Source: Anadara kagoshimensis (taxonomy: Eukaryota > Mollusca > Bivalvia > Arcoida > Arcidae). From it: a DNA stretch of 64,000 nt. Both the position numbers and the translations under genes were made by a program. The notes under the pieces were generated by a model. That model searched no databases. It had not been told where the DNA came from and was given only the letters and a program-made list of their open reading frames with translations. Shown one piece after another: positions 1-64,000 of this stretch. Each line of letters begins with the position of its first letter. The first letter of the stretch is position 1. Location: contig CM037870.1 of assembly GCA_021292105.1 (NCBI GenBank), positions 63,858,083-63,922,082 on the forward strand. Direction: 5' to 3'.

Positions 1-44
1 CAATTAAATGCGCTCTTTACTCATGTTGTTTGAATTTCTATACA

Positions 45-122
45 TGAAAAAGGGACAATTTGTCCATTAAAGGCCTCTTTAACTGATTCCTTAGGTGGTA
101 TTTATAGACAGATTTTACTGTA
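45..122. mobile_element. MITE-B fragment (one end only)
   Basis: The sequence ending in TTTTACTG followed by TA at 121-122 matches the right half of the complete element at 40097-40259, with the same 'aaaggcc.cttt.actg.ttcctt' core. The other terminus is missing, so this is a truncated non-autonomous DNA transposon. Confidence 0.55.
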
Positions 123-220
123 CGTATTTAACTTTAAACAAGACTTCACCAGCTGATACAGACAATTTGTAGCTGAATCACGTCCACCTGGCAACACCCA
201 ACGAAACCAAGAACACAAAT

Positions 221-632
221 CAAAAACAAACATACTAATCCGTGTCCGAACCACAATCCAAAAGCAAAGTAAAAACGGAACTGACAAATTAGGTTAGACT
301 CATGAACAGGGAAGTGAGACCGGGTGCTTTGGAAGGGTAAGCGCCTCCTGTTTAGCTAGCTACACCCGCCACGTGTGTTATCATTATTGTGTGAAAGGAA
401 TATGGAACTATGGGACCTCAAATGTATCCAGGGCAATCCTGGACACAGAAACATCAAACTTATCAACAATACTGCGATGACGGCAATAAAACTTTTTGAA
501 GGCCTTGATAAGCCTAGGCTTGCAATATCCCTGGGTCAATAGTTTATTTGCAAGTAGCCTGCTTCGTTGTACAAAGTCCCTGTAGTGGGAACAAGCTCTA
601 TCACAGCGTAAGTACAACATGAGCATATTGAT
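221..632 (-). pseudogene. PT retroelement fragment: RT C-terminus plus 3' tail
   Basis: Read on the minus strand, 626-408 encodes the C-terminal thumb part of a Penelope-type reverse transcriptase; CKPRLIKAFKKFYCRHRS and DKFDVSVSRI are recognisable. It runs straight into the family's 3' tail, marked by the 'gtagctagctaaacagg' block, the CACGTG-type block and the terminal 'ttgtgattcggacatgg' block. The catalytic part is absent, so this is a 5'-truncated dead copy. The upstream end is not precise. Confidence 0.8.
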
Positions 633-1001
633 AATATAACCAAGAAAAAAAGCTAGTATAGTCTGACAAAAAAGAAAACAATGCGTCTTATAGACTTTTG
701 TATTCCAGAAGTTTTGTATATTGTATTTCTTGTAGAATGCCCACAGTGCATGCGTAATAGTCTACAATGTTTCGGGGAGAGGAAGGAAATGGTAATATCT
801 TACCTTCTGGACCCGGTGGTTCAAAGCTCCGTTAACTTAACTAAATGGTCAGTGAAATGTCAAAATGCCCATTAGAATGACAAATGACATATTACATAAT
901 AATCAAGCAAAAAATGTTAGTTTTTTACTTGAAATGCGAAGCAATTATTGCTTTCAATAATATTGTTTTATGTTATTGTAAGATCATATGAAATGTACCC
1001 A
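633..1001. other. No gene seen
   Basis: AT-rich sequence. An open frame of 64 codons at 681-875 on the plus strand has no recognisable domain and is treated as chance. Confidence 0.5.
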
Positions 1002-1191
1002 CAATACGCCATGTCGAATATTTAACACTGTGCTCATGAAAAGACGATATGGATAGCGAATGGCCGAAAAGCTGCCGAATGATAGACAGCTACTGTCGAG
1101 ATATAGCTAACTAGCTATAGAGTGTGCGATGAGCTGACGATTCGACACTAATTCTTAAGCTTAGTATTAAACATTCGACAGTTTTGTACTG
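1002..1191. mobile_element. MITE-A copy 1
   Basis: Non-autonomous DNA element. The right terminus reads '...cttagtattaaacattcgacag..tgtactg', the inverted form of a decayed left terminus at 1002-1040 (atgtcgaatatttaacac). The core 'ctgtcgagatatagctaac' is shared with the copy at 10220-10400. About 190 bp; no coding capacity. Confidence 0.75.
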
Positions 1192-1709
1192 TATTTAATC
1201 AGGTTTTTTTAAACTAGCTTTCCCCTTTGCTCACTAAAGTAATGACGTATGACATCCATGAGGCACAACTACATATCATAGGAAAGAAATATACAACGTT
1301 TTATAATATTTCATCATACGGGTTTGAGAAACTCGGTGTGCAATATTCGACAAGTTACTTATTAGAAGAAAACTAAATTACGTTTCATACGAAATCATTG
1401 ATCATTCAACGACAAGGTGAAATATATAATTCAAAAGTGAATAAATAAATAATCATTCAGTACATTCAAAAATGGTTTATGGTAATTAAATGATTTTTTA
1501 AATGGTATATGACATTTACAAAAATGCGGAGAAATAATATAGGATAATAATACCGGAGCATCATTAATAATAAAATGAAACAGAGAAAATTCAAAAGTAC
1601 CACCTGTTAGGAATGCCTTAAGTACTAAAAAACACGTGTAGACAAGGCACGTCAGCAAAACCAACAGTACTGTTTCTTTTTGGGTTATTATGTCACTCAA
1701 ATTCAGAAA
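1192..1709. other. No gene seen
   Basis: AT-rich interval. An 89-codon minus-strand frame (1431-1700) with hydrophobic stretches matches no family I recognise and has no supporting context. Confidence 0.45.
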
Positions 1710-2215
1710 TAGTACAAGACCCCTGTATCTATGACACTAAACTTATTTTTCTCTTCTGCCCAGTCGCTTCAATTAAAAAGTTAGACGTTAAAATGTAATT
1801 GATAAATAAACCTTGTTTAAATATGCACACATTAAAATGTTGATATTCCTAAAAACTTAAAAGTTTTAGAGCCAAAAAAAACTTATTCAATTCACAAAAA
1901 AGACATCTCTATACATTTTATTCAGACATTGTGAATATATAAACTTTGAGATTGATCTTTATTATTTAAAATTCATTATGGCAGTGTTCTTAATTTAGCC
2001 AGCTAACACATAGCGAAAAACAATACTCTTCATAAAAAGTATATACTACCTGATGTTATCATGGTCGTTTCTGATGTAGAAAAAATATACCAATAAACAT
2101 CAAATTGTCTCAAATATCTATGTGTTTATTACTAACTAGTTTGACTGTTTATATCATTATCCGTATTGTGTAATGTTCTTCATTACCTTGGTTGTTGCCA
2201 ACTTATATTTTCAGT
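1710..2215 (+). repeat. AB dispersed repeat, copy 1
   Basis: It begins near 'cctgtatctatgacactaaac' and shares long collinear similarity with 3986-4375 (copy 3) and with 2645-2827 plus 3361-3720 (copy 2). It ends in the B block 'ttggttgttgccaact' that recurs at about 3690, 8030, 32260, 35055 and 54090. No coding frame is conserved between copies. Orientation is arbitrary. Confidence 0.7.
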
Positions 2216-2560
2216 TAAGTGTTACAACTCCACATATAAATTATATAGATGACGTTCTATCTATTAATAATCATACATTTGGGGGTCATATGGATTCCTT
2301 TTATCTTAATGAGCTTGAAATAAAAGATATGACTGGTTCTTCAAGTTCTGCTTCAAATTTAGAATAATACCTTATTTATGACGCTAACAAAAGGTTACAT
2401 TTGAATCTGTATAACAAACGTGATGACTTCAATTTTTCTATCGTCAACTTTCTTTTTCTATGCAGCAATAAACCTGTTCCTCCTGCTAATGGTGTATTGG
2501 TTTGCCAATTATTAAGCTATGATAAAGCTTGTTCCCACTACGAGAATGTTATAAAACGAT
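2216..2560 (+). pseudogene. PT RT fragment (motif C and thumb)
   Basis: Translation gives YIDDVLSINN (catalytic motif C of a reverse transcriptase), then ELEIKDMT, an in-frame stop at about 2365, then NLYNKRDDFNFSIVNF and QLLSYDKACSHY. These are the palm and early thumb pieces of the same family as 5368-7040. The internal stop and the loss of both ends make it a dead fragment. It follows AB copy 1 directly. Confidence 0.85.
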
Positions 2561-2644
2561 GCATATACTGCAAACTAAACAAAAAACAACTAGAAATACA
2601 AGCTTATGAAGGAAACGGACAATGAAAACAAACGGACAACATAT

Positions 2645-3720
2645 TAATTTCAGAGACACTAAACTTATTGATCTATTCTGTCAACTTCCCTTCTTTAACG
2701 ACTTCATAGGTTTCAATATAATTTAAATATGTAAAAATTAATTATTTATATATAAATACTTAAAAATTTTCGAGTAAAAAAACGTTTCCGACACACAAAA
2801 ACAAGCACTTCTCTATAAACTGTCAGACTATTTATGACGCACACGAAAGACTACATTTGAAACTTTATGACAAACGCGATGACTTCAATTTTTCTATTGT
2901 CAACTTTCCTTTTTTATGCAGGAATATACCTGCTTCTGCTTATGGTGTATTTGTTTCCCAATTAATACGCTATGGTAGAGCTTGTTCCCACTACGGGGAC
3001 TTTGTACAACGAAGTAGACTGCTTGCAAATAAATTGTTGACTCGAGGATATTGCAAGCCTAGGCTTATCAAGGCCCATAAACAGTTTTATGGCCGTCATC
3101 ACAGTATTGTTGACAAATTTGATGTCTCTGTGTCCAGGATATATTTGACGTCTCGTAGTTCCATGTTCCTTTCACACAATTTTGATTACACACGTGGCGG
3201 GTGTAGCTAGCTAAAGAGGAGGTGCTTACTCTTCCGGAGCACCCGGCCTCACTTCCCTGGTGGAATTTCACGTGTCTAACCTAACTTGTCAGTTCCAAAG
3301 TTTTTACTTTGCTTCTTGATTGTGATTCGGACATGTATTATTATGTTTGTTTTTGATTAAGTATAAATTGTGGAATGTATAATTCGCATTTCCACTTTGA
3401 TTTATCAGCTAAAGTTCACTGTATCAATATTCTTTATTCAGCAAGCTAAACAAAACATAAAACAATGCACGTCATAAAAGGCATTTGTATACTATAATGA
3501 AAATTCCTGATTTAGAAAAAATAAAAAAAATATATACAGTGTATGTAGCATTAAGCATTTCAAATATCTACAGGACAAATCAAAACTAGTGTTCGAAATA
3601 TGTTTGGCACCCCTTCCTTTGCTTTGTGTGACTGTTGATGTCATTTACTGGTATTGTGTCATGCTCTTAGTTCTGATGATAATTGCTAACTACATGCTTT
3701 TTCGCTTAAGAATTTCTGTC
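2645..3720 (+). repeat. AB dispersed repeat, copy 2, split by a PT insertion
   Basis: 2645-2827 matches the first part of AB copy 1 (gacactaaacttatt ... cacttctctataaactg) and the match resumes at about 3361 (ataaattgtggaatgtataa ...), continuing to a B block at about 3610-3715. The 530 bp between is a PT copy, so the PT insertion is younger than this AB copy. Confidence 0.7.
2828..3360 (+). pseudogene. PT retroelement, 5'-truncated, with complete 3' tail
   Basis: Frame 2857-3210 encodes the thumb/C-terminal region of the Penelope-type RT: KLYDKRDDFNFSIVNFPF, GVFVSQLIRYGRACSHYGDF, ANKLLTRGYCKPRLIK and GRHHSIVDKFDVSVSRI. A frameshift after SRI moves the end to a stop at the 'tgtagctagctaa' block. 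The 3' tail runs to 'tgtttttgatta' at about 3360. It lacks the fingers and palm, so it cannot be active, but it is the best-kept C-terminus plus tail in the window. Confidence 0.85.
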
Positions 3721-3985
3721 ATTTGTTAGTAATATATACATAATTTGTATAGGTGCTACTTTTGAATTATATTATTTCATAAAAAATCAAAAGTAGCACA
3801 TGGCACATGTAAGAGGCATTTAGTTGTACATATATAAACTGAATTACAAACTTGGAGAAATTTCTAACTAATATGCATGTGCTCGACAACACCCGTCAAT
3901 GCAATCGAATCATAACACAATACAAGTGTATGAAAGTAACAAGAACATACAACACATAGCTAGGATGTCAGTAATAATACACGAA
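3721..3985. other. No gene seen
   Basis: AT-rich linker between AB copies 2 and 3; nothing recognised. Confidence 0.4.
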
Positions 3986-4375
3986 CCCTGTATCTATGAC
4001 ACTAAACTTATTATTCTCTTCTGTCTCGTCGCTTCAATTCAACGGTTGGACTTTAAAATGTAATTAATAAATAAACCTTTCTGGTCTTCTTGGTATCAAA
4101 ATTGTTTAAAAATGCAAAAAATAATTGATATACATGCACTTAAAAACCTAGAAGTTTTCGAGCCACAAAAACTTATTAACACAGAAAACAAAGACATCTC
4201 TATAAATTGTCCGTGTTTGTAATTTATAAATTGTGAAAGTGTAAACTTTGCATTTGGCATTTGATTAATCATTTAAAATTCGCTGTGACAGTAGTCTTTA
4301 TTGGGCAGATTAACACAACGTGTTGCACTGCCTTTTACAAAAGGCATGTGAATGCTATTTGGACATATATTATAT
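3986..4375 (+). repeat. AB dispersed repeat, copy 3
   Basis: Collinear with 1710-2100: the blocks 'tgtatctatgacactaaac', 'agaagttttcgagcca' and 'gacatctctata' appear in the same order. A B block follows at about 4558-4640 after an intervening PT tail. Confidence 0.7.
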
Positions 4376-4497
4376 GAAGCACTCGGCCTCACTTCCCTAT
4401 CGGAAGTTCACGTGTTTAACTTAATTTGAAGTTTCAAAACGTTTGCTTTGACTTGAGTTTGCGATTTGGATATAAATTGGTATGTTTGTTTTTTTAA
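4376..4497 (+). repeat. PT 3' tail, short form
   Basis: Starts at 'gcactcggcctcacttccc' and continues through the hairpin block, CACGTG and 'gcgatttggata..ttggtatgtttg'. It carries no RT sequence. Its 5' limit is close to that of the copies at 9963, 26250 and 54440. Confidence 0.75.
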
Positions 4498-4689
4498 TTT
4501 CAGAAAAACATTTATAACATTAGGTATATTCAAGACGAGTTGGCTTAATATCTTTATCACTACTCGTTTGGCTGTCAATATCATTTACTTGGGCTGTGTC
4601 GTGTTGTTGATTACGTTTACTGTATAAAATTAAAAGCTTATTTTTCTGTTGTTTTTATATTCGACGTGTACTAGAAGGGACAACACATG

Positions 4690-4830
4690 TTGGATCCACT
4701 GATTACAAAACACCCTACTTTGGACGGCTACTAAAGTAAATGTCTAGCAGTGTAGTTATAGCACTGTTCCAGGACCGCCCAAACCGTCCTAACAATGTTA
4801 TAGTTTACAACCAGTGGTCCATCTATAGGG
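4690..4830 (+). repeat. D dispersed repeat
   Basis: Shares 'ccactgattaca', 'gtaaatgtc.ag.agtgt.gttatag' and 'cagtggtcca.ctata' with 14855-14975 and 56485-56580. Non-coding. Confidence 0.6.
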
Positions 4831-5063
4831 AACATTTTAAAAATAAGCTTTATTTTACTAATAAAAAAACATTGAAATAAAGAATACCCGTCATGTGTGT
4901 GTTATCCAAAAGAATTTAAGAAAGCGTAAGCTACTGAATCATTTATTTTCATGATTACCAATTTTCGTGTTCCTATAAAAATGACTATTTTGTGCGGTTT
5001 TAAATTCGTGGTTTATGATTGTCTTATACTCTAGGTTTGTCAATTATACTATTCGTTGACAGA

Positions 5064-5345
5064 GGCCGCGGTGGCCTAATGGATAAGACGTCGGTCTTCA
5101 AATCCAGGGGGTTTCACCGCTGTGAGTTCGAGTCCCGCTCAGAACACATGAGGAAAAGTGAATTTTCCTTGCCATTGACCTTTACTGGTTCACCTGTATC
5201 AGTATAATATGACTAGATGAGTGGTACGCTTGTCTGTGTCCTACTGACTCGATGAGCTAGCACCTTATATCCCCCCTGAGAGCGCGCTGGTACAAAGCAG
5301 ACCATACCACACTCGCACTTCACATGCATACACGAACTTGTCCAT
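5064..5345 (+). mobile_element. tRNA-derived SINE (Arg-like head)
   Basis: 5064-5142 resembles a tRNA: A-box-like 'tggcctaatgga', anticodon arm around 'ggtcttcaaatcc', B box 'gagttcgagtccc'. The layout is closest to tRNA-Arg(TCT), with the middle position altered to read TCA. It lacks a proper acceptor pairing and continues into a non-tRNA body (cctgtatcagtataat ... cttgtctgtg ... gagctagcacc) shared with the SINE at 41915. It is therefore a SINE rather than a working tRNA gene. Confidence 0.8.
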
Positions 5346-5367
5346 ATATTAATCCATAAAGATTAAT

Positions 5368-6387
5368 AATAAAAAACAAACACACTAATCCATCTCCGAA
5401 TCACAATCCAGAAGTATAAAATTTTTGAACTGACAAGTTAGGTTAGACACGTGAACTTCCACTAGGAAAGTGAGACCAGGTGCTCCGGAAGGGTAATCAC
5501 CTCCTGTCGAACTAGCTACACCCGCCACGTGTGTAATCAAAATGGTGTGAAAGGAACATGGAACTATGAGACGTCAAATATATCCAGGCTAATCTTGGAC
5601 ACAGAGACATCAAACTTATCAACAATACTGTGATGACGGCCATAAAACTTTTTGAGGGCCTTGATAAGCCTAGGCTTGCAATATCCCTGAGTCAACAATT
5701 TATTTGCAAGCAGCTTACTTTGTTGTACAAAGTCCCCGTAGCGGGAACAAGCTCTTCCATAGCGTATTAATTGGGAAACAAATGCACCATAAGCAGGAGA
5801 AGCAGGTATATTCCTGCATAAAAAAGGAAAGTTGACAATAAAAAATGAAGTCATCACGTTTGTCATAAAGTTTCAAATGTAGCCTTTCGTGTGCGTCATA
5901 ATTCAGGTATAAGTCTAAATATGAAGCAGATTTTGAGGAATCAGTCGTGTCTTTTATTTCAAGCTCACTAGGATAGATGACATTTACATAGTCTCCAAAT
6001 TTAGGATTGTTAAGAGACAGAACTTCATCTATATATCTGTATGTTGAGTTGAATGATTTGGCGACAGTCTTCTTTCCAGATTTAACAAGGTTCTGCATAA
6101 ATTCTGCTTCAAAAGAATAAAGAAACACATCAGCAAGCAATGGTGCACAGTTTGTACCCATTGGTATACCGAATGTTGCTAAAAAAACTATATTACCAAA
6201 CGCAACAAATATGTTATCTATCAAAAACTCCAACATTTTGTTGATGGTATCTTCAGTATATTTTGTTTGGAATCTTTGATGCTTGTCAAAATAACCAGAA
6301 TCCCTGTTCAGCACCAGATATGTGTATCTTGACTTACCGTTTTTGTAAAAGAAAGACAAGTGAATAATTTCTTTATTTTTTTTTTTT

Positions 6388-6426
<39 letters not shown>

Positions 6427-7040
6427 CTTTTTTACATGAGATAAAGTATTAGAAGCAAGATGTTCAAGTAATTCTTTAGAATTTTTGAGAATCAACATTT
6501 GATTGATTCCAGATGTAGAATATACTTTTTCTGAATAAGACTGAAGACCATCTTTGACGATTGTCAAAATTTGTGTTAGAGTTGCCGATAATGATTTAGT
6601 AGTACATTTAGATGAGCCCGATATATATCTTTCCTTGTATGGATTTTTATGGAATTTGGGAATGAATACAAGTAAGGATCTTCCTTTTTAAGATTGATAC
6701 CGATAGACTCGAGAACTCCCCTATGGTTGGAAAGAACTTCATCTTTGGTAAAATTAGTTCTAGTATATGCAAGGTTATTTAAAATACTATCTAAACCAAG
6801 CTCCTTAACAAGGCATTCAAGGTAGAATCTCTTACAAACGAGAATAATGTTGTTTGAAGCCTTATCAGCTGGGACAAAAACATATTTGTTGTGTATGTCT
6901 GTTAGAATTGCCTTGATTTCTGGATCCTTGTGTACTGAAGACGGTTCAGTACTCATATACTCTTTAAGTTTGGCAATCCTAGTTTTAACGAAAGATCTCA
7001 CAACCTTTATCCAGTCTGATAAACATCTTCTAATTTAGCC
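5368..7040 (-). pseudogene. Penelope-type reverse transcriptase element, longest copy
   Basis: Minus-strand remnant of an RT. In order: N-terminal part at 7001-6650 (FVPADKASNNIILVCKRFY), a 1-nt frameshift near 6650 leading into SGSSKCTTKSLS, then SGINQMLILKNSKELLEHL (6567-6430), a poly-A tract at 6423-6375, then palm and thumb from 6359. In that last frame GIPMGTNCAPLLAD is at residues 64-77, YIDEVLSLNN at 109-118 and YLDLYLNY at 147-154. A 2-nt deletion near 5843 shifts the frame, and the thumb continues at 5866-5564 (GRHHSIVDKFDVSVSKI). The 3' tail spans 5563-5368. The segment expected to carry the first catalytic aspartate (of the DFSTLYTTIP type) is missing where the poly-A lies. Motif order favours a Penelope-like element; no GIY-YIG endonuclease was seen. 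Dead copy. Confidence 0.85.
6375..6423 (+). repeat. Poly-T tract inside the RT pseudogene
   Basis: About 49 nt of T with a single G. On the coding strand it encodes a lysine run in place of the expected motif between LLEHLASN.LSHV and KEIIHLSFFYKNGK. Confidence 0.9.
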
Positions 7041-7045
7041 CAACG

Positions 7046-7113
7046 TCTGGTTCTCGTCGCGAATAGCTGAAAAATTGCTGATGCGACGTTAAGCAACATT
7101 CAACCAATCAACC
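7046..7113 (+). repeat. SINE/LINE 3'-end fragment with AATC-type tail
   Basis: The sequence 'atagctgaaaaattgctgat' followed by 'gcgacgttaagcaacattc' and imperfect 'aatcaacc' units is a typical 3' terminus of molluscan short retroposons. The head is absent. Confidence 0.6.
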
Positions 7114-7604
7114 AACTATTTCGTTGACATGTAAATTCGTGAACGATATGAACAAAAACAACGAAAATTGTCACACTTAGAAAAATACAATTTTAGTTAG
7201 TTGGTCAATACACAGAACAAATGTAAAAAATTTCAAAGAAGCTCACTGTTTGGGAGGAATTTCTGGAGCACTCATAAATACATCTACATCTTTAGAGGTT
7301 ACATTTTTCAAACCTGCTTTTAAACTAAGATTATGGTCTCTGTGTCACACTTATTATACGTGTAAACTTCAAGATTAGAATCAGAATGACAAGTCCAGAA
7401 GAAATGAAGTGTTTTTGTAGAATTAGAAGTAAAAAGATTAAAATGAAAATAATTTAGAATCTCGTATTTTGGCAACTTATACTGTTCTAATACAAGAATA
7501 AAATAAATAAAATTGTTACACATTTTCTTGACTTTTTGTTAATTTCATATACGTGTATGGATTATTGGTTCATAGTTTGGTTAAGTGCATGTTTTAAGTA
7601 TCTG
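7114..7604. other. No gene seen
   Basis: AT-rich; short frames at 7320-7523 (minus) and 7536-7772 (plus) show no domain. Confidence 0.45.
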
Positions 7605-7858
7605 GTCCCAGTTTCACAATCATTCCGTAAGGTTTTCCTTAAATTAAAATTAGCAAATTTTTGTAATCTCTTTTTGAAACTACTGGTAAATATTTTTGCC
7701 AAAACAAAATGCAAATATATTACCTATAGAAGTGATCTTAAAAAACGGCACCTTAAATCCTTAATATCTTGAAAATTTACAAAATTACATCGATTTGAAA
7801 TTTTGCAATATTTAAGTTAAGGAAAATCTTAGCTAAGGAATTATTGTGAAACCAGGGC
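7605..7858. mobile_element. MITE-C, hairpin-type element
   Basis: Left end 'agtttcacaatcattccgta' and right end 'ggaattattgtgaaaccagg' are inverted copies. The inner 'ttttccttaaatta' / 'taagttaaggaaaa' extend the match to about 45 bp per arm. A partial second copy occupies 63907-64000. Confidence 0.75.
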
Positions 7859-8060
7859 CTGGTCGTAAAATATGCGGCATGGTCGGGTCCTCCAATAGTG
7901 TCATAGTAACACTGTTGAACGTTAACTCCGGTGATCATCTATAACATCTCAATTTGTATACTCAGTGGTCTCTTTTCTTGTCCTGTCTTGCTGTTTCTAT
8001 CATTAACTGGCTGCTTTGTGTTCCTGGTTGCGTTCGTTGTTGCCAATTACACATTTTACA
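7859..8060 (-). repeat. D repeat joined to a B block
   Basis: 'ggtcctccaatagtgt.atagtaacac' and 'ggtgatcatctataac' match D in inverted orientation. It is followed by 'cttgtcctgtcttgctgttt' and 'gcgttcgttgttgccaatta', the B block. Same order as 11800-12000. Confidence 0.6.
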
Positions 8061-8084
8061 ATGCATCGTATATTTCACAGCGAT

Positions 8085-8205
8085 TGCAACTGAAACTTTT
8101 TGAGGACATAGATAAGCCTAGGCTTGCAATATGTCAGAGCCAACAACTTATTTGCAAAAAGTTCGCTTCTTTGTATAAATGTATGAAGTTCTCGTAGTGA
8201 GAGTA
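8085..8205 (-). pseudogene. PT RT thumb fragment
   Basis: The reverse complement contains the thumb sequence around 'ttgcaagcctaggcttatc' and 'cactacgagaacttcata', matching the region coding GYCKPRLI in other copies. Heavily truncated; ends uncertain. Confidence 0.7.
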
Positions 8206-8805
8206 GTTCTACAATAGGGTTTTAACTGCGAAAAAATAATGCACTGTACATGAATATTTTTCAGTCCCTATGAAGAAGACCATTGAGCTTCAACAGTCGA
8301 CCCAAAAATGTTTCTCGCTAGTATCTATTCGGATTGGACTCCAACTAAGTGACGAGAGACGCTTTGGTTTGCAAACCGGCGCTTTAGATTTCTCCGTCAC
8401 GACGGCCCCTCGTAGTGAATTTCTGCAGAATGTGATGTTTAATGTATGTTTGGTTTTAAAGACTTGACACAATGGTTACAGAATAAAGTTTATGCGTATG
8501 TAAACATGTTAAATTTTACACATTTTAACCATTATTATACTTGTGAAGGCATTAAAAAAGAAAGGTTAATTTATCAATTACATTTATTGTCTAAGTTTTG
8601 GATTGAAGCGACTGGGGCAGAAAAGAATAATACGTCTAGTGTCAGAAATATCAAGCGTCTTGTGCTATTTCTAAATTTACATTGAAATGACATCCTACAA
8701 AAACAGGTTTATGATAACCTCTTTTGCGTGTTGGAGACAACGTGGAAGGGGGTGATGTCACAGATGTGACGTTTTAAGGCACACCAATGCATTTGAAAAC
8801 GTATT

Positions 8806-9140
8806 GCAAGTTTTGGCTTATGAAACCCCTCAAAAAGTTTTATGACCGCCATCGCACTACGTGAACTTAAGACAAGGTGCTTACAAATACATTGTTGTCT
8901 CTGGGATATTGCAAGCCTAGGTTCTCTGAATCCAAAATTATCCTGGATGTAATTGACGTCCCAAAGGTCCATTTTCCTATCATTTTCAATTTTATATGTG
9001 GTGGTTGTAGCTGGCTAGACAGAAGACACTCGTCTTTCCAGAGGACCCAGCCTGGCGAAACTTAACATGCCAGTCATCAAAATTTTTACCTTCCTTTTGG
9101 GATTGTGATTTTGACATGGACAGATTGTTTGTTTGATTTT
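8806..9140 (+). pseudogene. PT fragment, rearranged thumb plus 3' tail
   Basis: Contains two thumb-derived pieces ('cgtattgcaagttttggctt', then 'gggatattgcaagcctaggt') followed by 'gtggttgtagctggctagac' and the terminal 'ttgggattgtgattttgaca'. The duplication of the thumb piece shows internal rearrangement or nested copies. Confidence 0.75.
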
Positions 9141-9319
9141 TTTTTTATCTTATGGGACAGTACACCTGGCACGAAATAAAAGCGAGACCAAGTGAAATGT
9201 GAATCAAGTAAAACTACAGACTGGTTTTATATACGGGTATTGTGAAGTTGCTTGCTGTTTACATCAATATGATAACAGAAGTTTTTGACATGTCGGTCAG
9301 TGAACCTTCAGCTTCATTA

Positions 9320-9835
9320 AATTTTCACACGGCATTAACTTTCAATGTGGATTTTAATGAACAATAATGCTGTACCAATATTAAATGCTTATCGAGGCTT
9401 AGCGGTGCTTATATTATAATTTTGTTTGCACGGAATTATGTTTTTGTGATTTTCCTACACGGCATTATATCTTGTTGGTTCCTGCATTATATCATGCTTG
9501 GGTTTTTCCTGCATGACAGTGTTTTGTGATTTCTATACGACATCACGTTAAGGAAATTATTCATGACATCATTTCGAGAAATTTCCGTATAGCATCGATA
9601 ACATGTCTTATTGTCTCAACACTTCACCATATTTTGGTATTTCTGCCTGCACAGCATCATGTGTGGGAGATTCCTGCACGGTATTGTAATTGGGGAAAGT
9701 ATTCCGGAATCACGTGGGTAGCTTTCTGCACGGTATCGACCTTGTTTATTTCTGTACAGAAGAATGCTTGGATGATCCCGTCGCGGCATCCTGGAAAGCA
9801 CGTGCTTGTGCAATTTCTGCATGACGTCAATTAAC
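9320..9835 (+). repeat. Decayed short-unit tandem repeat
   Basis: A motif like 'tttctgcacggcatcatgt' recurs every 25-30 bp, at about 9328, 9425, 9453, 9507, 9531, 9559, 9585, 9645, 9670, 9722, 9749 and 9817, with much divergence. The 102-codon (plus) and 112-codon (minus) open frames here follow from this repetition and are not believed to be genes. Confidence 0.5.
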
Positions 9836-9962
9836 GGAGAATTAGGTGTGTGGGGAGCTTTCTTCACTGCATAGTTATAGGGATGGGGTCTGCAAGTCAT
9901 CATGTGTGAGTGTGGTTTGATAAAGTCAAGGCGGTCAGCGTTATTGAGTTTCAATTACATAT

Positions 9963-10098
9963 TCGCTTTTCCGGATCACCCGGCCTTACTTCCGTGGTGT
10001 TAGTTCACATGTTTCATTTGTTTTGCCAGCTTCAAAGTTTTTACTTTGATTTGAGATTGTGAGTTGGACATGGAGTTGTATGTTTGTTTTTGATATGA
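9963..10098 (+). repeat. PT 3' tail, short form
   Basis: Begins at 'cttttccggatcacccggcc' and ends 'gtatgtttgtttttgatatg'. No RT part. Confidence 0.8.
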
Positions 10099-10219
10099 TT
10101 AAAGGGGTTGCATTTCCTATAGTTTTTCCGATGTTTTTCTACATAAATAAAAGTTATTAAACCCGTCGTATTTCAAGAATGTTTTGACCAACGCATCACA
10201 AATGAGAACAGTAACCATA

Positions 10220-10400
10220 CAGTACAAACCTGTCGAAAGTTTTACACCGAATGGAACGAACAGTTGTCCATGCCGAACTACCTATATGATTGCTTGGGGG
10301 CAAAACGCTGTCGAGATATAGCTAACGAGGAAACCAGATGAGCTGAAGATTCGGCTCTAATTTGTTAGTTTAGTGCTAAACTTTCGACAGGTCTGTACTG
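10220..10400. mobile_element. MITE-A copy 2
   Basis: About 181 bp bounded by 'cagtacaaacctgtcgaaag' and 'ctttcgacaggtctgtactg', near-perfect inverted termini. The internal 'gctgtcgagatatagctaac' is shared with copy 1. Confidence 0.88.
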
Positions 10401-10799
10401 TTTTTCCCGACCCAAACAAATAGCACAGAAGAAAATTACAATATATCCCGACCCAAGCATAAAGAAATGAAAGACAGTTGCCATACATCATGTTTATTCC
10501 CGAATTATTTCATGTCAGTTCTACCCTCTCATGAGTTTCCGCACCAGTCACTTTAAACAAGAATATAAAAATGTCCAAATTAATTTTTAAGACTTCAAAA
10601 AAGTTGAGTTGACCTCTCTGTAATTTAACAGTGTACTTTGGTAATTAAAGGGATACTTTAATTACATACCATAAATATATCTTCTCTTTGATATGAAAAA
10701 AGTAAAATTAAAAACTAGAATGCCCACGAGCGGGAAAAGGGATTATTCGGTTTTTCAACCGAATCGGTCATCAGGCACCCCTTAAAGCACGCTACTTTA
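10401..10799. other. No gene seen
   Basis: AT-rich interval; nothing recognised. Confidence 0.4.
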
Positions 10800-11075
10800 A
10801 ATAAAACGTTGATTCAGGGATATTGTAAGCCTATGCTTACCAAGACCTTCAAAACTTTTATGACCGCCATTACAATATTGTTGATAAGTATGATGTATCT
10901 TGATGTTTCTTTCACACTAAAGTTTGAATTCACACGTAGCAGTCGTAGCTAGCTAGACACAATGTGTTTATCATTCCGGAGCACCTGGCCTCATTCTCCT
11001 GGTGGAAGTTGTTTAAATATTTAACTTAATTTGCCAGTTTTCAAAGTTTTTACTTTGTTCTTTGCTTTTTTAGTG
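10800..11075 (+). pseudogene. PT fragment: thumb remnant plus 3' tail
   Basis: 'gggatattgtaagcctatgc' and 'atgaccgccattacaatatt' are the thumb-coding end. 'gtcgtagctagctagaca', 'ttccggagcacctggcctca' and 'cagttttcaaagtttttact' are the tail. The usual terminal 'gggattgtgattt' block is lost. Confidence 0.78.
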
Positions 11076-11309
11076 ATTCTGATAAGACCGGCTGTGGCGA
11101 AACAAAAATGTCTTTGTAAAAGACTTGCTGTACCATTTAATGCCCAGCATAAGTTCACTACATATTGGTCTTTAAACGTAGCCGATGTCAACACCTGTTC
11201 TTTGAGGTCAAATTGTGGAGATCGCTTTCATTTCCGGGGTGCATTAGATACTTACACACCCTATAAGAAAAGCAAACACCAACATGCCAAGTGAAGCGGA
11301 GTGAAAAAA

Positions 11310-11510
11310 TAAAATGTTGTTTTGCGTCCCAGTCAAGATTCTCTAACTTAAAGTCAATTTGTTGGGGGATTGGGACCTCAACATTGTTCTGTATGTTTGT
11401 GGTTGATTATTTGAAGGCGATCCATTCTTAAGAGGAAACACTTAGGAAATCACCGACAAGCGAACTGACAAGCTTTCTCACACTAGGATCTAGGCATCAT
11501 TTATTACAAG
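11310..11510 (+). repeat. SINE-body-like repeat
   Basis: Shares 'cagtcaagattctct' and 'aagcgaactgacaa' followed by 'tttc.caca' with 46735-46850 in the same order. The tRNA head was not identified. Confidence 0.45.
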
Positions 11511-11799
11511 GAAACCGATATATCACAACTATGAAAACAATATATATATGAAAACCATTGGCGGCACAACTCCGGGATTTTGACGGAGGTAGGCTATCAT
11601 GATAAAAAAGTTTTGTATAAACAAGTTCAATTATAGGAGTAAAAATGAAAAAGAAAGAATCGGGATCTTATTATTAAACTGATTTGTTGAATAATAATAA
11701 TAATAATATATTGTCTTAAACTAAACTAAATATTTATATTTAGGAATTGTTTAATTATTATTTGAAAAATAAGGCTTTTTTAATTTTTAAAATACGAAT

Positions 11800-12000
11800 T
11801 TGGAACCCATTGGTAGGGCGATTTGGCCATCCAATAGTATTATATAACCACAATACTGGACTAACTATAGTGCGTGTTTAAAGTCGGAGCCTAGTGGTCC
11901 CGTTATAACGCCATTTGTATGTTTGTCTTTTCTTCTGTTTCACTTGGTTGTAATGTGTCAAGTCCCTCGTTCCGTTAGTTGTTCTCAAGTACGTTTTTAA
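11800..12000 (-). repeat. D repeat joined to a B block
   Basis: 'ggccatccaatagtattata' and 'taaccacaatactggac' are the inverse of the D copy at 56485-56580. 'cctagtggtcccgttataac' is followed by the B-like 'cgttagttgttctcaagtac'. Confidence 0.6.
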
Positions 12001-12153
12001 GTTTTTATTCATATTATTACTGATTTCTTTGTTCATTGGCTGATATTTATCACAAATTATTCGCTACTTTCTGTGTAAACATTATTTTGTTTCGACGTGA
12101 AAAAGTACATAACATGAAATTCCCACACGCCAGAGTGTTGGTTTTTTTAGTGT

Positions 12154-12180
12154 CACACACACACACACACACACACACAC

Positions 12181-12219
<39 letters not shown>
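12154..12219. repeat. (AC)n microsatellite
   Basis: Nearly pure AC dinucleotide run with one interruption at about 12180. It produces artefactual TH/CV-repeat open frames on both strands. Confidence 0.97.
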
Positions 12220-12221
<2 letters not shown>

Positions 12222-13429
12222 CGTGTTGTACCCATCTGTGGGAATGTAAGCTTAAGGCAACCAATTCCCATGAGTGAACACACACGCGCGCACGTGTAAA
12301 TCCATGTATAGGAATGTAAGCTAGTAAATTAACTATAAGAAAAAATTCCCATGAGTGAAAACTCTAACCTTATCAATATTATGTCAAAAGGAGATTTATA
12401 TTTATAATATATGATATATAGTGTCATGTATTTAAACAAACTTATTCTTCGTTATCGTGATTTACGACGTGGCATGTAACAATACAGAGCTGTATGTCTG
12501 TGACAATATTGCATGTGCTTTCACCCTACCGTCATCGAACCGTAAGTCTTTTCATGTCATTTATATATCAAATGCAGTATTAAGTGTGCTTTTTCCTCTC
12601 CGTTCTCACGATCTTAAAATGCCCTTCCAAAATTATCTACCACTTTGACACTGTAGGTATTTCGTCAGGTAGACTCAACAGGTGAAAAGAATAGAAGCAC
12701 ATTAAAAGGCGGAGTTTTCCCACACTGACTAAAGATATTGTCGCGTGCCGTTGGTCCGGTGTACCGTTAAAACTGTCCATGTGCACTATCGCGACGCTTC
12801 AAAAACCACCAATGGATTTTGTATGTTATGTTGTGGGCGTATACAGAAAGTTTCAATGAAAAACAACACGCCTTCTCTACATAACAAATTTGGATTTTAA
12901 TTTAAAAGTTTAATCGTATGATAAATGTACTTTACAGACAAATAACAAGAATTATTTCATTTTTTTTTTAATTTTTAATTTTTACTTATGTTTTTGCAAT
13001 TCGATTGAATTCATGCATATAAATTTGTCATAATTTCTTTCTGATTTACATATGGCATTGTCCATTTGATTTTTTATTTTAATTGAACCTCCTAAATCAT
13101 GAAAAGTCATGTACTTAAATATTATCATTTTTAAAAATGCTTGATTTTTTTAGGTTTCAATGACAATCTTTAAACAATGACATTCTAAAAGAACAAGTAA
13201 AATTATTTTCCCACGGTTTAACTCGGTAGTTATCGGGCGTATGTCACGCTTCGATGATCACGTGACTTGAGGCTCGTCATATCTCTGACAGAGCAAATGA
13301 TGGATTCCTTTTTTCGTAATATTTTATGAAAGTTGATATGGGGTCCTTTTTAATTTTGAGGGAAATTGATATTAAAATTGACGGTAGTCTACTTTTATAG
13401 CTTACGTAATTATAGGTCTATAAATCATA
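12220..13429. other. No gene seen
   Basis: AT-rich stretch without recognised repeats or coding signal; the 63-codon frame at 12457-12648 has no support. Confidence 0.45.
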
Positions 13430-13488
13430 TTTATTATTATTATTATTATTGTTGTTGTTGTTGTTGTTGTTGTTAATGCTGCTGCTGT
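13430..13488. repeat. (TTA)n(TTG)n compound microsatellite
   Basis: A TTA run passes into a TTG run and then TGC units. Confidence 0.95.
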
Positions 13489-13504
13489 TTATGTATTTAT
13501 TTAT

Positions 13505-13880
13505 AAGGATCACGGATGTTGATGGTTTCCGGGTAATGGGTCCAGGGCACAAACACGTGTGTTAATTTGACAAGAAATATATAAGTAATTTCACATTGGG
13601 AAGGGTACTAGATATTGAAGATTTCCTGGTACTAGGTCCGGGACACAAAAACACTTGTCGCTGTGGTCAAATAAATAACTTTTAATTATATACTTTAAGA
13701 TTATAAAAAACAGTTCAATGTAATAGGTCCGATGTATAAACACGTGTCAATGTATTACCAAAATATAACAAGATATCAAATATATCCACTTTATGCTTTC
13801 AAATTGTGAAGAAGCCTGGATATTGAAGATTGCGGAGTGATATATCAAGGGCATCAGTACGTGTTGATATGGCCTGAACA
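13505..13880 (+). repeat. Decayed tandem repeat, about 100-bp unit, four copies
   Basis: The blocks 'gatattgaagatt', 'ggtccgggacacaaa' and 'cacgtgt.aatgt' recur at about 13517, 13612, 13720 and 13818. Confidence 0.6.
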
Positions 13881-14024
13881 TTCCGTATATACTTTCACCC
13901 TAAATGTTGAATCATATGGTAGTAAAGTAACAAAGACCACACAAAATAAGACCACTTGTAAAACAACAATGTAGAAATCAAAATCCAAAAAGAAGTCATT
14001 TAACTTTATATACAACAAACGAAC

Positions 14025-14075
14025 TGAACATATGAACTTCCACCAAGAAATTGAGACCAGAAAGGGTAAGCTTAT
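14025..14075 (-). repeat. PT 3' tail scrap
   Basis: 'tatgaacttccaccaagaaa' and 'gagacc' match the tail hairpin block in inverse. The match is short. Confidence 0.45.
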
Positions 14076-14248
14076 TGCAAAAACAAATGTTAAAGCATCA
14101 TAGACTTTGAAGATTAATACTATTGTTATAAGTCCACCAGACTGGACAATGAACACTCTCTTTGGAAACACCTCCTGGCCACATTTTTGCAACTTTGATA
14201 AGAAAAAAACGACAATAACAATCGCAACGATGAATTATAACTTTACAA

Positions 14249-14249
<1 letters not shown>

Positions 14250-14281
<32 letters not shown>
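14250..14281 (+). repeat. Poly-A tract
   Basis: About 31 A residues immediately before a PT thumb fragment. Confidence 0.95.
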
Positions 14282-14283
<2 letters not shown>

Positions 14284-14284
<1 letters not shown>

Positions 14285-14432
14285 TACACTTATCAAGGTC
14301 CTTAAAAGTTTTAAGGCCGTCATTTTAATATTGTCGGTAAGCATGATGTGTCTTTAACAACCATTATTCTGGATATATTTAACATCCCAATAGTTTTATT
14401 CAATTCTGATTTCACACAACTTGAGGTGGATA
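14284..14432 (+). pseudogene. PT thumb fragment
   Basis: 'cttatcaaggtccttaaaag', 'aaggccgtcattttaatatt' and 'ctggatatatttaacatccc' correspond to the C-terminal RT coding end. Cut off at about 14432, where a minus-strand tail begins. Confidence 0.7.
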
Positions 14433-14555
14433 TAGTCAAAAACAAACATACTAATCCATGTCCGAATCACAATCCAGAAACAAAGTCAAAACTTTAGAAC
14501 TGACAAGTTAGGTTAGACACGTGAACTTCCACCAGGGAAGTGAGGCTGGGTGCTA
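14433..14555 (-). repeat. PT 3' tail, short form, inverted
   Basis: Starts 'caaaaacaaacatactaatc' and runs to 'gaagtgaggctgggtgct'. It abuts a plus-strand PT piece on each side, implying insertion into or recombination with another copy. Confidence 0.8.
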
Positions 14556-14565
14556 GTCTGACAGG

Positions 14566-14630
14566 GTGTGCATACTCTTCAGGAGCATCCAACCTCACTT
14601 ACTTGGTAGATTTATTTGCCAGTTTTTAAT
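14566..14630 (+). repeat. PT 3' tail fragment
   Basis: 'actcttcaggagcatccaac', 'ctcacttacttggtaga' and 'ttgccagttttt' match the middle of the tail. Confidence 0.6.
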
Positions 14631-14854
14631 ATGCATATTATATAAAACAAGTGAAAAAAAAATATTGAAAAAGATAAACAAGGCCAGTATCTTGATGTCC
14701 GCGGATTACGAGCTAACGACAGTATTCAGAAATGAGGTTAAAATCACCCAAAAGTAATGTGACATAAACACGATACATGTGCAATACTTCTTAAATAAGT
14801 TTAACAGTTAGAACATCTAAATAAGACAATGAAAGACAATCGCTTACTGTCCAT

Positions 14855-14975
14855 GGACCACTGATTATAAAAGTCCGTACTTACTCGTAGGTGTAAATGT
14901 CCAGTGGTGTTGCCATGGTCATGTTAAAGTCCATCGTATTTTACAGCTAGTGGTCTATTAATAGGCTATACTGGA
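14855..14975 (+). repeat. D dispersed repeat
   Basis: 'ccactgattataaaagtccg', 'gtaaatgtccagtggtgttg' and 'ctagtggtctattaatag' match 4690-4830. Confidence 0.65.
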
Positions 14976-14989
14976 AGTACATACATATT

Positions 14990-15166
14990 GTTTATTACAC
15001 ATGTGGTTGGTGTAGCTAGCTAAACCGGAGGTGATTACTCTTTCGGAGCACCCTGCCTCACTTTCATGGCGAAAGCTCACGTGTTTAACCGAACTTGTTA
15101 TTTGCAAAGTTTTACATTGTTTCTGGATTGTGATTCAGACATAGATTAGTTTGATTTTGATTATAT
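14990..15166 (+). repeat. PT 3' tail, long form
   Basis: Starts at 'ttattacacatgtggttggt' and includes 'gtagctagctaaaccggagg', 'tttcggagcaccctgcctca', CACGTG and 'tctggattgtgattcagaca'. Confidence 0.85.
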
Positions 15167-15279
15167 TAAGTAGTCACTATTACTTCCATATCAAAGTATT
15201 CAGTGACACGGCATCTAAGATAGTGTTGCTTATCATTCCAATTATCTATTATTGTTGGAGAAAAAATTCTTTTTTAGCT

Positions 15280-15427
15280 TGATTTCAGACGTGGCAGATG
15301 ATCAGCTTTCCACGCAAGCGAGCAAGAGATGCTAACCCGCCCAGAGCACCCTACATCACTTCCCTGATGGAGTCCACGTGTGTATTTAAAATCTTTTGCC
15401 AGTTTTCAATGTTTTTACTTTGTTTTT
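15280..15427 (+). repeat. PT 3' tail leading into a minisatellite
   Basis: 'ttcagacgtggcag', 'agagcaccctacatcac', 'ttccctgatggagtccacgt' and 'tttgccagttttcaatgttt' are the tail in its normal order. Its terminal 'gggattgtgatttgaacatg' is the first unit of the array that follows. Confidence 0.8.
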
Positions 15428-16140
15428 GGGATTGTGATTTGAACATGGACATGTATGCTTGTCTTTGACTTTTGGGATTGTGATTTGAACATGGACAGGT
15501 ATGCTTGTCTTTGACTTTTGGGATTGTGATTTGAACATGGACATGTATGCTTGTGTTTGACTTTTGGGATTTTGATTTGAACATGGACATGTATGCTTGT
15601 GTTTGACTTTTGGGATTTTGATTTGAACATGGACAGGTATGCTTGTCTTTGACTTTTGGGATTGTGATTTGAACATGGACAGGTATGCTTGTGTTTGACT
15701 TGATTTTGATTTGAACATGGACAGGTATGCTTGTGTTTGACTTTTGGGATTTTGATTTGAACATGGACAGGTATGCTTGTCTTTGACTTTTGGGATTGTG
15801 ATTTGAACATGGACAGGTATGCTTGTCTTTGACTTTTTGGATTGTGATTTGAACATGGATAGGTATGCTTGTGTTTGACTTTTGGGATTGTGATTTGAAC
15901 ATGGACAGGTATGCTTGTGTTTGACTTTTGGATTTTGATTTGAACATGGACAGGTATGCTTGTGTTTGACTTGATTTTGATTTGAACATGGATAGGTATG
16001 CTTGTCTTTGACTTTTTGGATTTTGATTTGAACATGGACATGTATACTTGTGTTTGACTTTTGGGATTGTGATTTGAACATGGTATGCTTGTCTTTGACT
16101 TTTGGATTTTGATTTGAACATGGACGGGTGCGTTTGTGTT
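15428..16140 (+). repeat. 46-bp minisatellite made from the PT tail end
   Basis: About 15 units: 'tttgggattgtgatttgaac', 'atggacaggtatgcttg', 'tctttgact'. GGG positions at 15428, 15474, 15520, 15566, 15612 and 15658 show an exact 46-bp period; a few later units have 6-bp or larger deletions. Because 46 is not a multiple of 3, the array reads open in all three minus-strand frames, giving overlapping 256-, 231- and 208-codon frames with the same repeating peptides. These are artefacts. Confidence 0.95.
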
Positions 16141-17539
16141 TGGTTAAGGCAGATTCATAAAATAGAAAGATCTATTTTGTTAGTTGTTTTTGAAATTCAA
16201 ATTTGATATGATTTTTCCACAATTTTTAAAGATCAGTTGTGAATTGTCGACGTATAGCAACATATATCCTGATTGATGACTTGAATACTTTTTTAAAATA
16301 AAAATGGAACTATTTCACTTGATGGTACATTGATACATTTTTAATTATGACTTGTGGAGAACAAAATGAACGTGTCATAAAATAAAAATTGACAATTTAT
16401 GGATTGATTTCAATTTTATTCGAGTGAAAATCCGCCATGCAGTGTAATTTGCAGGATAAATAAATCCGTAAAGCTTGTCAACACTCCTTTTCAAAAGATA
16501 TTATTTATTTTTCCCCTGTCAGTGTTAATTCCTTGAGCTAATTGGTATATATACCCAACCCAGAATAAATACCATGCATACAAATACTAAATCTTTAAAT
16601 ATTTAATGACTTAATTCAATATAAGAATATGATTTCCATCTCATTATCGCAGTAGAAAACAATACACATTTTAGTTATTTATGAAGTTCTATATAGCAAT
16701 CCTTTGTAATGACATCTAATTATCCCTCTCTCAAGGAATATATAAATATTTAAATTTCAAATTTTTACAATAAAATTTGACATTAAAGAGGTTATAGCTC
16801 ACACTTCAGGTCTTATTGACTCTGGTGTGTTCTGGTCTGAATTGTCATGGTTTGGCGTAGTAGTAGTTGAAGGGTTTTCTGAAAAGTGCTGAAAATGTCA
16901 AAATACTTATTTTAAGAATAATCTCAACGGATTAAGATTCAAATATTTGAGTGTTGATATTCAAACTTTACAATATGTAGACTCTCAATATGTGTGTTAA
17001 TTACGCTGTACTGATTTTTAACGAGCGATTATATATAAAAAAAGGTAAAGATGAAAATGTAAAAAAAAAAAAAATTGCGAAAATTTAATTGAAGGTGTTC
17101 ATTAAGAACACCAACAAAGGTATCAGACCTTTTGTATATCCCTTGTTTCATTCATCCTGCCGACTTGAAGTCATGGGTATACCAATAGACGAGGGTATTG
17201 ACGTTGTAATGAACTGACACTGTATACGACCAGGTCCATACGCCTTTCACAATTCCAATCACCAAGTAAGCTTTAGAATATTGTACATCTGTAATAGGCG
17301 CGAAGCTATCAATTGTTCTTCTTATGCGTTGGTTAATTGGTCATCCTAACTTAACATTTAACTGGGAGAACAATCCTCTAACTATGTCCTTTGTCAAAGT
17401 CAACAGTCAATCCAACCCATTTTGTTGGATTATGCCGACGGCATCATCAATGCAAAATCTTTTAAATAATGCCAGTTGACATAAAATATTTAAATTGTTA
17501 AATAAGAATAAATGTAATTATTTTATCACTTATGCTATT
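16141..17539. other. No gene identified
   Basis: AT-rich, with a more GC-balanced part at about 17130-17430. There the minus strand is open for about 62 codons and ends at about 17155. No family was recognised and no start or splice context was clear. Confidence 0.4.
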
Positions 17540-17718
17540 AATTTCACACGCTGTGGTTGTAGCTAGCTAAACAAGGGGAGATCAACCTTGAAGAGCATCT
17601 GGTCCTATTCTCCTGGTGGAGGTTCCCCTGTTTAAATTTAACTTGTCAAATTTCAAATTTTTAATTTGCGTTTTGAATTGTGGTTTGAACATGGAATAGT
17701 ATACCGTTTTTGTTTTGG
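17540..17718 (+). repeat. PT 3' tail, long form
   Basis: 'gctgtggttgtagctagcta', 'gaagagcatctggtcc', 'cctggtggaggttcccct' and 'gaattgtggtttgaacatgg' appear in order, diverged. Confidence 0.8.
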
Positions 17719-17925
17719 TTACAACTTGTCTGTTATATATTACTGATTCTGATATCATTCGTTTTGCATTGTTTTTTTACTATTAATTTGTACACTACAT
17801 GTATTCAACATGTATGTGCTTACTCTAAGAAGTTGCAGTTTGCTTCCCCTATCAAAACATTATCATGACACCGGTTACCTAGGAGACAACTTAAAATGAA
17901 GCAACTGGCTTAAGGTTAAAACATG

Positions 17926-17997
17926 CTCCAGACAGGATTGGAACTTATGATCCTTTTAGTGAATCCAGCGTTGTACCAACTGAGCTACATGCTTCTA
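17926..17997 (-). mobile_element. tRNA-like SINE head
   Basis: The reverse complement has an A-box-like 'tagctcagttgg' and a B-box-like 'agttccaatcc' at tRNA spacing. The T and D arms are imperfect, and no working anticodon or acceptor pairing could be confirmed, so this is probably a SINE head. Confidence 0.55.
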
Positions 17998-18389
17998 TTT
18001 ATTTACATTAATTTGTTTTATTGATCACATTTTCAGTATGACTACTATTTGTAATCTCCTCTAAAACTTTTTTTGGCTGAAAAAATCTAGATATGGCGAA
18101 ATCAAGCCATTTACAATATTTCGCTGAAAATACCTTTTCAAAAAATACATCAAGAATTTAATGGAAGAGGGTGCTAAAGGAAGTCAAACAACATTTGTTA
18201 TCCACAAAATGTTTTACCACTTCACTGGCTTTGTATTTCTCTACAGATAACCCATCTTAAGTTTGGGATTCCGTAACACCGTTGTCTTTATCATTTACTA
18301 AACATTTGTCTTTATTTTTTGTTCTTTTGTTGTACAACGTTCTTTTGATCGATTCATCTCTGTTTTTGAACAACATATTTCTAAGAACA

Positions 18390-19220
18390 CATCTTTAGGA
18401 GGCATTTTTAATAATGCTTTGTCCACTGTCCGACAGTAACAGTATTAAAAGACTTCAAGTAACATTACAAGGAATATAGCTTTTGAAGGTTTATTTTTAT
18501 AATGCCTGGTTACGCAAATTTCTGCAATACGTGGGAAAGAACTTCAATTTTTTAAGAATATAGCATTTGGCGATATGGTTACATGAGGCTTCTGATAAAA
18601 TCTTGGCATAACATACTTCTAAAAAATGGTCGGAAGGAACACCATTCTCAATAATATATAGAATTAGGAGGAAACTTTAAAAATGTTTGTTTTGTTAAAT
18701 ATACGTCACCAAGACAAACACCACTAAGTTTGTTTTTAATTTTAATTCCCTAATAAATGACGTGTTTATGACATAGTGTACTAATCCCATACCTTTCTGA
18801 AATACTGACGGGAAAGAAATAGAATTTTTAGGAATTCTTTACAATGCTCTGTCACGCAGACTTCTAAAACAATTGATAGTAAAGTACCCAAAGTTTGTTT
18901 TCGAATATAGAAGTTTGGAGGAATGATGTAATAATGCTTGGCACTCACACTTTTGAAACACTGACCGGAAAGAACCCTATTGTCAAGAATAGAGAATTTG
19001 GATGAATTCTTTAAAATGCGTTGCTTTCTGAAACAATGACCGTAAAGAATATCGATTGTATTTGCATGTTTAAAGAATAAAGAAGTTAGATGAATCCTTG
19101 AACAGATTGGTCACGCAAACTTCTAAAACCTGAGTAGGAAAGATGTCTGATTTAGTATAATTATAGCATCTCGGCGAATTCTTTAATGATGTTTAATTAC
19201 GTACTGGGGAAAAGCCCAAA
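18390..19220 (+). repeat. Decayed satellite, about 115-130-bp unit
   Basis: The blocks 'ggtcacgcaaacttctaaaa', 'gaccggaaagaac', 'agaatagagaatttgg' and 'gaattctttaataatgct' recur roughly seven times in the same order, each diverged. Confidence 0.6.
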
Positions 19221-19694
19221 TTATTTTCTTTAGGAGATGGTGTAATGATAGCTTAAATATTCTACCATCTGTGGCATTCTTCAGAAGAATTTCGTCCAAC
19301 ATAAAGTGGATGGATTTTGTCATATTTGTTTTGCTCCATCACCTTTTCGCGTTGTTGTTGAGTAATAAAACCACGGACGTGTGTGAAGACGTGTGGGGAT
19401 CAAAGACCTCTAGTTTTAACGATGGTCACAAAAGTCAAATATGATATTAGTATCCGTGTCGGAAATTTGTCATATATTGGGCTTTGATAAATTAGAACAC
19501 ACACATTCTGTGAATTCATCTTTTATTTTTCTATTATTTGTTTTTAATTTTTAAGGAATTTTGGAATGTGTAAATTGTAACTATCATTAAAACTGTTTAA
19601 AGAGTATATTTTTGTAAAACAAAATTGAAGTAAAACTTTTAAAATTCTTTTCATGGTAAATGTAAAAACGGATGAGAAATGAGAATTAAGTTGG
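19221..19694. other. No gene seen
   Basis: AT-rich interval before the second minisatellite. Confidence 0.4.
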
Positions 19695-20490
19695 ATTGGG
19701 ATTTGATTTGGTTTGAACATGTATTGGTTTGCCAGTTTTTGGGAGAGTGGTTATACTTTGCTATTGGGATTTGATTTGGTTTGGACATGTATTGGTTTGC
19801 CAGTTTTCGGGAGAGTGGTTATACTTTGCTATTGGGATTTGATTTGGTTTGGACATGTATTGGTTTGTCAGTTTTCGGGAGAGTGGTTATACTTTGCTAT
19901 TGTGATTTGATTTGGTTTGGACATGTATTGGGTTTGCCAGTTTTCGGGAGAGTGGTTATACTTTGCTATTGGGATTTGATTTGGTTTGGACATGTATTGG
20001 TTTGCCAGTTTTCGGGAGAGTGGTTATACTTTGCTATTGGGATTTGATTTGGTTTGGACATGTATTGGTTTGCCAGTTTTCGGGAGAGTGGATATACTTT
20101 GCAATTGGGATTTGGTTTGGTTTGAACATGTATTGGTTTGCCAGTTTTCGGGAGAGTGGTTATACTTTGCAATTGGGATTTGATTTGGTTTGGACATGTA
20201 TTGGTTTGCCAGTTTTCGGGAGAGTGGTTATACTTTGCTATTGGGATTTGATTTGGTTTGGACATGTATTGGTTTGCCAGTTTTCGGGAGAGTGGATATA
20301 CTTTGCAATTGGGATTTGGTTTGGTTTGAACATGTATTGGTTTGCCAGTTTTCGGCAGAGTGGATATACTTTGCAATTGGGATTTGGTTTGGTTTGAACA
20401 TGTATTGGTTTGCCAGTTTTCGGGAGAGTGGTTATACTTTGCAATTGGGATTTGATTTGGTTTGGACATGTATTGGTTTGTTTGGTTTTG
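19695..20490 (+). repeat. 68-bp minisatellite made from the PT tail end
   Basis: Eleven units starting 'gccagttttcgggag' at 19731, 19799, 19867, 19936, 20004, 20072, 20140, 20208, 20276, 20344 and 20412, a 68-bp period. The unit parallels the last part of the PT tail: 'gccagttttc', then 'actttgcttttgggatt', then 'ggacatg.attggt'. Open frames of up to 230 codons on both strands arise from the repeat and are not genes. Confidence 0.95.
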
Positions 20491-21139
20491 ATAGGCTAGT
20501 TTAGTTGGAATTGTAATTTTGACATGCACTGGATTCATTGTTTCTGTTGAGCGATGGATATCATTGTAAGAAGAAAATGAATATTTGAACAACAATGAAA
20601 AATGAAGAGTTTGCCTGCCAAATGATATTGTTGTAGAGATTAGAAATACCTTAGTCATTCACATAGATAAATGAAATTCTAAACTTTTGAACTAAATTGA
20701 AACATATACGTAGATATAGGGAGCTGTTTATAACTAAATATGATTTTTATTAATGTCCTATCATCGCTTGCTGAGACTAAGATGTGTCTTCTTTAGCATA
20801 ACTCATTCACTCTAATCCATTAAGCCGGACATTTTTCACCTCAGAATGTAAATTCTACTTTTGAAACTTGATAGATGTATTTATATATATCATTATGTAT
20901 TGTTACAGAGAGAAAAAATTATCAATGAAATTTAGAGATTAATGGCCAATATTTTAAAATATTCAAAAGTAATGTTTGTATAAGAGTTCTTTATGTACAA
21001 CGGGTGATTAAATATAAAACTGACTATTTTTCATCGCTATATGACACCGTGTCCCACAAAAATAAAATGTTTCTTATACGAGGGAAAATGTTACTTTTTT
21101 AATTTATGGGACTAGTCTCGCTATCTTCAGGTGTTAACA
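20491..21139. other. No gene seen
   Basis: AT-rich; no repeats recognised. Confidence 0.4.
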
Positions 21140-21365
21140 GGGGCCTTTATGGCTGAATAGTGTTCAACAAGCGCTACCAGATCACAGCGCCTTTAAGTAA
21201 TTGTTGGAACGTTTGTCTGATCGCTTGTTGGAGGTAGGTGTGGGTTTGGGTAATCCAGTTTCCTTCCAGAACGCTCGATATGAGTGAAAAAATCTCGACT
21301 CGGTTGTAAACAATCATTGTTCACCACCATTGTTCCAGAACTGACCACCTTGATACGTAAAACAA
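21140..21365 (+). mobile_element. SINE, Ser/Leu-like head, decayed
   Basis: 'tatggctgaatagtgttcaa' is a decayed A-box region. The body ends in 'ttccagaactgaccaccttg', shared with the SINE at 22783-22990 (cccagaactgaccatctcg). Confidence 0.5.
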
Positions 21366-21884
21366 TATAACTTCACTCAAGTGTTAAGAATTAACTCGTA
21401 TATTAAATGTAGTTAAGCAAAATAAGATTTTTGGAAACAGAAAAAACGGAACCAACATTCATGGACCAAAAACACAAAATAACAAGCAAGATATATCATA
21501 TTTGTAAAGCGTTAACCTTAAACCTGGTGGATTATATTATAAAATAGTTTCCTAGTTGGCCATCCATCATTCCACTTACTGTACAAAAATTCCTAACCTT
21601 ACGAACATTTTAAAATATTATAGTGATAAAAGAATACATGTACTATATTCCGTGATATATAATACAATTACATGCCAAAAATACTATTTTTTCATAAAAT
21701 ATCATGTGTTCAACTCCTAATGAAATCCCGACTTCATTAGGCTTTGAAATTTATGACGAGTTGTAGAAATGTTGCGTTATTATCAATCTCGTCGATCTAT
21801 CATTAAAATCATCAATACGAGTAGGTGCATTCCAGTGACCTCGGAGTTGTGAAGGCGTTAGCTTTAAAACCCTAAAGTTCATAC

Positions 21885-22100
21885 AACTGTTTTTATTTTT
21901 CAGCACTAGACTTCTGTTTTGGAATAAATTCTTCATCAGTAGTGCACGTACCAAACTTGTCGAAATCCAAATATTTTAAAGATGTTGAAATGAGAATACT
22001 GGAAGTATGAAAATGTATTTTACCAAATCCACCCAAGGCAATGCTTTTTTAAGATTTAGCATATTAAGCATTTGATGAAGTAAAATGTACCGAACATACA
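21885..22100 (-). mobile_element. Hammerhead-carrying repeat, diverged copy
   Basis: Shares with 32460-32735 the ribozyme region, 'attttaaagatgttgaaa' and 'ttttaccaaat', in the same order. More diverged than the copies at 23911 and 32460. Confidence 0.7.
21902..21945 (-). ncRNA. Hammerhead ribozyme, damaged core
   Basis: Minus strand: GCACTA, CTGATGA, then a short helix II, then AAAA where GAAA is required, then CAGAAGTC and TAGTGC. The change of the G in GAAA is expected to abolish cleavage. Confidence 0.75.
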
Positions 22101-22782
22101 TAAGTGCTTACCATTGCAAGCTTCTTGGTCGGCCATAAAAAAATTTAACCAATGTTAATTGTTTGGGATTTTCAGAGATGGTTCAAAACATACATTAAAC
22201 ACTAAATTCTAAATTAAAACATATGTAGATCAAGTGAATTAATCAAACACTGATACGTCACAGCAGATCCAGGTGAGATATATCAGACCTTAATTGGATA
22301 TACACCTGTCTTTTTGCGTAATCACGATATTGTCTTTCCTAAAAATATTTTTTTAATTAAAAACTTCAAATATTTAAAATCACACTATGTCATGGAAATT
22401 GTTTTTGTTCTTTAAGAAAGCGTGAAATTACCAACACCAATTGTTATTGATGACATATATCTTCTGAAGCTTCACTTTACAAGGTACATTTAACATAAAT
22501 CTTTTTGACGCCTTGGTATAACCTTTGATGAACATAATTTATGCTTTTAATACTTTCTGTTTGTAGTTTTGATGCAATGCCTATGCTTGTAAACGAAATG
22601 GATTTTTGATTTCTTGTATCTTGCAGACTTCACCATGACTGACTATGTGTACATCCACAATCTAATGAGAGCTGGCAAATGTTTTGATGCAATCTGCTTA
22701 CCTCATTTTCAAAACATTTTCCGTTTCGTTCTATCAAATTTAGACTCAGAAAATCGTATCCCTTTTGCTAGTGGGGCGTTGG

Positions 22783-22990
22783 TGGCCGAATGAGTTAAAG
22801 TACAAACCCATGGATAACAGTCTTCCTCACTGTTTAAGTTCAAGTCTCACTATGGTAGATCGTAGTGCGAGGACGTTTTCAATACATTTGCATGAGGTAT
22901 GATTTCTCCGGCAACACTGGTTTCTTCACCATCCCAGAACTGACCATCTCGATTGCAGCAAAAGAATCGTTACTGGGTCTTACACCACTC
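22783..22990 (+). mobile_element. tRNA-derived SINE (Ser/Leu-like head)
   Basis: 'gttggtggccgaatgagtta' (A box) and 'gtttaagttcaagtctcac' (B box) lie far enough apart for a long variable arm. The body includes 'catcccagaactgaccatct'. Confidence 0.7.
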
Positions 22991-23139
22991 CAATCCGTTT
23001 AGAAAACATTACAAATGGTAACGACAACAAAGATAAACTGAGAAATGTACGTTACTACTTAAAAGTTAAAAAATGCCCAGAAACATACTGGGCATTGTTA
23101 AAATCACGATCAAAAAGATAAGTAAAAGCTAAAAAAGGG

Positions 23140-23330
23140 CTTCCAAATAAGACCGGGCGCTCCGTGACGATGGGTAGCTAGCTACATCGGCCGCATGTGA
23201 AATAAAAATGAGACTAAAAACACGGAACGTCAGTTTTATCCAGGACAATGTTGGATACAGAGACATTATAATTTTCAACAATATTATTATGACGGCCTTA
23301 AAACTTTTGAGGGCCTTGATTACTTTTGGC
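23140..23330 (-). pseudogene. PT fragment: thumb remnant and partial tail
   Basis: Inverted 'gtagctagctacatcggccg', 'tttatccaggacaatgttgg' and 'tatgacggccttaaaacttt' correspond to the coding end plus the start of the tail. The terminal blocks are missing. Confidence 0.75.
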
Positions 23331-23910
23331 TGAAGAAGAGGGATGTGCCCATACTCTAGTTTCAAGGATGGGCTTTTGAGCGAAACATTGTTCTTGCATG
23401 CAACTTGTGATGAAGTTAACAAATACGGTGAAATAAGTTTTTTTCTTTTAATCATCAGACAAACCATAATCATGGCGCCCTCGTCATTTTTTATAAATTC
23501 TTAAACTCAAATATTGCAGACAGACAAATGGCTGTATTTTATTATACAATTTTATTTTCCTGTGTAATAAAACCATCCTTCATGTTTTACTATCCATTAC
23601 TTTCAAATGACAAATAAAAGAGTTACCTAAATATAAATGAAGAAAGATACATGTATTTTTAAATAAAATGACTTTTTAAATGTTTATAAAATATTTTATT
23701 GTGGTGTTAAACACTGGCTGTAAAACATGAAGATTACTTTTTTTGTCCACCAAAAGACGTTTTATATCAGCTATCAGTCATAACTTTGTACAAATAAAAA
23801 AATATACGATTTTTTAAACAAAAATACATGTCTTAGTCCACTAGTTTCAGAAATACGTGGGACGGATTGCTAGAAATCCTACAGACCGTAGTACTTTATT
23901 TGATCCAGTA

Positions 23911-24178
23911 TACGTCGAATTACATATTATACCTGTTTTAATTTTACAGCACTAGACGGTCGTTTCTGAATACAATTTCTCGTCAGTAGTGCTAGGACCA
24001 AAATTGTGAAAACAAAATTATTTTAAAGATGTTGAAAAACTACCCAAAGGACCAAAATATATTAATATATTTTACCAAATTAAGCTAAGGAAATACTTTG
24101 CATGAGGGAGTATACCTTAGTTTTTGAGAAATTTCAAATTTTAACTTGCAGGAAATTTAGACAATTATAGTATAATAA
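23911..24178 (-). mobile_element. Hammerhead-carrying repeat, well preserved
   Basis: Nearly identical over about 265 bp to 32460-32735, including 'ttacatattatacc', the ribozyme, 'gctacccaaaggaccaaaat'-type sequence, 'gctaaggaaatactttgcat' and 'cttgcaggaaatttagac'. Non-coding. Confidence 0.85.
23948..23993 (-). ncRNA. Hammerhead ribozyme, helix II weakened
   Basis: Minus strand: AGCACTA, CTGACGA, GAAAT-TGT-ATTCA, GAAA, CGACCGTC, TAGTGCT. The T-to-C change is at the variable seventh core position and should be tolerated. The first base pair of helix II is lost, so activity is doubtful. Confidence 0.85.
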
Positions 24179-24606
24179 TAAAGAAGAAAGAAATTTCCAA
24201 CTGACAACACAACCAGGAATGACACACAATTCAATTATAAAACAGCTAAACACGACAAGAAAATAATACCTAGAAAAACACATTTTGATTTTTTTTCCTT
24301 TCCCATGTCAAGTGCTGTGGTTAAAGTTCTATAGGAAAGCCCAAATCCATTCCACTTATTTTACAACAATTGGTACATAAGAACACACATTTAAAAAATC
24401 AAAAAGTAAGCCTTGCATACATAAAAATGTCAGAGAAACATATTTTCATAATGATTATTATTTTTTATTTGTAAATAAAAAAGTTTTGTGACCAGCTATC
24501 ACTATCTTGCCTTGTTTTACCTTCAGAGTGGTCTGTCTTCGTTGCATTTGAGTATTTCACACGTTTATTATTACTATAATTATCATTATTATCTTCATTA
24601 TTATTT

Positions 24607-24883
24607 CATCAAAATCAAACATATTGATCCATGTCCAAATCAAACTACGAAGGCAATATAAAATCTTGAAAATCTAGCACGTTAAGTTAAACATAGGAAC
24701 TTCTCCGAGATGGGTTTGGGTGTGCTGTAAGGCTAAGTACCCTCTGTTTAGCTAGCTACACTAGCTACACGTGTATTCAAAATTTAGACTGAACGATACA
24801 TGTAACTATCGTACGTCAAATATTTCCAGTATAATTTTGGATAAAGAGACATCATAATTATCAATAAAATTGTGATAAACTTT
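24607..24883 (-). pseudogene. PT fragment: coding end plus full tail, diverged
   Basis: Inverted order: 'tgatccatgtccaaatcaaa', 'aggaacttctccgagatggg', 'ctgtttagctagctacacta', then 'ggataaagagacatcat', which is the RT C-terminal coding end. Confidence 0.8.
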
Positions 24884-25189
24884 CTGATATTAGAATACTA
24901 GTGTACTCTTATCATTATTACAAATATAAGTTAGGTAGTAAACCATGATTACACTGTTTTTCGAGAAACATTTTAATTAAAATGTGCGATTGAGAAAATA
25001 GTGAGGACGGGGTCTATTATTGATCCATCAGATATTAATATACTCACCCAGTACAATTAATATTAAATTAGCCATTTTTATTTTTTCTTAAAATGATCAT
25101 TATATTTCTTCTATGTAAGATTGTTAATGGATAAAATAATGTCTAATTATATATTAAAACATAGTTATTTATGACACCGGTTATAAAAA

Positions 25190-25560
25190 ATGTCGGGAAG
25201 GTTGAGGGTGCTCTAATTTAACGGTTAAATAATGTGCTTGAATTATAGACTTAGTTTCGAGGAGGCAAATAAAGGAAAAATACTAAAAAGTACGACCGAT
25301 AGAGAAAATTATGTTTTCGGACTAATTCGACAAGCTCATAGTTATGTACGCCCCCAATAGTATTATATAACTATAAATTCGCATTCTAAGGGAGGTAACA
25401 GCTGTACTTATGTGAGGATTAAGTAATGTGCATTTTATTGAAAACAATCTAGCCGTGAGCAAAGTAGTATCAAAATTTTATCTGTTACTAAAAAGTACAA
25501 CATTAGTCAGATTTTTTGACGAATATGACATACATAAACAACAAACGATCGCAAAAAGTA
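25190..25560 (+). repeat. Two-copy direct repeat, decayed
   Basis: 'gttaaataatgtgcttgaat' and 'ctaaaaagtacgacc' at 25215-25300 match 'attaagtaatgtgcatttt' and 'ctaaaaagtacaac' at 25418-25505. Confidence 0.45.
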
Positions 25561-25587
25561 ATTTTCAGGACAATGGGTAATATTTCA

Positions 25588-25796
25588 GGCCGCATAGTAG
25601 TTCCATCTTCCTTTCATTCTGTATTTTACTTGGATGCGTGACTAGCTAAACAGGAGGTGGTTAGCCTCCTGGAGCACCAGGTCTCACTTTGCTGGTGGAA
25701 GTTCACGTGTTTAACTTCATTTGCCAATTTTTTTTTTTTTTTTTACTTTGCTTTTGGGACTTTGAGTTGGACATGGATAGGTCAGTTTGTTTTTTA
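25588..25796 (+). repeat. PT 3' tail, long form
   Basis: 'gactagctaaacaggaggtg', 'ctggagcaccaggtctcac', 'gctggtggaagttcacgtgt' and 'tttgagttggacatggatag' appear in order. A T run of about 18 nt sits at 'caattttt...actttg'. Confidence 0.85.
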
Positions 25797-25802
25797 TTTA
25801 AA

Positions 25803-26540
25803 AAGTTCATTCAACTCAACATACAGATATATAGATGAGATTCTGTCTCTTAACAATCCTAAATTTAGAGGCTATGTGAATGTCATATCCTAGTGTGTTT
25901 GAAATAAAAAGATATGACTGATTCTTCAAATGCTGCTTCACATTTAGACTTATACCTCAATTATGACGCTCGCGAAATACTACATTTGAAACTGCATGAG
26001 AAGCATAATGACTTCATTTTTCTATTGTTAATTTTCCTTTCTATGCAGGAATATACATGCTTTTCCTAATTATGGTGTATAAGTTTCAAATTTAATACGC
26101 TATGATAGAGCTTTTCCCCACTACGACTACTTTATACAACTAAAGAAAGCTGCTTACAAATAAATTATTGACCCAGGATATTGCAAGCCTAGACGTATCA
26201 GGGCCCTCAAAAAAGTTTTATGGCCGTCATCACAGTATTGTTGATAAGTATATATCACCCGGCCTCACTTCCCTGGTGGAAGTTCACGTGTCTAACCTAA
26301 CTTGTCAGTTCCAAAGTTTTTACTTTGCTTCTGGATTGTGATTCGGACATGGATAAGTATGTTTGTTTTTGATATCTCTGTGCCAACGATTGCCCTGGAT
26401 ATATTTGACGTCCCTTTGTTCTATGTTCCTTCCACTCAATTTTTACTACACAAATGGCGGGTGAAGCTAGCTAATCAGGGGGTTCTTACTTTCACTCTAA
26501 AATGTGATTCTGATATTAATTAGTATGTTTGTGTTTGATT
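25803..26540 (+). pseudogene. PT RT copy (motif C to tail) with a nested tail inside
   Basis: Starts at STYRYIDEILSLNNPKF (25815-25870) and runs through the thumb (gtttcaaatttaatacgct, ttattgacccaggatattgc, tttatggccgtcatcacag) to about 26250. It resumes at about 26369 with 'atctctgtgccaacgattgc' and a short tail (gtgaagctagctaatcagg). Several frameshifts and stops. The 118 bp between is a separate PT tail insertion. Confidence 0.8.
26250..26368 (+). mobile_element. Nested 5'-truncated PT tail insertion
   Basis: 'acccggcctcacttccctgg' to 'aagtatgtttgtttttgat' interrupts the host copy between its 'gttgataagta' and 'tatctctgtg'. ATATC occurs at both edges, a likely target duplication. Confidence 0.75.
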
Positions 26541-27417
26541 CCTACTTTGACGGACTGGATAAAATTACAGATTTCTTTAAAATATAAAGTAAAACTATTT
26601 GTCCATAAATGCGTATATTGAAATTTATAAATTAAAATAACTCTTATTGTAAGACTCCATGCAGCAAAACATATTTTTGTGCTATTGTTTTATTGTTTAT
26701 TTGTAATATTTCTTAATAAAAAATTTAAGAAACTGATATCAATAAAGCCTTGTGTGATTTATTTAAACTCGATTGATGACAAAATATCATTTAAATTGAT
26801 TTTTAATTTATGAATAATTTCACTTTGACTATACAGTACATTCGAGTCATAAAATTCCTAGTTTAATTACTGTGAGGGACATAAAAATGTAAATGAGATT
26901 TCAATATATTTCGATTTTAAAATGAATTGGATTGTTGGAACATTTCTGTACCATTGAATAAACCTAACACATTTTGACGTCTGTCTTTAATTAAATTTAG
27001 ATTTTATATCATATACGCCAAATACGTTGTAAATCATTAAATTGTGTACGTCATATGATATATAAAATTGATTGGAGATATTTTATGACAAATATTTTTA
27101 TAAAAAATATGTAGACACTTTTAGCTGAATAACAAACATTTGACGCATCTCCAAAACAGCCAAAAGACACCTCAACAAAGGGCAAAATACAAAACCAAGG
27201 CATAAGTTTCAATTGATAGGATTGTTAGAAGCCCTTAAATATGGTACAAAAATAACAAACTGGGCTTTAACTCCTGCGTTTGTCCAAAGTTTGGAGGTTG
27301 ATAATGCATTAATGTGTTTTGTCGTTTCGTGTGTTGTAAGTGAGGTATAAATTTAACTTAAGGAGACAGTCGTATAAAATTATTATGTGTCAAGTTCTCT
27401 AGGTTGGATTACATTCA
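26541..27417. other. No gene seen
   Basis: Very AT-rich; nothing recognised. Confidence 0.45.
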
Positions 27418-27690
27418 GATATTCTCAAAATGTAGGATTGTTAAAGGGATAGAATGTCATCTGTATAACTGTATGTGGAGTGGACTGATTTGGCAACTAT
27501 ACTCTCTCTAGATTTATAACGTTTCTGTATAAATCGCTTCATATGAATTAAGAAACAAATTAGCAATGATGCAAATTTGTATACTTAATGTTTGCTTGAA
27601 AACTATATTGCAAAAACAACAACTATGCTCTCTATAAAAACTCTGATATTTGGTGATGGTATTTTCATTATAATTTCGTTCACAATAAAT
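27418..27690 (-). pseudogene. Old PT RT palm fragment
   Basis: Aligns collinearly on the minus strand with 5995-6270 of the long copy: a YTDDILSL-like motif C region near 27455, the 'tgtataaatcgcttcatatg' block (matching EAEFMQNL) and 'aaaactatattgcaaa' followed by 'ctctataaaaactctgatat' (matching KMLEFLIDNIFVAFG). The 90-codon frame at 27603-27875 overlaps this remnant. Its membrane-like upstream part was not recognised. Confidence 0.65.
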
Positions 27691-28834
27691 AATAAAATAA
27701 TCAAAGCAGACAAGAATAGAAAAGAAAAATACATATAGGGTCCATATAAAATGTTCGACTTTGGATAGGCACTGGATAAAATGTCTGTGTTTTGATACAA
27801 TGTAAGGATCCTCAACGATTTCATGTATTTTACACCCAAAACCATAACCTCAAATAAAACCTCTGTATACTTCATTCTTGCATCTCCTATTTATTTCCAA
27901 TTATGTTGAGAAAATATTTGTTAACTTTTGAAAGTTCAACGTTGAAGGAAGTAATGTTTTGTTTTCATGAGCAAAATGGTAAAAACTTAAACCTTGAACA
28001 AAAATTATTCCCAATTACACTGGCTCGCCAACTAAACCAATCATACCTTAATATCACAGTATCAAAGAATGACATTCATCCGTTGTGACAGAAAATGATA
28101 CAGGTTTTTTTCTGGCATTTTAACAAAAATATAACCCAAAATATTAACCCCAAAAAACTAACCTTAACCTTGAGTAAACCTTTAAACCGCATTACATTAC
28201 CTTTCAACCTTTTCATGCTGGCTTACTAATTGTGACATAAGCAACCAACATACCTTTGAAGTCTTATGTGTATGTCTAGGCTTTGCCATTTGATTAATGA
28301 AATATCAAATATGAAAGGTGATTAACTATTCTATATTGTACTGTAAATTATGCAGACTTCTGTCTACAGGTTACAATGATTCTGATATTTACTTGTTTTT
28401 GTAATTAAACATAAGCAAATACAACATTTCTATCAAATATTAGCTGTTATTGTTGCAACAAAAAGAAAGGATTTTTGGTGTACCATTTCATACAATATTT
28501 TGATCTCGTAAATATGCCGAGGTCTGTTCAACAAGGCCTCATGACAGTGAAATTTATAATATATTAACAACAAAATATATGAACACTACAATTTTTCATG
28601 GTCATCGATTGAACATTGTAATATCAAACACTGCACAAACATTGTAACTGAAATAGTCGAGATCAATTGATATCAAGAAAAAAGTTAGTACTTTTCCAAA
28701 ATTCAGTCCATCTTTTGAGCATTTGGTCCAAAATTTGCTATTTATGAATTGACTGTGATAATGTTTTAAAAATGTTTTTGTAGTCGTTTTTTTCGAATCA
28801 GACTTCGCTACATGTATATTGAAAAGCGTGCTCC
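27691..28834. other. No gene seen
   Basis: AT-rich; a 61-codon plus frame (27903-28088) has no recognised domain. Confidence 0.45.
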
Positions 28835-29055
28835 ATCGTCGTCCATGTCCATTTCATTCTCAATTTTAATTACACACGTGGCGGTCTGGGTCTAGCTAGT
28901 TAAACAGGAGGCGCTAACCCTTCTAGAGCTCTCGGCTTAACTTCCGTGTAGGACATTCACGTGTATAACTAGATTTGCCAGTCTTCAAAGTGTTTAGTTT
29001 ACTTTTGGGATTGTGATTTGAGCAACATGGGACTGGCTTTTCGTGTTTGAGATTA
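28835..29055 (+). repeat. PT 3' tail, long form
   Basis: 'ttacacacgtggcggtctgg', 'ctagctagttaaacaggagg', 'ttccgtgtaggacattcacg' and 'ttgggattgtgatttgagc'. Confidence 0.85.
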
Positions 29056-29084
29056 CCACAACTTCTGAATATCGACAATTTAGA

Positions 29085-29211
29085 GGGGTGGAAATACACG
29101 TGTATAACTGATTTAGCAAGTTTTTTTAAAGTTATTATTATTTACTTATCTTTTAAGTTATTTTTAAAATAATTATTTGAACATGAACTGGTATGTTTGT
29201 GTTTTTGATCA
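29085..29211 (+). repeat. PT 3' tail, second consecutive piece
   Basis: 'gtggaaatacacgtgtataa', 'gatttagcaagtttttttaa' and 'tttgaacatgaactggtatg': a partial tail directly after another one, like the beginning of a tandem arrangement. Confidence 0.65.
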
Positions 29212-29875
29212 GCACTACTGTTATTTTACTCAAAATATCAATCAGTATCAATCAAGAACTTGAAGAATAAAATACCTGTTCATCCATTAACGATCCATTG
29301 TCTGGTAATAGTCTAACTTTACTATATCTCATAAATCAACTATTTAAACTCAATCTATGTCAATCAAACCATATTGTAAATAAACATAGTCAGTTTACAA
29401 ACAATGGTTAGGTTTATCATGGGGATACATCCGTATTAATTACACCTTCAAACGAGTTCATATTAAGGACACGCGACCAATGTTCGGTCAAAAAACATAT
29501 CCAATATCAATCAGCGAGGCAGACACGCCCTCCTACCCGCTAACTTAATAGTTAAGGTGTCTGGTGTATTGTGTTGTTAGTGTATGTTTTAATAACATTG
29601 GGATATTTTACTCTGTTTCCTTCATTTCATTGTGGCTTCATTATTACAGTTTAAATTAGAATCGAGAACTAAAATAAAAGATTATCTAAGAAAACTTTAC
29701 TGAACAAACCTTCTTATAGCAAAACAGTAGCCAACTTAATTGAGAAATGATTGAAGCAGGATAAATAAGACAAGGCAAATAATTTATTCTCCAAATGATG
29801 CAAAGCGGTTTAGTTAATGTGCTTTGGGTTGGCCTTACTTATCCCCCTCCCTCATTTTGCATTTTCACTGTATAA
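29212..29875. other. No gene seen
   Basis: AT-rich; nothing recognised. Confidence 0.4.
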
Positions 29876-30017
29876 TCATCAAATACATACATACCAATCT
29901 ATCTCCAAATCATATTGCCAAAGCAAAGTAAAAACTTTAAAACTGGCAAATTAAGCAAACCTCAACCAGGAAAGTGAGACCGGGTACTCCGGAAAAGTTA
30001 GTACCTCCTGTTTAGAA
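29876..30017 (-). repeat. PT 3' tail
   Basis: 'cataccaatctatctccaaa', 'gcaaagtaaaaactttaaaa', 'gaaagtgagaccgggtactc' and 'gtacctcctgttta', inverted. Confidence 0.8.
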
Positions 30018-30407
30018 TAGACTGTTTGTATTTGTTCTGCCAGTGAAATAGTGTCAACGGATAGTTTTCACTAGTGTTTTAGTCACAAATTGAATTGAAT
30101 TAAGATAATAACTGTTGATTTCTACTCTGTTTGCATATTTGGTTCCAAATTACTAGGAGTTTCATCTAATTTCACGTCGGAACAAAATTGCGTATCAAAC
30201 ACACAGGGATGTAAGTGTTATCAATAGAATAGCAATAACTGGTAGAACTAAACCAAAGAGTAATTATTAACACCACGAACCTTACAAGAAGCTTATAAAC
30301 CATTTAGAATGTTTTTTTTACATTGGATCGGTGTTTGTACCGGTGAACTTTTCCCCGAACTTACAATAATAATTATAATCAAAAATTATATGCAGCACAA
30401 ACAAAAT

Positions 30408-30466
30408 ATTTTACTATGCTTCTGGATTGTGATGCGGACATGCATTATTATGTTTGTTTTTGATTA
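30408..30466 (+). repeat. PT tail terminal fragment
   Basis: 'tttactatgcttctggattg' and 'gtgatgcggacatgcattat' lead to 'tgtttgtttttgat', the last 60 bp of the tail only. Confidence 0.75.
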
Positions 30467-30676
30467 CTAGGAAATCTTCAATACATGCATATCATGATAC
30501 ATTCAGTAGCAACCACTATATGCCCTCTAGCCATTTGTAACGCTGGTCAGCAACAATTTTATGAAGATTAAATAATATTAACAGTTATTTAATATCGTTG
30601 CATTAGGTGGATTTTGTAAAATACATTTTGGTCGTTCTATGTTTTCATTTCAACATCTTAAAAAATGTTTAGGTCG

Positions 30677-30722
30677 AGCACTACAGTTAAGGATTTGTAT
30701 TTCGAAATAGCCCTCTAGTGTT
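30677..30722 (+). ncRNA. Hammerhead ribozyme remnant, dead core
   Basis: Plus strand: AGCACTA, CAGTTAA in place of CTGATGA, a helix II of GGATT-TGT-ATTTC, GAAA, TAGCCCTC, TAGTGTT. The architecture is intact but the first core box is destroyed. Upstream 'tttcaacatcttaaaa' matches the family. This is the only copy on the plus strand. Confidence 0.75.
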
Positions 30723-31284
30723 GCAAAACTAAAACAGGATTAGTAAAAATTTATAAATAAATAATAAACTTGAATGCATATCTTAGGTTTATTAGAAGTT
30801 TAAAAGTTTAAAAAGCAGATAATTTCGATTAACACTGTTAATCTGACAATACAATATATCTTTGCACAAACGACTACGATCTAGGGATGCCATGAAGAAA
30901 TATTGTTTAAACAAAAAATAAATCCGACACAAAGAGAAGGGAAGTAGAGAGACGCCTCTGAGAAGGAAGCTAGTGTAGGTTTCTTCAAACATTATTAATT
31001 TCTGTCTTATAACCTTTTTATCATTTCCTTTATCACACAAAAGGCAGGACAGACACGCTTATAAGCATCTTTTTTATCATACATTGTATTTTCAACAAAA
31101 CACATTTACAGATCTTTTCTCTCTCCTTCATTTCAGTTATATGATTGGTAGTAATTTTAAGATGAAGATAGGAAACATCTCTATAATGTTCGCTATGGTT
31201 ACCATTCTTTAGGATGGGTTTCAAACAAAAATTCAAATCCGTGTTTTTATTGGTTTTTATCATCAACATACTGAAATATAACCT

Positions 31285-31470
31285 ATTTTTGCGACACTAA
31301 ACGACCATTTCGAAATAAAATTTCTCATCAGTGGTGCTAAGACCAAAATTTTGGAAATCCACCAAAAATATTTTAAGATGTTGAAATAAGAAAAGAGAAG
31401 TATCAAAATGTAATTTACCAAATCTACATAAGCCAAAATTTTGAGCGATTTAGCATGGCTTAGTTTTTTA
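31285..31470 (-). mobile_element. Hammerhead-carrying repeat, diverged copy
   Basis: Ribozyme followed (in plus-strand order) by 'gaccaaaattttggaaatcc', 'tattttaagatgttgaaata' and 'tttaccaaatctac', paralleling 21902-22050. Confidence 0.7.
31292..31338 (-). ncRNA. Hammerhead ribozyme, core intact
   Basis: Minus strand: AGCACCA, CTGATGA, GAAAT-TTT-ATTTC (five pairs), GAAA, TGGTCGTT, TAGTGT. Helix I has one mismatch and the cleavage-site base is T(U) rather than the usual C, which hammerheads tolerate with lower efficiency. Confidence 0.85.
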
Positions 31471-31637
31471 ATGAATTTTAAAATTTACTAGAAGATATTT
31501 CAATACATCATTCTTAAATACAAAGCTAAATTTTGCCTTTGCAGTAAAAAAATTGTTCAAGTGTATAATGTGAAAAAATCATATACATATCATTATTAAC
31601 TGATCTTAATATATTTTTATTTCTAGATCTTGTGTCG

Positions 31638-31791
31638 AGGTTGTAGCTAAGGACTTGTCCTTCTGAAGCTTCCTGTCTTACTTCCCTAGTGGAAGTTTGC
31701 TTGTTTAACTTTATTTGACAGTTTTCAAAGTTTTTACTTTGTTTTTTGGGGTTCGTAATTTGAACAGGAACCAGTATGTTTTTTATTGATT
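31638..31791 (+). repeat. PT 3' tail
   Basis: 'ggttgtagctaagg', 'ctgaagcttcctgtcttact', 'ccctagtggaagtttg' and 'gttcgtaatttgaacaggaa'. Confidence 0.75.
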
Positions 31792-31861
31792 TACTAACCC
31801 AGCAGAGTTATGTCTAGGCTGAAGTATTAAACATCATTGTTAGTTTTTTTCATGTTGTAAG

Positions 31862-31862
31862 T

Positions 31863-31904
<42 letters not shown>
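31862..31904. repeat. (AT)n microsatellite
   Basis: AT dinucleotide run with one phase break. Confidence 0.95.
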
Positions 31905-31907
<3 letters not shown>

Positions 31908-32194
31908 GAGTATAACTTATTTGGAGGCACATTTGAGGGGCCTTTTTTGTTGAGCATTTAATTGATAACGTTGAATATACTTATTCTTGGGGTGGTTTGT
32001 TTCATTCTTATGTAAAATATGTAAATGTATGATTGCTGGTTCGTTGTTTATCAAGACGTGTTTTATTTTAGAATGTATGTATTTAAATTGGATGGTTTGG
32101 TTTCCTTACAATAGTAACAACATTAAAACCACGCCATTGAAATATTCGTCGTTGTCTTCAAAGTCGAGAGTTTTACAGTGAACTTCCCCACCCA

Positions 32195-32290
32195 CCTGTT
32201 GTCTTTTCTCGTCCTGTTTGGTTACTTATATCATTACTTGCATTATGTATTGGTTGTTGTCAACTACATGTTTGTTTTCAGTCTGAAGAT
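32195..32290 (+). repeat. B block repeat
   Basis: 'gtcttttctcgtcctgtttg', 'atatcattacttgcattatg' and 'ttggttgttgtcaactacat'. Confidence 0.55.
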
Positions 32291-32359
32291 AACACAAAAA
32301 GACAAAAAGAAATTGGGATCTGAAACATGCATTCCTAAATATTTAACGCAATCATAATT

Positions 32360-32424
32360 CAGTAGTTTTCAAAATTAATTTTGGGATTGTAATTTGACAT
32401 GGATCGGTATGTTTTGTTTGATTG
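32360..32424 (+). repeat. PT tail terminal fragment
   Basis: 'tagttttcaaaa' and 'ttttgggattgtaatttgac' lead to 'atcggtatgttttg'. Confidence 0.7.
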
Positions 32425-32459
32425 TTTTATTTTTATCATATTTCAGAAAGAGAAAATTG

Positions 32460-32735
32460 ACGTCGATTATATAAAATTACATATTATACCAGTTTTAATT
32501 TTACAGCACTAGACGGCCGTTTCGGAATACAATTCCTCATCAGTAGTGCTTGGACCAAAATTATGAAACCAAAATTATTTTGAAGATGTTGAAAAGCTAC
32601 CCAAAGGACCAAAATATATTTTACCAAATTAAGCTAAGGAAATACTTTGCATGAGGGAGTATACCTTAGTTTTTGAGAAATTTCAAATTTTAACTTGCAG
32701 GAAATTTAGACAATTATAGTATATTTCTGACAATA
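32460..32735 (-). mobile_element. Hammerhead-carrying repeat, best copy
   Basis: About 270 bp, nearly identical to 23911-24178 across its length. Hammerhead motifs are known in the terminal repeats of Penelope-like retroelements and in small non-autonomous retrozymes, including in bivalves. No RT is attached here and no second direct ribozyme copy lies close by, so which of the two it is remains open. Confidence 0.85.
32505..32550 (-). ncRNA. Hammerhead ribozyme, type I, intact
   Basis: Minus strand, in order: AGCACTA; CTGATGA; GGAAT-TGT-ATTCC; GAAA; CGGCCGTC; TAGTGCT. Helix I: seven perfect pairs between AGCACTA and TAGTGCT. Helix II: five perfect pairs with a TGT loop. Helix III: the last A of GAAA plus CG pairs with CGT around a two-base loop. 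Cleavage is predicted after the C of GTC. Every invariant core base is present. The very short helix III matches the minimal hammerheads of Penelope-like elements, which are thought to work best as dimers. Confidence 0.93.
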
Positions 32736-32999
32736 ATACGAAATTATTGCCTACTGAGTTGGTGATATCCTCGGGGCACCAGCCACCAGCAGAGATATCG
32801 GCTCAGGATACTTAGGATGAAATGCAGGATTTTGGTTTGAAAGATGACAATTTACATAATTATAGTTATATTGTTTAAATTTTATATATATATTACTTGC
32901 AATTAATGTTTTTAATGTTTCCTACAGTTATTTGGTTTGTAGTATGATTTTTACGTCGCATCGGCATTTTTTCAGCTGTTCGATTATTACTAAACTTGT

Positions 33000-33035
33000 T
33001 TTAATTTTACTAGACGACCGTTTCAGTACGAGTAA
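33000..33035 (-). repeat. Hammerhead-repeat remnant
   Basis: 'ttaattttactagacgaccg' followed by 'tttcag' matches the flank and 3' half of the ribozyme; the CTGATGA half is missing. Confidence 0.5.
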
Positions 33036-33211
33036 ATTCTAACCACAAGATCATGTGCTGTGTGGATTTTATGCGGGCAATTCTGATCTGTTTTGTAATA
33101 GGACTGCTGCTATGCCTTAGACCACCCAGTCCAAAAAACTGGTACCGGACCAATCATTTAAAGCCTACAAGGAAACGCATTAGTTATTTTTACTGTCAGA
33201 TTGAAAAATTA

Positions 33212-33297
33212 CAATGAAACACAAATAAACTGTTCCATGTTCAAATCACAATCCAAACCAAAGTAAAACTTTGAAAATTGAAATAAACGCATGAACT
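33212..33297 (-). repeat. PT 3' tail fragment
   Basis: 'tgttccatgttcaaatcaca', 'aaagtaaaactttgaaaatt' and 'gcatgaac', inverted. Confidence 0.7.
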
Positions 33298-34954
33298 TTG
33301 GATGATGAAGAACATTCCTTATTTGATTGAAGGAAACTTTACAAAGCATGTTCTTAAACAAGATATCTGTAAAGTATAACAAACTTCTGTATAAGTTTTG
33401 CAATCTGGGTTAAATAAAAAAGTTTGTTAAAATAGTTAGAGTGACCACAAGTTGACCTCAACACAGGTCGTGTCCTTGCATGTCCGGACACTATAATATC
33501 TTTTCATCAGTAAAAAATCTTTTTTATCACAAACATGCATCAATAGATGACCACCAGGTGAAGCTTATAGTGACCAGTGGCTAATGCTGGACAATTAGTC
33601 CAAACATTCATCATGTCCAGGTGTAGAGAAAACATGAATAATTTGAACCAACTGACCAGAAATGAATAAATATTTGTGACAATAATAACAATTGGTATTG
33701 TATGTTGTTTATCCTAGATGAGTGGGTATATATCAGATAGGTGGTATAGTGATGTGGTGCCTTGAATCCTGATACTTTGTCGGGCGGGGTAGGTAGAGGG
33801 GTATTAAAAGGCTAATCATTCCTCATCCAGTCCTTTGATCTTGTACAAATCACTCTTTAGAAAAAATGCCTATTATCGTTAGAATACATCTTGAAATTAG
33901 TATGGCATTTAACAATTAAAAAAACGAATTGGTAATAATGTCATATACCTTCCTTTAAAAACAAAACATACGCACATAATATGATAAAATACTACTAATA
34001 ATTTTATGTAAAGTTCAATCCAATTTATAATTTAATTTTGCGCAATGACTCGTTCACATACGTATGATGCACCATCAGTACTAGTATATGGCTGTACTGA
34101 GACTGTATGTGGCAATGGTAGTTTTGTGAGAATAATGAAATATGTTTCAGCTCGATTTCGCGTATGGGCGCAGTGAATAAAATAATTTGATACAAAGTCT
34201 GGTGTCCGAAGTTAGTATATTCCAAGAATAATATCTGAAGTAGGATTGATTTTGACCATGGTACGTTCTAGTTACATTCCATTCACATAGTTCAAATGCA
34301 GAGAAATCGCAGATGGTGAAGATAAGATACAAAATCTGCAGTAGAAGAATAAATATTTAATTCACTCCTATTTTGTCATTTATTTCCTATAAATCACGGT
34401 ATATATGTCGATTGTTAACAGATATACTGAATATATGCCTGTACTATATCAGACACGGTGTTTGTTACTGGTCTCTTTGATATATACGATGACCAGAGTC
34501 TAGAAAAATATATTCTGGGGCCAAATGTTAATGGTCATTACAGGTGATACATGGCCGCAAGTGACTAATAGTTTAAATGTTTTTTGGATTTTTTTCACAA
34601 AGTGCTTCTGAACTAGATTCTTCGAAAGAGCAATAGATCTTTGCAGTACATAATCCACCACATATTCTTGTATTCTTGTCTTAATAATAAAAAAAAACAA
34701 TAATAATAAACATACATGTTATAATAATAATATTATTATTAAAATGGCAATTAATATATGTATTGTTTTATGTTTATTGACAGCATATGTATATGTGTGA
34801 GGGATTCTGTACATTGTTTGGTGAAATTAGACGTATTATCATTTTTTTCCAAATGCGAGTATGCATGAACCACTTCATGTAAATGTAAATGGAATGACTG
34901 GATATATTCTCCAAATAGTACGATAACCCACGGCTGAACATTTACTTCAATTTA
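33298..34954. other. No gene seen
   Basis: AT-rich. Minus-strand frames of 60-67 codons (33209, 34025, 34147 and 34500) show no recognisable domains. Confidence 0.4.
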
Positions 34955-35085
34955 CGTCCTAGAATTTTAAATCAGTGGTCCCATATTTTTTTCCTATACA
35001 TGTCTGTTTGGCAGTTTTTTCATTACCTGGTATTGTTCCGTGTTCTTGGTTGATTTGGTTGTTGCCAAGTACCTGTTTTACAATT
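34955..35085 (+). repeat. D end joined to a B block
   Basis: 'atcagtggtcccatattttt' is followed by 'atgtctgtttggcagttttt', 'cattacctggtattgttccg' and 'gttgttgccaagtacctg'. Confidence 0.55.
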
Positions 35086-35355
35086 GCAAAAGTTTTCTTT
35101 TTTTTAAATCATTTTGCAATTTTGTAAGATAAAACGATTATGTGAGAATGATTATTTACTAAACCAATCAAAGTGTGTTAAGCTGATATATTTAAATGAT
35201 TGGCTGGCTATTTATGTTTCTAAAAAGGGACTCGAGGAATCAGACTTTATATTGTATTAACACAGACAGTCTATCTATTGACAACTGGGCGAAAATTCCC
35301 ATAAAATGTGATTTGTATAGTATCAAGGCAATAGCGTTAAGTACACTTTACTCTT

Positions 35356-35486
35356 TTTATTACACACATGACGGCTAGCTAAACAGGAGACACTTACCCT
35401 CCCAGAGCACCAAATCTCACTTCTCTGATGGAATTTCGCTTTGGAATTTTAATTTTGACATCGATTGGTATGTTTGTTTTTGATTT
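35356..35486 (+). repeat. PT 3' tail, internally deleted
   Basis: 'attacacacatgacggctag', 'gctaaacaggagac', 'agagcaccaaatctcac' and 'gacatcgattggtatgtttg'; the 'ttgccagttttcaaag' block is missing. Confidence 0.78.
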
Positions 35487-35529
35487 GCAAAGGGGTATGA
35501 AAAGGATATGCTTTGTAAAACCGACTTCT

Positions 35530-35621
35530 GTGTGATGGAACTTCACGTGTTTAAATTTGCTAGTTTTCACTTAATGTTTTATATCATTATGAATTGAACA
35601 TGGACAGGTATGTTTGTTTAA
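35530..35621 (+). repeat. PT 3' tail, second consecutive piece
   Basis: 'gatggaacttcacgtgttta', 'gctagttttcac' and 'aacatggacaggtatgtttg', 45 bp after the previous tail and in the same direction. Confidence 0.72.
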
Positions 35622-36305
35622 CGCGAAAAAAGGCTTCTAATTCTAATGACCAAGTCTAACATATTGTGTCTATCCGTTTCACAAGTCTGAGATCAACTTG
35701 ACCTTTGTTTTATAGAGAAAGTTTCAACAGCTGACTGCATATCTAACCGTTTAGCACAATCTTGATTTTACACCTGAGTGTCTCTCTGAGGTTTGATCTC
35801 GGACAGATTTATTTCAAAACCAATAAATGCAATCATTTAGCATATTGACTGCAACTGATATGGGTATCAATTGTGTCTCGGAAGGGTTTTGACGACAAAA
35901 GGGTCTTTATTGAAATATGGGGACATATTCCGATATTTACGAGGTCAGTACAAGGTTAACATGGTCAGATCCATTAAAACTCAATTAATTTTCTTAACGA
36001 TTGAAACTGACACTTGAATTAATGTAAACTAACAGTAAATATAAATGTAAAGAACTAAATATAAAATGTACAAATATTTTACCGAGTGTCGATGTCATTT
36101 GTTTTATTCAAACTGATAGCGGAGAAATTACTTTAATTATAGGTTGATGCCTATCAGTAAAAAAGTAATTTTAAAATACAAACGGAGAATTATTCAGTGC
36201 GGGTGAAAATCGTTTAAAAAGTATTTAAAAGTAATCAGTACATTGTATTGATATCATCATTAAATATATTGGAAACATTGTGGAACCTAAAGGAGAGTTA
36301 ACATA
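35622..36305. other. No gene seen
   Basis: AT-rich; nothing recognised. Confidence 0.4.
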
Positions 36306-36520
36306 CAGTATATGCCTGACAAAAGTTTAACACGAAGTTAACAAAAATACCAAAATCGGCCAGAGGCACAGCATGGTCCCTCGTCACCTATATCTGGGCA
36401 GCTCCTAGCTGTCTTTTGGAAGTTTTTTGGCGACTAGTTATCCATATCTCAATCACTCGACAGTTGAGCTTTGATTCATTTTCCTTAGCTAAGTGATTCA
36501 CTTTCGACAGGTCTGTACTG
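36306..36520. mobile_element. MITE-A copy 3
   Basis: Ends 'cagtatatgcctgacaaaag' and 'tttcgacaggtctgtactg', inverted copies. The internal 'gacagtt..gctttgattcat' resembles other copies. Confidence 0.8.
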
Positions 36521-36881
36521 AAATTCTAAATTAAATAAGTCATTTTGACATGCTAATTCCACCTGCCTTGGACATATTGTTAACAGATTGACGCCTTGTA
36601 ACAAAAGTTATTTTCCACATAAACTCACGTCTCCTGACATTCGTGGGAGAGTTAAGTAAAAAGCAAGTGGTTTCTTTATTTTTTTTAATTTAATGACTTT
36701 ATCAATATGTCGATCTTTAAACTGATATCATTAAACGATTTGGCAGAAGCCATAATTCTTATGACTGCGAATAGGTCTGCTCTTTAGAATTTACTATTTA
36801 GATACACCAGCAATCAGACATGTAATATTGCCCGAGTAAATACAACGAGTGGTGGGAAAATGTTTAACCCAACCTATATTA

Positions 36882-37099
36882 CAGAATTAACAAAAGTTTA
36901 ACACTCAACCAACCAACCAATGACGAACCTGGGGCTCATTCTGCTCCCTCGTTAGCAATAGCACAGAAGCTTTTCGTCACTTGTTATTTCTTTTGTCGTT
37001 TTGCGGTGGTTACTTGACATCCATATCGTGACCATTCGGCAGACGAACCATGTCTCCTTCTCGTAAGCCCAGTGTAAAACTTTCGGCAGGTCTTTACCT
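36882..37099. mobile_element. MITE-A copy 4, diverged
   Basis: 'aacaaaagtttaacactcaa' on the left and 'gtgtaaaactttcggcaggt' on the right are decayed inverted termini. Confidence 0.6.
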
Positions 37100-37763
37100 A
37101 TATAAGGATTTAAATTATAACTGGATAACAAAAATTATACCCTGTAATTTGATATAACTTCATATTTTACATTGCTATTTTTGACATAAATATTTTTACA
37201 AAATGCACTGTTAGTTCTGAGTACTTGCATAAAGCATAGAAAAACTTGACGAAAGCACAACTAACATGCCTATTTATTAACTCTTACTTTATCATGAGTA
37301 ATTTTGCTTTTGATATCACCTTTTCTCGCATATGTGACAGATTAATCTCACGGGATAGGTGGTACAATATTTTTTTTCCATATCGCACCCCGCGTGAGCG
37401 CGTGTAGGCTATCTCAGTACAGCGGGGACTACTTTGAAGGACGTAATTAATGATACAAGGGATATCATAAAATATTAGAGCTTTCTCCCTAACAACTGAT
37501 TTCTATAATTTTGAATTCTATTTTTATTATTTGTTATAAAAAATATAATTTTGCCCAATAAGTGTTTAAAAAAAGAAATGTATATTGTTGTTATTTGTTA
37601 TCGCGTAGGTCCACATTTCTGCTCTGAGCGACACGACATTGATGACTTTACAATAATATTTCGTCATACATGTATTCATCGCTTGCAAAATCTTTGTTTT
37701 GTAGCAAAAAATTTCAATGTTTAGACTTCAATTAGAATCTATATGCGAGAAAAATAATCAATT
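37100..37763. other. No gene seen
   Basis: AT-rich; a local GC-rich patch at about 37385-37430 (caccccgcgtgagcgcgtgt) is unexplained. Confidence 0.35.
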
Positions 37764-37890
37764 ACTCGTTCCAGACCGAGATAAGGAAATTCCAATCGTG
37801 TCAGATATTTTCATCTCAAACTCGACAGAGCCTCGTTTAGATGAAAATATCTAACCGTTGCTGGAATTCCTTATCTCGGTCTAGAACTCG
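37764..37890. repeat. Foldback element (long inverted repeat)
   Basis: Left arm 'cagaccgagataaggaaatt' ... 'cagatattttcatct' is mirrored by right arm 'agatgaaaatatct' ... 'gaattccttatctcggtcta', around a spacer of about 25 bp. Confidence 0.88.
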
Positions 37891-38446
37891 TTATAGATTC
37901 TCTTTATATTAGTAAGCGTTATTTCCAACTGCAAATATACCGACCAAACCTAGATATCAAAAAGTAATTGTGTCCGTCTTGGACGAGCATTACACAGAAC
38001 TTAATTGGAATGACATTGGATTATGAGAACTTTGTCGACTTTGGACGTAGATCGGCATAATATCATGACAATTTATTCAACTTTTGTTAAAAAAAATTGC
38101 CGAAACATTTTTCGCAAGATTTAAAACACGTGTTTCAGTATGCAAAACGACCCGATGACATGCATCTGCATGAAAACAGCTAAATGGCTAACGTTACATG
38201 GGAAAACGTTCAATTCAGGGTCATCTAAGGTAAAGAATTAACAACAGGGGAGATAATTAGATGCCCAAAAACCTTAAAATCACAAAATTGTCATTTTAAT
38301 TTGTTTTACTCTTAAATAAGCAATTTTAATGTATAACAAAAGGAAACATAAACCAATCATTTCTGCTTCAAATGATTCATTACTTCTGTATTAATACACT
38401 ACAGGGTATCCTGCTGTCCATAAACTACAAATAGGGGTAACGAGTT
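37891..38446. other. No gene seen
   Basis: AT-rich; nothing recognised. Confidence 0.4.
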
Positions 38447-40745
38447 CATTACACTATACATGCCAGCTAAACATTTGTTTTGTAATAACACATCTTAAAC
38501 AAATTGAACAACTTAGGAAAAAATACCAAAATAATAAAATTTACATTATGATAATAAATGGTACAGTTATGAATGCATTGATGCCAACTGCTTTATTACT
38601 CTGAACTTCAATATTTTTCTATACATGAAAAGGAAACATTTGTTTTGTATTATGATATTCCAAAGATTTATTTACGAGTCAAGAAGTTAACAAATTAGTA
38701 CAGCTATGCATGCATTGATATCAATTGCTTTATCATTCTTAAGTTCTCTACCTTGTTCTGTACATAATGCTATACATGCTAGCGAAACATTTCTTTTGTA
38801 AAAGTACAACTTAATAAATTACAATAAATCTCAAAATAATAAAATATCCATTATTATGTTGAAAAGAGTTGTGTTTGTATCATGGAGTTTACAAAAAAGT
38901 ACAGTTATGCATGTATAGATATCAATTGCTTTATCATTCTTATTTTTTCTGGGATTTTTTTTCTATACAAGCAAGGGAGGCGTTTGTTTTGTAAAAAAAT
39001 ATATCTAACTGAGCAACTTTAGAAAAAAATCAAAATAATTAATTTGCATTAAGATAATCAAAGGATTCGTGTGCGATTTATTGATTTACCAAAATGGTAC
39101 ACATATCATTCGTTTTCTATACATGCTAGCAAAATATGATTTTGTAAAAATACATCCTTAACAAATTGAACAACTTAGAATTAATACCAAAATAATAAAA
39201 GTTGTATTATGATATTCAAATCAACTTTGTACGTATCATTGAGTTAACAAATTGGTACAGTTTTGCATGTATTTATGTCAGTTGCTTTATCATTCTTAAG
39301 TTGTACACCTGCCAGCGAAACAGTACGTCTTAACAAATTGAACAACTAAGAAAAAAATAATAAAATTTGTATTATGGTACTCAAAAGATTGCTTGCGAAT
39401 CGTGGAGTTAATAAATTGATACAGCTATGTATGTATTGAAGCAAATTGCTTAACATGATTTTTTTTCTATACCAAATACTGTACATACAAGCGAAATGTT
39501 TTTATGAAAATACGTTTTAAACATAAGACTACATACGAATCATGCAATTAACAAAACGGTACATTTATGCATACATTAATATAAATTGCTTTATCATTCT
39601 AAACCTGTATGGGTTTTTAGACATAATACTATACATGCTAGCGAGAAACATTTTATTTTTATCTTAAAAAAATTAAACAACTTAAAAATACCAAAATAAC
39701 AAAAGATGCATTATGATATTCACTAGATTTGTAAAAACGAATCACGGTGATAATAAATTGGTGAATTTATGCATGCATTGATGTCATTTTATATTTTTTG
39801 TTTACAACAACAATATCATAATACTATATATCCTAGCGAACCATTTGTTTTGAAACAATAGTTCTTGACAAACTGAAGAACTTAAAAAAAAAAAAAAAAG
39901 TAAAAAATACATTAACATATATACATGTACAACAGATTTGCTTACGAATCATATAATTAGCATAATGGTACAGTTAAACATGCATAGATATCTTATTCTT
40001 ATAATTTCTGTAAATTGTTTCCATATATACTGGCGAAACATTTGTTTTGTAAATACATCTTAACAACTTGAAAAACGTCACAAAAAGTTTGCATTACAGT
40101 CCAACCTGTCTTAAAGGCCGCCTCTATAATTATAAGGGTCATCTGCTTATAAAGGGCAGTAGAAAAGTATCTCTGTTCTTTATTCATATTACTTGAACCT
40201 GTATATAAAGGCCACTTTTACTGGTTCCCTTGGATGGCTTTTAGAGACAGGTTTGACTGTATGATATTCAAAAGATTTGTTTACAAATCGTGGAGTTAAT
40301 AAATTAATACAGTTATGCATACATAGATGTCAATCACTTTATCATTCTTAAGTTATATATTTTTTGTACAAAATACTAGACATGCTAGCGAAACATTTCA
40401 GTTATATCTTAACAAATTGAACAGCTTAGAAAAAAAACAAAATAATAAAATTTGCATTATAATATTTAATAAATTTGTATAAGAATCACGGGGAAATGGT
40501 ACAAATTGGTACAGTTATGCAAACATAAATATCAATTGCTTTATCATTCTCATAATTTTTGTGGATTTTTTTTCATGCCAGAGAAACATTTGTAAAAACA
40601 CTTCTAACAAACTTAGAAAATGTCAAAATAAAATTTGTATTATGACATTTACAAAAGATTTGAATTAAAGAGTGTACAAATTGGTACAGTTATTCATGTA
40701 CTGACATCAAATGCTTTTTCATTCTTTAGTTCTATATTTTTGTAT
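38447..40745 (+). repeat. Decayed satellite array, about 200-bp unit
   Basis: The block sequence 'ggtacagttatgcatgcatt', 'gatatcaattgctttatcat', 'tatacatgctagcgaaacat', 'ttgttttgtaaaaatacat', 'aacaaattgaacaactta', 'ataataaaatttgcattatg' and 'atattcaaaagatttg' repeats about 12 times. The 'gcatt.at' anchors lie near 38575, 38712, 38912, 39100, 39268, 39432, 39571, 39775, 39982, 40320, 40522 and 40697. Units range from about 137 to 207 bp and are well diverged. The 338-bp step includes an inserted MITE-B. Confidence 0.85.
40097..40259. mobile_element. MITE-B, complete, inserted in a satellite unit
   Basis: 163 bp with termini CAGTCCAACCTGTCT and, inverted, CAGTCAAACCTGTCT, flanked by TA on both sides (40095-40096 and 40260-40261). 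TA duplication and size fit a Tc1/mariner-type non-autonomous element. Confidence 0.88.
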
Positions 40746-41271
40746 TTTTTCTTGTAATTTATACGTTTGTGATTGTATACGGAGTATTCTTTGTGTCATG
40801 ATAATTTATTTATCCTATATGTGATTTCATGCTAACGGCAATACGTTATATGATGTTTCTTCAAAAAGCGACACATCATCCGTTTATTAAATTATATGTT
40901 TCTTTTGAAAAGGACTTGAATGTGTTCACTTGGTTATATTTTTGTAACACTGTATACAACCTGAATCTGTTGTAAGGTTATTTAGGATCACATTTCTGGA
41001 ACAATAAAAATATTTTATATTTTCGTTTTTACTCAGCAGGTAACTTGATTTAAAATAAATAAAATTATAGATACAGAAAAGGACAAATTTTCATTAAAAT
41101 TTTGAAGTTCAATTTGAGGTCACCAGACAATATGTTTTGACACGTAGTGGTATCACTAGCTCTGTGGGGAAGACGAAATCTTTTACCACTATGATATCAT
41201 ATTAGTGAATTCAAGATCAACTCGATCAATCATACAAACTTGCTCAAATTAATATGTAGTTTAGAATGTTC
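40746..41271. other. No gene seen
   Basis: AT-rich; nothing recognised. Confidence 0.4.
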
Positions 41272-41338
41272 GTATTTCCTTCCTTTTCTATGCAGCAATA
41301 TACCTGCTTCTCCTGCTTATGGAGTTGCCATATACCGT
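41272..41338 (+). pseudogene. PT RT scrap
   Basis: 'tccttttctatgcagcaata', 'tacctgcttctcctgctta' and 'tggagt' correspond to the FLC.NIPASPAYG coding segment. Confidence 0.65.
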
Positions 41339-41429
41339 TTCTTGAATTTCATCACACTTTCAAAAATGGTATATGGCAATTACCATTTTTAAGATTATTT
41401 TATGATTAAATTCAAAATTACCCTAAATA

Positions 41430-41649
41430 TACATGTATTTGACATCCCATAGTTCAATGTTTTTTCATTTCAATATTGTGGGGGTAAAGTTAGCTAAATA
41501 GGAAGTGCTGATCCTTCCATAGCACCGGTCTCACTACATTGGTGGAAGTCATGTGATTAACCTAAATTGCCAGTTTCAAAGTTTTTACTCTGCTTTTGCA
41601 TTATGGTTGGACGCTGTCTCAATATGGTTTGGTTGGTTGTTTTTGATGG
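41430..41649 (+). repeat. PT 3' tail, long form
   Basis: 'atttgacatcccatagttca', 'gtaaagttagctaaatagga', 'ccttccatagcaccggtctc' and 'ttggtggaagtcatgtg', ending 'ggttggttgtttttgatg'. Confidence 0.8.
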
Positions 41650-41914
41650 GATATCGGAAAATTTAACAAAGAGGGTTGGTAACAAAGATGCCACATCAGT
41701 AATTTTTAGTTATTCTTGATGTAACAATTGTTTCTTTTATTTACAAGGATTAATCTAAACACAATTCATATTGTGCGTGAGCTTGTCAAAGTATTTCTGA
41801 TCAACTTTGTATCAGTACGCAATAACCATGTTTATGCGACTTCAGAGTGCATTGCTTCTACACTCGCCCATTATGTAGCAGTACACATTACAAACCACGG
41901 TATTTATTTACCGT

Positions 41915-42180
41915 CTCGGTTGCTTAGTGGTGAAGCGTCTGCCTCAAGAGCGGGAGGTTGTGGGTTAGAACCCTGGTGGAGTCATACATAAGCTTTAATA
42001 TTTGACATGCTAGCACTGCTTCCTCCCCTGGCGCTTGATATTGAAATGACATAGCATCAATTAGTTCATCCTGTGTCAGTATAATGTAGGGTGCATTATG
42101 CTTGTCTGGCGGACTGGCTGTAAAGCTAGCACAGTAAAGTCGCCCGATTGTGCCGCTAGTAAAATTTGGAAATATGAATT
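41915..42180 (+). mobile_element. tRNA-derived SINE (Gly/Glu-like head)
   Basis: A box 'ggttgcttagtggtgaag', anticodon arm 'ctgcctcaagagcggg' and B box 'gggttagaaccc' at tRNA spacing. The body 'tgtgtcagtataatgta' ... 'atgcttgtctgg' ... 'aaagctagcac' is shared with the Arg-headed SINE at 5064. Confidence 0.75.
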
Positions 42181-43029
42181 CTGTAAGCGTGCACTCAAGA
42201 CAACAGTCACAAGTCCCGATACAGTAAGATGAATTCGTTCACGATTTCTTTTGAAGGATGTGGTATGCCTGTAAAAATGCCAGTAACACAGATTGTATAT
42301 AAATATACCTTATTTAAAATGTTTTCTCTAAAAAGGTTTATGTGTTCATTTTTATCGTAAATCTAACAGAATTTATGGTTTCCGTTTCAAAGACAGATGC
42401 AATTCCTTAAAAAGGTGTAATTCTGAACACTGATGAACTTAACAAAACACGATAGCGTTGTGACTGAGCTTGATACATGATTTACGGTGAAAATAAAAAG
42501 GGCACGTTTACTATAGCGCTCTGGGGTGGACGAACCCTTATATAAACACACCTATTATAAGTAACTTTATCTGTGTGAAAGTTCAATTTATTTGTAATTT
42601 CAGTCGATCTAAGAGCATTCACATCGAAATTGCATCAGGAATAGCTACTCAATGATGAGTTAAAATGCAATTTAACTGAACAGACATAAGTCTAATAAAT
42701 ACTTCAGATGGTAAATTACACGGAAAGACACAATCGGTGTCTGACATCTTTAAACATCTTTTCTCTCATAAAATATATTTTGATTTACAGAGATAATTGG
42801 ACCAATTACGTCGTCAGAATTAGGGAATAATAACCATTTCTGTGTTATTAAGCTTATTAAGCGCACACAAAAACTTAAAGCAATGAAAATGGATATTGTT
42901 CGGATCGGATGCCACTTTTTACTGTGACAGATTTAGGCATTACCTTACCTAAATCGAGGTTTTAGTGCTCCATTGATGTGACGAGTTCTAAATCTTAATA
43001 TTGAATCCACAATATAGCAGGACAAAACA
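42181..43029. other. No gene seen
   Basis: AT-rich; nothing recognised. Confidence 0.4.
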
Positions 43030-43245
43030 CACTTACTTTGGAGTCATGTACTGACGAATCACAGCATCTCACGCCGCCAAAGTTCAAATCCAACTGAGAC
43101 AAATCCTACAGTGCAATAAAAATGTTGGCCCGCTTGCGCAAGGTCTGTGGTTTTTCTCTGGTACTCCAGCTTACCCTGCCATATCAGAAGTTACCACCTC
43201 CTTATAAGTTAAAGTATCTAAGTGGGACGTAAATTACCGGCCATT
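43030..43245 (+). mobile_element. SINE, Ser/Leu-like head, decayed
   Basis: 'cgccgccaaagttcaaatcc' is a B-box region. The body 'gtggtttttctctggtactc' and 'cagcttaccctgccatatca' is typical of this SINE type. Confidence 0.6.
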
Positions 43246-45339
43246 ACTTCATTACACATAGACACTAATTCCATGCAGAATTTTGAAAAAAACCCACCAT
43301 GTACTTGACCAATATATAAATGATTTATTTTGCAGTTTAATATTTCCGAGGTACTTAACTTTATTGTAGGCATGTTGCTGAGCATGGGTTTATCTTCTCC
43401 GAGGTCAAGTCATTGTTATCTAGATACCTAGATATGTTGCCAAGTAATTATATCATACAAATTCTTTAAAAATTATTCTATCCAATTTATGAAAAATTAC
43501 TTCAAACAGGACTAATGTTTTCACAAATTTAGGAAAATTAGACTTCTAATAACTTTAAATTTGTGGAATCTCACATATAGTCGCTATTGTATACAAATCT
43601 CGTTAAGTTTTTTTTCAATATTAATGCGTTTAAGTATTTTGTCATTTATTATTTAATATTTATCACGTTTTAAAACATATTTTACGTGACTGATAAATGA
43701 CGATTTTACTTAGAACACAAAGGGACGTTGTATTTTACACTAATGTATAACATTTCCATCCTAAACTCTATAGATTTATAGGATATGTCATAGTTCATGG
43801 TTGACCAAGTTAAAAATGTAGTTAGTATGGTAACCACGTGGCACATATATTATACGCGTGCCAGATAAAACATGATAGATACATATGTATACATTTTATA
43901 TAAATAATACTTATATGAATAAATATACTTTATGATATACAGAGACCACCTTGACCATCAACACTGTTACCGTAGTCTTAAAGTAGTTGTAGATGAATAA
44001 AATACACTTGTCATAGTACTTCAATGTTCTTCCAAAATTTGTAATATTGTTTTGACGCCAGAGATGAAATAGAATTCTTATATGACAACTTTGAACACGG
44101 TTTCTACAGGCCAACTTGTACTCGTCACAAATGGCTGATAAATTATTAATACAACGTTACACATACGCCAATACAACGGGGACAACCCGGGTAATATTAA
44201 CGTAACGCGGATAATAAATTGACGATGATGTCGTTTCTATGAGCTGGCGTTACATCAAGTTCCGAAACAGCGCCCACCTCCTAGCTAAGTATGTCGCGAG
44301 GTAGACGCTGCAGAAAGCCTTAGACAATATCTTGAAGTTTCGGGAAATGTCTCGTTACCAATTTTTGCAAAAAAGTTTACTATTTCTGTATCTTACGCAA
44401 TTGATCATTTTTGCGGCGTCTTTTAACACCAAAAATTGTATTTAGTAATTAGAATCGTATGAAATTGGTTATGTTTTGAAGGGATTATTTTTTTCTTCCG
44501 CAAATGCATTGAAAAAGTGAAATGCGAAACTAAACTGCAAAGTAAACTGCTATATAATGGATGTCACCAAGCAGTGCGCTAAACAAATTCGCCATGAAAT
44601 CGGAACAAATGCAGACAATAAATGAAAATGGAGAAATGTAATCTTCCTGTTGGATAATGAAAGAGTATGGTCTTTCAATAGTGCATATACACGGTATTTA
44701 TAGATTATACAACAGTCACGGTATTTATTACATCGACGACACTCCTTTACGTAGACTGTATTTTTACTGTAGTCAACAGACCTATGGGGCCCTGGGATTC
44801 TGTCTATCCTTTATGAGCCCGTTATACCTGGCGACCCAGTCCCATTGGACCATCACGTTTCTGAGACATAAAGTGATAGAGTGATAAAGCGCGAAAAATC
44901 GAATGCTTTCAGTTCGCTTTGTCCGTCATAGACAGTGCTAAAATTAAAATGAAAGTAAAAATAAAACAATGGAAAGAGCATCAATTTGCTTGGTTAAATA
45001 AAATTCCAGACACTCGTTGTTGGCAGATTTCGCCTAATTTCAGCCTTGCTTCCAACGCTAAATACACATTCAGGTTCATACAGAATAAGGAGACTAAAAT
45101 TTCAGGTCTTTTCATGGGGCAAAATATTAAAAACTAGGACCAGAGTTTCGCGAGTTTTAGGCTGTGCAATTTTGTAGCAAAACTTTTATGTCATTATCTA
45201 AAGTAAATATTATGACTTTCTGTGTATTTTCTACATGTTTAGAACAACCATCAACTGGTGTGCCGATTTTCTTGGAAATCTTCTTTTGAAATTGAAATTT
45301 TATAACCTTTTAGGGCCTTGCTACAATATTTAGAGCCTT
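43246..45339. other. No gene identified
   Basis: AT-rich. Plus-strand frames at 44657-44884 and 44919-45137 (75 and 72 codons) are close together, but I see no domain, splice signals or conserved motif. Confidence 0.35.
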
Positions 45340-45440
45340 TTTAGATAAAGCTCTTTACCAAATTTAGGACTTTTTAAGACAGTGTCTCAAATTTTGTGAC
45401 TCTTTAAGACAGTGCCTCAAATTTGGTGACTCTTTAAGGC
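45340..45440 (+). repeat. Short tandem repeat, about 32-bp unit, three copies
   Basis: 'gactctttaagacagtg.ct' and 'caaatttggtgactctttaa' recur, from about 45366. Confidence 0.8.
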
Positions 45441-46084
45441 TGTGTGAACCCTGCCAGTGTCAGTATTTTATCTGTTTTCACTTTACTGTTTTTTCGGTTT
45501 CTGTACTTTAACTTAGGTTAAAACGACCTGAATATATATGTTACTACATACTTAACTCGGTGGCTTTGACATATATGACCCGTTTCACCTTTCAAACAGC
45601 CCTTAATTAATTTTACTTGATACCGCTATCAATGTCACCAAGGAAGATGGCGTCCATCTCAGTCGGTCGTAAACCAACACCTACATCCCATCAACGTTTG
45701 TTACCAAAACATCTGCGTTTGAATGATAAATTAATTTTTATTGTGGTGCCAAAAGCAATTACATATGAAGTGAGAAGATAGAATAAAAATAAATATCACA
45801 ATGACAGTTATACTGAAATAATTAGGTTAAGTCAAATATACCTGTAGATGACACGCATAAAGTTTCCATAAAAACACCATATCAAAGTCTATCTATTCAA
45901 AGAGAAAGTTAAAAGGTTTATAGAGCACTGAGTGAACATCTAGAAAAAACAGAAACTAAGGGCACACAAACCACTAAGTTCCATAAAAACACATGTATGA
46001 TCAAAGTGTGTGTATTCAAGGAGAAAGTAATAAAGTCTGTGAATCTTTGAACGAATATGTAGAAAAAATAAAACAAAGTAAGCA
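45441..46084. repeat. AT-rich interval with a small direct repeat
   Basis: 'aagtttccataaaaacac' ... 'attcaaagagaaag' at 45860-45910 recurs at 45978-46030 ('aagttccataaaaacac' ... 'attcaaggagaaag'), about 120 bp apart. No gene seen. Confidence 0.55.
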
Positions 46085-46307
46085 CAATATAGACCTGACG
46101 AAAGTTTTAACACTAAGCTAACGAATTAGTTTGGAATCAACAGCTTATCTCAGTCCATCTTTAGCTATATCTAGGCAGCTGCTATGTATCTTTAGGTATT
46201 TTTTCGACCACTAGCTACCAATAGCCGACCATATCTCGACCCAGCGGCAGCTAAGCTTCGACTCCATTCCGTTGATCTGGTGTTAAACTTCCGGCAGGTT
46301 TGTACTC
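46085..46307. mobile_element. MITE-A copy 5
   Basis: 'gacctgacgaaagttttaac' and 'ctaagctaacgaattag' on the left; 'tgttaaacttccggcaggtt' on the right. Confidence 0.8.
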
Positions 46308-46734
46308 TACAAAGCTGGAATGCATGCTGTAGGTCAATGTTCAGAATGCACAACACAAGTTGAATTAGTGTGTGCATTTTTGTGTGAAGATTGTATTTTT
46401 CTAGAACCATGAGAATTAAATATCCAGAAAATAAACCATTTCACAGTAGTAAGACTTAAACATTGTCTATAAAAATAATCACTGTAATCTGTATTTTATT
46501 CGCGTAGTAAAATTTACTTTGCGTATTTTACCGCGAAGAACAAAAAATAGCGAAATAAAACATAAATGTATACGCCTAAATAATACAGTTTGAATGTCTA
46601 GTTGGGTGAATTTAATCAAAAGAGAGAGCTTACTAGTATTGTCGCGAATTGGTTTTGATTGAGGAAGCATAATGAAGGTTATTCTCCCTGCTAAATAAGA
46701 CAAGAAAATAATCATATTTATGCATTGCAATGGA

Positions 46735-46850
46735 ACCCAAGTCAAGATTCTCTCACTTATCACTTTTTGGGTGGTGGACAGAACCTGGAGTTTCAGAGAA
46801 TTCACTAACCTTTGCCAAGCGAACTGACAATCTTTCACACATGACGGCGA
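46735..46850 (+). repeat. SINE-body-like repeat
   Basis: 'cccaagtcaagattctctca' and 'ccaagcgaactgacaatctt' match 11325-11500. Confidence 0.45.
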
Positions 46851-46910
46851 AAGGTGCTGCGTAAGCGCGTTTTAATATACCACGGCCACGGATGCCCCGC
46901 AAATTATTTA

Positions 46911-47082
46911 CAGTACAGACCTGTCGAAACACTGGTAATGAAAAGGCGTGACCGAGATATGGATAGCAAGTGACTGGAAAACTACCGAAATGCTGATAAC
47001 ATATTCCGAAATATTCTCGATATATTGTCGATTTGGTTCCGATTCGTTAGCTTAATGTTAACCTTTAGTCAGGTCTGCACTG
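46911..47082. mobile_element. MITE-A copy 6
   Basis: 172 bp between 'cagtacagacctgtcgaaac' and 'agtcaggtctgcactg', flanked by TA on both sides. Inner 'gattcgttagcttaatgtta' matches the family. Confidence 0.85.
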
Positions 47083-47159
47083 TATACCGTTTATCTAGTA
47101 CGTCCATGTGGCGTGTCCAATGAGCAGAGTACATTTTATACTAAAATACATTAAGTATC

Positions 47160-47160
47160 C

Positions 47161-47203
<43 letters not shown>

Positions 47204-47222
47204 GATATTGATTGATTGATTT
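47160..47222. repeat. (TTGA)n tail of a SINE
   Basis: About 13 TTGA units with one interruption, lying at the 3' end of the minus-strand SINE that follows. Confidence 0.9.
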
Positions 47223-47500
47223 AGGTATTACGCCTCAGTCAAGATTATATATTTTATCAGCTATTGGTAAGTGGCATTTTGACCTTTACAATGCTTTTAG
47301 TACAATGTGTAGGAAGGGTTCTTAAACGTTCTACGCCTACCGAGACAGGGAGCATTGTTTTTAAGGTCTCTTCTAATGGACCCGTGACTTTCATTTCTAA
47401 ATGCCGAGTGCTTGACGAAAGAACAGTTACTGCCTATTTTCAAGTGTCGTCAGACACGTCCGGGTTTCGAACCCCGACCTTCTACATACAAAGTACTCTT
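47223..47500 (-). mobile_element. SINE with B-box head, minus strand
   Basis: On the minus strand: B-box-like 'gggttcgaaacccgg', then 'aataggcagtaactgttctt', 'caagcactcggca', 'agaaatgaaagtcac' and 'cttgactgaggcgtaatacc', then the (TCAA)n tail. Collinear with 55855-56100. The 122-codon plus-strand frame here is antisense to it. Confidence 0.8.
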
Positions 47501-48066
47501 ATAAAATCCATAACGGGGGCATGTGGCAAGTCAACTCCATTGGCGGGTGAATTGCTAGATAAAAGTGATTTTATACTTGGTACTGTACTGGTTATAATCT
47601 TGACTGTCAGATATAAACGAGCTATAGGTTAAACAGTGAAACATCATCCATATGTAGTCAAACGACGAATGTCATCCATTTATCTAGGATAATTATGTGT
47701 ATAGTATGTCCTGAATTCTGATATCGTGTCATCTACCAAATATTATCATTATTATTATATATAGACTACTGACAAAACTGAACAAATGTGTTTCTTTATA
47801 AAATGTCACATTCTACTGAAAATGTATAATGATAAAATACAAACTCAGTTAAATTTAATAAATTGTCTGATATTTGTGTTTCATTAATGATTAATGGCCT
47901 GACAAACGATATATCAGTACTTTATTTTTACTAGAATTTCACCCCTCATCATTTGTATTATGTTTTTCTAGAATTTCAACCCTTGCCAGAATCTCCCGAC
48001 GCATCTCCAAATCTAAAACTAGTCATATAATGACAAATATCTGATAAACCATCTTGATGGCTATTC

Positions 48067-48069
<3 letters not shown>
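47501..48069. other. No gene seen
   Basis: AT-rich; nothing recognised. Confidence 0.4.
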
Positions 48070-48133
<64 letters not shown>

Positions 48134-48142
48134 TATATATAT
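48070..48142. repeat. (AT)n microsatellite
   Basis: AT run with one phase break at about 48127. Confidence 0.97.
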
Positions 48143-48177
48143 TCTTGACGAAACTTACCATCAGATTTTAGACACTG

Positions 48178-48434
48178 AAGTGTCCGGTTCCGTTTACCGG
48201 TTACAATTTAAGTTTTCTTTTTTTTTCGGGGGTTACTAGTGTAATATTGGACACAGAATCGCCAGTGTCCATTTCTGTATATAGTGTCAGCCTTTATGGT
48301 AACCGGTTGACATACCACAGCATTATTGGTCAAAGAATCACAAAGCGCCCATTTCCACATATAGTACCAGGTTTGTGGTAACTGGCTGGTATAACAAGTG
48401 TTCAGTTCCATACATAATGTTTATTTAGTGTCTG

Positions 48435-48468
<34 letters not shown>

Positions 48469-48560
48469 TGTGGGGGGGGGGGGGGGGGGGACTGGCGTGA
48501 CAAATTATCAGTTATTAGTCAAAGAATAACCATGTGCCAAGTTCTGTTTATAAGGCTTAT
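48178..48560 (+). repeat. Decayed tandem repeat, about 90-bp unit, with homopolymers
   Basis: 'tgtccatttctgtatatagt', 'gtcagcctttatggtaaccg', 'gttgacataccac' and 'attattggtcaaagaatcac' recur at about 48179, 48267, 48345, 48390 and 48490. One unit contains 30 T (48438-48467) and 19 G (48472-48490). Confidence 0.7.
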
Positions 48561-49710
48561 TAATTTCGTGTTCGTTTTTGTCAAACTGGTTGGTTTGAAT
48601 CTCTATTTTTTGTTGTTAGATGGGAAAAGTGTTAAGCCAATAAGCCAATGTCAATATAGATTTTGTCCAAAATCCATGTGCAAGATATCATAAATTCCAC
48701 TCATCATATAACATCAAGCTCTTTAGAAACTAAAATTTTAACTTTAATTTTAAGAGCTACATCTTTAAGTTTACTTTTTTGTATCTTAAAAGCTAGTCAG
48801 ACACTCCAGTTATCTTCTTTTACAATGGAGCTAAATCCCTCTTTACCGTGACATTTTATTATTGAGTGAGGTAGTTGATGGTGACCTCAGTAATCAAAAT
48901 GATGGAACCACATCGGCTGATGATTTTGGAGAAAAGTGAATAAAATGACGCAGCCGGGCCGTTTTACCGATTACACGAATAAGGTGTACCCCATAATGAC
49001 GTAATTTTGTAATTTTGTCATAAAAATAAAAGCTCATAAATAAAATATGTAATAAATGTTCCTAAATAACAATAATACTCCCTTCTACCGCTGATTCTGA
49101 TTAAATTTGACAAATCCTATCTTCCCACTTCTCAAAGATCCCTATATCTTAATATCACTTGTAATTTAACCGAACAAAATTTATAGTATTTCCGTCTAAT
49201 CAATTGGAAAACATTCCGGAAATATTATATGACTTTTAATAACCGGAACATTCTTTGACAAATAGACAGAATTTTTAAAAAATTTATGATCACTTAAGTC
49301 ATTCTTCATATACATGTTAATAAACTGAAATCCCGTCGAGCGAGAAATTAAACCACGAGATCTTAGGAACCTGATGCAGTTTTTCAAATTATGCAAACTG
49401 TCAAATTTACCAATTTATTTGCGACTTTTAAACTTCAAAGAAAGGATTTGTTTTTGAAACTAAGACATAAAACTTGATAACTATAGAAATAGACCATTTT
49501 TATGGAAAGGAAATAGACTTTATAATATTTAGAAATAAAGACTTTTACCTATAAACAAAAAAGATCAAATAGTCTTCCTAAATGGACAACTTTATTTATC
49601 CAGTTATTATAACACCTCATACTATAGTTCTAAAATTTGATACAGCTATACGCCCCACGTTTAGTGATAGGAGAAATAAAGTTCATTTAAGTATTTGGGG
49701 TATTTATTTA
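48561..49710. other. No gene seen
   Basis: AT-rich; short frames at 48466-48693, 48663-48851 and 49196-49396 lack domains. Confidence 0.4.
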
Positions 49711-49915
49711 TAATTTTCAAATAAACCCCCGACATAAAATAGATTCTCTATCTATGTAGAAAATTAATTCTCTTTGATGCTTGTCTTTAGAAAGGCAACA
49801 CGATCCCCTGTATTGACAAATTAGCACTTTATACCCATATGTAATTGTTTCCCAGAATCTGGAATTTCCCAACAGGTGAAAAAATTAACGCACATGTGCT
49901 TGTTAAATTTTTATA
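49711..49915 (+). repeat. Direct repeat, left copy
   Basis: 'caaataaacccccgacataa', 'ttctctttgatgcttgtctt', 'agaatctggaattt' and 'cgcacatgtgcttgttaaa' are matched in order by 50227-50455. Confidence 0.75.
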
Positions 49916-49994
49916 TCATATTTTGGGATTGGGGTAAACATGCCAGAAAGTTGCTTCACTGTTTGCTAAATAAAGGTTATTGTTGTGATATAAA

Positions 49995-50215
49995 TCGGTG
50001 GCCGAGTGGTCTAAAGTGTGCTTACGGATCTTAGCGCCTCTCACCGCCTAGGTTCGAATCCCACTCAGGACAGCAGATCCGAGTGTTAAGTTTCTGTCAG
50101 CCCGATGATAGGTGATTTTATCCGTGCACTCCGGTTTCGTCAAACAGTCATGGATTGTCTGCCTCGATAAAAATGAAAGAATCTTGTCTTTAGTGTAAAA
50201 CTCCATTACTCCACA
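49995..50215 (+). mobile_element. tRNA-derived SINE (Ser/Leu-like head)
   Basis: A box 'ggtggccgagtggtctaaag', B box 'ggttcgaatcccactc' with a long variable arm between, then the body 'gtgcactccggtttcgtcaa'. Best-kept head of this class. The acceptor arm is not paired, so not a functional tRNA gene. Confidence 0.8.
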
Positions 50216-50226
50216 CCTTCATTCTA

Positions 50227-50455
50227 TAATTCCCAAATAAAATCCTGACATAAAGTTGATTTTCTATCTATATCAGAAAAAAATTAACCCCCTTTGATGA
50301 TTTCAATACTTGTCTTAGAAAGGGAATATAATTCCCTGTTAAATAAGGGTTTATATCATTATGTACCTGTTTCCGGAATTCCCCTTCGGAAAGGCGAAAA
50401 GCAGACAATATCAACATCAATTTTAGCGCATGTGCTTTTGTTAAAGCTTTGTCTT
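50227..50455 (+). repeat. Direct repeat, right copy
   Basis: Matches 49711-49915: 'caaataaaatcctgacataa', 'ccctttgatgatttcaatac' and 'gcgcatgtgcttttgttaaa'. Confidence 0.75.
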
Positions 50456-51361
50456 GAATTTTCTGAATAAAATCTTTGACAAAAAGTTCATACTATCAAT
50501 TTTTGAACATCCAAAGGTTTATAGAATGGCAGTGCCAATACTTAATGGTATGTTTTTTTAGTTTTGGTATAAATGCCAAATTGTTTATTCATTCTTTGTT
50601 GAAATAAGAAACTCATTTAGGAAAGTGTTTGTTTTGAAAAAAGTTTTTTTGTGTACGTAATGTGTCCTATGTAATACTGCATTCACATCGCAATTTTACT
50701 ACTGAAATTAAAATTATATTATTTATTTTACCTAACACTAACACTTGTTGAACATTGGAGCGGATTCTGATAAAATTTAATGCCTAAAATGCATGGGGCC
50801 CATCGTATACTAGTACTTAAAAAGTGTCCTACGTAACGCACACACATTTTGTACCTAAGGCTAAAAATTCACACATGATAGGTATCTGTGACTAGAGAAA
50901 GAAACAGACGCTTAAAAGTTGGAAAATAAATCTAGAGTTGAAAATATTGTAAAAAGTGTACTACACTCGTAACAGTGACCTACGAAATAACATTGACGTA
51001 AAACATCAAAATGACGGCGAAATTCGATAACGATCCCGGGATCGAGCTAGTGCTCAAAACGAGATATTTTGACTTTTTTTTTTTTTTTTTTTTAGAAATT
51101 TTGTACAAGTTCCAATTGAAAACAAATTATGCAGTTGAAATTAACTAGTGATTATACATGCATTATATAATGATGATTATTACAACTATGAAAACGTTTT
51201 GTAACGTTATTATTTTTCACTTTAATTTTCGCATTTTTGGCGTATTTTGTATCTTTGTAAGAGAATCGGATTTTTAAACTTGCTATACCTCCGTAACTGT
51301 AAGCTTGGTGTTTAGACAAATCAGTTTATGGTTACTTAAAAACTTTTCTATAACATCTAGT
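50456..51361. other. No gene seen
   Basis: AT-rich; a 20-nt T run at 51074-51093. Confidence 0.4.
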
Positions 51362-52047
51362 ATTTGATATGTTGTAGCTCACAAAGTACTCAAGTGAGAT
51401 ATTGTGACCAGTTTTTGTACGGTGTGCGTCGTTCGTCAACATTTGATTGTTAACACATTAGAAGCCAAAATTTTTATTCAATCTACATTAAACTGCGAAA
51501 GTGATTCTCTTGACAAAATTTAAGTCAAGTTTGTGTATGAGTAATGATGGGTCAATAAGTAGGGCACTAGGCCAGATGAAAGAGAAACCTAGTTAACACT
51601 CTTAAGGACACAGCTTAAACTTGCTCAGAATGTTCCTCTTGACAAAGGGAAGGTCAAGTATGTATAAGGACCATCTTGGCACAATAAATAGTAGGTCACT
51701 AGGCAAAATCAAAGAAACCCCTTGTTTATACTCTTGGGGCCACAATTTTAGTCCAAACTTTATCAAACTTGCTAGAATGATCCCCTTGACAATAGGACGA
51801 TCAAGTACGTGTATGGACCATGTTGGGTCAATAAGAAGGTCACTAGATAAAATCATAAAAAACTTCAATCCTCATCAAACTTGCAAGAAATTGTCTTCTT
51901 TTCATAAGCTAGGCCAATAAATAAATAAGTCATTGGTTCAAACTGTGAGGAATTGTTAACCTTCTTTAGCTTACATTTTCTAAACGAAGCTAAATATTCA
52001 TTATTCTCAGTTGAGCGTCAATGGTCTCAAGGCCCTCTTGTTTAAAA
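51362..52047 (+). mobile_element. Tandem-unit element of molluscan type
   Basis: Begins 'ctcaagtgagatattgtgac' (about 51391) and ends 'ctcagttgagcgtcaatggt' ... 'aaggccctcttgttt'. Inside are three units of about 137 bp: 'gggtcaataagtagggcact' (51549), 'ataaatagtaggtcactagg' (51693) and 'gggtcaataagaaggtcact' (51825), each with 'cttgacaa.agg' and 'gtcaagta.gt.ta..gacca'. I recognise this arrangement as common in bivalve genomes. The 88- and 99-codon frames on opposite strands are by-products. Confidence 0.7.
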
Positions 52048-52176
52048 TTTGAAGTGTACATTTTAAGCGACAATGACTGTTTGACACTCAATTTAAGATA
52101 TCGTCTTCAAGTGTTGCAAAAACCGCAATATTTCAATGCTATGGATAAAATTTTACATGATGATATATATATAATA

Positions 52177-53084
52177 CAGTTGACTCTCGTTATCTCGAAC
52201 TCGACGGGGAAATGCAAAAAGTTCGACTTATCCGGAGTTCGAGATAACCGATGTTAAAAACGACAACAAAAGGGAAGTAACTCGTACATGCCTACCGGAA
52301 GTCGCTTCCGGTTTTATCTTGTCAAACTGTATATTGCCGTTTTCTCCTATATCGTATGTATTCAAACCCGATATATAAAAAATGCATTATTTATTATTTG
52401 TATTTATAATTGAGAATATAGTATATAAAAAAATCGGGAGATTTATCTGTTACTTGTTATTAGCCGACAAATAGTGGATTCCGCTTTAGTCTCCATACCA
52501 TTTTCGCTTTGTGTACTTTAATCACCCCAAGCTTCCGGCTGTATTGAGTAATGTTCACATCACACGCTTTCGGAAGCCATGTTCAGCTTGGCAGTAATTA
52601 TAAAATCAGCTAATCTCCTTGATGGTTTAATTGCTTATGCAAGAGATAATAATTAAGGGCTTAAGGAAATTGGGAGGTCAGTGCAATGTTGTAATTTTAA
52701 AATCAACACGAGGCCGACAGTCAAATATTTTATTTGTGTCGGAATGTGTTTTTTCTACCAAAAATTCTGTAGGCCCTGACAAATTTGATTTCTCAAAATT
52801 TTTTGGTCGAGTTAAAAAATAAATTTTCCTAAATTTTTTGTTCGAGTTAACAAATTAAATTTTCCTAAATTTTTTGTTCGAGTTAACGAGTGTAAATTTC
52901 CTAGGATTTTCATTCAAGGGGACGAAAATATTGTTCGACATAGCCGATAATTCGAGATATCCGAGTTCGAGATAACCGGAGTGATTTTGGTTTAATAAAG
53001 AACAACTCTGTTCGGACTTTTTAAAAAAGTTCGAGATATCCGGTAGTTCGAGATATCCGAGTTCGAGATAACGAGATTCAACTG
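52177..53084. mobile_element. pogo/Tigger-like DNA transposon, non-autonomous
   Basis: 908 bp with 26-bp terminal inverted repeats: CAGTTGACTCTCGTTATCTC plus GAACTC on the left, and on the right CAGTTGAATCTCGTTATCTC plus GAACTC inverted (one mismatch). TA flanks both ends. Sub-terminal copies of 'ttcgagatatccg' and 'gttcgagataaccgga' repeat inside. A 37-bp unit (aattttttgttcgagttaac) is triplicated at about 52793-52903. No transposase frame remains; the 63-codon frame at 52631 is unrelated. TIR style and TA target suggest the pogo group. Confidence 0.88.
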
Positions 53085-53404
53085 TATATACATATAAAAT
53101 CTTATGCTATAAACAGGCCACTGAATGCATTTTACCATTATAGTATCCAATGTCTGTCAAAAAATCAGTTGATTTTTGTTTTTGAGGAGGGAGGGAGGGG
53201 TACCACAAGACATCTTAATGTTGACAATCACATGGAATGTAAAATCTCTACCTTTAACCGACACCGAATATACTGTATCCAGTTTAAATAATTATAATAT
53301 TTGCACGTTCTACAAATATGCAATGTATATCAACCTATATAAAGAGGGATAACTCAAATACGGCTAAATTCAGTTAAAACCTTATATATGCTAGGATGGT
53401 TAAA

Positions 53405-53525
53405 AGAAGTCGAAGTGCCCGGAGAAAACAAACCCCATACTAAGTATTGGTCTAGCGAGATTCGAACTTAGGTGATGATAGTCTTTATTATCTATAAACA
53501 AACTGGCCATCGAGGCTTTCCTGCT
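53405..53525 (-). mobile_element. tRNA-derived SINE fragment
   Basis: The reverse complement has 'cctcgatggccagtttg' (A-box region), 'aagttcgaatctcgct' (B box) and 'tttgttttctccgggcactt' (body). Confidence 0.65.
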
Positions 53526-53979
53526 TTTGGAGATACGAGTGGTATTCAGTATTTTGGAACTTGCACTTCTCTTATCGGAACTGGATACCGATGTGTTCTA
53601 TCGGCATTTCTGTCATCGGTATAAGACAAAACGACGTCTTTAAGTTAATTGCGATAACATGTTTCTGTGTTGAGCAATAAATTGAATTTGAATTTGATGT
53701 CAATAACTTTTGCACTGGTACTTCTGATAACTGAACTGGCATGGATACCGGTGTAACAAAATATGCCCTAAACTTGGATCCAGGTACATATAAATGTCAT
53801 TTTCAGAACCATTTTGTTCACGATATTTTACCATTATGTCCTGCGATCCGTTCGGAATCAAAGTGAGTTCCATGTTATGGCGTCATTTAATTTTTGAGGT
53901 GTGTTATTTAAATGCTTACATAGATATGCCAATGTACTGGTCGTACTAGACCAAATTGTCTGCCTTAACGATGGTATGC
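53526..53979. other. No gene seen
   Basis: AT-rich; nothing recognised. Confidence 0.35.
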
Positions 53980-54115
53980 CATTTCTGTTGTTGCAACTAT
54001 CGTATGGTCGTAATATTGTGATTTTATGTTTGTCTTGTTCCTTTTCTTCCTATATGTTAGGTTTTATTTTGTGTCATTGGTTGCATTTGCTGTTGCAAAT
54101 TACACGTTTTTCAGC
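53980..54115 (+). repeat. B block repeat
   Basis: 'gtttgtcttgttccttttct' and 'tgtgtcattggttgcatttg' with 'ctgttgcaaattacacg'. Confidence 0.5.
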
Positions 54116-54439
54116 TTTGGATTATTATCTTAAGCTTGTTATGACGTATCCCTAAAATACCATTTATAACTGCATTTTTTTTCAGATAAAACAAACCTTC
54201 CATTCATATAGTTGTCAAAAACATCTGTTTCTTTTTAAAATCGATAATTTTGATAAAACTATTTAATTAAAAGTCATTATTTATGGTTGGGTTGGAATAA
54301 CAACATTTGTGTTGGACGTGTCTGATCTCTGATACACAATTACAATAACATGCCTTAGTAAATTTTCAATGCAATACAAATCTATGTTTTAATGAACCAT
54401 TACAACCAAAGCTATGAAAATGTTTTATTTATGTTTAGA

Positions 54440-54565
54440 CTTCCAGAGCGCCTTGCCTGTCCTCGCCTTACTGGTGGACGTTTGTGTTTTTGACATGATT
54501 TCAACGTTTTTACTTTGCTTTTGAGGGTTGCGATTTGAATATGGGCCGGTAATTTTTTGTTTGGT
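54440..54565 (+). repeat. PT 3' tail, short form
   Basis: 'cttccagagcgccttgcctg', 'cttactggtggacgtttg' and 'ttttactttgcttttgaggg', ending 'atgggccggta'. The only PT copy recognised beyond 42 kb. Confidence 0.75.
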
Positions 54566-54796
54566 CGGCAAAATACAGTGTTTTATTTTTGTATGTGCAT
54601 AAATATGAACCACTAATTGTAAAATAAATGTGCTGGTTTGGGTCCAAAACAAACTATAACCACACAAGTGCTCGTCCAATGTCTAGAATTGTATGGATGA
54701 CCTTTAACACGATTGTACAATAGGAACATTTAGAACTCTAGACATCGCACTGCAACATTTTGTATTGATCGTAATATATTATTGATGATAATCAAT

Positions 54797-55040
54797 GTCC
54801 ATCCAAAGTCGGGAATTTTATAACCCATGGTCTCAGTGCCACACCAGTGGATTCCAATTTGTCATTGTAACCAGTGCCAATCCAAAGTCGGGAGGTCTAT
54901 ATAATCTGTGGTCTTGTTATGCGTTGTACCACACCACCGGATACCATTTTGTCCTTGTAACCAGTATCCGTCCAAAGTCGGGAGATTTATAATCCACTGG
55001 ATACCATTTTGCCCTTGTAACCGCTGTTTGTCCAAAGAAG
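54797..55040 (+). repeat. Tandem repeat derived from the D repeat
   Basis: 'atccaaagtcgggaatttta', 'accacaccaccggataccat' and 'ttgtccttgtaaccagt' recur with starts at about 54797, 54873 and 54963, plus a partial at about 55025. 'ccatccaaagtcgg.attttata' is the inverse of the D-family 'ataaaaataccgattttgga' end at 56497. Confidence 0.75.
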
Positions 55041-55124
55041 ATGGCATTATCTGATACAATCTCAGTGTGTTTATTTTACCAGTATGCGTGAAGCAGAAAT
55101 AATTTTCATTTGGGATTGACAATT

Positions 55125-55125
<1 letters not shown>

Positions 55126-55161
<36 letters not shown>
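55126..55161. repeat. Poly-T tract
   Basis: 36 T residues. Confidence 0.97.
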
Positions 55162-55167
<6 letters not shown>

Positions 55168-55204
55168 CCATACCAACTCTAGCTTTATCTTCCATCTGTA
55201 GACA

Positions 55205-55670
55205 CATGTTGCATTTTAACATACGTGGCTTCGATACATATGATTCTTATGGCACCTTGTGACAGATGTCAAATACAATGTAGTAGGTGCTAAGATACAT
55301 GGACACTTATAAAATATGCGAAAAACATCCAATACGCAGTACAGGCCTGTCAAAAATTTAACAATGAGCTAACGAAAAGGAGGCGAAGCTCGGCTGCCTA
55401 GAGAACGAGAAATAGATACCTAGGACCGAAAAGCTCCCAAAAGATTGCTCTGTCCAAAAAGATTTCTAGATAGCTTATGAGGGACCGAGATGATCTGCTG
55501 ATACTGTACTAATTCGTTAGCTTAGTATAAAACTTTGGACAGGTCTGTACTGTACGTGGTTTGACACAGATGATGATTCTATTGGCACCTTGTGACAGAT
55601 GCCAACACGCACGTGTACGATACAGGTGCGAGTATGTGCGAAAAATACTTGATATACATCTTCATAAAAC
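55205..55670 (+). repeat. Direct duplication split by a MITE-A
   Basis: 'tacgtggcttcgatacatat', 'atggcaccttgtgacagatg' and 'atatgcgaaaaacat' (55220-55330) match 'tacgtggtttgacacagatg', 'ttggcaccttgtgacagatg' and 'gtatgtgcgaaaaata' (55552-55660). Confidence 0.75.
55337..55552. mobile_element. MITE-A copy 7
   Basis: 'cagtacaggcctgtcaaaaa' and 'actttggacaggtctgtact' termini, with inner 'tgagctaacgaaaag' / 'ctaattcgttagcttag' also inverted. TACG occurs on both sides. Confidence 0.88.
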
Positions 55671-55839
55671 CACAGAAACTATAATAAATGTGAGTTTATT
55701 TCGCTGCGCATTCTACAATACAAACTACTAAAAAATAGAGGTTTTAGCCATAGAAAACTTAAAACACAGCGTCCATAAAAACTAGACCCCTTTAAACTGT
55801 TAAACGGTATAATGAGTGAAAACTAAAGATAATTATATA

Positions 55840-56110
55840 TATATGTCTTGGAATTTCCTCTCGACAGCTTCAGGTTCAAATCCCGCGAGTCGGGTCTGTA
55901 AGACTTTAAAATAGGTAGTGACTGTTTTTTTCGCCAAGCACTCGACACAATAAGAAATGAAAGTCAGGGAGTCTTTCGAAAGAGACCTTAAAACCTGATG
56001 CCCGTGTCCTGGCAGACGTGACACTCTAAACAACCCTCCCTTCACATGTATTAAATTTTACATATAGCTGGTAAAGTCTCGATATAAGTGAAATATTCTT
56101 GACTGGGACG
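55840..56110 (+). mobile_element. SINE with B-box head, plus strand
   Basis: B box 'ggttcaaatcccgcgag', then 'ataggtagtgactgtttttt', 'caagcactcgacaca', 'agaaatgaaagtcagg' and 'tcttgactgggacgtaaaac'. Collinear with the minus-strand copy at 47223-47500. Confidence 0.8.
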
Positions 56111-56484
56111 TAAAACCATCTCTACACCTTCCTGTATGGAAATGCAAGACAGAAAACTCACATTATATAGGACCGACAGTAAGTTGGCTAAAACAAACAC
56201 TGACTGATATGGAACACAAAAAACAATGACAAAATGTCATGAGTGTTGCACTTCATATACTCTTAAGGGCCTAAACTAAAGCATTTTACAATCATTTTTA
56301 CTAAATATGGGCATTTAATTTAAGAAAGAAAAAGAGGAAAACTTGTTCAATAGAAGTAAGAAAAACATACATTGTACATTATACTTTGCAAGTCAAAGCA
56401 AATGTGCAATGTAACCATGAACACCAAACAAGTACATGATGAAACAGCGAAATAAGACAAAACAAGACAAACACATAATGAGAC

Positions 56485-56580
56485 AGTACCACTGATTATA
56501 AAAATACCGATTTTGGATGGCCAATAGAACCATGTAAATGTCCAGTAGTGTGGTTATAGTGCAATTGGAGGGTCCTCATA
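56485..56580 (+). repeat. D dispersed repeat
   Basis: 'accactgattataaaaatac', 'gtaaatgtccagtagtgtgg' and 'ttatagtgcaattggagggt'. Confidence 0.6.
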
Positions 56581-56599
56581 TCCTCGTATCCATAAATAC

Positions 56600-58620
56600 G
56601 AATATCTAAAATATAAATTTAAATATATAACTGACAACTAATTAAGACACAATTTTTTTTCCAATAATAATTTAAACACAATACAGAGAGGCAGTACAAT
56701 CAATGTTCAAACTTAACCTACTATAAAACAACTGAATGACTACTGAATGAGAAATCAATGCATTTATATGGTTTTACTCTAAATTCTTTTTGAGTGATGT
56801 CAATATGACCCATAAAAGTTACCAGTCAAATGATGCCCTGTTGGGGTGAAATATGGGTCTTATCATACTTCATACCCACTTCTTCAAGAAACAACAACAA
56901 AAATAATTTATAATAAATAAACATCCCATTTACCAATAACACCAATTAACAAACATTATACATATACATAAACAGACTGACCACTGGACAATGGAAAGAA
57001 CATTTAACAATGAACAAAATATATACTTTTAACATTGCTGTCACTGAAATAACTCATATCATTAGTTCCTAAATATTTTTTCAAAATTTATCCATTTTAT
57101 GTTTCCACTTTCAATTCACAACAAAATATGTTTGGAAATACTTTTTGATATAAGCAATGTCCTATGTAACAAAACTCTTACGGTAACTATAACAACTTCT
57201 CTGAAATTTGCAAAGAAAATCTTTAGGGTAGACGCTTCATTGACTTTGCCATCTCACAAATCACCAGTTTTTCTATGTTCCAAAAGTATTTTTCTTATGT
57301 TTTTCTTTACAAGTATCTCTGGATCTATTGTCAAACCCTTTTATAATGACAAAATATGGGTGAACAAATGATGATAATGAATTAAGGTGTAAATATATTG
57401 AGCTTTAAAGCTTATAGGGTTTGTTTGGCAATAAATTTGTTCAATTAAAGGAACCAACATAAAAATGTCATTAAAAATAATTTATCATCAATCTATTTTT
57501 TTCCTGCTAATAATTGTATAATTGGTTGGACTGACAAATACAAATCAACATCTATGACTATGGACATCATACAAATTATAGTCAGCATCAGACGAAGAGA
57601 TCAAAACCAACTGCTAAAACTTTGATGTCCAGAATTAATTTGATTACAAAATCTTATACATGTATTTCAAATATTTTTTTTCCGAGATACCGGTATATGC
57701 TTTGTTTGGTTTATATTTTTTTTAAATCTTTACTGTTGCCTATATTTCTTGACTCTCATTCCAAACACCAATTCAATTCTTTTCATTTATTATGTACAGT
57801 ACAGTTAATCATTTTAAAATGTTATTCAGGACAATCTGTATTTTCTTAATACACAAAACTTTTAACACACATTCTGTCTGATTCAAGTCTTTTTTTCCCT
57901 TCAATTATGCAGAACTTTTAGTATGCACCGTCCAATCAAACTTTCATATCTAAAATGCCATACTTTCATTATGTTGCCATGGTTTCTCAGAACACCTGTC
58001 CCAGTTACCAGATAGTTTAAAACAAGAGTTGTTTTCCCTAAATCCTAGATTAATTCTTTTCATTTTATCAACAACAGGGCTTTTCTTACACAAATTGTGA
58101 ATATTTTGGAAAAATGTCAACATTAAAACACTAAATCTGATTTCATCAGTACATGTAGGTGACACTAAGCTCCAAGAAGGAAGTGGACACAACCAGAAAA
58201 CTAAAATGGGAAGAAAAGTCAAACTGGATTGGGAATTTTTTTTCTCTATTTGGGAAATAATGCTTCATTTTTGCATTGGGAATGTCTCCCAATTTCGGCA
58301 GTAAATATAGGATAAGAAAAGCCCTGAAGAAATAAATAATACATGTATAAATATTTACTCTTAGACACAAAATTATACATTTACACTTAAAAACATTCAT
58401 ATGACATTATGCACAAATTTTTATCTAACTGTTTTGATTTTCTGAACAAAAAATACAACAATTATTATGAATTGTACTGATGCTGACAAAGCAACATCTG
58501 GCTTTACCTTACCATCAAAATGGTCACACACTAACTAGACAGTATTAAAGTAGACCAGAGACTTAAAATAAAAGTACCGGGTAATTGACTTGTATGTTTG
58601 ATATTATATAATTATATATA
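56600..58620. other. AT-rich, repeat-poor region downstream of UBIAD1
   Basis: No PT, SINE or MITE-A copies. Open frames of 75-100 codons (57099, 57622, 57950 and 58146) carry no recognised motif. On the minus strand this lies 3' of UBIAD1 and could include untranslated sequence, but no transcript evidence is available. Confidence 0.35.
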
Positions 58621-58624
58621 CATA

Positions 58625-58811
58625 CAGTAAAATGTATATAGAGACCACCAATGTTATCCAAGATCTGTAGAATATATAGACAGGAAGTCTTTGTATAAAA
58701 ATACAGAGATTCTTTTGGTTGAAATATGAATTAAATACATCTTTTAAAATGGTATCACTGGACAGGTGGTCTTTGTGAAGAGAGGTGATGGCTATATAGC
58801 AGGTTTAACTG
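58625..58811. mobile_element. MITE-B copy, diverged
   Basis: 187 bp from 'cagtaaaatgtatatagaga' to 'agcaggtttaactg', flanked by TA on both sides. Inner 'gagaccacc' / 'ggtgatggc' pair as a continuation of the inverted ends. Confidence 0.65.
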
Positions 58812-59406
58812 TATATGATTTTACAAAGACTCGTTAGCAAAATTTCAACAAACGTTTTACATATGGAAAATGCATATTATGGAAAAGATTGTTTTAGGAA
58901 ATAAGATTACCCTAATTTCTATAAAAATATACAATAGATTTTAAGAGAATAAATTTTACAAAAATATTACAGATCCTACTGAAAAGTTACAGATTTTGAG
59001 TTGTTGGAATGACCTGAATCTTAATCTAAAAACTCAAATGGAAAACAATTGTGTAAGTTAACATATGGAAATCATGTGTAAAACAAAAAAAAAATATTAA
59101 AGTGTTGTAGAGTCTTACAGAAAACATGTTTAGGGTAACATCTGGTAAATATACATGGGGACATTTACAGAAACATGTGTTCCATTTGAGTAATTGCAAT
59201 GCATGGTAGAAAAATACAAGTTTTCCATACAATAGAATAGTTTCTGTGTAGTATTGTTCAATATTTAACAAATATATATTTCTCTTAAACAATATATACA
59301 TACACTGCCATCTATAAATAACCATACATATTTATGTTTGTCATAAGTTTATATCATAATCATCATGTGTAATTTCTTACATCATGTTCAAAGAATAAAA
59401 TGTTGA

Positions 59407-59430
59407 TTTTTTTTTTTTTTTTTTTTTTTT
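59407..59430 (-). repeat. Poly-A tract (minus strand) downstream of UBIAD1
   Basis: About 24 A on the minus strand, about 415 nt past the UBIAD1 stop codon. It could be a simple repeat or, less likely, a retrocopy tail. Confidence 0.9.
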
Positions 59431-59576
59431 GCAGTATTTAAAATAGATACCTTAATTAATGATCTAAATGTATGCATTATGCAACAAATTTTTTTTCTTA
59501 TTTTATCTTCTTATCTTGCTCAGTCTGTTCCAATCATTTCTAGTCGTAAGGATCCTCTGTAGCGGCCACAGGTGAC

Positions 59577-59635
59577 CTACTCTTTCTCAAACTCTACAAA
59601 GGTGTCCTTAGCGTGCACTGAGATTTTCTTGGAAT
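59577..59635 (-). CDS. Possible terminal coding exon, unidentified
   Basis: On the minus strand a frame reads SKKISVHAKDTFVEFEKE and then stop TAG at 59579-59577. It is preceded by 'tattttctccccaaaattt' and 'caaaag', a plausible though weak splice acceptor. The stretch 59520-59640 is clearly richer in G+C than its surroundings and the peptide looks like real protein sequence (charged, no low complexity). I do not recognise the family. It lies 208 nt past the UBIAD1 stop, so it could be the last exon of an alternative UBIAD1 transcript, of an overlapping gene, or chance. Confidence 0.3.
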
Positions 59636-59752
59636 CTTTTGAAATTTTGGGGAGAAAATAAAAATGTGGGAAAATATATTTACAAGATAAAAACACTATG
59701 TTAACTGAAAAGCACTCAGCTTTAAGCAGAATGATATTTTCCACAATTTCAT

Positions 59753-59758
59753 TTTATT
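59753..59758 (-). promoter_or_regulatory. Candidate polyadenylation signal AATAAA for UBIAD1
   Basis: AATAAA on the minus strand, about 86 nt after the UBIAD1 stop. The motif is common by chance in DNA this AT-rich. Confidence 0.35.
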
Positions 59759-59843
59759 AAGATTTTAAGTCTGTAATGATATCTGAACAGTTTTAACAAG
59801 GTATAATTATAATGGATGACAGTGTATATATTAAATTCTTAGT

Positions 59844-60818
59844 TCATGTAAGGAATGTTTCAAATGCAGATTTATCAGCTAGCATACAACTAAAGGTATA
59901 AAGAACACCAACAAGTAAATTTAACTTAGCAACCTTTTGTGGAAGTCCACATAACAAACCGCGGCGGAAATACCTTTCTTGATCAAAAGCTAAAAATATA
60001 CAGGCAGCAGGCAAAAACATCCATTTAGAGAAATGTAAACCCATTAAACAAAACAGTAAAAATGGGACAAACATTAAAAGTGTGAATAAAAAATAGGATC
60101 CAGTTCTTCCAAGCAAGATGGCAAGAGTCACTATACCGGCTTTACTGTCCTCGTCCATATCACGAGAATTGTTAGCATGTAATATAGCTTCTGTGTTTAG
60201 AGTCAATGGAATTGCGAATAATACTGGGCTGAGCGACAACTGTCCAGTCTGTGACAAGAAGGCAAATATGACAGTTAGTGGTCCAAATGAAAAAAATATT
60301 AATAAATCTCCCAGGGCTATATACTTCAACCCAAGTCCTCCAGTGTAGAGAAAACTGCTGGATAATCCACCAAAATACAATAAAGCTAAATGTTCCATTT
60401 TAGCAGGAGAGATAACTGATATGAGAAAAAATCCTATACACCCAAAAATATAGAAGATTCCTCCTAATCTTGCGACATCATTAGGCTGCAGTATGTGGTC
60501 AACTAGAGTTCTGTCATCACTATTTTGACTGTCTATACCTCTAACAAAGTCAAAATAAGTGTTCACTAAGTTACCAGCTGCGTGAACTGATAATGCTGTA
60601 AGGCATGTTACTAAGAACACAACAACACTAAACTCGTCAGATATCTTGTATGCTAGTGTACTTCCCAATGCTACAGGTATGAAAGAGGCTGTAAAACTCC
60701 AGGGTCTCAGAGCTGCAAAATATTTCTTCAATCTGTATGAAACAGCCTCTCTGTTGAGAAATGATGATTTCTTGTTATAATTGTCATTTTTATGAATTCC
60801 GTTTGGCACCGACTCCAT
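59844..60818 (-). CDS. UBIAD1: UbiA prenyltransferase domain-containing protein 1
   Basis: 324 residues in one uninterrupted frame; vertebrate UBIAD1 is about 338. It matches UBIAD1 nearly end to end after a divergent N-terminus: LRPWSFTASFIPVALGS at 37-53, the first prenyl-diphosphate/Mg site NLVNTYFDFVRGID at 83-96 (Asn83, Asp90 and Asp96 in place), DDRTLVD at 101-107, FGGLSSSFLYTGGLGLKY at 149-166 and LGDLLIFFSFGPL at 169-181. The second acidic site NNSRDMDED is at 216-224, followed by AGIVTLAILLG, and the tail has LPQKVAKLNLLVG. Many hydrophobic helices fit the multi-span UbiA fold. In the family the enzyme joins a geranylgeranyl chain to menadione to make vitamin K2 (MK-4), acts in ER/Golgi membranes and, in vertebrates, binds HMG-CoA reductase; these roles are inferred here. 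The start has G at -3 and G at +4. Vertebrate genes are split by an intron; none is seen here. All key residues are intact, so it is probably functional. Confidence 0.95.
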   Translation of the reverse strand: MESVPNGIHKNDNYNKKSSFLNREAVSYRLKKYFAALRPWSFTASFIPVALGSTLAYKISDEFSVVVFLVTCLTALSVHAAGNLVNTYFDFVRGIDSQNSDDRTLVDHILQPNDVARLGGIFYIFGCIGFFLISVISPAKMEHLALLYFGGLSSSFLYTGGLGLKYIALGDLLIFFSFGPLTVIFAFLSQTGQLSLSPVLFAIPLTLNTEAILHANNSRDMDEDSKAGIVTLAILLGRTGSYFLFTLLMFVPFLLFCLMGLHFSKWMFLPAACIFLAFDQERYFRRGLLCGLPQKVAKLNLLVGVLYTFSCMLADKSAFETFLT

Positions 60819-61150
60819 GACTAGACTTACAGATCTGTACGTGATCAGCTGAGTAGAGCAGACACAAATGTCACATCATTGAGGAGGAAGCCATACACAT
60901 GTGGTTTCACAAACCGGAAGTTTACGTGTTTACTATCTCTGTCCTCGATCACGTACAATAGATGTTTGTTTACAAACTCTTCCAGTTACTTACTAATAAG
61001 ACACACACTGTCTAAGTGTTGATCAGTGATTTTGCCATGTGATGTAACCGGCATGATCAATATTTCAACTTTGTGTCTATATCCGATTTGTTCGAGTGTA
61101 TAACATCGATTTTTGTAGGCATTGCCCTAAAAGGCAACCACTTGATGTTT
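60819..61150 (-). promoter_or_regulatory. Presumed 5' flank of UBIAD1
   Basis: More balanced base composition than the surroundings just upstream of the UBIAD1 start. No TATA box or defined factor site can be assigned with confidence. Placement is inference from position. Confidence 0.25.
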
Positions 61151-63051
61151 ATACTAAATCCTTTATTGCAGTTTTAAAAATTTGATAACAATTTCATTGA
61201 ATTTAGTAAATTGTGTTGTTTGTGATGATTGTAGAGATTACTTAACAAATGAATGTATATGGCAGGTTGATGAGTGATGGTATCTTTGATCAACGAAACA
61301 GCTGGTGTACACTGAATGGCACAAATCGATGAGCGATCGACTACTTACATGCTTAGTGTTGGGTGTAAATTACGCTTATGAACTTTGGGTTACCAGCTTA
61401 CTTTCCCGTGTTAACTTTTGACTGTTTTATTTAAACAGATTGGGTGCCTCTGTATTAATAATTGATTGTCGATTTCCAAGATATTATAATAACACAATTT
61501 AAAACTTGAAATTTAATTTTTAATAATTAAAAAATTGTAATAACTTTGAAATCGGCTTTAAATCAGAGATCCGAGACCCGAAATATTGGGTTTCATATAT
61601 CTCTGTTTGAATTAAAAAAAGACAAAATATCCTGGATCTGTGCTACAACTGACCAACAATCGGAATAAAACATTCGTTTATTTGTTCACGTTAACTTTAT
61701 TTTTTTTATCTTAATTTATACAAAGCTTCCTCGCATACCGGATATGAAGAGGTTACCAATAAACTGCAGTACCTTTAGATTCTGTTTATTAGCATCGCCG
61801 GTGATTAAGAGGTACCTTACAATATACACGATTGATATGTGTTAATTAAAGTGATAACTTGAAGTCTTTGCGATATCCAATATTTAATGTTAGTTGTCAT
61901 TAATTTTGAATTTTGGAAAGTTGTGTTATTTATAAAATTGATTCACATGGTAAAAGATTGATTTTTGAAAGCATGATGAAGAGATGGACCGACTGATTAA
62001 CGGATATGAAATCCAAATGATTAAAATTGGTGAAATGTCCCTATTCGTAAGTTCAGTTTTAATCATTTAAAATCTCAAAAATTACTTTTATCTGTTGCTT
62101 TTCCGTCGTGTCATTTGCTCGGAAAACGTGTGACCCAACTGCAGAACAATATTGAATGCCGACGGACAGACCTGTCCTTATAAAAATGTGTATCATTGAA
62201 ATTTATATGTAAATTATCTTTTAACCATTTCATCCACATGAAAACGTTTTCAATTAGATCGTGGCTTTGCTATAAATTTGATGAAAATCGCTTAAAGACT
62301 AAAAATAAAGTACATCCGCAGTAAATAACTGTACATTTGTATCATTTACTTTGCTATATAGCAGTTTGTTTTCACTGTATCTAAGGTGACCGATAACATC
62401 CTTACCAGAAATTACCGGAGCTGTTGATATGTGACAAATATGGTCTACAATTGGATCAACAAGCGTCATTTAATGCAGTATATTATCATTGTATTAAATA
62501 TCGCTGGTATAACGCAGGTGAAAAATTCACATAAGGTGCTCCGGTAACTGGAGGAAAGTCAAAGCCAAGGAAAAAAGTTTTATCCCTTTTAATTCAAGGG
62601 GGGGGGGAATAATAAGTAAAATAAACTCTCTGATGGTTGGTAGCATTAAAATTTATACATGGTGCAGAAAAATCTATATGCCCTCGTACTAATCACTCCA
62701 GTAATGCAGATGATCACTTTTGGTGTCACATTACTGATGAAAGATTCCCAGATTCACATAAAAATGCGTGCTCTCAACCAAACAAAATTACAATTATAAA
62801 TAGTACTTCCGGTTACGGAAGGAGGCGAGAACATGGGACTTTACAATTTTACAAAGGTATTTCTTGATGATGGGTGCATTAAACTTAAATACAATGGCTA
62901 ATTTATTTAAATAAGAATTGACTTCACCCAAATATATGACGTTTAGATAATGTCATTGCATACTTTGGTGTATTGGGTGCAAACTATTCACATCACCCTA
63001 TTTTTCACCAGTTTTGCCACAGGCACTTGTTTCTGATAACACTTTATACTT
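61151..63051. other. No gene seen
   Basis: AT-rich, repeat-poor. A 10-nt G run at about 62579-62588. The 76-codon plus frame at 62637-62867 has no recognised domain. Confidence 0.4.
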
Positions 63052-63119
63052 AAACATAACACAAGTTATCCATCTTCACGCTATCAAACATAACACAAGT
63101 TATCCATCTTCACGCTATC
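63052..63119 (+). repeat. Perfect 34-bp tandem duplication
   Basis: 'aaacataacacaagttatcc' plus 'atcttcacgctatc' occurs twice with no differences (63052-63085 and 63086-63119), so it is recent. Confidence 0.95.
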
Positions 63120-63629
63120 CAAAACGTTGACCCCCTTCTACTTCTACTTCTATACTATTGATCTGCAAAGGGAATCCCATACCACAGATACTGCAAACGT
63201 GAACATGCATGCAGGTTAAAAAGAAGAGAGAGGGTAAAATGGCAAATTCAGTGCTGATTAAAAACTGGATAAAATCTGGATTTCCTTTACACGTTGTATG
63301 TTGCTCTCACTGCCTCCTGGAAACTGTCTGATGATGTTGCTTGCAGCACATCTGACGGGAGTCTGTTCCAGTCAGCTATGGTCCTTGGTATGGGGTCTGC
63401 CTAAATCATGCCAAGGAGGATTTCATGCCAAGGTAGACGCCAAGGGAAATGAAATGCGCCAAGGAAGTTTGTGTGCAAGCTAGAAACTTATTTTTTTGTA
63501 TACTGGATTATTTATGAATAAAGAATATATTCTGAATTCGGTTAGTCATTTTGTTGATTAATAATTGATTATTTAAATATTTCTTATTGCACCGTTGACT
63601 GGTTACAATATGGCCGTTATTCTGTGCTG
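63120..63629. other. No gene seen
   Basis: Includes a 61-codon plus frame (63298-63483) with somewhat higher G+C and no recognised motif. Confidence 0.35.
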
Positions 63630-63690
63630 TTATTGGTAAATCCCTCCTTATAATGGAGCATGCTCTTGGTAAATCCCTCCTAATAAAGGA
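63630..63690 (+). repeat. Short tandem duplication, about 35 bp
   Basis: 'ttggtaaatccctcc' then 'ttataatggagc' at 63633-63659 and the same with 'taataaaggagc' at 63668-63694. Each unit holds a small CTCC/GGAG hairpin. Confidence 0.8.
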
Positions 63691-63906
63691 GCTATTCATG
63701 TGGTTTAAGACTGCTGTTATTTAATAACACATTTAGAAGAAATCAAACAGTTGTGTTAATAATATTATTTGATTTAATTTTGAAATAAGTGTTTCAAATC
63801 TTCCTAATGAGTTATCAAATGTAATACAGTCATTTTCTTTTTGATAGAGATGGGTCAATACACAACTATACATTTCATTACTGCGTTCATATAATTGAAT
63901 TATCTT

Positions 63907-64000
63907 GACCGGTTTCACAATCATTCCTTAGCTAAGATTTTCCTTAACTTAAATTTAGCAAACTTTTGGAACTATTGATGAATATTTTTGTCAAAACTAA
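63907..64000. mobile_element. MITE-C, left part, cut by the window end
   Basis: 'accggtttcacaatcattcc', 'ttagctaagattttccttaa' and 'cttaaatttagcaa' match the element at 7605-7858. The rest would lie beyond 64000. Confidence 0.75.

Follow-up and report, generated by a model that had tools for sequence, protein, structure and literature searches.

Minisatellite arrays matching the 3' terminus of a probably Penelope-like retroelement in the bivalve Anadara kagoshimensis

The window analysed here, a 64,000-nucleotide stretch of contig CM037870.1 of Anadara kagoshimensis, contains two minisatellite arrays, decayed reverse-transcriptase (RT) open reading frames and dispersed copies of a retroelement 3' tail:

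215..395, minus strand: single-copy tail (nhmmer)
3171..3365, plus strand: single-copy tail, the best-scoring copy (nhmmer)
5363..5551, minus strand: 3' tail adjoining the RT pieces on their downstream side (nhmmer; upstream sequence common to other copies)
5564..7034, minus strand: decayed RT reading-frame pieces with an inserted A-run (open reading frames; RVT_1 match)
14429..14614, minus strand: single-copy tail (nhmmer)
14979..15166, plus strand: single-copy tail, 110 bp upstream of the array 1 tail (nhmmer)
15276..15427, plus strand: ordinary 5'-truncated 3' tail entering array 1 (nhmmer match 15276-15471, model 14-194; sequence)
15424..16142, plus strand: array 1, 46-bp unit x16 (TRF; alignment z = 14.4)
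19695..20480, plus strand: array 2, 68-bp unit x11.5 (TRF; alignment z = 12.4)
20480..20492, plus strand: single terminus GTTTGGTTTTGAT after the last array 2 unit (sequence, by eye)
26239..26376, plus strand: single-copy tail, 5'-truncated (nhmmer)
28853..29063, plus strand: single-copy tail (nhmmer)

Because the tail at 5363..5551 adjoins the RT pieces downstream, the tail family is assigned to an RT-carrying element; the RVT_1 match in these pieces (5715-6431) is weak (E = 0.0079). A terminal-unit profile located 30 clusters of tail termini in the window, 5 inside the two arrays and 25 single, so that the count of about 30 dispersed tails in an earlier note on this DNA was about right; 20 sampled 10-kb loci held 31 tail termini, two of them with arrays. 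A DNA query with the tail consensus returned nothing, in a search that skips common words. Same-strand tail neighbours less than 300 bp apart numbered 8, compared to 4.05 at random (P = 0.04); three of the 8 are array pieces and a fourth comes from one copy interrupted by a MITE, so that 4 remain.

The tail forms the constant, non-coding 3' end of an RT element that is truncated at its 5' end and is probably Penelope-like. Copy depth is 0-1 over the initial 1.1 kb of the reference and climbs to 50 in the last 100 bp, and 3' ends lie mostly at or near GTTTTTGAT; this profile is that of an element inserted as in target-primed reverse transcription (TPRT). The RT domain matches Pfam RVT_1 with E = 8.1e-6 and 26.1 bits, under the curated cut-off of 29.6, and the motif YRYIDDVL is visible, whereas a phmmer search of the RT against PDB sequences gave 0 matches. 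Penelope-like elements, the RT of which groups with telomerase RT in trees, form partial tandem or pseudo-LTR insertions, and those of the permuted Naiad/Chlamys group have an N-terminal GIY-YIG endonuclease, a CxC motif between endonuclease and RT, and no C-terminal endonuclease. Upstream of the RT in loci L066 and L068, PPTCSCSSSPYIYGPAGHVIT is, by eye, what we take to be the CxC motif. A C-terminal endonuclease is absent: in L066, the 642-aa reading frame stops once past the RT region, and the tail comes next. An N-terminal endonuclease was not found either, Pfam giving RVT_1 alone in the 642-aa frame and nothing in a 78-aa piece; L066 and L068 diverge just upstream of the CxC region (by eye) and, therefore, may be truncated there. 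One nested insertion, read by eye at L038, suggests loss of ~7 bp at the target instead of a target-site duplication.

Both arrays of the earlier note are real. TRF gives a 46-bp unit in 16.0 copies with 91% matches (15424-16142) and a 68-bp unit in 11.5 copies with 96% matches (19695-20480). When aligned with a tail consensus built from 36 single-copy tails, arrays excluded, the 46-bp unit scores 58 (300 dinucleotide shuffles: mean 17.2, maximum 27, z = 14.4) and the 68-bp unit 53 (mean 17.5, maximum 28, z = 12.4), compared to 12 for the reverse complement of either unit. The 46-bp unit spans consensus positions 128-172, i.e. the final ~46 bp of the tail up to the terminal TTTGA(C), with TTTGA as its end, and an ordinary tail leads straight into array 1, as had been noted; the terminus of this array lacks the word GTTTTT. 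The 68-bp unit begins at position 100 (TTTGCCAG), runs to ACATG.ATTGG, ends ~13 bp short of the tail terminus and carries an additional GGGAGAGTGG, a stretch absent from the tail and present in 11 copies (one variant letter allowed). The terminus itself occurs once, at 20480-20492, after the final unit (by eye). No tail body was seen upstream of array 2, and a DNA query with the 68-bp unit matched only this locus (12 matches), again in a search that skips common words. Both units derive from the tail, and from different starting points, as claimed; the end of the 68-bp unit implied in the earlier note is corrected here.

In both consensus tails, a GTTTTT direct repeat with copies 49-50 bp apart lies at the exact unit boundary. 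Fusion of the terminal copy (A') to the internal copy (A) 49 bp upstream gives what we call the 49-bp junction. In the older subfamily, this junction occurs 2,922 times exactly, at an estimated 980 loci; in the young subfamily (CTTCTGG), the junction occurs 1,229 times exactly, at an estimated 234 loci or ~2% of its copies, and ~98% of the young copies are without it. The reversed control of the exact junction gave 0 in the older subfamily, as it did in the young subfamily and in the 46-bp class, which includes one array ~11 kb long and has TTTG as the short flanking word (by eye). Among 100 junction places listed, 47 of the 66 within-cluster spacings are multiples of 49, and the young locus L067 has at least 10 units at exactly 49 bp. 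Altogether, an estimated thousand loci or more, belonging to two or more subfamilies, have A' joined to A. The young arrays rule out a restriction to one old subfamily. The old subfamily seems to have arrays more often (24 array loci vs. 35 body-unit places, among 100 listed), but this was discounted, since exact patterns preferentially pick up arrays with many units where the copies are diverged.

The arrays are specific to the terminus: in 264 kb, 3 of 62 TRF arrays match the element by BLAST, all within positions 2074-2130 of 2131. Two control junctions, built on 6-bp direct repeats elsewhere in the tail with spacings of 78 and 18 bp, were found 0 times genome-wide. These controls contain less T than the real junction and have another spacing; their parent words number 8 and 4, and 3 and 4, in the 264 kb, compared to 19 and 8 for the 49-bp junction (counts that include array units), i.e. 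they are two to six times rarer and would still amount to thousands genome-wide if the sample is typical. These results bear out the suggestion that the 3' terminus is prone to tandem growth. Two further junctions, a 59-bp one via GTTTT onto the terminus, expected from a reverse-transcription model, and a 24-bp one, were both found 0 times; the parent of the former is rare (2 in 264 kb), the latter has few parents, and the gapped patterns used had no positive control of their own, the same syntax working in another DNA search.

The nearest neighbour of a unit lies within its own locus for 82.0 of 137 units, compared to a mean of 4.6 with shuffled labels, so that units group by locus; the junctions of the two window arrays differ as well. 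The three large arrays picked without the junction pattern each show locus-specific variants in all or almost all units, TTTGAACATGG 16 times in array 1, GG[GC]AGAGTGG 11 times in array 2 and ACATAG in 7 of the 8 units of L026, as expected if a single founder had been amplified locally. Unit number differs between the segmental duplicates L063 and L064 (3 vs. 5) and L056 and L057 (4 vs. 3), with 9 unit starts in each of L052 and L053 (the pair L043/L054, 93.8% identical over 516 columns, has differing right ends and was left out of the unit counts). Therefore, arrays also gain and lose units as DNA after founding. At L075, likeness to the young consensus is 94.6% for the body and 98, 98 and 100% for the three units, two of which have a private change, as if the doubling had taken place around the time of insertion.

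The arrays are minisatellites built from the 3' end of this probably Penelope-like element: the last 46-50 bp of the tail lie between A and A', and fusing A' to A yields the repeat unit. For their origin we tentatively favour, at just short of an even chance, seeding at insertion followed by growth at the DNA level. Under this scheme, the nascent cDNA would start at the 3' end of the RNA, copy as far as A, release, re-pair with A' and recopy the same stretch, producing the first duplication; the inserted element would thus end in at least two terminal units, and such an array could then be lengthened by unequal exchange or replication slippage, in one case to ~11 kb. The terminus specificity, the junction counts beside the empty controls, the arrays born independently in the young subfamily and the TPRT-like profile of the element speak for this reading, and the unit numbers of the segmental duplicates for its DNA-level part. 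An array appears most likely to begin through slippage during TPRT, as proposed in the earlier note, yet growth also proceeds at the DNA level and a further junction expected from reverse transcription is absent. The zero count of the 59-bp junction, the locus-specific variants common to the units of the three large arrays, the missing GTTTTT at the terminus of array 1, the imperfect match of the two 6-bp controls in T content and spacing, and the ~98% of young copies without a junction speak against insertion seeding.

The principal rival is short-repeat slippage by DNA only, whereby slippage or unequal exchange between the two GTTTTT copies of an inserted tail both founds and enlarges the array. 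The 6-bp repeat at the exact unit boundary, the shifts in unit number after segmental duplication and the variants common to the units of an array are all compatible with this route, which the review PMC6947457, in its part on the subject, judges plausible for minisatellites born from transposable elements. Conversely, the two other 6-bp repeats of the tail yielded no tandem junctions genome-wide, all three element-derived TRF arrays lie at the terminus, and arrays are already present in an estimated 2% of young copies. We regard this route as a serious possibility, although not as the probable one.

A stronger version of insertion seeding, which we consider rather unlikely, is that the element RT adds repeats to its own 3' end in the manner of telomerase, writing 46-50-bp repeats in several A-to-A' cycles at insertion. 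The 3' end of the tail RNA has the layout A-B-A' (GUUUUU-43 nt-GUUUUU), and an ACUUCC-GGAAGU hairpin is full in the predicted folds of L040, L032 and L036, shortened in L039 and absent in L066; the A-B-A' template would sit below this hairpin. The 46-bp class has an altered terminal word (GTGTTTGAC) and might then realign in another register, like a natural A' mutant.

Inheritance of terminal arrays from source elements that already carry them seems improbable. One 49-bp junction is common to many loci, and array 2, L051, L052/L053 and L061 start inside a unit without a tail body (by eye), which fits because a 5'-truncated copy of an arrayed RNA would look so. However, the units group by locus, the young and old subfamilies each have arrays of their own, and the young tails L032, L036, L038, L039, L040 and L066 are single-unit (read by eye). 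Still less credible is RNA-templated addition, in which the nuclease of the element would nick old tails and its RT would extend them with units of the current sequence, so that an array would be younger than its carrier element. Across 10 arrays, likeness to the family is 92.0% for the units and 95.5% for the array consensus, compared to 84.5% for the bodies (84.3% for body and 82.4% for unit in 27 single copies), but the comparison is weak: 9 of these arrays were chosen through an exact near-consensus junction, a source of bias, and L056 and L057 are mutual duplicates. At L070 and L074, the units are likewise nearer the consensus than the body, a pattern that neither model simply predicts and to which the same bias applies. 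Furthermore, nearly all units of L026 and L041 carry locus-specific changes, unlike added family-consensus units. Chance likeness of AT-rich repeats, both units being T- and G-rich, is ruled out for practical purposes by the dinucleotide shuffles and by the exact junctions that were never found in reversed controls.

LINEs and SINEs carry microsatellite tails at the 3' end. Like these, the arrays are 3'-terminal repeats of a TPRT element, but with units of 46-68 bp rather than a few bases; the poly(A) case is among those treated in PMC6947457. According to the sections of that review on minisatellites, these are proposed in general to start by replication slippage or unequal exchange between short direct repeats (Haber and Louis 1998, cited therein), and examples born from transposable elements include Alu, B1, MaLR and Ogre. 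As there, a unit between short direct repeats is doubled and then amplified as DNA; in contrast to the cases described in those sections, the same terminal segment is involved here at an estimated thousand loci and in several registers, at the 3' end in each case read. Penelope-like elements similarly combine an RT with a special 3' tail, and in the Anolis element two reverse-transcription start sites flank an optional tail of 30-40 bp; the portions of PMC11167929 and PMC3846280 on this subject describe a single optional tail and pLTR tandems, and terminal minisatellites were not found there. The excerpts of PMC3833285 and PMC10294476 are silent on minisatellites from retroelement tails and on Penelope-like repeat addition. 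Penelope-like RTs are the closest known eukaryotic relatives of TERT, according to the relevant part of PMC12632851, and we suspect that the element RT is a sister of telomerase. In the accounts of telomerase and of the bacterial RTs DRT2 and DRT10 in PMC12039810 and PMC12632851, the template is a separate non-coding RNA, whereas for the putative repeat addition here, judged from sequence, it would be the element's own 3' end.

The kind of phenomenon is already known; its scale, terminus specificity and telomerase-like layout are noteworthy. One retroelement terminus repeatedly seeds minisatellites, in at least two subfamilies, in several registers and with one array of ~11 kb, which offers a traceable path from retrotransposon to satellite DNA. 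If DNA slippage founds the arrays, they provide about a thousand replicate births for measuring how minisatellites start. If the RT does the seeding, this would be a mobile-element version of telomerase repeat addition, and the link between Penelope-like RTs and telomerase would become directly testable.

TRF returned 18 tandem-repeat rows in the window, including the two minisatellites considered here:

15424-16142: array 1, 46-bp unit, 16 copies (TRF)
19695-20480: array 2, 68-bp unit, 11.5 copies (TRF)

Both units match, far above shuffled sequences, the consensus of 36 single copies of the tail, i.e. the dispersed 3′ non-coding end of a retroelement, which bears out the claim of the earlier note that both minisatellites derive from this tail. 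The accompanying claim that the units reach the end of the tail holds for the 46-bp unit, which ends at the terminus, but not for the 68-bp unit, which stops ~13 bp inside it, the terminus being present once, at the end of array 2. A profile built from 13 tail copies chosen by hand gave 88 matches (E ≤ 1e-3) in the window and 20 fetched 10-kb loci (two adjoining the window, L009 and L010, and 18 at round positions on 14 contigs).

Upstream of the tail, the sequence common to the copies encodes a reverse transcriptase (RT). At locus L066, a 642-aa frame comprises a CxC stretch and the RT, with a stop codon shortly upstream of the tail; the Pfam match to RVT_1 (E = 8.1e-6) is under the curated cut-off. 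A 71-aa RT piece yielded 18,399 first-look candidates genome-wide, and the 150 that were scored and listed showed 93-100% identity. Copy depth along the element rises from 0-1 to 50 toward the 3′ end, indicative of 5′ truncation. By its layout and motifs, the element is probably Penelope-like. In the RT frame at ~6373-6431 of the window (minus strand), a long inserted A-run is read as poly-lysine. At L038, a young 5′-truncated copy is nested in an earlier insertion of this element, with ~7 target bases gone and no target duplication seen by eye; at L012 (~5965-6215), the tail is split by what appears by eye to be a MITE-like insert with inverted CAGGGGTTCAAAAT ends. Three same-orientation RT copies lie within 4.4 kb on contig C4 (45649639, 45650940 and 45653816), possibly a tandem insertion. 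Elsewhere in the window, at 59844-60818 (minus strand), a single exon of 324 aa encodes a UbiA-family prenyltransferase (ORF; Pfam match, E = 6.4e-37).

Among 31 tail termini in the 20 fetched loci, two carry at least two adjacent units:

L026: 49-bp unit, 8.1 copies
L022: 49-bp unit, 2.6 copies

The window has two arrays vs. 25 other termini. Junctions, where the end of one unit joins the start of the next, were counted genome-wide (1.115 Gb, 36 contigs). The 49-bp junction of the older tail subfamily has 2,922 exact matches, the first 100 listed forming 34 clusters on contig C1 up to 38.7 Mb, which gives an estimate of ~980 loci. In the young subfamily, 1,229 of the 13,059 joint-pattern matches are exact junctions, and the first 99 listed of the remaining 11,830 are boundaries between the unit and the body (the tail part upstream of it); extrapolation from 30 loci across the initial 142.8 Mb gives an estimated 234 loci, or 2% of the subfamily's copies. 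One young-subfamily array (C1:4780187-4780381) has a period of 55 bp, not 49. The 46-bp junction has 520 exact matches, with seven loci among the first 100 listed; at one of these loci, closely spaced exact junctions among the matches listed delineate an array of at least 11.3 kb (C1:44116171-44127504, perhaps beyond), a satellite-sized descendant of the tail. Reversed control patterns gave no matches in any of the nine pattern searches. The observation of the earlier note was correct, and such arrays are far more widespread than the window alone could reveal.

The main-class unit is flanked by GTTTTT, a 6-bp direct repeat with a spacing of 49 or 50 bp. A DNA-only origin through such short flanking repeats, a route judged plausible for other minisatellites in a review (PMC6947457), is possible, if somewhat less probable than the mechanism favoured below. 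Further 6-bp direct repeats are present within the same tail, and no tandem junction was found genome-wide from either the CACGTG repeat (78 bp) or the TGGATT/GGATTG repeat (18 bp); in a sample, the parent words of these controls were 2-6 times rarer than those of the real junction, which is insufficient to explain 0 vs. 2,922, yet blurs the contrast. Across 264 kb, BLAST links three of 62 TRF arrays to the element, in each case to its last 58 bp; array 2 is below the BLAST threshold and aligns to the last part of the tail in the consensus alignment. A 59-bp junction to the terminus via GTTTT, predicted by the reverse-transcription model, is absent genome-wide, which counts, with low power, against a loose form of that model; a 24-bp internal junction is also absent genome-wide.

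Array growth occurs at the DNA level. Segmental duplicates sharing both flanks differ in unit number (3 vs. 5 in L063/L064; 4 vs. 3 in L056/L057), indicating that units are gained and lost as DNA; L052 and L053, 99.3% alike, have nine unit starts each. When 140 units from a fuzzy search at 37 loci were compared (five from array 1, one from array 2; 137 scorable), the nearest neighbour lay within the same locus for 82.0 of the 137, vs. 4.6 with shuffled labels; units thus group by locus, pointing to independent births or local homogenisation of arrays. At L067, of the young subfamily, ten units are spaced exactly 49 bp. Among eight more young loci inspected (L069-L076), L071, L073 and L075 have two or three units each and bodies 94.6-97% like the young consensus (for L073, over 33 bases only); in L075, two units carry one change each and the three combined give the family consensus, as expected for doubling near insertion. 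Body identity is 85-87% at L070, L072 and L076 and 92% at L074, and at L070 and L074 the units are nearer the consensus than the body. Identity to the family is 84.5% for bodies, 92.0% for units and 95.5% for the array consensus in 10 arrays, and 84.3% for the body and 82.4% for the unit in 27 single copies, a comparison confounded by the choice of nine of the 10 arrays by exact pattern.

In the mechanism that we favour, the cDNA would realign between two short words during reverse transcription, leaving a seed at the terminus that then expands as DNA, this second step being shown by the segmental duplicates. The tail has an A-B-A′ layout, in which an internal word and a terminal word at the RNA 3′ end (both GUUUUU) enclose 43 nt, and a hairpin is predicted upstream, full in three of five folded copies and shortened in a fourth. 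In an Anolis Penelope-like element, two internal RNA start sites of reverse transcription bound the genomic ‘tail’ (PMC11167929); in the mechanism literature cited, including the available parts of that paper, no report of terminal minisatellites was found. Minisatellites born from transposable elements are a known kind; the novel part, as far as literature searches show, is recurrent seeding at one terminus at such scale. A telomerase-like reading of the tail repeats is possible, though less probable, and can be tested.
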